This document shows positions 1 to 64,000 of a stretch of DNA of 64,000 nucleotides, one piece after another. The stretch lies in contig NC_058045.1 of the NCBI RefSeq assembly GCF_020085105.1, forward strand, positions 12,161,833-12,225,832. The letters run 5' to 3'. The notes beneath the pieces were generated by a model. That model was not told the DNA's origin and did no database searches. It saw only the letters and a program-made list of their open reading frames with translations. The DNA is from Siniperca chuatsi. Taxonomy: Eukaryota; Chordata; Actinopteri; Centrarchiformes; Sinipercidae. Position 1 is the stretch's first letter. The number at the start of each line of letters is the position of its first letter. The position numbers and the translations under genes are program-made.

Positions 1-64
1 GGTTTGGTGCAGGATACAGGCCTTAAAACAGGACTAAAGATAATGACAGTGAGACAGAGTTTAC

Positions 65-3000
65 CCAAAGTTGAGTGTGCGACGTGCACCGGGAGAAGGG
101 ACCATTCTGTCCGCTGAGGGGCTTGGCATCACATGGCGTCCCGGAGACATCTTACGCACCTCCCAGGCTAAGGATGTGGGCCTGAACAAAGTGAAAGTGG
201 CGAACATTACTTAACTAACACTAATTCCTAGTTGCTAAACACACACTGACTTGGATCACACTTTGGCAAATCAGTTAAATGGCTGATTCACTTGCAGCAA
301 TTTATGCAATAAATTGAGCATGTCAAAGTTTCAGGTTGTCTTATTGATTAACAGTACGCTTTAAATGAACAATTTGGGAGGCAGCGGGAATCTCTTTTCT
401 TAGTCAATTTACGGTTGCAGTGGTCACTGTGTTAAAGAGAAGCCAATAAACTCATGGATCTCTTTGAATTAAAGCCAAGGCTATTGATCCAGTCTGTTTG
501 TGACTCAAAGCCAGGGACCAGACACCATCACTTCTAGTTTCACCTCAGGGAACAATTGAAAATGGGGAGTGAATGAGAGTGAGTGATAAAGAAAGGGAGT
601 GAGAAAAATAAATGGAAGATCACCTGTTCTGGGCATCTGTTTTCTCCAACTTCTCCTGAAGCTGGATCCAGTCTATGAGAGCTTTGAAATCCCGCACGTA
701 GTTGTCCAACATCATCAACACCTCCTAAAGACAGCGGTTACAATAGGATGGAGAGTTATTACACAGATATAATAAACACATGAAGAATGGCACAATGTAC
801 AAACCAATAGAAAGGTAGGTTTAAAAATAAATAAAGATAAATTGTATGCATTTGTGTCACTTGAGAATATTTGTTGGACAATATTCATGTAAAAAGCTGT
901 ATATTTCATTTCATAAATCTAGAAAATACCACAACAATTAAAAAAAAAGTAGCACTCAAACAAATACTTAAATCATAGAGCAGAATGTAATTTTAAACCT
1001 CAATGTAATTATGTTTTCGTAGATTTTGTATTGATATTTGTATAACCATTGCATAATCTAAGCATAAAATGATGCATTATATCTTTATGTTAGTATTTTC
1101 TACAGGCTTGTGATATTAACTATTTCTGGGATCAATTAGGCGTCATTTCTTTCAACTAAAACCAATAACTGGCATTTCAAATGCTTGTTGAGAGCCCAAA
1201 TCTGCCTTCAAGTCAGTGTAAAAACTGCTACAGAGGTAGGTAGATCAAGAGTGTTGCTGGCACGCAGGAGCTGGCCCACACATGTTCATGTGCAAAGACA
1301 AACAATTGATTGAAAAAGTTTGAGGAAGAACAGAGAAGGCAAATTCCTTATAGCAAATGTCTATTATCTACACTTGGACTGCCTCACAATGTTGGTTATC
1401 CAGAGGTGGTGGGCTGTGTGGAGCTTTTTCCCAGAGCTCTAATGAAACGAACACAACTGATTGATGGGGAGCGTGAAGGGAGTGGTAATTGAGAGTAAAG
1501 CTTCACAGTGCTTTTAGTTAATAGACAAGTCAGGCCAGTGAAAGATGTGTCCAGCAGCAGGTCGGCTGATTAGAGCTGGTTAACAGGCAAAGACCACTGC
1601 TATGGCCTGGTGTTCATTTGGTAATGAAGGCCAAGATGAAGAGAGGTTTGTTGCTTATCTGACAGATAAACCAACGGTGAGTGAAGGCACCATAAAGTGG
1701 CTTTCAGCATGTTAACAGGCATACTTACCTAAATACAGCCCTCACATAACATTTCATGAGGAATGACAAAAAGTTTAACCTTCCAAAAGCTAAAAGCCTG
1801 TGGTTCTTACAACAAGAATGAACAGGTACAGCCTAGGTTAGACTGAGTGACCTCAAGTAAATAATTCACAGTTTTGATTGTTGTTTTTTAAGTAAGTCAT
1901 TTAAGACCAAAATAGCCTATTTCAGTTCACTTTAAAAATTATATTAATAACTTAAGAGGTGTGGGCTTTATTAATAAGCATATATGAATCATTCTGCTGG
2001 GTGAACAATTTCCCTCTGAGTGGGAAAACATTTAATAGTAGGTCAGTTCTCATTTAAAATTATACAAAGCATTACAGTAACATTACAGAGAGTTAGGCAT
2101 CACTTCCTGACAATGGTTATGTTTATGTCCATACGTTTTGGGGTTGAAAGTTTTTAGCTATTTGTGCGAGAGCACACAATGCAGATTGCCCACAGCTACA
2201 CTGGGGGTTTGTGGCTGGGGGATATCAGAGCACTCTGCCTCCCCTCCAGATGACTCATTCATCTATCAGTGTCCATTAAGCCCAAGCTGGGTGGGATGGG
2301 GGGTTATGAACAGCACTGAGCTCCATGGCTATTAGACAGCATTAGGGTGTAGAGAGATACAGTGGTATGGGGGGAAAAAAACACGTACTGGCCAGATGTC
2401 TGACACAGGCCAAGTGACAACATGTTGATCACACCACAGGGAGCTGCGCTGTGGCACTGACAGCAAGCCAACCACACCACAGGGAACTGGGCTACGGTAC
2501 TGACCGCAGAATGTCACCAGAACCATGCTCAGCATAATGCAGCATGGCAGAAGAATCAATAAAACACAGGACCAGCAATATCATACCAGTACGCCCTGGA
2601 GCAACATCACAGTGCCACCGCAAGGCTTCACCAAAACAAAACACACAGATCCACAAAACAGGGAAAAATGTCACAAATGCCAGGATGTAGACCAAAAAGG
2701 AGCCGAAATGGCCAAGCACCATTTCAGCAAATGCCTGATGACAAACACAATCCATATACAATATTGTTTACAGTCTGTCATCAATATTCAATCAGCCAGG
2801 CCCAAGAGAGAGTCCTGTGATAATTCTCTCACCAGAAAGCCTTCAGAGAGCCCCTCTGACATTAAGCAGAAATCAAGAAGAATGTGAGCTCTTTGTTATG
2901 ATCTCAATGTCCCCCTCTAGTGTTCATAAATCCTAACACCCTTCAGTCTCCCCAAAGAAGGAATTTCTGTTTTGTCAGTTCAAATCATGAACCCACTGAT

Positions 3001-6000
3001 CTTGAAATTAGAATTTGCATTTCTACATGGGACATTGTTTTTTTCTCCTCAAAGCAGACTAACCCTGCATTCCACGACGCTCTGATCAGATTCACAGGTG
3101 ACGTAAATCTCGTCCACAGCACGACGGAGGTTGTCAAAGAGGAAAGCCCAGTAGCGTGCTCGCAGGTCCACCTTGCGGGGCTGCCTGGCTTTGGTGGGGC
3201 TCTTCTCTGCCCCCTTGTCCAACAAGGCACCAGCTGTGCCTTTACTTTCCACACCAGCATTCTGTGGAGACAAAGCATGGACCAAACATTATAGTAATAA
3301 TTTATTAATATCAATCTAATTTAATAATTTATTAATAATAACTTATTACAGTGTCATGTAAGTCTCTAGTTGTTATATAGCAGCCACAGCACTTTTTTTT
3401 TGTTGGCTGGGACAGGAGGTGCAGATATTATATACCTTTTATTACCAACCATGCATAACATGAGGAAAATAGGGAGATTTTAACCAATTGCAGCAATGGT
3501 GACACCACGTATTACCCCAGTGGTTTCAACCAGAGTGCGTCAGGAAGTATTAAATATTAAAATAGAAACTATCAATATATATGGGAACTAAAAGAAAATA
3601 CTACATTAGGTTAAATAGCATTTTACAAGCCCAATCAGTGGCAAATTGTTGTTAACAATATTGCTGTCACACTATAATGCCCCATCCCATAACATTCTCC
3701 TTCTAGCCTGCTGCAATCTAACGCATATCTTTTTTTAAATTTCACAACCTTATGTAAGAACATCTAATGGACATAAGGCTATATTGAAAATGAAGTTCAG
3801 AAGCAGCAAAGGAATATTCAGGCACTTCCCATACTATAATTGCAGACTAGGATTTCTCCCCTTTTTCCCGTGAAATCAGCTTTTCTAAGACTGACTTACA
3901 CAATGCAAAAACAGGAAGTTTCATGATCATCACAGATCCACTTGCAGTGTTAGGCAAAAGAATTAGATGACTTAGCTTAGTGAATGGTGCCCTCTAGTGA
4001 AAAGAGATGATATACCAACCTGTTTCTTATTCCTTTGTTGACCAGAATTTATCCTCTGGGCCCTGGAACTGCCACTGGAGTTGCTTTTGGACTTTGCTAT
4101 ATGAAAAAGACAAAAAATAGGCTTATATATAGTAACTGATGATCATGATGAAGGTAACAATCAACATGCATATATGATGATCATGGACAATTATTGTGTT
4201 GATAAATGTTGATAAATCCAAATGTCACAAATGTACAATAACAGAAAAGTGGAAAAAAACAATAACCCTAATTGAAGTGTTGAAGGTAAATAATTGACTA
4301 TTCAGTTGCAGAAGATGCATGTCAACAGAACAACCCACATGAGGCCCACAAAAAAGAGTGAGAGTCAGAGAAAAACTGAGAAAGTGTGAGAGGCTGTGGT
4401 GGGGGTTTCTGAGTAGGATGGTCTAAAACAAGTTTTCTTTGATATAAAGCGTAAATAAATGTGATGGAGCACTGCAATGCTATACAGGAAACTATACTGT
4501 TGAACAGACAAGTTGAAAGTTACTATCTTACCAGTTATTTTTCTTTGAAATTTAGGGATTTCAAAAATTACATCAAAAGCTTTGTGAAAACAAGTCAACG
4601 CCTATTACATAATAGTATATTAACCAAACACAGTAAACCACAGTATAGCGGGGACTTGTGCCACCAAAAATGTAATGTTCTACATAACAGAGGACCAGGC
4701 GTCGGTTTAAGCTTTAGCCCGCATAAGAGATTCTCAGCACTCTATCTTCATTTATCAGTATAGCTATGAGATGAAAAATGATCATTGTGTTCCAGCTGAT
4801 ATTGTATTACAATGAACAGCACTGTCTGGTTTGGGTATGATCACAGACTGTGCATGACATTGCCAAAGACAGTCAGTGTAATGCTCCAAAAAAACCAAAA
4901 ACAACTAAACATGTTCCACTGGCCCAAAGATATAGGAAGGTAGGTGTAGCTGCTAAACATCATCAGCAACACCTACCACTGAATAAAGACCTAAACAATA
5001 AAAATGTCATACTCCATTTACTCTTGTGATGTGCTGTATGGCAATAATGTAGCATATTAGCATGTAAAGAAAGTTTGTTTTGCATGCAGCTACCAACCTT
5101 CCTCCTCTTTGTTCTCTAGAGGTACACTCCAGGCAATGAGGTTTCGAGCAGCACGGCCCTCTTCAGCAACTATCTTCCTCACCTTGTCATGGCTGTTGGA
5201 GCGCTGAAAAGATGCCTGCAGGAGAAACAGATTCAACACATCAATTTTGCACTTTATCCAAGAGCAAAGGAAAGATGGTGTAGAGCATGACAAGATGACA
5301 TATGTGACAAACAAATGTGGGATTCATAAGGTGAATTTGAAAATGATCACGATATGCTGCCCAGGCTACGGCTAGTTTGACATTAGGAAATTCTGAGAAA
5401 CATGATGTATTGCAAGACAAACACAAGGTGTCCTGACATTCTCAATGAAGCTTCAGTGGAATAATAGACACAAAGCTGAGGGGCATTTTCCATTACTTTC
5501 CAAGTTGTGACACCATAGAATGCAATATGGGCTTATTTCATGGCCACACATAAAAAGAAAGAAAGGATGCTTTTTAAAAACATCATACATTTTTTAAACT
5601 TGGTTTGTAGTCAGTTTAACTTTGGTCATACTCTTATTGTCCACAAATTACATGAAAATATTAACCTGTGTAGCCAAAGCCTGATATACTGTAACTTGTT
5701 TCTCCATGGCATAGAGCTCCATTGTTGTCAGAAAACTATTAAATAAACATCAATGAGTCACACAGTTGCACTGGGTGACATGTTCCTTTATTATGATGAA
5801 CCTGGGCACTGTAGTATTTTGAGGCAATCCCACATACACTCTTTTTGCTGCAAATATTCACTAGCACAACAAATCTGCAGCTGAAAATAGTCCTCAATAA
5901 ATAGACTAACTCCTGTTAGAGTAACATTTGCTAAAAACTACAGTACAGGAAATTACTTAGCATTTTTTCAAAATGAAACCATTTACATCGTCAGTAGGAA

Positions 6001-9000
6001 TGAATGGGCTTGGGGCTGAGTGTCACAGACATGGTGGGGATGTTGGAAAGTATTTAGAGACAGACTAACACATTGCTGGTTTTGGTCTCCTCATGGGATT
6101 GTATTGTTGCTATGGTTACCTCCATTTTAATACACCTTGCACACTAACTTTGTACAGTGGTTAAAGTAGTGTGTACACCAGTACAGTGTGTTTTCATAGC
6201 CCTTCAAATAATCAAGGAAATCAATTATATTGTGTATTTAATCAATGCATTACGAATTTTAAAAGGTAACTGAAATCAAACAGTGCGTAACAGACGGCCT
6301 ATAGTCCATTTAAGACACACCATTCAAATCTAAAACATAAAGACATAAATACCACAAAAAGGCAAGATTGTTAAATGTTTGTAGTACAGGGAAGATATAC
6401 CTAACCTGTGCTTCATAGTAACGCAAACCTTTCCAATATGTGCAAAACAAGCTTAACAGAAAATTCAAAATTAATCAAAAGTACTAAATGCCATTAAAAT
6501 TATTATATTAAATCCATAATCCTTTCATTTAATGCAACCGCAAGGGGGCAGAAGTCTTATAGTCTTCTTGTGCCAGTCCCAAGTCTGGATAAATGCAGAG
6601 GGTTGTGTCAGGAAGGGCATCCGACGTAAAACACATGCCAAATTAAAAATGCGAATCGTGCAAATGACTTCCATACCAGATCGTTCGGGGCCCGGGTTAA
6701 CAACGACCGCCACCGGTGCTGTTGACCTACAGGGTACCGGTGGAAATTGGACTACTGTTGGTCAAAGACGAAGAAGGAGAGGAGGAAGGTGTGTTCGCAG
6801 GCAGTGAGAGAAGAGGAAAGCTAAGAATGTAGGACTGACAGTAGGGACTTTGAATGTTGGGACTATGACAGGGAAGGCTAGAGAGTTGATTGACATGATG
6901 CAGAGAAGGAAGGTGGACATACTGTGTGTCCAGGTGACCAACTGGAAAGGTAGCAAGGCTAGAAGCTTAGGAGCAGGGTTCAAGTTGTTCTACCATGGGT
7001 CAGATAGGAAGAGAAACGGAGTAGGAGTTATCCTGAAAGAGGAGTTTGTGAGGAATGTTCTAGAGTGTTCTAGTGAAAAGAGTATCAGACAGGTTGATGA
7101 GTCTGAAGCTGGAAATTGAAGGGGTGATGTTCAATGTTGTGAGTGGTTATGCCCCACAGGTAGGATGTGAGTTAGAAGAGAAGGAGAAACTCTGGAGTGA
7201 GTTAGATGAAGTGATGCAGAGCATCCCCAGAGGTGAGAGAGTGGTGATTGGTGCAGATTTCAATGGGCATGTAGGTGAAGGGAACAGAGGTGATGAGAAT
7301 GTGATGGGCAGGTTTGGTCTTCAGGACAGGAACGCAGAAGGACAGATGGTGGTAGACTTTGCAAAGAGGATGGAAATGGCTGTAGTGAACACTTTCTTCC
7401 AGAAGAGGCAGGAACATAGGGTGACATATAAGAGCGGAGGTAGAAGCACTCAGATGGACTACATCTTGTTTAGACGTTGTAATCTGAAAGAGACCAGTGA
7501 CTGTAAAGTAGTGGTAGGGGAGAGTGTAGCCAGACAACACAGGATGGTAGTGTGTAAAATGTCTCTGGTGGTGAGGAAGATGAAGAGGACAAAGGCAGAG
7601 CAGAGAACAAAGTGGTGGAAGTTGAAAAAGGAAGAATGTCGTGTAGTTTTCAGGGAGGAGCTGAGACAGACTCTGGGTGGTCAGGAAGTGCTCCCAGATG
7701 ACTGAACCACTACAGCTACTGTGATCAGGGAGACAGGTAGGAGGGTACTCGGTGTGTCATCTGGAAAGAGGAAAGTGGACAAGGAGACTTGGTGGTGGAA
7801 CGAGGAAGTGCAGGAGTGTATACAGAGAAAGAGGTTAGCTAAGAAGAAGTGGGACACTGAGAGGGCTGAAGAGAGTAGACAGGAGTACAGGGAGACGCAG
7901 CGTAAGGTGAAGGTAGAGGTGGCAAAGGCCAAACAAAGAGCATATGAGGACTTGTATGCTAGGTTGGACACTAAAGAGGGAGAGGTGGATTTGTACAGGT
8001 TGGCCAGACAAAGAGATAGAGATGCGAAGGATGTGCAGCAGGTTAGGGTGATTAAAGATAAGGATGGAAATGTATTGACAGGTGCCAGGAGTGTGATGGG
8101 AAGATGGAAGGAGTACTTTGAAGAGTTGATGAATGAGGAAAATAAAAGGGAACGAAGAGTAGAAGAAGTGACTGGTGTGGAGCAGGAAGTAGCAAAGATT
8201 AGCAAGAGTGAAGTGAGGAGGACGTTGAAGAGGATGAAGAGTGGAAAGGCAGTTGGTCCTGATGACATAAATGTGGAGGTATGGAAGTGTCTAGGAGAGG
8301 TGGCAGTGGAGTTTCTGACTAGTTTGTTTAACAAGATCTTGGAGAGTGAGAGGATGCCCGAGGAATGGAGGAGAAGTGTACTGGTGCCAATTTTTGGATG
8401 ACATTGTGATTTGTAGTGAGAGCAGGGAGCAGGTGGAGGAAAATCTAGAGATGGAGGTCTGCTCTGGAAAACAGAGGAATGAAGCTTAGCCGCAGTAAGA
8501 CAGAATACATGTGCGTCAATGAGAGGGACCCAGGTGGAATGGTGAGGTTACAGGGAGCAGAGGTGAAGAAGGTGCAGGACTTTAAGTACTTAGGGTCAAC
8601 GGTTCAGAGCAATGGAGACTGTGGAAAAGAGGTGAAGAGGCGAGTGCAAGCAGGTTGGAACGGGTGGAGAAAAGTGTCAGGTGTGTTGTGTGATAAAAGA
8701 GTATCAGCAAGAATGAAAGGAAAGGTGTTCAAGACGGTGGTGAGACCAGCGATGTTGTACAGCTTAGAGACAGTGGCACTGAAGAAAAGACAAGAGGCAG
8801 AGCTGGAGGTAGCAGAGCTTAAGATGTTGAGGTTCTCTTTGGGAGTGACGAGGACGGACAGGATCAGGAACGAGGACATCAGAGGGACAGCTCATGTTAG
8901 ATGTTTCGGAGATAAAGTCAGAGAGGCCAGATTGAGGTGGTTTGGACATGTTCAGAGGAGACACAGTGAATATATTGGTAGAAGGATGCTGAGGTTGGAG

Positions 9001-12000
9001 CTGCCAGGCAGGAGGTCTAGAGGAAGACCAAAGAGGAGATTTATGGATGTAGTGAGAGAGGACATGAAGTTAATTGGTGTGAGTGAAGAGGATGGAGAGG
9101 ACAGGGTTAGATGGAGGCACATGATTCGCTGTGGCGACCCCTGAAAGAGAACAGCCGAAAGGAAAACAAGAATCCTTTCATTTCAATGAAAAATAGCAAT
9201 ACTCAGCAGTACCACAAGAGAGCGTATTGCAATATGCTGTTTCAATTATTTGTCCCATCCCTGGTGTGTGGTTTTGAGCCGGGGGTTGAAGCCACAATAC
9301 TTCAAGTTTATGGAAGAGGTCTACTGGCACTGACTGTGACAAGAAACAGCTAGAGGCAGGAGCTCTAAACCGGCTTTATGCCCAGCATGCATCATGGTTG
9401 ACCTACACATTGAATATGCATCAGTGAACTTAACTGTAACCTCGGGTGAAGCAGATACTGTGAACCAAATTTAATGCTGCGAGAAGTAATTCAACACATC
9501 GTTTACCTATGGGACATTAAGATGCCCTGTGATGAACCATGACATCAACATCTCTCTGCATCACCATCTCACAGAGAAGCATTCTCTCACATAACAGTTT
9601 GGTGAAACGGCTTATGCATTAATGCATAGACCGAATCTGCTTAACACCCTACAAGCAATAACATCTACAACTCAATTTTGCTAGGCAATGACAAAAATAC
9701 ACAGTGTACCCAATAGTCTATTTGATATAATTTGGCTTTGTAATCTTAAAATCACTAAACATTCTGACTTCTGGCAATCTGATTACAAAACAACACAGAA
9801 GCTAATACCTAGAGGCTTATCATTCTGGATCTTCCACTCACTGTGTTTCCTCTCCCAGCAAAACAGCCTGTACCACAGTACTGTTCATAAATGATTTAAT
9901 CTAATGTTGACTAATCCAGAGAAAATGTGGGTATTTTGGTCAGACAACTATAATATGTGGTTTAAGACTTAAAATACATTGTTACCTTAAACCAACACAA
10001 AAATTGAGAGCCAGTTCTCCTCTTAATAGCAAATGAGTCATGGAACAAACCGTTCTCTCTTTTCCTGGCTGCCTCTCACTAGCAACACTATTCAGACAAG
10101 AAGGCTACAGCAAAATTATTCCTCTACCAGAAGAGGGACACAGTCTGTCTTGTCCAAGGCTTTGAGGTAATTCAAAGCAAGTGATAATTAGGCCAAGGTT
10201 TATGTAAAAATAAAATGTAACAATATTTTCAGACTATCCTTTAAAGCTAGTGGAATAATGTGAACATGGCTCATTAGGGGTTACACATGCAGAAACAGCA
10301 TGCGTGTATTGGTCTGATACTATTTAATGTCCCTAAGGGAGATACCCAGCTGACCTACTTTTGGTGAGCAAAATTCTTAACATGTCGACTGGCCTGGGTT
10401 TTATTCGGCCAAGTAGAAAGAGACTACAAAGAGATAAAAGAACATCAATCAACACAGCTATAATGAGCAAGAACTAGTGAGGTGGGTCAGCGTCAATGCA
10501 CCCTCTCCCATCTACAAATTGTAAATATTTACTCTGTGTTTCCTGGGCTTGGCAACCACTGGATGACAGATGTTGTGAGAATACCTTACCTACTCACAAC
10601 TCAAGGCTAACTGTGTGCAGCAGCCTGAGGCAAAAAAGGCTTACAGCAACATTCCCTTGATCCACTTAATCAGCTGCAAACAAGCTGTCTCCTGGGCTGC
10701 ACTGTAGAATAAGATACATTGTGGAGCATAATTCTGGTTATATTCTCTAGCCAGGCAATCCTTCCCCATGCACTGTGCAGAGTAAGAGGCAAGTGTAAGG
10801 TTTCCCTTTTGGCAAGGTCTACAAACAGGTGCAAGCAGCAAGACAGTGGGTGAGATCTAGCTCATTAGGAGAGACACAGAGAAAATCAAAAGATTAGAGG
10901 ATACATACAGAATAGAAGTACAGTCTGTAAGCAGGTTCCTCGGCCTTATCCACCCCTGACATACTTTTGCAGCCCACTTCAGACAACCTGTTCCCCCTCA
11001 CCAGCACTGCCACTTGTGCAAGGTGACATCGTCATCTGACAACAGGACCAAAATAGACTCCTACTGTGTAGTCCACACTGCTATAGCAACTTGCCCAGTG
11101 CCAACTCCTCTCCCAGTGGCGATTGAGAGAGACAAGTGCTCAGTAGTCCACCAGTCCTGCCTTTCACTTTGACTACTCTGTCTGTAACTCTGTCTGTAAT
11201 CTAGCCTGAGCCCTCAGTGCTCTGCTGAGTTAGCAGCCACTTCTTAGGCCCGACTCGCTGCCTGCTGCTGTCTATCTGTCTGCCACTCTCCTCTGCTCTG
11301 CTCTCCACTGCATGCACCTTCCTATATTTACAGCTTCTCTGCTTTCCCTGCTCTGCATCAGAGCCCCCACTCTCTCTGTTTCTCATCTCTCACTCTCCTT
11401 CTGCCACAACACTGCGCGGTCATGTGTACACAGCAGGCCTGCAGCTCTGCCTCCCATCCTGTGTTGCCAGTGATGAGAGTGTAGCTGCAGGCTCAGAGAC
11501 AGTATGTGCTAACGCAAGCCTGGCCATGCATTAACCACACAGGGTGATGCTCTGGATCTGATTTGACTCAGCATTCAATGATTCATAGGCTGCTGGGGGA
11601 ACAAAACACACAAGCCCACATGGTTTACTGCCTACGAATGAAACAAACTTACAAAGTCTGCAAGAAGAAGTTGAGACAAACAGGGAGAGCATTTGTCACA
11701 TTCTTGTTTTTATGACGATATGACATATATATATATATATATATATTCTCACAAGGCCAATTATCGTCCTTTGGTAACAATGCACCAGTGGGTGTGTTTA
11801 ACAAGGGTATTGATGGAGAGGGAAACATTTCAGCAACTTATGAGACCACCAGAGCTGACACCATCACACCTAAAGAAGGTACTGTCATCCAAAAATGCTC
11901 CTTTCCTGCTGGAACTGTTGGCTAAGTGAACCCATTCTAAATTATCCAGTCACTTAGCTCAAGCTAGCTAACAGTGCATCGGAATTCTACTGTTCTTGAC

Positions 12001-12212
12001 AATTATTTCAGCTATAAGCAACGAGCTAATAAGTCATTACGTACCTTTAAAGCGGTTATGGATGCATTCTTGCTTTTGCCTCCTCCATGAGAGGATCCCG
12101 AGCTGTTGCTACCAGACCTCTCCCTCCCGTCTCCACCTTGGCTAAGTCTCGGGCCGAGACGGTGCTGCCCAGCGCCACGCCGTCGTCCATCATGGCGGTT
12201 GTCTTTGGACAT
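65..12212 (-). CDS. scaper: SCAPER (S-phase cyclin A-associated protein in the ER), N-terminal exons, partial
   Basis: Six coding exons read on the minus strand: 12045-12212, 5098-5215, 4020-4096, 3064-3261, 624-724 and 65-181. All phases join (0,1,0,0,2,2) and give about 259 residues; the gene continues off the left edge. The sequence closely follows human SCAPER: SFQRSNSHDKV in exon 2, RKVDLRARYWAFLFDNLRRA in exon 4, LDNYVRDFKALIDWIQLQEK in exon 5, and SLAWEVRKMSPGRH in exon 6. SCAPER is an ER-associated coiled-coil and zinc-finger protein linked to cyclin A/CDK2 and to cilia. Only the N-terminal region lies here, so its finger and coiled coils are not seen. Exon 1 encodes 56 residues rich in Gly, Ser and Arg that human SCAPER (which, as I recall, starts at MMASF) lacks; they join exon 2 in phase 0. 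Introns use donors such as GTTGGT and GTTAGT. Identity is near certain; the start codon at 12212 is inferred. Confidence 0.93.
5741..6090. repeat. Interspersed repeat, copy A of a family also at 55.7-56.0 kb
   Basis: This stretch of scaper intron 1 shares two diverged blocks, in the same order and orientation, with 55711-56030 in a znf592 intron. One block is built around GCTGAAAATAGTCC and the nearby TTTGCTAAAAA; the other around AATGGGCTTGGGGCTGAGTG followed by ACAGACA. I see no coding potential and no clear terminal repeats. It is probably an old non-autonomous transposon or SINE-like element. Its borders are approximate. Confidence 0.6.
6531..9170 (+). mobile_element. RTE-type LINE, near full length but missing the reverse-transcriptase core
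   Basis: The element lies antisense to scaper in its first coding intron. A perfect 13-bp target-site duplication, AATCCTTTCATTT, flanks it at 6518-6530 and 9171-9183. The plus strand encodes an apurinic-type endonuclease (LNVGTMTGKARELIDMMQRR from 6850; GADFNGHVGEGNRGDE near 7250; a TYKSGG..TQMDYILFRR segment near 7430). A linker and the start of the reverse transcriptase follow (KSGKAVGPDDINVEVWKCLG near 8240). Just after VLVPIF (8400) the reading jumps to DDIVICSESREQ, so the fingers/palm core is deleted; the C-terminal part (8479-9144) ends WRHMIRCGDP. I also see frameshifts near 7075 and 8455 and a TGA in place of an expected Trp at 7703. The 3' end, GGCGACCCCTGAAAG..CAGCCGAAAGG, is typical of fish RTE elements. 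It cannot be autonomous. Confidence 0.9.
9184..12044. other. Remainder of scaper intron 1, no gene seen
   Basis: This is the intron between coding exons 1 and 2 of scaper. I find no convincing coding exon on either strand. It holds a short (TA)n microsatellite at about 11723-11745. A C/T-rich, low-complexity stretch at about 11160-11400 has many CTCTGCTCTG-like units and opens a meaningless Ser/Arg/Glu-rich frame on the minus strand. Confidence 0.6.
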
Positions 12213-12480
12213 CGACAAGCGGTATGTTCAATGATCTGTCAGTGAGAAATAAAAGTCTACGAAGGTCGAAGTTATCTTGTTGTCAGAGTTGATTGAAAAA
12301 AACATGTCAGGTAAATACATGACAGTGAGGACAACCTAACAGCAGCAAGTATGTTGAGTTTACATTTTTGACTGGCGATGGGATTATCCAATAAATTCAC
12401 CGTAACATGGAAACAACATACGCGTCAGCCAATCATGTACAGTCTAGTCTGGGTCAAAGGGTGGAACAGACTTTCTTTGG
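12213..12480 (-). promoter_or_regulatory. Probable 5' UTR and promoter region of scaper
   Basis: The region sits just upstream of the scaper start codon at 12212. It is richer in CpG than the flanking introns, and exon 1 itself is GC-rich. A CCAAT motif in the plus-strand text (GCCAATCATG, near 12427) is compatible with a promoter. I cannot place the transcription start or say whether a further non-coding exon lies upstream. Confidence 0.4.
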
Positions 12481-12744
12481 GCGGGACTTCAAACTGTCTA
12501 CCATGGCAACCATGAAGATCGGGCGGGACGTTAGGTTGATTTCTCACTGTGTCACATAATCTACAGACAAAACAGGAAACCCAGAAGAGAAGTGAACCTG
12601 CCTTCAAAATAAAAACATTTGGGAGCAGCCCTTCCTCCCTTGAAACTATGAAACTAGATACACCAAGCATGAAAATATTGCAACAATTAAAGAGAGTAGA
12701 ACACATTACACTAGTACTTTAACAGCTCACTAGTTCTTTAGACC

Positions 12745-12984
12745 TTTCAGAACAGTATGTTATCTGCTTGCACTATTTGTGTATTAACCATGTATAGGCT
12801 ACACAGTTTACAGTAACAGTTTGACCTGTTTATAGGCAGTGTATGGTGTCATCTATTTGTTGTTTATATCGCTGTGTCTATTTTTTCACCTACTGTACAT
12901 AGCTTATGTTTACCTTATGTTGCTCAGTTTAGCTGTATGTCTATCTTGTACGTTTAAACATACTAGGCCAATAAAGTTGATTCT
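12745..12984 (+). repeat. Diverged interspersed repeat related to 33.09-33.36 kb
   Basis: The stretch shares ordered blocks with about 33090-33360: TTGCACTATT, a segment with AACAGTTTGACYTGT, TATTTTTTCACCTACT, and TTAGCTGTATGTCTAT. It ends in AATAAAGTTGATTCTGATCT, the kind of 3' tail seen on fish LINE-derived repeats; the second copy is followed some way downstream by a GCTGATTCTGATTCTGA tail. It is probably the 3' UTR of a truncated LINE. Confidence 0.45.
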
Positions 12985-13430
12985 GATCTAATTGTATATA
13001 AATCACTAAATGGTTTAGCCCCAAAATATATTGTTAACCTGCTTGTACAATATGAAACTGCCAAGCCACTCAGATGTCCTGGAAATAGGTTGATACTATT
13101 CATAGAGCAATAACAAAGATCGGTGAGCTTCTTTTTGTTGTATGTGCCATACTTATGGAACAAATTACCGAGGATCTAAGGTGTGCCCGAACTATGACCA
13201 CCGTTAAAAGCAGGTTTAAAACCCTATTAAATCAGGCCTGCCTCTAAATTTGTATATATGTGTTAATTTTTATTTTCTTTTTTCGTTTTAAATTCACTCT
13301 ATTATTTTCTTCACTTTGACATTGCGTTTTAATTTTTTGTTTTGCATTCATTTTTAAAGTTAAAGTGTCTGTAAAGCACACTAAAACGTCCTCAGAATAT
13401 TGATTGTGCTATATACTCACTTGCAATGCC
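12985..13430 (+). mobile_element. 5'-truncated LINE fragment (C-terminus of ORF2 plus 3' UTR)
   Basis: Broken plus-strand frames resemble the extreme C-terminus of L2/CR1/Rex-type LINE reverse transcriptases: YKSLNGLAPKYIVNLLVQYE (about 13000-13060), then a PYLWNKLP-like stretch (about 13145) and EDLRCARTMTTVKSRFKTLL (about 13170-13230). A stop follows, then a T-rich 3' UTR with AAAGTGTCTGTAAAGCAC and a GTGCTATATA end. The clade is uncertain. It is clearly inactive. Confidence 0.5.
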
Positions 13431-14136
13431 TTGCCTAAAGGGCTGCTAAAATCTACAGGGAAAACTTGTTTGAGACAGGCTGTAAAAACAATTTCCCCCA
13501 AGGAAAGAGTCTATCCAGTAATCCAACACCCAAAAAGTGTCAAATACACACATTAATTCAGAGAAAAACTCTCAGTGTCAACATTTTATTTTGGTTTGCC
13601 CTGTCTGCACACAAACTCACCAAAGTTATTCAGATCACTCAATGAACATGCTTTGTGAAACAGGCCCTGAGCTGAAAACTAGACTGGAAAGATAAATTGG
13701 GGAAAGTGACAGTTGTCTACAGCTTTGAATCAAGTACAAATGTCACTTTAGGATGGAATACTGAAAGATAAAATATTTTAAGGAAGACAACAAACCTGGA
13801 AAAAGCACATGCATCTACCAACAGAATTCATTTCTCAGTTGCCCTTATAGATTTGTATTAGGAAACTCAGTCATCAATAATATATCCTCTGATTGTCATA
13901 CATACAAGTTGCAAAGACAAGGAAATGTTTCCATGCAAAACTAGTAGCCATACCTCTATGTTCTTAAGTGGAAACTTCAAAGTATACAGTTTGTTAATTT
14001 GTCTTTCTATATTTTTATCAGCCCTGTATGCATGGTATCATAGATAAGCCTGGGTTTACATGCATTAGTTAGATTTTTAGTTCCAAAAAAGTTTGACATA
14101 CGCCAGAATAATAAAATGTTTATTTTGAAATTTGTG
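13431..14136. other. Intergenic, between scaper and rcn2 (head-to-head)
   Basis: AT-rich sequence without recognisable coding exons, RNA genes or repeats. It forms part of the roughly 2.5 kb between the divergent scaper and rcn2 start codons. Confidence 0.5.
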
Positions 14137-14145
14137 ACCGGAAGT
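14137..14145 (+). promoter_or_regulatory. ETS-type motif in the probable rcn2 promoter
   Basis: ACCGGAAGT matches the consensus of ETS/GABP factors that commonly drive TATA-less housekeeping promoters. About 60 bp downstream, CCACGGTAATAAC could be the donor of a non-coding first exon. A matching acceptor, ACTCAACAG, ends exactly at the rcn2 ATG (14729), so a 5' UTR intron of about 0.5 kb is plausible. This is inference from motifs only. Confidence 0.4.
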
Positions 14146-14728
14146 ACCTCTAGCCTCTCGTGTGAATGATACTGGCGTCAACCCTTGTACGGAGAACTTT
14201 CCACGGTAATAACAACATCTTCCCCTTACATTATTTGTCAGCTTTGTCACAGTTACTTTATTGTTGGCTTGTTTGCGTTGTCTTTAACTGTGCCTTTTTA
14301 TTTTGGCCACCGCTGTCGATTTTGTCCTCGATTCTGCCTGTGTCTCTATCTGTCTCATTTTCATTCTCTCTCAAACACATTAAGTATAAACAGGAATTAA
14401 TTAAAACTAGACAAGAACTAGTATTTCTACCAGGCGGTTTTATTTTTTGCCTTTTTGTCCCCCTCTCTCTTCATCTCAGCCGCAGTTGTTCCTGGTAGAT
14501 TTTGGTTTTATTTTCATCACACAGGACGAGGTTCTCATGTGAAGTTTAGTTTGTTTGAACTTCCACCAGCTGACCACAAGGTCGCGCAGTTGCACTTTGA
14601 CAGCTTTGTTTTGCCCTGGTCATTTGAGTTTTCAACTAGTAGTTGAAAACTAATTAATAGCACTCTCTCGTGTTTTCAATTCCACAGCCCATTTTATTTT
14701 ACTATTAATGAACTGTGTTACTCAACAG

Positions 14729-16374
14729 ATGGCATCCTCTGCCTTGTTGGTGTTGCTGGTACTTCAGTTTGGATTTGGACAAAGCTCCCATAAACATCTT
14801 CAGGAAGATCATTATATTGGCCAGCAGCACAACCCTGAACATGACATGAACGTCCTGCTGGGAGACAAGGTTTCTAAATATTTTTAGTAATTATTTTTAA
14901 CCCAATTTCTACTCCACATCCATGACCTGCTCACTCTTTGCTCTTCTTATTTTATGCACTTCTAGGACACTGAGGAGATAAAGAAACTTAGCCCAGCAGA
15001 ACAGAGGAAAAAGATCATGGAAATTGTAAAGAAGATTGATACAAATGCTGACAATCTGCTAAGTGCAGGTAAATGTATGTCTCTCTCAACATTTGTAAAG
15101 AAAGCAAACATAAACAGAGGTGATAAAAGTTCATACCCAGTGTTTTATCCAAAGAGGAGGTGACGCTATGGATTCAGCACGTCTACAGAAAATATGCTCT
15201 GGATGATGCGAAGGAGCGGTTCCCTGAGTTTGACACTGACAAAGACGGTGTTGTGACATGGGAGGAATACAACATGGTCGCTCATGACCAGCTAATTACT
15301 TTTGATGACAGCACTGTTCTGGAGGATCCAGAGCAAGAGTCTCTCAGACATGTAAGTATACTTTTATTGTCCTGTTATTACTCACATTATACCACAGCCT
15401 AATTTATCTATAATGCCTTAATATAGGCTTATATGCCCATTAGCTCCATCTGAAGGAGAGGAGGCGCTTTGACTTTGCTGATGCGGACGGCACATCCGGG
15501 CTTAATGTGACAGAGTTTCTTGCCTTCACCCACCCATCTGAAGTGGATCACATGGCTGTAAGATGAGTTTAGCTCCTACTCAGAACTGCAGAACCTGATA
15601 GGATTATGCATTCCTCCACCCATTACAAGAGTTCCCTTTGTGTTTCATGTTAAAATTGATTGATTTCCCTTTTTCTCTAACAGGATTTTGCCATTGAAGA
15701 TGTGTTGGGTGAATATGACACAGATAAAGATGGATTCATAAGTCTAAGTGAATTTATTGGAGATGTTCGGGGTGATGGTAAGACCACAGAGATTATTTTG
15801 AGTCACAGAATAATTGTTTTTAAATCCTTCTGCTATGCCATCCCCTACGCGGTGTTAACACTATATTTTGCTATCAGAGGATTCTCCTTCACAGTGGGAG
15901 ATTGAAGAAACGGTGCGGTTTAAAGACCTCTATGATCAAGATAAGGATGGCAAGTTGAATCGAGAGGAGCAGCTCCGCTGGGTTGCGCCTAATAGCTACG
16001 GTTCAGCAAGAGAAGAGGTAAGACTCAACTGTTCCAACGTGTGCCCAGTTTGTTTTGGCATAATAGATACAATTAATACAAGATATTGCGTTTTAATACA
16101 TGGGCAAATAGTGTATTTGGATGCTCCTTTAGCTATTGCTTAGTAGGTTTATATATAATTTCGCTCTGTGATGGTATGGCAGTGTATTCACTAATTTATT
16201 TTCCTGGCTTTGCTCTCGTGTCATCAACAGGCTCTTCATCTCCTCAAGGAGATGGACCATGATGAGGACGGGCAGATCTCAGAGGCTGAAGTTTTGAAAA
16301 ATCAAGAAACATTCATGAACAGTGAGGTGACAGACTATGGCAGACAGCTGCATGTATCACACGATGAATTATAG
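14729..16374 (+). CDS. rcn2: Reticulocalbin 2 (ERC-55), six-EF-hand ER calcium-binding protein
   Basis: Seven exons (14729-14869, 14966-15068, 15155-15351, 15444-15557, 15684-15777, 15878-16017, 16231-16374) join in phase to give 310 residues, close to the 317 of human RCN2. The first 16 or so residues form a signal peptide (MASSALLVLLVLQFGFG). Six EF-hand loops follow, including the canonical DTDKDGVVTWEE, DTDKDGFISLSE, DQDKDGKLNREE and DHDEDGQISEAE; the first (DTNADNLLSAEE) and third (DADGTSGLNVTE) are less regular. The C-terminus, SEVTDYGRQLHVSHDEL, ends in HDEL, the retention signal that distinguishes RCN2 from other CREC proteins. The product is therefore a luminal Ca2+ binder of the secretory pathway. 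It lies between scaper and pstpip1, as in human 15q24. Confidence 0.95.
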
Positions 16375-16532
16375 CAATACTGTATGTTCTTGTTTATTGT
16401 AGAGTTTTCTTATTTGTTTCCATGAAGGTGCAGTGTAGTTTATTTCCTGTTTTGTACTTTGACATTAGTCATGGGATTTACGTTGCTCCCTGGAGATTGT
16501 TGACCTTATGTGTTGTAGTGGCGATTCTTCAG

Positions 16533-16538
16533 AATAAA
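16533..16538 (+). terminator. Polyadenylation signal of rcn2
   Basis: AATAAA lies about 160 bp after the rcn2 stop codon on the coding strand; no other coding sequence intervenes. Confidence 0.65.
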
Positions 16539-16639
16539 GAAACACTCACGGCAACCACTTGTCTTTCTGTTGGTTTACTTCAAACGTCTGCAGACGGACT
16601 CACAGCAGCAAAACATACATCAGTATAATCTGCTCAGAA

Positions 16640-17525
16640 TGAGTACAGTGGGAAAGGAGCATCAGTTATTTATCCAGTCTTTAGGGTCAGGCTCCTCAGC
16701 CCGGGGGGGAAGAGTGTCCCTGAAGTCTGGACATAACAGTCAGTAGGATGTTTTGTAGTTCCATCTCATCATTATCAGTGTACTGTTCTCATCACGCAGT
16801 CAAGTACTGACGCCAAACAATTACGTATAGCATCTGTATGTTATTATATCAGAGAGTCCGTTTGTTCTTGCCATTACAGTGTCTGTAATCAATTTGCGAT
16901 AGTAAATCACCTATACAAAATAACAGGGAAGCATATATTGCAACACATAATATACAATACACATAATACATCACCAACTCTCCAGCTACACCGTTTAAAA
17001 TGACCACAGTGGTGTGGCAGCACCTCTCTGACAATGTTTCAACAAAATCTGCCCATCAGAAGCTTTACAAAATAGTAGGTGTTGCAGGTCTGTTATATTG
17101 GATTGCATAATATTGTAAAGCTTTCCTGTTATTTTGTCCACTCCCTACATGCATATACTGAAGAATAGGGAGGTTCAACTAGGAATATGATTTTAACCAG
17201 TTTGGGAGCAATTGAGGTTTATTTTGATTTACATTTATAGAACAGGTTTGTTGAATTGTGGCGATATATCATCATTAGTTGTACTTTCACATGTGCCAAA
17301 AGTGAACTGACATGAGTATCAGTCCAGTTGTGGTAAGCGCTGACATGTTGCAGCTCTTCCTCATTTTAATGAGTGAGTGTTGCTGTTTGAAAGGCTGGTT
17401 TCCTGAATGTGTCATGATCCGTTTCAGTTGCATCGAGCAACAGCCTCTTACACTGCTGGGCGTAAAGACATTGACTTAAAGTTGAGCAGATTCACCAACA
17501 GGGACTATTTTTGACCACTGCCACG
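16640..17525. other. Intergenic, rcn2 to pstpip1
   Basis: I see no gene or clear repeat here. The last few hundred bases before 17526 presumably contain the pstpip1 promoter and 5' UTR, but no TATA box or other decisive motif stands out. Confidence 0.45.
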
Positions 17526-20500
17526 ATGACATTACAATTTAAAGATGCCTTTTGGGTGAGTTAGAGTGATTATCCCTACATTTTTATTGACATTTATGTT
17601 TTTACTGAGTTATGAAGTCAGTGTTGTATTCAGTATGTTCACTGGAGTTTTGAGGTAATATCTTTTGTGTACTTTTCCACTTCTACTGTATTTATGCTTT
17701 TCATTTTGTCTGGACAGTATCTACTATACCATGTACTTATAACATATTTAGTTATCTGTAGCCTATCTTTGACACTTTGTCCTGTCTTTAGACTTCTAAT
17801 CATCTTTGCTTTCTTTTCTTTTTCTTACTTTGAAACTCACTGAATGGGTAGTGACTTGTTGCTTTGATTAAAACATTAACTTTTGTTTCTTTTATGTACG
17901 AGGCCCTGATAAGCAACAACAAAAAAAGTTTTTATCTCTGGGTTGTGTACTCTAATTTCTATCTAAAACCAGATCTTTCACACAAACAGTTCTTTCTCAG
18001 TACAACTTTTTTTAGATAGTGTATGAAGGCCAAAATAACACTTTAATACAACGACATTATGGTGGTAACTGTGTGTTCTGCATCATTATTGAGGGTTTCC
18101 TGTCAGTCAAGCTAATCTCATCTTCCTTATGTGCCTTTGATTCTGCCTTTCCAGAAATGTACAGAGCACCTGTTAACACGTGTCTGCAACAATGCAACAG
18201 ACCAGAACTCAAAATGTTCATGTCACCAGTTGCCAACACAATACTTTACACAGTCATTTTTTATCATAACTATAAGCAAAGCATCAGGAACGGGCTAATC
18301 AGAAACAACAATCGGTTGACCTCTATGTGAAGTTGTGTGCTTCAATTTCCCTCTTTATTCTCATCCTATCATTACTTATTTTCAGTAAGTAAAATGTAAC
18401 TCAATAGCAATACAAATCAGATCAACGTCAGAGATTTTTACACCAGTATTTTCACTTCTACTAGTCAAATTTCAGCAAAGTAAGAATACTTTTACATAAA
18501 GGGGTTTTTGGTACTTTTTCCACAGCTGCTTTCCATTCAAACCTCAGCAGCAGCATGTAACAATTTCCATTCTAGATTAGATACAACTATAACACCCCAA
18601 CGTGGGAAAAAAAATCAGTCTCAGAAGTCATCAAAGTAAAACTTGCTGTTGAGTGTCATTTAAATCCTCAGCTATTGCCTAAAAGTGATCATTTAGGTCT
18701 TTTAAATACCGAGCAATAAAGAAACTTTTATTTCCAATGGACATAAAACATTTTCGATTACCAGCATTTATTTTGACTTTTATTCCAAAATTTAACACTG
18801 TGTGTGGTTTGAATTAAGGCTGAGATTCCCTGTGAACATTTTCCGTTGTCACTGAAAGTGTGAGTGTTATGGTTTCATGGTTCCAGGGAGAGGACTTCAT
18901 CAGTAATATTGGGTATGAGATTATCAGTCAGAGACTTCATGACGGTCGACGGACATGCAAAGACATGGAGGAGCTCTTGAAAATGAGGTGGGCTGCCAAA
19001 TTTTCTGTAAATTGTACGTGAGTAAATAAAGTGAGCTCATTACAATGTGGTTCAGCTCTGTTGTGGTTTTGTCTGCATAGGGCATCAGCAGAGGAGAAAT
19101 ATGGCAAAGAACTGGTCACAATCGCCCGCAAGGCTGGGGGTTTTTATGAGATTTGGTGTGTGTGTGTGCATTTGAGCACTGATATACTCTGATATACAGT
19201 ATTTCTGAGTCTACCTTTATAAGCAATACATTTATTGCATGAAATTTCAGCATCTTTTGAAAATGTCCTGTGTTCATTTTGTTTTCACAGCACTTTGAAA
19301 ACATCTTTTGATGAAATGAAAAGACGTAAGCACAGCATCTATTTCCTGCATTATTTTGCTTGTGTACTTCATACATGGCCCAGTCAGTTCTGAGTTTTTA
19401 GTTGTATGTTTTGGTGTGTTTCAGAAATTGAAAATGTAGGAAACTTGCACATTCAGCTTTCTGGATTCCTAAAGGAGGAGGTGAAAAGAATGGAGCAGTT
19501 CAGAGAGCGACAGAAAGAACAGAGAAGAAAGGTACCCATGAAAAACTTTTTTCTCTCTCTCTTTGCATACAGCGGAAATCTAAAAAGAGTTGCTTCTCTC
19601 AGTGTCTCAGTTTTCAGTAAAATTGTGTTGTCCTTCACTTCTTAGTTTGAAGGCATCATGGAGAAGGTCCAGAAGACAAAAGTCTCCCTCTACAAGAAAA
19701 CTATAGAAGTAAGGTCAATTCATACGGCACTTGTTAACAGTTTTACAGAAAAAGTCAATTCAGTTTCAGCGAATGTATTTATATTACTCTACATAATTAT
19801 GGCAGTGGTTAACAGCATGAATCAGCTCAGGTGCAGTTTTAGTGCAGCTACATCCTGCTTGTATGTGCAAGAAAGGTGCATGAAGTGCACCTAGGCCTCA
19901 TTCTGAAAAGACTTTTGGAGAAAAGCATTGCTCCATATATTTAAGATTTGTAAGAAGAAGATGGTTTCGAAAGAAAATAAGTGTGTGTGCCATGTCACAC
20001 TAGTGTGATAGACACTTAGGCCTGAGCTGATATTTCTCTCTGCTCAGAAGAAGGAAGTGAGGTTTGACTTGATGCACTTTGTTTTTTCTGTACATACATA
20101 ACATCTTCACTCCTTCCTGTCAAGAGTTCATATAGCACGGGTGTCATAGTTTCATATAGTTTCTGTTCTGTTTCCCTCCTAGTCTAAAAGATCCTATGAG
20201 CAGCGCTGCAAGGAGGCAGATGAGGCAGAGCAAATCTCAGAGAAGATGGGTCCCACAGCCACTCCCAAACAGATCGAGAAGGTACGTCTGTACTGTGGTA
20301 TGACTCATTAAAGGTCCAGTGCAATAATTTCAGTTCAGTAATGAAAAGTTATGCAGGATCCTAAAAGGATGAGTGCTGTTTCCCAGTTTTTGATTGTTCA
20401 TCTAATTTATTGTAACTATTAGTGTCCTTTCTTCTGGGCACAGATAAAGAGATTGTTTTTTCTCTTAATAAATCCATCCAATGAATCTTGAAAGATCCCC

Positions 20501-23500
20501 ACTAGACATGTTTTAAGAAATATAAAACTACTCTGTTGAATAATAAATAGTGTCTGATATGTTTTTTTCAATTTCCTAGTTAAAAATTCTTAAAATTAGA
20601 TCTACTCCTTCTCCCTCCTTTAAAAATCCATAATCTATGAATATGCAAATATTGTTCATTTGAAAAGTTACTACTGGACACAAGATGTCTCCTGCTTCAC
20701 TGAAAAATCCATCCTCAGCATACAGTATGCGCACTGGAGGTTTCAAGTTTCCACATCACTCATGTGTAAATTGAATATTGGACCACGATTGGCTTCCAAG
20801 GTAGTTGTGATGTCACAACTTGCTTGTACGTACATGTCTTAAACTCAGATTAAAACTCTGAGCATGGAGAAACTTTTCCCTTTTAGCAGATTCATTTGAA
20901 AACAGTCTTCAAGTGTCAAACTGTGCACATGCATCATTCTGCACAGTGAAGATCAAACATCCAACTGAAGTAACAATAAGAATGTCTCAGTCTTTTGTTT
21001 TATCATAACTGTCACTGGCATTTGAGAATCTACGGGGCACCTAATGCATGCTATTAACAAACGCTAACATCAAATGTAGGTACATTTTACATAGACTACT
21101 TTTTACTATTAAGAATGATTGTATATTTAAAAAGAACTGCTGTTGTTGGCAACCAGAGGGATTGTTTCTCAAACAATACTGACACTTATTCCACAGTTAC
21201 TCCACACCACTGACAGAGATTGGGAAATTCAATTATCTTTGCCCTGGACTGTATTATTTAAGTCATTATAAGCTGTGAGTTTGTTTTACAGTTTCTGTTC
21301 TGATTTAAAATGTCATTTACAAAGATTATGTCAAAAAACATAAACTTATATAAACTATATTTCCTTTTATTGGGAAAACTACAGGCTTGCAGATATAAAG
21401 TATAAATATATGTGTCATTTTGTGTTCTCTTTTCTTTTTCAGATGAACAACAAATCCAAACAGTGCAGAGACGCTGCAGAAGAGGCTGGTAGGGACAAAT
21501 AATAAGATGAAATAATGACAACTGTTTCATACAGGAAGCTGCTATGGTTTACCAGAAACAATATTTTTAAGGATGGTGGTCAAATTTACTTCCCTTTTAT
21601 TCCAGAAATAGGTTTAGATGCACTATTTAAATCCATATACTGTTATGTTTTTTATGTAATGTTTAAAGTTTTTAAAATGAACTCTTTCACTTATCTTTAG
21701 AGAAACAGTACATGTCAAACATTGAACAACTTGACAAGACTCGTCAAGAATGGGAATCAACACACATCAACACTTGTGAGGTAAAGTAGCAGAGAACATG
21801 CACAGTATTTCTCCTCTTACTGTGTTTATCAAGTGAAGAATGCACATTATAGCTTGATGCATTTTAAAATGTACAGATTTAGAGAGGCCTGTTTCAACGA
21901 GGATGTGTAATACTTCCTATAAGCAGGCTATGAAGTGAGTCACTAATCTACGAAAATGTTTCCAGGCAACAAAATCTTCCTACATGTGATAACATCAACA
22001 AAGCTAACGCAGCCATTTAACTACTTTATTCATCCCTATTCAAAAGGATGTAAGCTTGCAACACAGGGCAACTCACACACACAATAAAGCAGGAAACAAA
22101 ACAGGAAAGCCAGTGCCACTGAGAAATACATAAATTTGAATGTATGTATGAAGTATTAAAAAGCACTCACATGACAGCTATGAAACTTTGAGTTGACAGA
22201 TCACAGAGAGATTAAAGGCCATGCTGGACGTTGTTGTGCAAGAAGTCGCCTGTTGCATTACTATATTACAGTACTGTGTAGTGTTGTAAATGTGCTGTGC
22301 TTCAATGTTTTCTAGATTATTTACTATTTTTCCAATCACACTGTTTTGCAGGTGTTTCAGCAACAGGAAGAGGACCGCCTCAATGTGCTAAGGAATGCTT
22401 TGTGGGTGCACTGTAACCATTTATCAATGCAGAGTGTGAAAGATGATGAGGTGTGTGCAGCTGTTCTTGCACATCTGTATCGGGATAGACCCTCAACAAG
22501 CCCTTGCAATATACTGTACTGTATATTTAAAATTCATTCTGGACAAACTGCTCTTTCAGTGTTACGAGGATGTGAGGAAAACATTGGAAAAGTGTTGCAT
22601 AATCACAGACAACAACTGCTTTGTGGAGATGAAAAGCACTGGCTCAACCCCCCCAGGTAGGTACCCTCCCTGCAGCCTTCCTGATTTGGATTTGAATATG
22701 TTCCAAGTGGGAAATTTTAATATTATCTCTCAGCTAGTGCTAAAACATGCAACCAGTAGGCGATATGAGGGGGGATGCCATCCCCCTTGTTAGCAAAATG
22801 ACCAAAATGAATCCCTGTTTGTCTCCTGTCATCCCCCCTCTCCATCCCCTAGTAGCAGAGAGAGTGCAGGGGCAGAGGGGTTGTTTAGTGGAATGTTTTC
22901 TCTCAGTCCTGCCCTTCTGTCAGTTTTATCTTTGATCTATAATATTCTACCCTGTTAAAAATGAAGAAATCACCACTGGAAACAGGTGAACCCGTGAAGC
23001 ACTTGATTTTTTATTTACTGAATTGCAATGGTCCTTCCACAGCTCCAATTGAATACCAAAATTACTACGAGAGGGATGCCACGGCTGAAAGAAATGGCAC
23101 TGCTGGATTCGTAGGAGGAGTCATGAAAAGGTCAGAATTACACAATGGAAAGCACTGTGACCAAATGAATGATGATGAAGATGATGACAATGATTATTAC
23201 GTAATGTTTTTTATCCTCTCAATACATTTTTATGTATTTCTTACTGAGTGCTGTCCCTCATTCGTAGGTTTTCAAATCTTCTGCAGGGGAACTGTTCCAG
23301 TGGCTCCAAAATGAGCATCAATGAACTAGTTGCACAACCTACTGGTATAGTACTAATGTCATTCAAGTAACACTGCAATTTCCAAAATGATGACAGATAT
23401 GACTGTGAAAGCCACTTGATCCTTGTAACACACGATGTGGAGCAACTATAAGTTATATACTGTAGTTATTAGTCTTTACACCAGTGATTCCTAACTTTTA

Positions 23501-24553
23501 CTTGTACTTGTACTCCAGGGGCCACTTCTGCAGTTTTGAGGGGGTATGTGGAAACATTGTGGAGTAGCTCAGCTAATTAAAAAAGATAGAAGTTATGATT
23601 TGGTTGAAGGCGTGAAGTAAATTTTTGTCACAATTGCCAATAAACTACCTTCTACGACAGACGTGCCTCCAACATGCTACTGACCTGAATCAGTTTTAAC
23701 AACTTAACTTAACAAGTGTTGATTGAGAGTGAAAACTCTCAAGACTAGTTAGCAAGCAAGCAGAGAATGGAAAATGAATGGATACATGGTTTAAACGTCC
23801 AGCTTCTGCCACTCCAGGTGGTAGTAGTCCGAATGCAAACTTGACCAAACCTACACATTGACAATTGCAGGATCACATGTTTTGTAAGAAAAAACAATAT
23901 CCACTTTTACATAATAAACAGTCTCAAACATCCAGGTTGAAATCAGTACAACTGAACACATTTGGAACATGACAGGTAGTGCTGATGAAGGGATACTTGA
24001 GCTCACCTGTGGGGGTACATCAGACAAAAAGGGTTGGGAATCATTGCTTTATACCACCACCAGCATCAGATCATTTGTTCAGCTTGCCAATGATCTGATG
24101 AGATGTCGTACTATCAACTTAGTCACTGGTTTCGGAAAAAAGTTGCAAATTACAAGTGGCTTCATACAACAACTGAGACAGTGCTGATTTGCAATCCTGT
24201 CAAACTTCTCAGCAGAAACATCAGAAGGAGTATATGCTTCCATTCCTGGACATCCGGTGACCCAGCTGAGCAGTGACCAGTACATGGCCTTGTATGACTA
24301 TGAGGCACAGGTCAGCGTCTTGGCATGGATGTCTAACCTCTACATGAGACACATTCAACTGTTCTAATTCTTGTTCATTTTAGGGGATATCTGTTGATTG
24401 ATTGTTTCTGTCCTTGTTTAGGGGGACGATGAGCTCTCTGTATCTGTTGGGGACATTATGGTTGTCATAGATCAAGGTGAGGACGGCTGGTGGACGGTAC
24501 AACGAAATGGACTTACTGGATTGGTTCCAGGCTCTTACCTTGCCAAAGAATGA
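17526..24553 (+). CDS. pstpip1: PSTPIP1 (proline-serine-threonine phosphatase-interacting protein 1), F-BAR and SH3 adaptor
   Basis: Fifteen exons were placed: 17526-17555, 18887-18987, 19081-19155, 19291-19325, 19425-19531, 19646-19708, 20183-20281, 21443-21488, 21701-21780, 22352-22450, 22560-22656, 23043-23130, 23268-23344, 24213-24310 and 24422-24553. They join in frame to 408 residues (human 416). The F-BAR half starts LQFKDAFW and includes [33 protein letters not shown] and [20 protein letters not shown] linker carries [10 protein letters not shown] and [14 protein letters not shown], matching the human QNYYDRE and GMIKRFSGLLHG. The C-terminal SH3 domain (about residues 350-407) has [25 protein letters not shown] and GLVPGSYLA. 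In mammals it bends membranes and links CD2, WASP and PTP-PEST to actin in haematopoietic cells. It sits between rcn2 and tspan3 as in human. An ATTAAA at 24686-24691 may end a short 3' UTR. Confidence 0.95.
23482..24046. mobile_element. Non-autonomous hAT-type element in pstpip1 intron 13
   Basis: The left end, CAGTGATTCCTAACTTTT, is an imperfect inverted copy of the right end (AAAAAGGGTTGGGAATCATTG). This resembles the Charlie-like terminal motif CAGTGGTTCCCAACC. The flanks CTTTACAC (23474-23481) and CTTTATAC (24047-24054) match at 7 of 8 bases, as expected for an 8-bp hAT duplication. It is 565 bp long and has no transposase frame. It lies wholly within an intron, so the coding sequence is unaffected. 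Confidence 0.75.
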
Positions 24554-24796
24554 GTTTAGCTGACAGCCATACTGTATGTAGGACTGTATGACTACTACAT
24601 TTCCTCATGTAATATTTTGCCTTGTCATTTCAAATGACCTTATAGTTTGATCTTATCTGTTGTTCATATTTCTGTTACATGCATCATTAAAGCCCCTATG
24701 AGTAGGATTTGATCATTTCCAACTTTGGCACCCGCTATGTTAGTATCATAAAGGACTGTGGCAGAGAGTACACCCCATAGTTGTGACCCTGATACC

Positions 24797-25581
24797 TAGA
24801 GATGGGCAGATGATATTGAAGCTTGTTTCACTCCTGTGAAGCGCACTACTTCAACACATTGTGATAGAGCTTTTGTCAAATGGGTAATATCATGTGACTG
24901 ATGACATCCGAAGCTTCAAACGTCACTGGTGCTTTGGAAAGTGCTTCATTCAGTTTGACAGTTTTCAGTTAAAGTATGTGATCTGCACATTAGTGGGATA
25001 AGAAGAGAGGAGAATAATTGAGAAATATGCCGATGTACATTAGAAAGACAATCATAAGTATGAGAACATTTCTTCCCGATACCAAGTAATAATGTAATAA
25101 AAGTAATTTAATGAAATATCACTCACCAATCACATCACGACTATGAAATGTCACATAAATATCAACGATGAAGTTTAAAAACATGAGCCCACGGTGGCAC
25201 TCGGACTAAACTACACCAAAAAGGTACATTAATGTTTCGTGTCAGCAAAAATATTTTATCTAGGCTTTTTGGACAATGCATAATTATTTTACTGTAACAG
25301 AGAAATATGGCGATGCACAATAACATCTATATTTAGTACAGCACTTCTGAACAAAGGTATACAGATTTAATAATAACACGTAGGCTTCTTGGACTTTTAT
25401 TGCACACAAGACTAAAAGTGTTAATATCAGCGATGTGTGGTGGTGCTTCGGCCCCAGTCTTGAAGGGCTGCTATGACTTTACTGTGTTTGCTGAGTTTGA
25501 AGCCCCGAAACTTCAAATCTTTTTCGGCACAAATAGAAAGAAAGCCCCAAAGCTTCATAAGGCTTCATCTGCCCATCACTA
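24797..25581. mobile_element. Non-autonomous hAT-type element downstream of pstpip1
   Basis: The ends TAGAGATGGGCAGATGA and (inverted) TAGTGATGGGCAGATGA match over 17 bp with one mismatch. The flanking 8-mers CTGATACC (24789-24796) and CTGAGACC (25582-25589) differ at one base, so they look like a target-site duplication. Both ends have GAAGCTT-rich subterminal sequence (AAGCTTCA/GCTTCAAA). It is 785 bp long and encodes nothing recognisable. Confidence 0.75.
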
Positions 25582-25589
25582 CTGAGACC

Positions 25590-26757
25590 ATGTGAATGAA
25601 GGGCTGACTGTTCCAATTTTTATGATTGTCTTGTTTTTCTTCAAAAACTCATGCCATTAGAATAATTTGAAAGACACCTTTATCATGTAATAATCCTACA
25701 GATAGGGGCTTACACATACAATAGCATGAGACATCGTTGAATGGTGAATTATTTATTACTATGGCACATATTCACATTACTTTGCCCTTACTGCTTGTGT
25801 GTTGAGTGCTCCTCATACCAATGACAGCTGAGAGACTTAGTGATCTTTTCCACAAGGTCAATGCACTAAGTTTATGCATATACTGTGGTATTTTTGTATA
25901 TTTGAGGTCCTAAATGTTGATTTCAATGTGTTATTGTTTCTATTCTGAATGCCAAAAAGTGTGAATAGTGTGTTTACTGTATTTGTATTTATTCAATATT
26001 AAAGACAAATCTTCAGGTTTTAATTTGTTTTTTGCACACCATCAATGCTAATTAACAAAACTGAACATGTGATGAAACCTCATTGCCCTATTGTTTCTCT
26101 CATGCCCCATTTTCTGTGGATAAATACTGTAGATTATAAGAAGACCAGACCAGAACAATCCAAACAAAGTCGCTGAAATACATCCAGGAACTATTCTTGC
26201 TGTGCCTGAGCAGTCTGCTCTCTTTGGTTCAAAGGTATCTGGTTACTCTGCTACGGGTGATGCATTGCTAACTCTAATCAAGTCTATCAAGTAACCAAAG
26301 CTGAGCCCTTTTACCTACATTTTATGAAGATCCAAAATGGTTGCTCTGTGGTCACAAGATGTTCCAGAAGCAGACACAACTAGGCCTAATGATTGCAGTA
26401 AGAGTTATAATATTCATACACGTTACATTTTGAGCCCATGGTAATCTAGGACCTTGTTTGAAAACGTAAAGCTACAAAGCATAAAAGATAGACAAAGATC
26501 AAAACATCTGACTAAATATGTGAACCCCTTACACCCCTCCCTCATGGGAAACACCTGAACTTTGACCTCTCTTTTTTGGGACCAAGTTGACCTTTCCATC
26601 CGACGACAGCCAGTGAATATGAGCTTTGTCAGTATAGATAAAAAAGTCACACTTGGTGCAGTAACTTCATCTCTTTGTAAAGATGTGAAATTTCTGTCTG
26701 AGAAATTAAAACAATAAATCAGAAAACACACTCATTTAATTTCAAACTTTTCCCACA
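25590..26757. other. Intergenic between convergent pstpip1 and tspan3
   Basis: AT-rich, with no coding exon seen. An ATTAAA at 25998-26003 could be an alternative distal end of pstpip1, whose 3' UTR would then include the hAT element. Confidence 0.4.
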
Positions 26758-26763
26758 ATTTAT
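26758..26763 (-). terminator. Candidate polyadenylation signal of tspan3
   Basis: TTTATT in the plus-strand text is AATAAA on the tspan3 strand. It lies about 760 bp beyond the stop codon, giving a 3' UTR of ordinary length. A (GTA)n-like microsatellite at about 27080-27130 would fall inside that UTR. Confidence 0.45.
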
Positions 26764-27079
26764 TTACATTTTTGAGTCTTGCCATTGCTACATATCAGCA
26801 AATCAAATCCTAAAACTACCATCAGTAGACTGTTGAGACAAAAACAAACAAAACTGCTAGAGGACAAAGTATCTAGAGTTAAGAATGCATTACTACTTGA
26901 AAAATCCCACATACTGAAGGGGATTACAAGGTTTGATTCTTAAACGAAAGATCAGCAAAAGTTAAGTTACATAGTATTACTCAAAAACTTGCTGTGCCAT
27001 TGACTTGGGCTATGGTGTCCACTATTTCTTGACAGAATACTGCTGCTGAAAGGTGAGAATTTAACCCAAACTGAGCTGT

Positions 27080-27130
27080 AATAGTAGTAGTAGTAGTAGT
27101 AGAAGTAGAATAGTAGTTGCAGTAGTAGTG
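27080..27130. repeat. Imperfect (AGT)n microsatellite
   Basis: A run of AGT/GTA trinucleotides, partly interrupted by AGA and TTGC, within the probable 3' UTR of tspan3. Confidence 0.8.
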
Positions 27131-27521
27131 AAGGTACAAGGTAAAATTATAGTCTTTCATTCAAGTACATGACAGATTTAAATATAAAATATTCAAATCC
27201 ATACACATAGTGCAAACTAACATATAAGGAAATTACCCTGTCCACTTTTTCCTCCATACTAACAAGGTTTGACTAACAAGGTTTGAGTTTGGTAAGAATG
27301 AGGTCTCCCACGCTCTCCTGCCATCCTCAGAGCAACAGAATTTACATTTACATTGACCATTAAAGAATTTGGTCAATAGCTTTTTTGGAAAAACAGGTAA
27401 AATATATAACTTTAGTGTGGTTAGTGTATTAAGGTTAGTGTGGTAATAGATTATTTTCACGTCATATTTTCATCTCACCAATGACACATGTAAATTCTAA
27501 AAGTGTGTGTTATGGTCTCCT

Positions 27522-34080
<6,559 letters not shown>

Positions 34081-34815
34081 CTATTTCATAGCAGTAGAGA
34101 AGCTGAAATCAGCATGTGTGCCAAATATTTTATCCCAGTGGCTGAAATGGGGTGCAAAACGGTATGAGACGTGATGTGGACCAGGGGAAATCATAGCCAC
34201 AGTCATCCCCTTTAGAAACGTAGACATGCAACACCATGAAGGTCCATGTGGTGAGTAGGTGGCATCTCAGGATCACAGGACTCAGAATGATCCAAAAGCC
34301 TGCTGAGACCAGCTCCCAGCCGCTGAGACACTAAGTGGCAAGAGCAAAGAGAGATGAGTAATTATGAAGGATGGCATGGAAAGTGACATACAGCCAGCAG
34401 ATCCTGTGATGGAGCAGGTGCCAGATGAAGTACTGGAAGTCAAAGAGCAGGAGGTTGCCTATCACCCCAGCAATCAGCTCCAGCAGGGACGGAGCCCTGT
34501 GCGGCAGGTCCACAGGTGGCCTCCATGCCCACTGGGCCACTGATGTTGGCAGCACAAGAAACGCACGGTTGAACATGGTGACACCTGCACAGTGCAGTAG
34601 TATAGAGGCTGTGGCAACAGCTGGGTTGGATCTTGAATTGCTGGACCCATGCCCACCTTTATCCTATGATGTCGCAAACAAAGAAAGGAAGGCACAAGAC
34701 AAAGTAGGAAGACACAGTCAGAAGAATGGGGAAGAGTGGAGATCTCAAATAGTCTCTGTAGCTGAGCCTCAGGCTGTTTCATAGAGGCTGCAGCAGAGTT
34801 GTTTCCTAAGCATCT
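34081..34815 (-). pseudogene. Cholesterol 25-hydroxylase-like pseudogene
   Basis: Read on the minus strand, the frames follow the CH25H family from LLQPL (about 34797) through SPLFPILLTVSSYF, AFLVLPTSVAQWAW, LLLFDFQYFIWHLLHH (first His box, about 34400), the degraded second box FHAILHN, LRCHLLTTWTFMVLHVYVS, GYDFPWSTSRLIPF, and FAPHFSHWDKIFGT near the C-terminus (stop at 34081). It is broken by stops where the family has QPLW (about 34790), in the second membrane region (about 34662) and in the ATQY position (about 34333). A deletion with frame change near 34155 removes the HHDLHH-type third His box. It is single-exon like its intact relative at 42436-43269, so it is probably a dead paralogue left after local duplication. 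Confidence 0.85.
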
Positions 34816-37541
34816 TATCCAAAGATCTACACTGGTATCTGTAAGATCCATCCCCACGTAACAATCACAAGGTGAATATCTTATGAATGAGGAATGTAGA
34901 CATTCCAACCAGAAACAACTGCTACGATAAAGACTTTATAACATCTTTATAACGTCTGCTTGTGCTTTGCTCACTGTGTGGTATCAAGTGACAGCTGGGT
35001 GCAACAATACAGCAAATTATTCATACACCCTGGGTAACTGGTAACATATCGCTCTCCACATTATGATAAATTGTTCAGTATGGGAAATTATTCCAAAATC
35101 CTATTTCACTCTCAAACTTTCTGTTAGTGCCATGTCTCTGCTCAAGTTCTTGTGAGTTTATCTGCCATTTTACAGGGATACACAAGTACAAGCACACTGG
35201 AATTCTTGCATTGTTCACTCAGTCGCTTAAAGAAATAAAGACCAACAAAGAGGAAAAGGGAGAAAGGAATAGTAAACAATCAAACAAGTCACACTTTAAA
35301 TAAAAACAAAAATAGAATAAAATAACACAAAATGCAATAAAATATTAAAAACATATAGTATATGTAGTGTTTCTTTGGTGTGTTCAGGTGCGCTCAAGTG
35401 AGCACTTGTACTGATGCAGTACAGATTTTACCAGCAGGTCTATTTTCATGCAAACCAAGTGCACAATCTGGATAATATTTAGTGGAAAATTTATAAAATA
35501 CCAACATTCCTATACATAAAGTGAATGTTAGATCTATGAGAAAGTACAACAGCTTTCATTTTTCATCATTCTGATGTTTGAAACGTTTTAGTACTTTAAC
35601 AGGCTCACTACTACGCAGACCTACAAGGAAATCTACAGTTCCATTAAGACCTTAAGGGCAAACTCCATCTGCTGATAAAGATCATGTGATATGATTGAAA
35701 ACTCCAGAGCCGCTACTAAATGGACCTTGTGGTGAGACTGTTTTCTCAACATGCTATGTTCAAGAATAAACTTTGAACCTGGGGAAAAAAGTGCACTCTT
35801 CGCGTCCATTTCCACTCCCAAACTGTAGAGGGCGACAAAACCAATTTCTATCCAGTGTACAACAGAGGACCTTTCGACAGACAGCCTGTAACTAAAATCT
35901 TCATAACCTTTACACGTGGTAGTCTCGTTTGGTTATATCACGGACCGGATTGTTATCGCAACCGTTTTGGAACCTTTTTGTCGCACGTAATGACGCAATA
36001 TTACTGCGCTGTTGTTGTTGCACGAATACGTTTCGTGTAGCACGTAACGGTTACAGTCCACGGTGTAATCACTGGACAGGTAACTGGTAAGGCCACTCTT
36101 TAAAAGGTTATTTGAAGTATTTTTAACACTTATAGTTTCATCATTACACCGAATACACTTTTACGCCGAGCCTTGTTTATATTTGAGGTAATGTCATTTT
36201 CCAATAATAACTCCTTTGATCTGAATGAAATGACTAACATTAGCAAGACACGTCCCCCTGTCAACTGTACGTAAAGTTTAGCTAGTTAAGTAGATAGCTA
36301 ACGTTGGTCTTTTTCTGTCCATAGTGAACACTAGGCTGGTTAACATTGGCGTAAATAGGAGGGTAACGTTACTTAAATAAAATACTGATTCGGACGATAA
36401 ATGGCCCCCTCTTCGGCCAAATGTAATCAGTTCCAACAAAAATGTTTATGGGCAATTCTAGCTTCATAGATATTTCACATAGATCATTCACGTGGGGCAA
36501 TAAAACTGTTTCATTCCATTAAACATCTGAGATATTTAACAGAGACCAGTCTGATGTTGATGTTTGCCCAGGCCTCTTACAGATCATGAAGCTACATTAT
36601 ATGGCCAAAGTCCAACTCAAATCACATTTAGTTAATCGTTTTGTATTACTAAAAGGAAGAAAGGAGGTCTTTGGGGAAATATCAGAAATGCTCCTTTGTC
36701 TCAGCTAGCTGGAGGAGCGTGTTAGTGTCTGTGTCTGATTGACAGCAGCTGGCAGGCTGCCAGAGTGCCAGTGTTACACTGTAGGGAAGATACTTGATTT
36801 GATAAACAGATACCGCCATCATGAAACCAAATAATGTACATTTCTCCCTTTTGGTTTTAGATTTGTTCTCAAAGGAGAATACAGGACAAGTGATTCACAG
36901 AGCGGATATGTATGCTGTAGCAGACACATTTTTTTATTTCAGTTGTACTTGCAACTTGCAACCCCTCAAGGGGTCCCAAGACCCCAGTATTTCTTGTGAA
37001 ATACTGGATACTTTATCTTCTTCAGGCCTCCACAGATCCTTCAAATTAAACAATCTGAGAAGGAAAATCACTCCTTAGTTGAACTGCTCACAACTCATGT
37101 GCACACTAAGGCTATAACCAGTGATGAGGGGTCTCAAGTAGATATTACTTTACTTTATTTTAAGGGATCACAAACCAAAAAGGTTGGGAACCAATGTTTT
37201 CATCTAAAGTTTTCTTCCGACTTTGAGGCAGCAGTTTGTCTGTTTCAACATGACAGTGCCCCTGTACACATAAAGAAATGACTTTCCCAGTTTGGTGAGG
37301 AAGAACTTCAAATTCCTTGTCGCCCAACATCAGTGCCCCGACCTCGCAAAGGCTCTTTTGGCTAAGTGAGAGCAAAATACCTGTAGGCAGGTTCCAAAAC
37401 TGTAGCAGCATTATTAATGCCCATACAAATCACAAATGGGTGTAATGTTTGTGCACTTACTTTTGGCCCTGTAGTATTTATATGTAAGTAAAAGAAGTAG
37501 ATACATGTCTATAATTTGTGTTACTGTATTCATTCATTCAG
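34816..37541. other. Intergenic; likely promoter and non-coding first exon of the CCCH/CHY gene
   Basis: The part from about 35950 to 36110 is CpG-richer (ACGTAATGACGCAATATTAC, several CACGTA/CGTGTAG words). ACTGGACAG followed by GTAACTGG at about 36071-36088 could be the donor of a non-coding exon whose partner acceptor ends at 37541. AAAAAGGTTGGGAACCAATG at about 37178-37197 matches the right end of a Charlie-like hAT element, but I did not find its left end. No coding exon is seen. Confidence 0.4.
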
Positions 37542-37553
37542 GTGATAATAGTG

Positions 37554-40500
37554 ATGGACCATGGTGTTGCAGAGAAGACAGGTGAATCAGAGCCTGTGCT
37601 TCATACACAGCCGCTTTGTCGCTTCTTCTCTCAAGGAAGACACTGCAATTTTGGGAAGAAATGCAGATTCGTACACATAAGAGATGATGCTGAAGCTCAT
37701 GAGAAGAAAACCATCAGGACACCCAGCCAGTCAGATGTAGCATCTCTAAACTCAGAGGTCCCTGTGGGAAATGTGGGGCGCAGGCCTCCTCCCACTAGCA
37801 ACTCCAGGGTTGTCCCAGCAGCTAGCCGCCGCCCCTGTCGCTACTTTATCTCAGGCCACTGCACCATGGAAGACAGATGTCGCTTCTGGCATCCACCACA
37901 GTTGTCCCCACTGGATGGCCAGCCTGTTCCCAGCAATTACACAAGACCTGCGCAGAGGATGCTACCAGTACCCCATCCAAGCATCCTCCAGGAGGTCAAG
38001 CTGTGTGACCTGACAGAGGATGTCGTCAAGCAGCTTCGAGACACCGAGATCGAGCAGCTGAAGAAACGTTTTCCCAAAGACCAGCTGATTATTCAGGAAC
38101 GAAGTGATGGGAAAGTTACTTATTTCAGGGCAACTGTAGAAGCCACTGATCCAGACTGGGTAAACATTTTCTTCTACCTTCTTTTCCCTCTCCTCCTCTG
38201 AGAGCTTAGAGCAAAAATCCACCCACATATTATTATTTCTATAATAGAGTTTTAGTTTCACTTTAATTTGTGAATTAGAACTAGTCTCTTCTTAATTGAT
38301 TAACAGAGTGAGACTGTATTTGAAGACAAATACTGAAGCTTCTTCAGACAATAAATTGTAGAACAATTCCTACTATGCTGTTTCAGCATCCATGGTGATT
38401 TATAGAATGATTGTTAATTAGTACAGGATAACATTGGATAACATTTGTATCAAAAAAGATGCACCACTGAGATTACATTGAGCCTATTTGTTAAATGGGA
38501 AATGGGATAAAGCGGTGATTAAAACTTGGCTGATTTGAAAACAAGTACTTGCTATTCCACTGTTCACTTATGGTGTTTCGTAGCCAGTACCTCCCAGTAT
38601 AGGGTAAAACATAGTCAACCATTTAATTGAATAAATATTATTGGCATATCAGAACTGTTAATCAACCTAATCAGCATTGTTACGGAGGCCATCATCCACC
38701 AGTATTTTCTGTAAATCATTAATGAACCAACTTTTCTTACGCTTGTCATGCTTTGGTTTGACAGTAGGTTACATAGGTGGAAATGACTCTACAGTATTAT
38801 CTGGAAATATACTAACTCTGCATTTCAATTTCTAGCCTTTTGATTTGAAAGAAATCGTCATCATGATGAGCTTCCCATACAATTACCCCCAGGAGGTAGA
38901 GACCACTTCTTCCATTTACATGACAGGTTCTGTAATATACTATACAGTGAATGGTTTACATGAAAAGAACAGTTCCTCATCACCTTGATACATTTTCTTA
39001 GATTTTCACATTGGACGTACCGTTGGACCAGGATCTGCCACCAGTAATGGCAAGGTAAAAACATGTGCAGTTTATTTTAACATTTAATGTTTAGAGTAAT
39101 TGGCGTTGACATTTCTGTAAATCTCTGGCTACACAGACATGTACAGCAAGCATCAATAGAGTGGCTTCAAGCCAAGCATGCAACCAATCAGCTTCTGGGA
39201 AAGGTAGAGCTGCTCTTCCGGCCTTTTCTTCGCTGGCTAGATCGTAGTTTGGAGAGACTGTTCACTGAAGGCGCCAGGCAGGTGAGAACCTGCACGTACA
39301 GATTGTGAATTGTGATTGTATGTTTTCTCTTTGAATTTAGTGAAATTACTTGTAAATCGCTGCTTTATATTATCAATGCTGATAGTAAGATTTTCTTGTT
39401 TTGAATGTTTTTGCAGTTGAAAAAAGACATTGATTTAGAAAGAGCTGGATTGCAGTTCATACCATACCAGGAGCTCCAGGCAACAGTGTGTGAAAAATCT
39501 GGGAACGATCATTCATCTGACCCTGCCTCTGACACTGCTGCTGCAGATGAGGATGTCAGTGATGAAGGAAAACTGGGAAAGACAGAAGGCGAGAGGACAA
39601 TGGAGGGAGGGAAGTCAGTGCAGCAGGAGGATCCAGGTTGTGATGAAGGGCAGCAGCTGGAGCAGGAGGAAGCCAGTCGTCTGGTGGAGAACATTAAGAT
39701 CAGTGATCCCCGCAGAGGCACAGAGGTGAAGCTGCTGGGACTGAGGCTGGGAGAGAACACAGCCACTGTTGTGGCCCAGCAAATCACAGTTTGTCTTCAA
39801 TGTAACAGGTAAGGAAAAAGAGCTAAATGTCATATCCACATCACAAATTACAATTGCTTGACTGTATTTGTACTTTCTGCAGGTGTAAGGTAACTGCAGA
39901 CCTGCCACTGACAGGAAGGACACCCTGCACAGCTCAGTGTGAAAAGTGCAGTGCAAGCATCAATGCTGCATTCAGGCCCTGCATGCTGCACCATTACAGT
40001 GATGTCCTGGGATACCTGGACCTTCACAATGCAGCACCTGCTGACCTTGTGCTTCAGGAGTGTGAACTCGTTGTGGGCTGCCTCAGCTGCTCCCAGGAGG
40101 GCCCTGCGCAGGTGATGAAACATGTCCTGCTTTTGTGTGAAATGTCACCAGAAATAACTGATATATGATATGTCTTGAGGAGTTTTTGTCTTTCATTTTC
40201 ATCAGAACATTTCCTATGGTCAAACAAAGGAGTTTAATTGTGAACACTGCCACAGCAAACTCAGTATTCTTGCTGACAGCACAAGATTCCAGTATATTCA
40301 GCCACGTGCCAACAAAACAGGTCAGATCTAACCTACATTTGCCAACAAAGGGATCAGCAAAGATTTAAAATAAACAAACTGCCACACTTGGCTCTCTATA
40401 CAATGTTACATCATATTGTTATATAAAAAGCTACACATTAATCCCCGTGCAGGTTCAAGTGCTTGTGCTGTTAATTATAAAACGATAAGAGATCCTGCTG

Positions 40501-41463
40501 TGCAAAAGGGGAAGCCACTGCCGGAAAAGGGAACATGCAAACATTACAAACAGAGCCATCGCTGGCTAAGGTATGATCATCACTGTGTCCCATCTCATTT
40601 CTTCTCTGAGAGCTCTGAGAACATGTAGAATATCGTGAAAGCTTTGTGCCACTGACTGCCCTCAGGTTTCCCTGCTGTGGCCGGGCTTACCCCTGTGATG
40701 GGTGCCACGATGAGGACCAGGACCACCCCATGGAACTGGCCACCAGGATGATCTGTGGCTACTGTGCCAAAGAACAGGTGAGCTATATACTTGACATGAC
40801 ATTACATTTTAGCCACGGAGCTTATACTGTTATCCCTATTATTTAGTTTCATATCAATCATTTTGTATGCGTAGGGGAAGATCATAATCAGATCAATAAT
40901 GCACATCTCAAACTTATTAACAAATATTCCCACGCCTTGTCATTGTTTACATTAAGTAGAGAAGTGTTGCATATAGATTAAGATCCAGGCAGGAAGTGTA
41001 AAGTATTTATTAAAGACCAGGTGTAGGCAGAGGAGTAGAGGGGTTGTATAAATGCTAATGTTAGACTTTGTTTCTGAATGGAAACATTTTGAAAATTTTA
41101 TACCTACATTGTGTGTTGTTGCAGCCGTACGGCAACGGAAAGCCGTGCATCAGCTGTGGAAGCCTGATGACGAGAGGTGCACGCACCTGCCACTGGGAGG
41201 GAGGACTGGGATGCAGAAACAAAGTCAAAATGAGCAGGTACAGCCACCTAATGACATCAAGGTCCACGCAAGTTTATTGTTAACATTACTGATTAAAACA
41301 TAATGGTAGTAGTAGAAATGTTTTATTCATTAAAAAAAATGGCATTTATTTCTGTGGTTAAAGGGATAAGAGTTTTTTTTTCTTTCTCTTCAGAAATGAT
41401 CGACAAAAATATGCCAACACCAACAAAACGGTTTCAAGGAAGGCAACCAGTGACAAGAAGTAG
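37554..41463 (+). CDS. CCCH-type and CHY-type zinc finger protein with an RWD-like segment
   Basis: Eleven exons (37554-38159, 38836-38895, 39002-39054, 39137-39281, 39417-39808, 39883-40111, 40206-40320, 40453-40570, 40666-40777, 41125-41237, 41394-41463) join in frame to about 670 residues. Two CCCH fingers lie near the N-terminus: C-x8-C-x5-C-x3-H (CRFFSQGRHCNFGKKCRFVH, about residue 20) and C-x7-C-x5-C-x3-H (CRYFISGHCTMEDRCRFWH, about 98). Exons 1-4 then carry an RWD-like stretch with the hallmark MSFPYNYPQE and PPVMARH. After an acidic linker come Cys pairs (CNRCK, CEKCS, CLSC, CEHCH). A CHY-type zinc domain follows in exons 8-10 (CKHYKQSHRWLRFPCCGRAY, CDGCHDE, MICGYCAKEQ, CISCG). The make-up suggests RNA binding combined with ubiquitin- or ribosome-linked functions, but this is inference. 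I recognise no named mammalian orthologue. ATG chosen: 37554, 12 bp after the acceptor. Confidence 0.88.
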
Positions 41464-41544
41464 TTGGTGAAGAAGAACATTATTGCCTTAATCTGTGAAG
41501 ACATTATTTGATACATGATTTCAATGAAATTGTGCATTTTCCCC

Positions 41545-41550
41545 AATAAA
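41545..41550 (+). terminator. Polyadenylation signal of the CCCH/CHY gene
   Basis: AATAAA about 80 bp after the TAG stop, followed by a GT-rich stretch (TCGTGTTGTTATG), as in a standard cleavage site. Confidence 0.75.
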
Positions 41551-41559
41551 TCGTGTTGT

Positions 41560-42360
41560 TATGATCATTCAGTGTGAGAAGTGTTAATATTTTGATCTGA
41601 CATTTAAAGTCTGAAGATTCAGTGTGGATTGAATCAGAGGACTTATGAGTTTGTATTCATCTCTGGCACATCTATCAAGGTTTAACTGTTCAAGTTATTA
41701 CAAATAATAGGATGGACACAATTAGTAAACAAGAAATGCATGCAGGTCATTTGATCAGATTACAAAGTGTATTAAAAGATAACCTGGTCAATTCAAGTAG
41801 TCCAGCGTTCTAATCTAGCTTTCCTGGTTAATCCTCTTATATCAGGAGAATGGACAGTGCAAGAAAAGAGGTACTAAAATACAAAATGGGTCTGACCATT
41901 TTATGATGATCAGCTCAAGGTATCCAAATTCTTCGTTTGAAAAATAGTTACAAAAAGCATTCTGATGATTTCTCCTAAACTGTATTGACACAACATTATA
42001 TGCCATGTGAATGATTTCATCAACACTAAAATAAGCGGTTGTTTTGTAGTTTAATTTTAAAATGTTGGGAAATTTCTCTAAAACACAAATAAGGGTCTAT
42101 TCTGCAACTCAGATTAGAAAACAAATATTTGGGGCATATTTCACTTTTACAAACAATGTTTTTGTCATCCTTCCTTCCATGATTTAAAATGTTTAAATAA
42201 ACAGATTCTAAAGCTTATCAATTTGTTTTATCTAATGCATGTGCTTGAATGGTTTTGGTTAATCTTCTTGTGAAGGTCTGTTTGTCAACATTGAGCTGCT
42301 GGGTGTCTGTGTGTGTGTGCTGGTCTGTTCTGATCGAGAGAAAAGCCTCTCTTCGTTGAA
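41560..42360. other. Intergenic between the CCCH/CHY gene and the CH25H-like gene
   Basis: AT-rich sequence with no gene or recognisable repeat. Confidence 0.5.
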
Positions 42361-42366
42361 CTCCGC

Positions 42367-42374
42367 TATATAAA
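42367..42374 (+). promoter_or_regulatory. TATA box of the CH25H-like gene
   Basis: TATATAAA followed by GG lies about 62 bp upstream of the ATG at 42436. It predicts a transcription start near 42400 and a very short 5' UTR, and fits an inducible, single-exon gene. No convincing interferon-response element is visible in the nearest 100 bp. Confidence 0.65.
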
Positions 42375-42435
42375 GGCAGAACTTTCTCATGATCCTGAGA
42401 CTTGCAGCAGCAGCCTTCAGTGTTACCACAGCGAG

Positions 42436-43269
42436 ATGTTGAACATCAGTGAGCGGTCTCTGCAGCTCATGCCCTCCAGGGCCTCGGACCATCTGCTGCA
42501 GCCATTCTGGGATTATTTGCTTTTTCACCACCTGCCTCTCATCTCATCTCCTTTTTTCCCCATCCTACTCGCCTTCTCCAGCTATTTCTTCTTCAGTATA
42601 CCTTTTGCTGCACTAGACCTCTTGGGAGAAAGAGTGCCTTTAGTCTATCAGTACAAGATCCAACCAGACAAGCAGCCAACAGTGAGAATGATGGTTAAGA
42701 GCTTCACGACAGTGCTGTATAACCACACATTCTTTGTTCTGCCAACTGTAATAATTGGCATGTTCATACTGCCTACACCAACACTGCCACAGGATGCTCC
42801 TACTCTATATGAGGTATTCATTGATGGACTGGCTGTACTTCTCCTCTTTGACACTCAGTACTATATTTGGCATTTCATACATCACAAGCATCCACAGCTC
42901 TACCGGTGGATCCATGCAATCCACCATGAATACATGGCACCTTTCTCTTGGTTGACAGAGCAGGTCAGCATTCCTGAGCTGATTACTGTTGGACTCTGGA
43001 GCAACCAGGACCCAATTCTTTTAAAGTGCCACCCATTGACCACATGGTGCGTCACAGTTTTCAGTATCTGGATGTCTGTGGAGGACCACACAGGCTATGA
43101 CCTGCCGTGGACCCTCAACCACCTGGTGCCTTTTGGTCTGCTGGGTGGTGCACCGGCTCATGACATGCACCACCAGAAGCCGAGCAGTAACTACGCTCCT
43201 TTCTTCAGCCACTGGGACAGAATCTTTGGCACTGCCGTTCCTCTGAAGAAAAAAACTATGAGAACATAA
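42436..43269 (+). CDS. ch25hl: Cholesterol 25-hydroxylase-like protein (fatty acid hydroxylase superfamily)
   Basis: A single-exon frame of 277 residues, close to CH25H (272 in human). CH25H enzymes are ER di-iron membrane proteins that convert cholesterol to 25-hydroxycholesterol, an antiviral and SREBP-regulating oxysterol. The His clusters that ligand iron are present: WHFIHHKHPQLYRWIHAIHH (residues about 144-163, covering HxxHH and the second HxxHH) and HDMHHQ (about 242). Hydrophobic segments occur near residues 35-60, 92-108 and 126-142. Family phrases include CHPLTTW, SVEDHTGYDLPW, HLVPFGLLGG and HWDRIFGT. It has its own TATA box and poly(A) signal. A dead relative lies 8 kb to the left on the other strand. 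Teleosts have several ch25h-like paralogues, so the exact paralogue is not certain. Confidence 0.9.
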   Translation: MLNISERSLQLMPSRASDHLLQPFWDYLLFHHLPLISSPFFPILLAFSSYFFFSIPFAALDLLGERVPLVYQYKIQPDKQPTVRMMVKSFTTVLYNHTFFVLPTVIIGMFILPTPTLPQDAPTLYEVFIDGLAVLLLFDTQYYIWHFIHHKHPQLYRWIHAIHHEYMAPFSWLTEQVSIPELITVGLWSNQDPILLKCHPLTTWCVTVFSIWMSVEDHTGYDLPWTLNHLVPFGLLGGAPAHDMHHQKPSSNYAPFFSHWDRIFGTAVPLKKKTMRT

Positions 43270-43485
43270 GTGAATAAAAAAACAAGTGAATGCTAAATGT
43301 TTTTTAGCACTATCACATTGTTTCCCTTTGTGAAATTCATAATTTATCTTGTCTTTAATTACTATTAATTTTATACCACTTGCCGCCTCCTTGATGCTCC
43401 TCTTTTTTTCTGAGAGGCTGCTTTCTCAATGGACTGACCTTGTGAAATACAATTATAAAATGTGTTGAAAAGTGTATTTTCATTC

Positions 43486-43491
43486 AATAAA
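43486..43491 (+). terminator. Polyadenylation signal of the CH25H-like gene
   Basis: AATAAA about 220 bp after the stop codon on the coding strand. Confidence 0.65.
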
Positions 43492-43499
43492 ATCATGTT

Positions 43500-44108
43500 T
43501 ACATATTCTCCCACTATTGTTTCTATTGGTGTTATATGGAATAAGTCAGAAATGTTGACATATTCAATACATTTTTCTCAATACATTGTGTACATAATCA
43601 CACTTTATTCAAGTCATTCCAGTGAAGTAATCAACAGTAATTAGTTATATTTGCAAGCAAAGCAAGTACAAATTCCTGTAAACAACTTCCTGTTCTTGCT
43701 TTTCTCACAATCTTCTTACATAATACAAAATCTTTGAAGGCGCTTTAGTCAGCAATATTTTGCTTACAAATTCCACGAAGAAACAGGGAGCTTTTGAACA
43801 AGAAAGCTAAGTACTGTTTGTTTTTCTTGTCACCAAGAGGTCAAGTACAACGCAAGGGGAATTAATGTTAACTTGTACTTGAGAAAGTGCTGAGCTTTGA
43901 CTGGAAAGTGTTCCAGACTGACTTTGTTTGTATATAATATGTAAGTATTACATATGTCAGGTGACTTAAATATTTACTTTGATACTAATTTCTTCTCATT
44001 AAAAAATGCAGTGCTTTTTGGTATTTCAGCTCATAAATGTTTGTAATCGAATTGGATCATTTCAAAATGGCCAATAACACACAAACATGCAACAAATATT
44101 TAAATATA
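43500..44108. other. Intergenic between convergent CH25H-like gene and kti12
   Basis: AT-rich; no gene or repeat recognised. Confidence 0.5.
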
Positions 44109-44114
44109 TTTATT
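44109..44114 (-). terminator. Polyadenylation signal of kti12
   Basis: TTTATT in the plus text, AATAAA on the kti12 strand, about 40 bp beyond the TGA stop. The 3' UTR would be very short. Confidence 0.55.
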
Positions 44115-44152
44115 TGTCACAGAAAAAAAAAAGAAATAAATGCTATAAAATT

Positions 44153-47100
44153 TCAGTGAAGACTCTTATTTAAATATTGCACAAACATGTTGGAAATGTG
44201 TCCAGTGTTCTCTGTTGGGTGCATCTTGGTGTAGCTGATGAACTGGCGCCGTAATTTTCTCAGCTCTGCCATGTTGATGCTTCTGGTGAGCTCAATGTTA
44301 AACATCAGGTTAAGGTCATTTGAGTACAAGTCTTTCTGTGCGCAAGCTGTTCTCACATGAAAAGAGAAAAAGTTTTCTACAGTACAGCTGAACACTGAGG
44401 AGGCGATAACTAACAGACCAAAGGTATGTGAAGGTCACAGTACCACATCTGAACCTTTAAGGAGAGCAACACAATGAAACAACACAAAGTACTGAATGTT
44501 TGACGTAATCTCAAATTTAAATAATGCAACTGTCATTAAAGGTTGACCAGCGCGTCAGTTTCTGCTTGGGCCAACATGTTCAAAGAGGAAAATCAAAGTG
44601 TTTGCTTCTGAGAATGTCGGACAGTGCAGCTGCCAATAAAAATCTACTAATCTATGCAATTTGGTTTCTCTCCTCCATACGTATCCCACAGTATGTTATT
44701 ACAGGCAAGACCTTTAACAGTGATTGGTTGCTGTGCCTTGCATTTAAGTTCTTTGATGGACATGCATTCATCCACCTTCCCCTTCTAACAAGTCATTTGA
44801 TATGGAGTACTTTGCCTCCTGCTGCTATGACTTTCCTTAGGAGATAGATGATGAAAATGAGTCATCACAACAGAGGTAATACAAATAACAGACAGACATT
44901 AGCTGTGAAAGATTACTGCCACCCGGACACCTTGTGACATCACATATGAAAACAGAACTATTAAAATCTGTTTAATGTGAAATGATTCTTCAAAACTGTG
45001 TTTTAAATAAAACATGAGGACATAGGATATGTAAAAAGGATATCTTTTCTGTAGCTCCTGGAACTGAAATGAGATCCCCAGGAACACTTGTCTTCTGTGC
45101 GTTAAAAATTGCCTGAAACATTTCAATTACTTTTATCAAAACACATTACATACAGAGGGTAATGTTTTTACTGAAAAATGCAGCTCCCCTGGTGCTTTGG
45201 TTTGTAGGGAGCTCAAGATCATTATTCAATGAGAATTAAATGGACCGATGACTCAAGATTAGAAAAGTACTTGTTCTTCTAATTATTCATTGCATTTACA
45301 GGGAATTTGTTTTAAAAAATGACAAGTGCAAAAATGAAAACATTACTGTCCATACAGACTTCAGAATGGAAGAAAATGCAATGTAGAACATACTATTTCA
45401 GGCACATCAATAGGTAGATATATAATTACAGGAAGCAACCATGAGGTCACCCGTTTACAGAGGGAGGACAAACTGGTGATTGTAATGCATTTGACCCAAA
45501 AACTTCTTACCAAGTGAAGCAGAAATCAAAACAATTACATTCTTCACTTGGCTGAGATATAAAGCACCGGAACATGTTGTCTACTGATCATACTGACAAA
45601 AAGATACCTAACACAATTATGACGCTCCTGTACGCGCCAACACATTAAGAGATTCTGACGTCAATGCTGACGTCATGTTTGGACAACATGACTGGTTTCT
45701 TGCCATTCCTCCTATCTGTCTTATAATAGAAATGCATTAAGCATTGGGAAAAAGCATCAATATATGCATCACATGTCGCAATAATAGAGCCTCATGGTAG
45801 TTCAGGCAGACATGGAAGTCACGTTCCACACACCCTCCAATCATGTATACAAGTAGACAAGAGTACATCTTGACATTCTGCAGTATTGATAAGAATCTTC
45901 CCAGCGGCAGGGCAGTGAATTTGGAACAAAGATTACCACATTTTTTAATTACATTTTTATATCGTATTTTTGGAAACACCTTAGCTCCTGTACTGTAATT
46001 ATTTGCCTACCTACTGACTATATTTGATGCTTTTTGTCTGCTAATTGCTATTCGCCAATAAGTTGCCACTGACTCTGTTCTCTTGATGTGCTATTGATGC
46101 CATGTTCACATCATTTGGGATGGATGGTAGACATTTGAAAGATTCCCATGTTTACAACCTGCAAGGGTTCACGTCATCAGATAACTCAAGATGGTTGAAT
46201 GATGGAATGATGAGTTGACTGCATCAGGGTTAAAAAATACTTGACAATATATCACTATATTTGGGTTTAATTACTGTGAACGGCGGACTTTGACTGGCGT
46301 GAGATGTCCATGTTCATTTGGTTTTCAGGCATTTCCGTATTATCATTATTAAAAGTGCCAAGCCAGATATAGCGACGTTTCCAGAGGTGTCTGAGCTTGC
46401 CAGTCATAAATACGTCTTGGACATTGACGTGAACACTATTTACAAGTTGGAAACTGGTAATTACGACAACTCTGATATAACATGAACATGGCATTAGTAC
46501 ACCTGCTAGTGGGCTATAAACACCTGCATTATCTTACTATGCACTGAAGAAAGTCTACGACTTGGCTTGAACTTCAATTTACAAATCACCTGTTCAACAG
46601 TGCAAACATTTCAATCCCAACTATTTTTCTGAATATGTCTCCTCAGTCCATTATTTTTACTTTTCAATGTGCAGGTCTCACTTTGGTGATCTTGAAATAT
46701 GACATAACTCCAAAGACAGACTGCTTCCAGCAAAATATCCCAGGAAGAAATCTGACTGACTGGCAAATGAACAGAAAATCCAAAAGAACATAAGATGACA
46801 TACCATTAACACATCTTGTGTGATCTTGTCCAACTCATACAAGAAGTTTGCAGATGACAATGGCTGCTGCAGAGAAAAAGAATATCTCTATTAACATTAG
46901 AGAGTCAAAAAGGCAGCATGACAGCACATACATCTACTGAATATTGTATGCGTGTAACATGTAGCATGTATGTCACTTACACTCTGTGTAGACTGGTTAG
47001 GTGGGGGTGCTTTTCTTTTGAAAAGTGCGTCAGAAATGGCTTCATATGGAAGTGTATCGTCTTTCAGGATGGTGAAGAGAGGACTGTCCCATCGGTTTCT

Positions 47101-49045
47101 GGAGTCTGGAGCTTCAAATCTAAGCACTAACGCATCAAGGCTACAAAAAATTACAAAAACAAAATTGGACGGAGGTCATTTTTGACAATAAAAAGGCATA
47201 AAAGGTATTTTTAAAGCCTATCCAAAAGGTAAAGACACCCCTTCCAGAGACTGACATGCACTTTTACTGTATGTATAGAGGCTTCTTACTCACATGTCCT
47301 GGGTGTACTGCTCAGCAGCATCTCTGTTGGTATTCCACGTTGAGCTCACTTCATCTGACGTCAGACAGTATACCTTCATCAAAAGAAAGCATGCAATTTT
47401 GACTTGTGAGATTAATATTTGGATAATAGTTTTTAGATATTAAAACTCCATTAGTTATTTCACTAGTATACTTACAAGGCAGTGTGGTGTCTGTGCGTGT
47501 TTGATGAGACAGAACAGTTCATAGCGGTAGCCTGTAGGGTATTTCAACTTTAAAAGGTGAAAGCATAAACAAATTATGTCTGCATAGCATACTATTGTTA
47601 GCAAGATTTACCTTTTATGTAATTTAATGAATCCAGAATTACAATGTCATCCTTGTTGACTTTCCTAAACAACAAATATATAAAAGGTTAAAAGGGCTGA
47701 GATGGTAGAACACTGATGAATCTAATCCAAAAACAGATCTGAAAAACCCACCTCTCTACTTCAGCTTTCAGAGATGCTCTGACATTTTTTTCCTTTTGGG
47801 AATCTGCAACATATCCAACAAGGTTAAATTACAGGAGTAAGCAAAATACTACCTTACTTACTTTCTAGTAATCCAGTCTTCTTTGTGACTGTCTATTTGT
47901 GGCAGTGATCTCAAACCACAGAAGTGGGTTTTTGTTTTTGCAACTAACAAATATTTCCATTTCCAATTAATCTGCTAATTATTTTCTTGATTAACTGTTT
48001 GATTTATAAAATTTAAGAAAATTGTGAAAAATGGCCTTCACAATTTCCCAGACCCAAGTTGACATATTGCTATTTTGCTTGACTGTCTAAAAAACTGTCC
48101 AAATACTGAAGATACTGAAAATTTCCTATCAGAGCGGACAAAGAAAAGCAGCCAATTTTGACATCTGAGGTTGGAACCTGTGTATTTCTTTTGCTTATTA
48201 AATTATCAAAATTGTTGGTGATAAATTCTTTTCTATCAATTAATTGATTATTCGACTAGTTTTAAGCTTTAATTGCTGAAAAGCTTAAAAACGTTTTAGC
48301 TGCTGATATCTGGAACTTCTTGGCGAGAAAATGATCTTGTAAACCAAATGTAATAATATCTAAGTGGTTTAAGTTATAGTAGTATTACCGGTATGTAAAA
48401 GAAGCGAAAACTATAGATTCTTCTGTAAAGAGAATATCGACTTACGTATGGAAAAGGCTACGGTTTGACAGGAAAACCTTTATCATACGACAGTGATGAC
48501 ACTCGCACGCCAAACTCCATTCAAAATACCATTAAATTAAGTTAATGCTGCCCAAACCCTCTATAAACACACATACTCCGTAGAACACGAATTAAATACT
48601 CCTATCAGATTTCAGCATACAGTATTTTCAGACACCTAACAACGCTACAGAAACAGGTCTATTTTAATAACAGGTTATCTTTTTTTAGCGAACTGGTTCC
48701 CCTCTTATTCATCACGTTTCTTCCCCAGTTAAGCTTCAGTTCACCGCGAAGGCGCTCATCCAGTAGATAATTGCGGTTTGATGGATAGCCAATAGGTTGA
48801 GGACTTTCCAACAGGACTCTGAATATTCACACAATATTAACAGATACAAACACGTAACAAATAACTGAATGGCGACATAGCTAGTTTAACTTGCCTGCGT
48901 AAACAGTGTTTTTCTCAACGCCCAGTGCTCCGTCTCCCACAATATGAACCTTTCGGTCAGTTTTCTGTTCAAAACACACCTTCAGTTCTTCTGCCCTTCG
49001 TGTTTTACCACTACAGGGGTAACCACACATCACTATCAGAGGCAT
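44153..49045 (-). CDS. kti12: KTI12 homologue, P-loop Elongator-associated protein
   Basis: Nine exons on the minus strand (48895-49045, 47752-47803, 47612-47664, 47476-47531, 47294-47373, 46981-47140, 46804-46866, 45044-45112, 44153-44296) join in phase to 275 residues. The start MPLIVMCGYPCSGKTRRAEEL holds the Walker A loop GYPCSGKT. Later parts match human KTI12: DDIVILDSLNYIKGYRYELF (Walker B-like), LRFEAPDSRNRWDSPLF, APPPNQSTQS, TSVPGDLISVPGAT, and MAELRKLRRQFISYTKMHP. The last residues are NMFVQYLNKSLH. KTI12 proteins bind ATP and tRNA and support Elongator in wobble-uridine modification. Two introns have unusual ends: intron 1 is GC-AG and intron 8 is AT-AC. The protein lacks the long central insertion of human KTI12 (354 residues). 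A fish-type repeat lies in intron 1. Confidence 0.94.
47930..48280. repeat. Diverged teleost interspersed repeat in kti12 intron 1
   Basis: Phrases such as AAAAATGGCCTTCACAATTTCCCAGA, TTGACATCTGAGG and the end ATCAATTAATTGATTATTCGACTAG recall a common fish repeat that ends in a short AATCGATTAATCG-like tail. It is non-coding, and the borders are approximate. Confidence 0.5.
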
Positions 49046-49271
49046 AACTCCCGTGTTATCAAATAAACTAGCCTAAAATTTGATAAAAAGCATGTTGCCA
49101 CTTTCACCCGGATATGGTTACTACAACCATTTTTACGACGATCAACAGGGGGCGCCACAAAGCTAACAATTTACTGATTTGGCCTTTCTTCCATATCAAT
49201 TAGTAATATTTTAACTATTATGTGAAAATACTTTAAAAAGGGCTGACAACTGATCTGGCTTTCAGTACTGG

Positions 49272-49277
49272 TTTATT
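49272..49277 (-). terminator. Candidate polyadenylation signal of nmb
   Basis: TTTATT in the plus text reads AATAAA on the nmb strand, about 225 bp past the proposed stop codon and about 230 bp before the kti12 start. Confidence 0.5.
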
Positions 49278-49499
49278 AACAGGTGGCACTACAGAAATAT
49301 TACGTTCAAATAACAGGACCCCAAAACAAAGCAGTGCAGATTGACATCATATACAATGTAACATCACATTAAAAAACAACAACATAAACATTTAAATTAG
49401 AGCTAATTTTTCACAAGAATATTTTATAAGCCTCCTCTCCATCAGTAGTATTTCATATTGTTACAGTAATGGTGTAACAACTGTTGGTTGAAATGTTCC

Positions 49500-50051
49500 T
49501 CAAGCAGGATCACCGCCTCCTCTAAATGGATGGAAAAAATAATCAGTTGTACAGTTAATATAATAATACAACTAATATTACTACTAATAATACACTTACA
49601 TGTCCAATGCCTGTTTCCGTTGTGTTTGTTGGCTAGTTTTCAACATCTGAATGAGCAGTGCCTGCAGGTCTTCCACGCGGTACAGAGGACTAACAGCTCT
49701 GACTTCAGTGGGAACATTTACATCTTCACAGGCAGACTCCATAAAGGAACTGTCCACAACACTTTTCTTTCCCATGAAATGCCCTTAATAAATACAAAAT
49801 ACAACAATATAACCTGTCAAAATATATATATATTTTAAATAGCACAAGAATATGAAATCATTTGCCAGAATAGTGTTATTTCTCTCACCTGTTGCCCACA
49901 GATTCCCCCTTGGATTCACCTTGATCTTTGAAACTTTATTTCTCAGCTCAGTTAAATCAAGAGTCATTGAAGATGTCATGGCAATGTATGAGATAAGGAT
50001 GAAAGAAGACAGGAATCCTGCTCTGCAGATTTTTGTCAAAGTGCCTTTCAT
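49500..50051 (-). CDS. nmb: Neuromedin B precursor
   Basis: Three coding exons on the minus strand: 49889-50051, 49600-49783 and 49500-49521. The first encodes a signal peptide (MKGTLTKICRAGFLSSFILISYIA) and LDLTELRNKVSKIKVNPRG, then the start of the peptide. The second completes GNLWATGHFM, the same ten residues as mammalian neuromedin B, followed by GKK (amidation donor and dibasic cleavage). This gives an amidated, bombesin-like neuropeptide acting on the NMB receptor. The intron falls inside the hormone, between ATG and HFM. The C-terminal extension (AVSPLYRVEDLQALLIQML) is amphipathic, as in other NMB precursors. The last exon is short (IGGGDPA) and is the least secure part. In human, NMB also lies near ZNF592. 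Confidence 0.9.
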
Positions 50052-50360
50052 TCCGCAAAGGTGTTCTATGCACTTTGGTGCCGGTTAATTAAAATCTCTG
50101 CTCTTCTGTTACTTTGGGGACAGGCAGTTATACTGAGATAGGATGGGCTTAATATTCTTATGGTATGAAGTCATCCGTCTGTGGTTGGTTTCTTATTGGA
50201 TGAATGATGCACATTAGAGTGCCTTGTGCCATTCTGACTTGCTATGACGATTACATGACCTTAATAATCACATCCAAATACCATTAACTATTTCCTCCCC
50301 CGCATCCAGTACTTTAACACGAGACAAAAGACAAAGCAGATATATGTTTATATGCACCAA

Positions 50361-50366
50361 TTTATT
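50361..50366 (-). terminator. Candidate polyadenylation signal of znf592
   Basis: TTTATT in the plus text is AATAAA on the znf592 strand, about 1.73 kb beyond the stop codon. The interval 50370-52099 has no other gene, so a long 3' UTR is the simplest reading. It would end only about 310 bp before the nmb start codon. Confidence 0.45.
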
Positions 50367-52099
50367 TGTAAGTACTTTACGTGAACATTACAGCAAGGCA
50401 CACGGGCCACTGCATGCTGAATAGATGTAATGGCTTAAGAAATGCTGTGAATCCAGGGTTCACTGGCTACTGTATGTACACAGGTTACTTTCCTTTACAA
50501 GTCCTCACTGTACACAGTATGAAAAGTACAAATATCTTTCAATGAGCAGTACAAAAGAACAAGTCATTCTTTTCAGCCTCTGCAGTTTAATGGCTGCAGC
50601 GTGGTGATTTAAGGACTTAACATAACAGAGAAATAAAGAGCTCATATAGCACTTACATAGAAAAGTTCACTTGCCAAATCAAGTCAATATGACCACATAG
50701 CCTTAATTTCATTCCCAAAATAATTTATAAAATTTAATATTGTGGAATAATACACATTCTATAACTAATCTTTACATTGCACTGAGATTACCTGCGACAC
50801 CTCAAAGCCTTTCGTCGTTTAACAATCACTGCCATTAACCATGGAGGTAGGAACTGTCATGTATTCAATACAAAACAATAAGTGCTGCTTCACAAATCAG
50901 GACCTGCGAACAAGAAGCACCCACCATTATGAGCACTGATCTAAGAAATGTCTGTCCTCTGAAGTCCTCATGGATTTAACAAATTCCTCAGATCCTACTA
51001 GTATTATTATTATGAGCAACTTCATGTTAAGAGGTCCTGACTTACAAAACATTATCTCCGATATGCAGCCAAACTTCACTTTCACACCTGCTCTGGATTA
51101 TCCAAAACAATGTACCCTGATTTGACATAACGCTGACTGTTCACTTGCCTGAAAAATACACTTCTGGCAATTTGAGGTATTTTCATTACTGCTGCACCAC
51201 ACATCTAATACCTCTCCATGCTTCCCCTGAACACTCAAAGAAAAAAGAAAGACAAATCTTTTCTTTTTTTTTTTTTTAAAAGGCACATGCACCCACAAAT
51301 CAAACACGTTCAATAAACAAAAACAAAAGCATTTCAGAGTGCTTAGATAGTCAAAAGAAAGTCTTGTTCTTAAGTGTAGCCTAACTTTAATAGACGTTAC
51401 TTAGCAAGACAACTCGCCTGAATTTGATCTCACAGGATAGTTTTTCAGATAACTGTTTACCAAGAACGCAGAAATACGGCTTTTAAATGAATATTGAATT
51501 ATACTATGTTTTGTAAAAAATGCTCAATCAAATTCTAGCTTTGTACTGCAAATTAATTGCAACACAGCCATGTCATACAAACTGCAACCTGAATCCCATT
51601 CAGGTAAAAGTGTGTGGCATTAAATACTTCACACAAAATCCTAGCAATTAAATTTACAGTTGATTACAAAGGTGAAAATCCACCCCTTCACTGTTACATC
51701 AATCAAATCAGACCTAAGAACTAACAGAAATTCCTGAGTCTCCTGTCAGGGTGGATGGAACATTTGAAAAAAAAAATAATAATAAAGACATAGAAAGAAT
51801 GCAGTTATGTCTGAAAGGCAAGACGAATATACTACCAACATGCAAAGTTAAATAAAAACAATTGAAAAATGGATATTAATTTGTCCTCACTAATGGAAAA
51901 TACTGCTCTTTACTAAATGTTGAGGATCTGCTTGAATATACTGCGCAATCTCTGAATAACTTGAAAGAAATTTCAAAATTACAAAGGCCTAAACACTTTG
52001 TACCACCTCCATGCAGAACATCGAACATCCCTTGTTACTTTCACATGAAAACTGAAGATAATCAAGCAGCTTTAAAAAGAGGTATTGAGGTGGCTGTCA

Positions 52100-55000
52100 C
52101 TACCGTAGAGAGACTGCTTGTGTCTGAGAGTGAGTGCTCAGTTTTAAATTACAGTCGGTGGTCTTGTCACTCTGCTCCAGTAACAAGTCATTCACCTCAT
52201 CAGTATCTGCTGATCTAACTGGCTGATTATCCTGCTCCTTCTCCCTAACCTCTGCCTCCTCCTCCTCCTCCTCCTCCTCTTCTTCTTCTTCTTCTTCTTT
52301 CCCCTCTTCCTCAGGATCTTTGACTTTGTGTACAATGAAAAGATGTCTGTTGAGAGACAGCACAGATGTGAAACACAGGCCACAGCGAAGGCACTGAGGA
52401 GTGTTTTCATCAGTTTTATGCTGTGGTATGTGCTGCTGGAAATGTGTACTGCTGTCTGTAATGAAACCACACTTTGAACAGCGAAACTGAGTTTTCTGGC
52501 GCTTCGCTGAAGGAGCCTCGAGACTGAAAGTGCAATCCCGCCCCCTCTCCTGTGTGTCCACGGCAGGTCTTTCTGATACAAGCCCCTGCAAAACACAGAA
52601 GTTACACACTTTAAAATGATGACTAGTAAGGTTCATAACATTTGCATTGGTGCCTGAAGTTATTATTTTGTGGTTTGTGTTAAAAAATAATAAATAACTA
52701 CCTTGCCCAAAGCCTTTTTTGATTCCTGGATGGCTGTTTTCGGCATTTGGCCGAGATCAGGATTTTTGATTCCATGCATTAGACTGATGTGATTCTTCAA
52801 CATCACACTCGTTGTGAATATTGTCTTGGAATCCATGCAATACCTCAAGTGTAAAAATAAAAAATAAAAAAAAGGAATGGAAGTGGAATTAAATTATTTC
52901 CTGGTTAATTTGATAAAACACTCAACTGTGACAACTTTGACTTGTTAATTTTCAAACATAAAAATCTTACCAACAAGTGTAAATTTTCTTTTTTCCATCA
53001 TGGTCATTGCGAATATGTCTTCTCAAAATGGTTGTAGAGTTGAAAGACTGCTCACAATGTCTACATGGATACTTTTTCACTGACTGTTGAAAAAAAAGTA
53101 TGGCGATATGAGCTTGACAAATAGCAGTAAAGGTATCTTCCAACTTTTATTGTACTTGTTAACTTGAGTTATGAGGTAATCATGAACGTCTAATGAGTTC
53201 ATTATCTATACACAAGTAACCATTAAGAAATTATTATAAATGTGCCACACTCATCTACAAAAGGGTAGTTTTAATCTGTATTACTAGGTCACCTAAAAAC
53301 CAAATAAAAATCTAGATGACCAAATTGAAACAGTCATGCTACATGACATCATGTCATGTAGCTGACAGTTAGCAACAGGGCAACACTTTAGCAAAACCCG
53401 TTTGGCTATAAACTGAAATTCACACCAGAATCAAGACATAAGCAGTTTCAATTATTTTTCTTCTGCTGACGTAACTGATACGCTTCTATTTTATTCAATA
53501 CATGTGTAACAGTTCGGGTTCCACTCACGCTGTAATATATACGCTATAAAGTGTATTTTTAAGCTAGTGTACTCTATTATAAGTGAGCCAAGATGTTAAT
53601 CTCTATAAACAGATATCTGCATATGAATGCAGAATCTGTAGGCAAGGGACAGGATTTTGGTATCAGCATTCTGGTTTCCGTTTGTAGTGAGTGAGTGTTG
53701 GTTGCATGCAGGTAAACAGTCCGTGTGGAGAGCAAAAGAGGCGGAACGCATTGGCCCAAATGTATTCTTGGAACCCATCGACTATCGTCTGGCGACGATT
53801 TAGCTTTTTATCAATCTCGGAACCCTAGAGATTAGATTTTTATTTTTTATTCATCTGCATTCAAATTGTCGTCAGACGATAGCTGATGGGTTCCGAGATT
53901 GCTAATCGGACTGTAAACAATGACCGGCGCACGGAAGAGGAAGTCTTGGCCTGGATATCCATTATCCGGATATCTGCTGGCTACACTGGAAACCACGAAA
54001 TATTGGTTGTTGCCCCCAGAGGCTAAATCGTCATCAGACGATCATAGCCAATGGGTTCCGAGATGCCAAGATATTAACTAAAAAACAAATGCATATCATG
54101 TCATTCGTGTTTTGGTTGAACACATACATATTCCAGCATGAGGAATTCATAATCACCTTTCCGTGTTTGGTCTTCACATGAGAAACATAGGAGTCTCGTT
54201 CAGGGAACCATTGGAGACAAACCCCACATGTCCAGCCGGTGGGCTTCATGCGGGGTCCGCTGTCCTGCTCAGCCTTTTTTCTGGGACTGTCTGTGTGTTT
54301 AACTGGGCTGTGACTCTTCTGTTGCTGGACGGAATGAGCACCCTTGTACCAGTCAGTATTGTCTGTTTGTTTACTGCTCCTCTCTGTCTCTGCTGTCATG
54401 TTTCCTACATGAACATCCTGCAAAACAGGAAATACATGGCAAAAATCACAAGAGGTGACAAATATCAGACCTATCCTCTCCTCCACGTTAATGATGATGT
54501 CCAATATTCATCATTTATTAGACAATATTTGACTACTTATTTGCCAGTGCCATTTAAAAGAGTCTGCATCATGTGCATGATTTGTAGATTAAACAATGTG
54601 ACAAAAGCCAACATAACACAGCAACAGCTAAGCTTTGCTGGCAAATTTAATAATGCTCCCAAAAATCTCAGGTTAAATTTCACTTTTTGCAGTTTTAACA
54701 TGCAATTTTCATGGGAATAATGGAAATCAGTAGCCAGTTGCTATTTGCTGTCAAGTTTCAAGTATCAAATAGGTAACCAAGTACGTGGATAAACATAAAC
54801 TCTAAACACACAATGAAATCCAACCCACAAATACATGCCAAATAGATCCCTTGCAGGTAGCTTATTTTAAACTGACAAATATACACAGAATCTATTAATA
54901 ATTCATTTATTTAAAAAATACAATCAGAGCTAACCTTGAAGTGCTGCATTAACAGCTGCTTTTGTGAAAAGACCGAGTTGCATTCTGGACACTTGAATAC

Positions 55001-58000
55001 ACACGTAACACGCTTGTTGGCATTCTGATGGAAATGCTGAAACAGTAACTGCTTCTTCTTGAAAACTGTCTCACATGAACACTTACATATTAATCTGCAT
55101 AAGAAAGAGAAAACAGTTCAAATTAACTGTAAAAACAAATGTACAACTTTCAACTGTCAGGTCATGAGATGTTAACTTACTGAGGGGATATTTTGTTAGC
55201 ACTATGTTTATTTTTTAAATGCACTTCACAGCTGCCGGAGGTCTTGAAGGCAACTGGACAGATGGAGCACTTGTAAAAGACTTCACAGTGTTTCTCCTCA
55301 ATGTGAGTCTTTTGTCCTTGAAGGGTCTTGAAAACCATATCACAGTGAAGACATCTGGAAGAAAATTAAACATAATGCCACTTTTCTGTAACAATGTACT
55401 GTATGTTTTCAATAAGGCCTGCGTTTCATGCTTGCTCACTTACTTGTACCAAGCCTTGCGAGCATAGTGCAGACAGTTTTCTTTGACATGCTTCTGTATG
55501 TCTGCAGAACGACTCAGGGCACCGCACTCAGGACAGCAGTACGGGGACTTGTGTGCATGAATGCGTTCATGAGCTCTAAAGCTGCACTTGTTGGGTAACA
55601 ACATTGAGCACACCTTACACATCTGTTTTATAAAGGAAAAGGAGAGAAAAGTCGAAAAAGATAAACGTGAAACATGGAAAATACATAAATATTGGTCACA
55701 GTGCCGTTAAAGGATCAGTCTGGTGATATTCTATATTTTTCTTTTATTGTCAACAAATCCCACATACTCCATCCTGCTGCCGTAAATACCCACAAGAGCA
55801 CTTAATGTGTATTAATCCTCGGCTGAAAATAGTCCCCAAAAATACACTTTATAGGCTACTCCTGTTTGAGTAATTTTTGCTAAAAAACACAAAGCCCAGC
55901 TGTTTTAAGAAAAGACTGAACCTTTTTAAAAAATGAATCTATATATTTATGACCCATTTTTAAAGATTTATATCTTCAGTATGAACAAATGGGCTTGGGG
56001 CTGAGTGTGACAGACAGGTAGATCTTTTCATTGGATTTGTTGACAGTAACAAAAATATACAATATCAGTCAGCTATATCCTTTAATATTTCAAGAAAACA
56101 TCTACTCACTAGTCCTTCCACATCTTCTGACTGCCTCTGGTAATGGCCTGCAAGTGCTTTGTAGTCAGGTAACTGCTTGTTACACTCCAGGCAACGGAGT
56201 CGGTGACGAATGACATTGTCTGGATATAGGGGCAGGACAGGTTGGTTTTTAGGTGAGGGTGAGGTGTAAGAGTCCATGTTTACAGATTCAGTACTCAGGG
56301 GTACAAACATTTGTTCCATTGCTATGGGTTTCATATGGAGCTGTGTGCACTGCATCACCATGCCATTGTTCTTGTGTTCTCGCGCATGTGCCAACAAGGC
56401 ACACTTGTTGAAGAACACCATTGTCTTTGCGCAGTGCGTACATCCTACTTCAATGTGAACACTCCTCCTGCTGTAATGATACACAAGACTCCTCTCCACC
56501 CCAAAGGAGTCCCCACACTCGAGGCAGCAATATCCGCGCAGTGGAAGGTTGATATTGCTCTCTGGAGGGGGGTTCAGGTTTGGCACATATGTAGGCACAG
56601 GGTTGGCATTGTTCAACAGTCTGTTTAAGGTTCCCGCTGCTGTGTTGGGGATGGACGTGCAAGGATAAGGTTTAGCTGTTTTGACCTGATGCACCAGTGG
56701 GACAGTGCTGTACACTGTAGAGGAGAGTGTGTGTTGGCTTTGTTGATGAGAGGTGGATCGTGCAGCTACTGAAGCGGCAACACTGTGAGGGACCAGGTTC
56801 AGACTAGCTAAGTGCATTGCTTTGGGAAGGAAGTTTGTGCTAGTTGTATGGCCTAATGTGGCTGATCCTCTCTTTGGTTTCTGTCCCTGATGTGCAACAG
56901 ATCGTTTGACAGGACCACTAGTATTATGGAATATTGTTGCAGACTGCGTTGTGCCTGACCTCCTGGAGTTAGCCTCTGATCTGTTGTGTATAACTTTCCG
57001 TGAAGATGTACTAGCTGGGGTAACTTTAGTTTGCATTCCAACAATCCTATCAACAGCTGCAATTTGAGACTGATGAGGAGACATATTACAGTAAGAATCT
57101 TCACTAATCATACTCTGTGATGGAGAGGATTCATATGCAGAATGAACTTCATCTGTTTCTGAATCCGGCAGCACACTAGTGACTGTGCGCTTGATCTGCC
57201 CAGATGTGGTTTTGATGGTCTTAATTCTGACCCTGGGTATAGCAGGGGGTGACCCAGATGCCACTGCAGGGGATGCTTTGCCACTGCTATCACTGCAGAT
57301 GCTTACGGGGCTATCAGAGGGTTTCATTAACCGTTTCACAGCTTCAATTGGACTTCTGGGGCTTCGTGGGGATATAGGTACGTTGGGGCTTGTTTTCATG
57401 CAGTCATTTTGAACCGCTGATGACTCTCTGGGATTTGTCTGCTCTCTGGGATCTTTTCTAGCATTCAGAGCCACAAGAGCCTCAAGGTAAGAGGATAATT
57501 CAGATGTCTGATATTTGACATGTGGACAAGAAGTGGGAACATTCACTGTGGTTTCTGAATTGCAGTTGGTCTCAATAAAGTTCTGGATACTGCCTGGTGG
57601 GGGAAGTGCACTGTGTATTTTAGGTGTTTTATCCATTTCGTTACCGACACAGACGTCAGCGGGCTCCTCGCTTCTACTACTGTCTTCTCTTCTCCTCTGA
57701 GTGTTCTTGGGAATAAAAGAGTCCTTTGCACAGTCATCAAACATACTGAGATCCAGTTTTTTTGAAATGTCTGGGATTGAAGGTTCCACCAAAACTGAAG
57801 CTTCTGGGAAACAGGGTCTCTCTTGTTTTGGATACATTTCATCTCTACTACATTGAGCGTCTTCAGACTCAGGACTGGAGATGGGACTAAAATGAGAAAG
57901 TGACTGGGAAAATATTGGTGTTCCATCAGGTTTGTGCTGAACAGGTGCTTTTCCAAGAAGCTCTCTTGAACTCTCCCCATTCAAAGCAGAGACAAATGAT

Positions 58001-58326
58001 TTGGAAAAGCCAGTATTAGTTGTCTCAACAGAGTCAATGGAGGTCTCTTGTCCCCTAAATCCATTTTGTAATACTGGTCCAAAACCTTCCAACGACTCCT
58101 GGCGACTTGTGTTTTTCACAATAACACTTACAGCAGGAATATCTGCTGTTGTGACAGCTTGGTTACTCAATAAGCTGTCATCCAGACATATCCCTGTGTG
58201 TTTCAGCTGACTCTCTGTCTCCTCGTGACTCCCCTGGATGGGCTCTTTTGCATCCAACCCTGTGGCATCTGGGATGTCAAAGGCAGCCAGAAGATCATCA
58301 AAATCTGGGGTTTTCATGTCACCCAT
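52100..58326 (-). CDS. znf592: Zinc finger protein 592
   Basis: Eight coding exons on the minus strand (56110-58326, 55444-55622, 55181-55354, 54935-55094, 54157-54417, 52971-53083, 52702-52843, 52100-52585) join in phase to about 1243 residues (human 1267). The start [20 protein letters not shown] matches human ZNF592. The long first exon is a disordered Ser/Pro-rich region with conserved islands ([55 protein letters not shown]), then the first fingers ([10 protein letters not shown]). Later exons carry further C2H2 fingers, for example [42 protein letters not shown] and [10 protein letters not shown]. The last exon has a run of 16 or so acidic residues after [14 protein letters not shown], as in human. 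Mammalian ZNF592 is a nuclear factor of the ZNF592/687/ZMYND8 group. A 5' UTR intron probably ends 20 bp before the ATG. Confidence 0.95.
53769..54065. repeat. Cluster of inverted and direct copies of a hairpin-forming module
   Basis: A module of about 40 bp occurs inverted at 53769-53804 (GGAACCCATCGACTATCGTC then TGGCGACGATTTAGC), and twice direct at 53863-53900 and 54022-54065 (…GTCAGACGAT…GATGGGTTCCGAGATT / …ATCAGACGAT…AATGGGTTCCGAGATG). A 13-bp inverted part (AATCTCGGAACCC) also occurs at 53812-53824. Each full copy holds its own small stem (TCGTC-loop-GACGA). The outer copies may be terminal inverted repeats of a MITE of about 300 bp, with an internal remnant. It lies in the znf592 intron between 53083 and 54157. 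Confidence 0.75.
55711..56030. repeat. Interspersed repeat, copy B of the family at 5.74-6.09 kb
   Basis: It lies in znf592 intron 1. It shares GGCTGAAAATAGTCC, a CTACTCCTGT..GAGTAA..TTTGCTAAAAA block and AATGGGCTTGGGGCTGAGTG with copy A, in the same order. Borders are approximate. Confidence 0.6.
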
Positions 58327-59050
58327 GGCTGCACAGGCTCATAAACCTACAGAAACAGATACAGAGTTAGCTTAATATGTTATTTTTCAATTTACACAGT
58401 GGGCACTGCAGGCAGAGCTCATGGAACAGTTGTTGGCATAAGACAGTTATTTTACAATGACTGTTTAGCAGCTGAGTGACGTCCTCTGTAAACGTAGCTA
58501 GCTAGCTAGCTAGCAAGCTAAACGTTAACCAGGTCTGCTGGTCTTCGTCTATGCAGCTACTATTTTGTACCAAGGCATGTATTAACACACATGTAAACAT
58601 TTAATACAGACTACTATGCTCCTAGCGTGATCAAATATCAACTCCTCCATATGCCGACCTACATGAAAGTTGTTTTGCTGTTAGCGTAGCTAGCATAACA
58701 TAGATACCTGCTAACAAGACACAGTCAGCTAGCCGAGTAGTTAGCTACATAACGGACCCAAGATAGCAAGTTAGCAATCTAGCTTAGCAACATGCTATCG
58801 CGCATATCATTTATCAGTGCATAAGCGCGCTTACCATTTGATCTGGTTATGTTTAACAGATCTAGTAAATTAGCAATACAGTCAGTTAACTGTTGGCGCT
58901 AAGTGTGTACCAGCTAGGTTTAGCTGTTGCAGGGGTTCATAGCTAGGCTACAAGCTACGAGCATTAACGTTGTTTCGTGTCTCTGGGTAATTCAAGCCCT
59001 CGGCTCTGTCTTACAGACGAGAGGCGGTGCCACGCACCACTTGAACGTTA
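58327..59050 (-). promoter_or_regulatory. 5' UTR intron and probable promoter of znf592
   Basis: On the znf592 strand, TTTCTGTAG at about 58340-58348 would be the acceptor of the start-codon exon. Upstream sequence to about 59050 is comparatively rich in CG and in GCTA words (perfect (GCTA)5 at 58495-58514), and so probably contains the non-coding first exon and promoter. No TATA box is evident. Confidence 0.4.
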
Positions 59051-59159
59051 CTACCACATGTCCCTTAAAAGAAAGAGGAATAAAATTGATTGTGTACTGT
59101 GGCTCAGCTGCTACAATACACAACCGTTGGTATTACTGCATAGTCAGAGGTAGGTAGGT

Positions 59160-60496
59160 AATGCATCATGCTATACCGTAATTACACCACAATCAAATAT
59201 AAAACATAAGCGTCCTTGGCATGGCTGGAACTATGTTATGGACCATGCCAACAACCTGAGAGCTAACTAACCACCCATTTGCCATTGCCACCAGTCAACA
59301 TTGTCTACTCTTTCTCACCTTGCTTGTAACCTTTCTTTCAGTGATAAATTGGTAAACAAAATATATTGATTGCTCATATTATACATTTCTTAAAGCTCAG
59401 GTGATGTCTCAAATGCCAGACTTGCTCTGAGGGTAATTAAAGAGGTACTCCAGCAATTTAGTCTTGCCCTTCCAATAAGTTGGGGGACTCACAGGAGAAA
59501 AAAGAAAGGCCAGGCCAAAACTGAAGCAGCAGAGGCTGGATATGCTGACCTGTAGTCCCTAGAATAGCTCAAACTCCAAAAACACTGCAATTCCATCATT
59601 CAATATCTCTCTTTCATTAGACGCTCCCTGCCTTGTAAAAGTCCAAATGAAATGAAATGAGGTACATTCAAACGACTTGTAAATGTGATGATACTGCACA
59701 TGCAGTGAAATACAGAAATATAGTTTAAATTAAAATAGTGTACATAGCCTTTCAATTAAGATTTTGTTACTCTGAAATGGGAGATTTGGCCGTGTTCTTC
59801 AGACACAGTGTTTTGTGTTCATTACCAGTTGGATGTTGATGTTAACAGCAAAACAACCGATGTATCCTTTTGATATGCTCAGTGCCCTCCAATCCATTGT
59901 AGCAGTCAGTGCTTTAATAGTGTTTTGTTGATCCATGTAAATTTAAAATCAGGGTGGAAATAAAGGAAACCAGGCATCAACTCCACTGTTTGTTTTTGTC
60001 AGCAGCCTGGATGTGCTGTAAATCACGTGGTATTACAGAGAAAGATAAGATATTGTTTTACTGTTTGTTTTGAATGTGTACACAGAGGATTTTCTGGCAA
60101 GCAGTATTGATACTGAATGGATTTTCCTTGTGAAGTTGAATTTAATTTAGATAGATTATCAATGAAACAATATTAAAATAAGAACTGGCACTAAACTGCA
60201 ACTTGTCCTAGTTTTGCAGTGATATTTACACTTTCTGGGCCATTTAAGGGCAATTGTCACTTTAAAATTGTTGTCTGTGATTTAATGCGGCCTGCCCAAA
60301 TCTACCAGTCTCCTTCGGGGATGAGGGCCAGATTCAGTTTTTATGTTCTCAGGAAGATCCATGACCTCAAGAGCCTCTGAGTTGGGACAGAACATACTCT
60401 ATGTTTTAGTGAAGGCCTACTTTTTATATCCTGTAAGACATAATTGAGGGTATTAATATACTCAAAGCTCTACCTTCCCGCTAGTCAGGCTGTAAC
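59160..60496. other. Intergenic, nothing recognised
   Basis: No exon, RNA gene or clear repeat is seen on either strand in this 1.3 kb. Confidence 0.5.
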
Positions 60497-61814
60497 TGAT
60501 GATACAAATTCCTGTTAAATTTACAGGCACACAGGCCTGCAGCACTTCGGCATCAGATTTAAAAAAACAAACAAGAAACGATTCTGTAACTATCAACCTA
60601 ACAGAAGCAATGATGTAACAGGATCTAACATCTATGTGGAGTTTTAGTGACTATATAAACACATACACACAATATATACTGTAATTATATACAGTGCATC
60701 CAGAAAGTATTCACAGCGCTTCACTTTTTCCACATTTTGTTATGTTACAGCCTTATTCCAAAATAGATTAAATTCATTATTTTCCTCAAAATTCTACAAA
60801 CAATACCCCATAATGACAACGTGAAAGTAGTTTGTTTGAAATCTTTGCAAATTTATATATAAAAAAATAAAAATAAATCACATGTACATAAGTATTCACA
60901 GCCTTTGCTCAATACTTTGTTCAAGCACCTTTGGCACCAATTACAGCCTCAAGTCTTGTAATCTGAGTCTTGAGTATGATGCTACAAGCATGGCACACCT
61001 CTTTGTGGGCAGTTTCCCCAATTCATCTTTGCAGGACCTCTCAAGCTCCATCAGGTTGGATGGAGAGAGTCGGTACACAGCCATTTTCAGATCTCTCCAG
61101 AGATGTTCACTCGGGTTCAATCTGGGCTTTGGCTGGGCCACTCAAGGACATTCACATTCACATTCATTTTTTATTTTTAATAAATTTGAAAAGATTTCAA
61201 ACAAACGTCTTTCACGTTGTCATTATGGGCTATTGTTTGTAGAATTTTGAGGAAAATAATGAATTTAATCTATTTTGGAATAAGGCTGTAACATAACAAA
61301 AAGTGAAGCACTGTGAATACTTTCCAGATGCACTGTATAGTCAGTGGTTACAGCAAGGTAGCCGAATGTTATTTGAGAGATGAAACAAACTACATTTGGG
61401 AAGCTATTTATTTTATGTATAGGTTTTAATTTGTTAATTTGTAGAGAATCATTCATACATAAGTAAGATTAAAAGGTAGCAATGGACACACTGAATGGTG
61501 AGATACTGCATATATTAAGTTTAATATTGCTTAAATTAGGGAGTTTTTGTATTGTGTGCTTTACAGTCATCCTTCCACAAGTGTTTTCACAGTCGTCACA
61601 GCTTTGACTGTCACATCTAAATGGTCAAATTCAGTCTGTTGGCAAACAAGTTGATGATGTACATAAAAAGAACTTGGGTCATTGAACCAAGGCATTTAAT
61701 GTTATGCTACAAAATCTGTTATTAGGTCATTAACATCTGCCAATGAATTTCATGGTCTGCAAGGCTTTCTGAAAACTTAGCGAATACAAAAATCCTGTAC
61801 TTTAAAAACAGGAA
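60497..61814. repeat. Tandem duplication, unit 1 (with internally deleted Tc1-like element)
   Basis: From TGATGATACAAATTCCTG at 60497 the sequence is almost base-for-base the same as 61815 onward: about 195 bp of left flank, a Tc1-like insertion, then about 480 bp of right flank ending TTTAAAAACAGGAA. Unit 2 follows without a gap. Differences outside the transposon deletion are a few single bases and homopolymer lengths, so the duplication looks recent. Confidence 0.92.
60692..61335 (-). mobile_element. Tc1/mariner-type element, internally deleted copy
   Basis: A TA dinucleotide flanks both ends (60690-60691 and 61336-61337). The inverted repeats are about 210 bp long, beginning CAGTGCATCCAGAAAGTATT on the left and CAGTGCATCTGGAAAGTATT inverted on the right. 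Between them only the transposase C-terminus survives on the minus strand ([20 protein letters not shown], 60941-61141). Relative to the copy at 62010, about 840 bp are lost; the junction at about 61150-61168 carries a short ACATTC repeat. Confidence 0.9.
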
Positions 61815-63976
61815 TGATGATACAAATTCCTGTTAAATTTACAGGCACACAGGCCTGCAGCACTTCGGCATCAGATTTAAAAAAACAAACAAGAAACGAT
61901 TCTGTAACTATCAACCTAACAGAAGCAATGATGTAACAGGATCTAACATCTATGTGGAGTTTTAGTGACTATATAAACACATACACACAATATATACTGT
62001 AATTATATACAGTGCATCCAGAAAGTATTCACAGCGCTTCACTTTTTCCACATTTTGTTATGTTACAGCCTTATTCCAAAATAGATTAAATTCATTATTT
62101 TCCTCAAAATTCTACAAACAATACCCCATAATGACAACGTGAAAGTAGTTTGTTTGAAATCTTTGCAAATTTATATATAAAAAATAAAAATAAATCACAT
62201 GTACATAAGTATTCACAGCCTTTGCTCAATACTTTGTTCAAGCACCTTTGGCACCAATTACAGCCTCAAGTCTTGTAATCTGAGTCTTGAGTATGATGCT
62301 ACAAGCATGGCACACCTCTTTGTGGGCAGTTTCCCCAATTCATCTTTGCAGGACCTCTCAAGCTCCATCAGGTTGGATGGAGAGAGTCGGTACACAGCCA
62401 TTTTCAGATCTCTCCAGAGATGTTCACTCGGGTTCAATCTGGGCTTTGGCTGGGCCACTCAAGGACATTCACAGAGTTGACCCGTAGCCACTCCTTTGTT
62501 ATCTTGGCTGTGTGCTTAGGGTCATTGTCCTGTTGGAAGATGAACCCTCGCCCTAGTCTGAGGTCCAGAGCAGGTTTTATTCAAGGATGTCTCTACATTG
62601 CTACATTCATCTTTCCCTCGATCCTGACTGGTCTCCCAGTTCCTGCCGCTGAAAAACATTCCCACAGCATGATGCTGCCACCACCATGCTTCACTGTAGG
62701 GATGGTATTGGCCAGGTGATGAGCGGTGCCTGGTGTCCTCCAGACATGACGCTTGCCATTCAGGCCAAAGAGTTCAATCTTTGTTTCATTAGACCAGAGA
62801 ATTTTGTTTCTCATGGTCTGAGAGTCCTTCAGGTGCCTTTTGGCAAACTCCAAGCGGGCTGTCTTGTGCCTTTTACTGAGCAGGGGCCTCCTTCTGCCCC
62901 TCTACCAAACAGGCCTGATTGGTGGAGGGCTGCAGAGATGGTTGTTCTTCTGGAAGGTTCTCCTCTCTCCACAGAGAAACACTGGAACTCTGTCAGAGTG
63001 ACCATTGGGTTCTTGGTCACCTCCCTGACTAAGGCCCTTCACCCCCCGATCGCTCAGTTTGGCCGGGCGGCCAGCTCTAGGAAGAGTCCTGGTGGTTCCA
63101 AACTTCTTCCATTTACGGATGATGGAGGCCACTGTGCTCATTGGGACAGAGGTGCAGAGGTCTGTGCCTTTCCAAATCATGTCCAATCAACTGAATTTAT
63201 CACAGGTCGACTCCAATCAAGTTGTAGAAACATCTCAAGTATGATCAGTGGAAAGAGGATGCGTCTGAGCTCAATTTTGAGTGTCATGGCATAGGCTGTG
63301 AATACTTATGTACATGTGATTTTTTCATTTTTTATTTTTAATAAATTTGAAAAGATTTCAAACAAACGTCTTTCACGTTGTCATTATGGGCTATTGTTTG
63401 TAGAATTTTGAGGAAAATAATGAATTTAATCTATTTTGGAATAAGGCTGTAACATAACAAAAAGTGAAGCACTGTGAATACTTTCCAGATGCACTGTATA
63501 GTCAGTGGTTACAGCAAGGTAGCCGAATGTTATTTGAGAGATGAAACAAACTACATTTGGGAAGCTATTTATTTTATGTATAGGTTTTAATTTGTTAATT
63601 TGTAGAGAATCATTCATACATAAGTAAGATTAAAAGGTAGCAATGGACACACTGAATGGTGAGATACTGCATATATTAAGTTTAATATTGCTTAAATTAG
63701 GAGTTTTTTGTATTGTGTGCTTTACAGTCATCCTTCCACAAGTGTTTTCACAGTCGTCACAGCTTTGACTGTCACATCTAAATGGTCAAATTCAGTCTGT
63801 TGGCAAACAAGTTGATGATGTACATAAAAAGAACTTGGGTCATTGAACCAAGGCATTTAATGTTATGCTACAAAATCTGTTATTAGGTCATTAACATCTG
63901 CCAATGAATTTCATGGTCTGCAAGGCTTTCTGAAAACTTAGCGAATACAAAAATCCTGTACTTTAAAAACAAGAAT
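61815..63976. repeat. Tandem duplication, unit 2 (with longer Tc1-like element)
   Basis: Second copy of the segment starting at 60497, head-to-tail with it. It has the same left flank, the same Tc1-like insertion at the same TA, and the same right flank to about 63976, after which the sequence departs (ATTAATGTTTATC). The unit is longer than unit 1 because its transposon is not internally deleted. Confidence 0.9.
62010..63496 (-). mobile_element. Tc1/mariner-type element with degenerate transposase
   Basis: 1487 bp between TA duplications (62008-62009 and 63497-63498), with inverted repeats of about 210 bp. The minus strand encodes Tc1 transposase pieces in shifted frames: MSTVASIIRKWKKFGTTRTL (second helix-turn-helix, about 63120), KNPMVTLTEFQ (about 63010), [20 protein letters not shown] (about 62800), [20 protein letters not shown] (about 62680), [18 protein letters not shown] (about 62540) and NPSEHLWRDLKMA (about 62430). 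The first DNA-binding helix-turn-helix appears deleted, because the text jumps from the 5' leader straight to PMSTVAS. The first catalytic Asp of the expected WSDETK is Asn. It is not autonomous. Confidence 0.92.
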
Positions 63977-64000
63977 TAATGTTTATCATACCCATTCAGA

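Follow-up and report, generated by a model that had tools for sequence, protein, structure and literature searches.

Across positions 42334-58338 of the window (the whole 64,000-nt stretch of Siniperca chuatsi DNA that was analyzed), a fatty acid hydroxylase gene resembling ch25h lies on the plus strand and is followed by kti12, nmb and znf592 on the minus strand. The neighbors were called by Pfam for znf592 (PF25412) and the hydroxylase, and by eye for nmb. Elsewhere in the window (6808-9141, plus strand), open frames resembling a LINE-type endonuclease and reverse transcriptase were noted by eye. For kti12, the following features were taken from the gene model, with the coding gene also supported by Pfam and by its NCBI match.

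44153..49045, minus strand: kti12 coding gene, 9 exons, 275 aa
49045-48895, minus strand: kti12 exon 1
47803-47752, minus strand: kti12 exon 2
47664-47612, minus strand: kti12 exon 3
47531-47476, minus strand: kti12 exon 4
47373-47294, minus strand: kti12 exon 5
47140-46981, minus strand: kti12 exon 6
46866-46804, minus strand: kti12 exon 7
45112..45044, minus strand: kti12 exon 8
44296..44153, minus strand: kti12 exon 9, including the stop codon

The 275-aa product scored 337.7 bits against the KTI12 family profile (PF08433) in a Pfam search, covering profile positions 1-271 of 271, and was matched to NCBI S. chuatsi KTI12 isoform X1 (P0001) with 100% identity over 100% of its length. A whole-genome Pfam search for KTI12 gave matches at the kti12 locus only, in three pieces. 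PDB matches were set aside as evidence on the exon 8/9 junction: the best chain (6qp0, 'Putative chromatin binding protein') aligned in three pieces, none spanning the junction, and two L-seryl-tRNA(Sec) kinases covered residues 3-212 and so had no bearing on it. Intron 1 (47804-48894, minus strand) has GC-AG ends (CAG/GCAAGT); with intron 8, described below, kti12 therefore has two introns with non-GT-AG ends.

The splice signals of intron 8 are listed here.

44297..45043, minus strand: kti12 intron 8, U12-type AT-AC, 747 nt, phase 0 (direct reading, gene model, donor footprint in 31 genera)
45034..45043, minus strand: U12-type donor ATATCCTTTT (direct reading; single copy of the 10-mer in the window)
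44309..44315, minus strand: CCTTAAC, the core of the branch site; its branch A (44310) lies 13 nt from the intron end (sole CCTTRAC in the window, both strands)
44297..44298, minus strand: AC acceptor dinucleotide, without a polypyrimidine tract upstream (direct reading)

Read directly on the minus strand, exon 8 ends ...CAGGAGCTACAGAAAAG and the intron opens ATATCCTTTTTACATATCC; it closes CAAATGACCTTAACCTGATGTTTAAC, and exon 9 starts ATTGAGCTCACC. The U12-type donor motif ATATCCTT is supplied at the exon end by ATATCCTTTT at 45043, and the last intron bases, CTGATGTTTAAC, carry the AC end with no polypyrimidine tract. U12 branch sites are close to TTCCTTAAC, at a distance of roughly 10-20 nt from the 3' end of the intron. 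The site in intron 8, GACCTTAAC, agreed with that consensus at 7 of 9 positions and was counted as a branch site. The junction can slide by 1 or 2 nt with an identical mRNA, giving TA-CA or AT-AT ends, and AT-AC ends are obtained only in the unshifted position. The initial annotation had placed the intron at 45043-44297 between exons 8 and 9, with a branch distance of 13 nt, all of which agreed exactly with the gene model and the direct reading.

Motif counts in the window were compared with shuffles. ATATCCTTTT is present in 1 copy (shuffle mean 0.25), and as at least one copy occurred in 21 of 100 shuffles, rarity in the window was given little weight alone. The 8-mer ATATCCTT has one further copy, on the plus strand at 56075. 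For CCTTRAC, 1 copy was counted on both strands, against 15.66 on average in shuffles (sd 4.22). The deficit is milder when set against the 6.3 copies of a fifth-order expectation, but among 577 comparable A/G word pairs a count equally low was found only once, a post hoc comparison. The chance of finding donor and branch motif together at one fixed exon junction was about 3e-8 (first-order estimate; motifs picked post hoc). What is improbable is the placement of the motifs at the junction, not their number in the window.

Other splice pairs were searched with donors up to 700 nt past exon 8, and with acceptors in an interval that runs from 700 nt upstream of the start of exon 9 to 110 nt downstream of it. 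The initial annotation denied that any GT-AG alternative preserves the frame; this was refuted, as 35 in-frame GT-AG pairs were found; with 12 GC-AG pairs, they make 47 stop-free in-frame pairs. Of these, 40 were examined, and every one adds, removes or changes residues at the junction. The existence of these pairs speaks for a rival reading, in which the major spliceosome removes the intron at nearby GT-AG or GC-AG sites and the AT-AC ends are a coincidence. On the KTI12 profile, however, the five complete alternatives that were scored reached 319.1-327.9 bits, 9.8-18.6 bits under the AT-AC product (337.7 bits; intron 8 retention, 290.3 bits), and the alternative donors look weak by eye (e.g. 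GGA/GCTACA, TCA/GTTCCA, CAT/GTTTTA).

Relatives were collected in three protein searches (1683, 160 and 229 matches), the best 120 of each giving 180 distinct proteins. The first query was the spliced protein, without ISF; the queries of the second and third contained ISF and so favor models that read through into the intron. By sequence pattern, 135 of the 180 listed proteins have the junction as in S. chuatsi, 42 continue into the intron, and 3 (P0060, P0061, P0064) show other shifts. Two of the latter, P0061 and P0064, are models without ATEKIE, corresponding to the product of the -12/+6 GC-AG pair in S. chuatsi, and several other database models take sites within the intron; both observations favor the use of major-spliceosome sites. 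Against it, among the matches listed, the AT-AC junction was found in 15/15 homologues from short contigs ('lgn', 902-1171 nt), 2 of which are partial proteins of 194-195 aa. These contigs were taken to be RNA assemblies because their length is far under the ~4.9 kb genomic span of kti12.

The 42 listed read-through models come from 36 species in 31 genera, sturgeon to percomorphs, and include Acipenser, Amia, Megalops, Albula, carp, a catfish, salmonids and many percomorphs. Past exon 8 they begin Ile-Ser-Phe (40) or Ile-Ser-Leu (2: Nibea, Acipenser), the translation of ATATCCTTN, and the residues beyond diverge. With one model per genus, entropy was 0, 0 and 0.35 bits at codons 1, 2 and 3, and 3.05-3.57 bits at codons 4-8. 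With the spliced-protein query, 7 of the best 120 matches were read-through models, and 7/7 begin ISF. Donor conservation in other fish, a check suggested in the initial annotation, was in this way found at the protein level in 42/42 listed read-through models, which, given codon degeneracy, are consistent with ATATCCTTN and do not prove the DNA. The intron 8 donor looks conserved across ray-finned fish, judging from these models, and a sequence that is constant at the donor and varies further into the intron is the pattern expected of a U12-type splice site. Splicing by the major spliceosome leaves this footprint without a reason, and we regard that reading as very improbable. The elephant shark protein (P0178) has the canonical junction, which is compatible with the presence or the absence of the intron. 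The same comparison indicates that fish gene catalogues often mis-model the exon 8/9 junction (42 of the 180 listed models, in a set partly enriched for such models).

In two species, isoforms of equal length swap IELTR-like residues for ISFFx at the junction, a possible twintron. These are the NCBI pairs of Centroberyx gerrardi (P0055; X2 canonical, X1 ISFFM, both 275 aa) and Hippocampus zosterae (P0085; X1 canonical, X2 ISFFR, both 275 aa). In such an arrangement, the U12 AT-AC intron would predominate, and some fish would also make genuine use of GT-AG sites of the U2 type that overlap it; shifted twintrons with products of similar size are on record (PMC3564746). The paired isoforms are protein models only and may be annotation artefacts, however, the residues of the alternative form vary between species, and the nearest GT-AG pair in the window (-21/+6) removes 9 residues. 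A twintron was considered unlikely, and the plain AT-AC intron is the reading followed here.

Genes for the minor-spliceosome RNAs U12 (131.1 bits), U6atac (131.2 bits) and U11 (115.9 bits) were found in the S. chuatsi genome; an Rfam scan of the 64,000-nt window gave 0 matches. The U12 gene has GTAAGG, the U6atac gene has AAGGAGAG, and close to the 5' end of U11 lies AAAAAGGGC, which can pair with the donor CCTTTTT (by eye). Energies of pairing to the U12 and U6atac of S. chuatsi itself were dropped as support, as they discriminate poorly: 121 of 3000 random 12-mers matched the intron 8 donor in pairing to U6atac, 356 of 3000 random 40-mers matched the intron 8 tail in pairing to U12, and the intron 1 tail paired with U12 better than that of intron 8 (-9.4 vs. 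-7.2).

The donor, the branch site, the AC end, the lack of a pyrimidine tract, the fit to the protein family, the relatives and the snRNA genes all support the U12-type AT-AC call of the initial annotation. On sequence evidence, kti12 intron 8 is confirmed as a real U12-type AT-AC intron, a further member of a well-known intron class. It is almost certainly an old intron, conserved in fish kti12 and removed by the minor spliceosome, and we infer that this spliceosome acts on it in S. chuatsi. The donor ATATCCTTTT would be paired first by U11 and then by U6atac, CCTTAAC would be paired by U12 with the branch A bulged out, and exons 8 and 9 would be joined in phase 0 to give ...GATEK/IELTR.... 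With intron 8 retained, the protein is predicted to stop 17 residues into the intron and to lose C-terminal residues 229-275. Kti12 has a role in Elongator-dependent tRNA wobble modification; the supply of Kti12, and hence this modification, would then depend on the minor spliceosome.

The human KTI12 gene is presumably a single-exon retrogene in an intron of TXNDC12, with a protein that we take to be orthologous to fish Kti12, and in contrast to fish kti12 it should lack the U12-type intron. In human, NMB and ZNF592 presumably adjoin on chromosome 15. A review describes KTI12 as a retrogene located within a TXNDC12 intron, in a passage that mentions mouse and human work nearby and does not give the species (PMC5408686). 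The order kti12-nmb-znf592 in the window fits a history in which the parental gene was lost after retroposition, and mammals may have been freed from the minor intron by that loss. In models from Nibea and Albula (P0124, P0156), KTI12 is accompanied by a bombesin domain (PF02044), which agrees with nmb adjoining kti12 there.

A broader proposal is that the old AT-AC intron ties the Elongator cofactor Kti12 of ray-finned fish, and with it the modification of tRNA wobble uridines, to the capacity of the minor spliceosome, and that mammals escaped when the parental gene near NMB and ZNF592 gave way to an intronless retrocopy. We put it forward tentatively, as possible and on balance doubtful. If it is true, fish and mammalian disease models of the minor spliceosome differ in tRNA-modification defects, a testable contrast in the consequences of defective minor splicing. 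Should the human gene be the published retrogene, kti12 is a conserved minor-intron gene probably missed by human-based lists. Its conserved footprint and the contrast with the retrogene lift kti12 intron 8 above routine annotation.

A literature search, with supplementary lists outside its scope, returned no paper joining kti12 with a U12-type intron, a zebrafish minor intron or the minor spliceosome, and kti12 may already be present in some computed intron list. The available sections of the main text of a zebrafish U12-type intron study do not name kti12 (PMC9501576). The same sections count 662 U12-type introns in 612 zebrafish genes, 218 of them retained in zrsr2 mutants (PMC9501576), and a published table gives the AT-AC share of U12-type introns as 22% in zebrafish and 26% in human (PMC7367187, Table 2). 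The SMYD2 U12-type AT-AC intron described in that source has donor ATATCCTTTA and an AC end (PMC7367187). It resembles kti12 intron 8 in a donor that is the same over nine bases (ATATCCTTT), in the AC end and in a CCTT[AG]AC branch core. The two differ in phase (phase 1 in SMYD2, phase 0 in kti12), in host gene, and in the bases before CCTTAAC, which are GA, not TT, in kti12 intron 8. The zebrafish U12-type introns are of the same class as kti12 intron 8 and likewise belong to a ray-finned fish.
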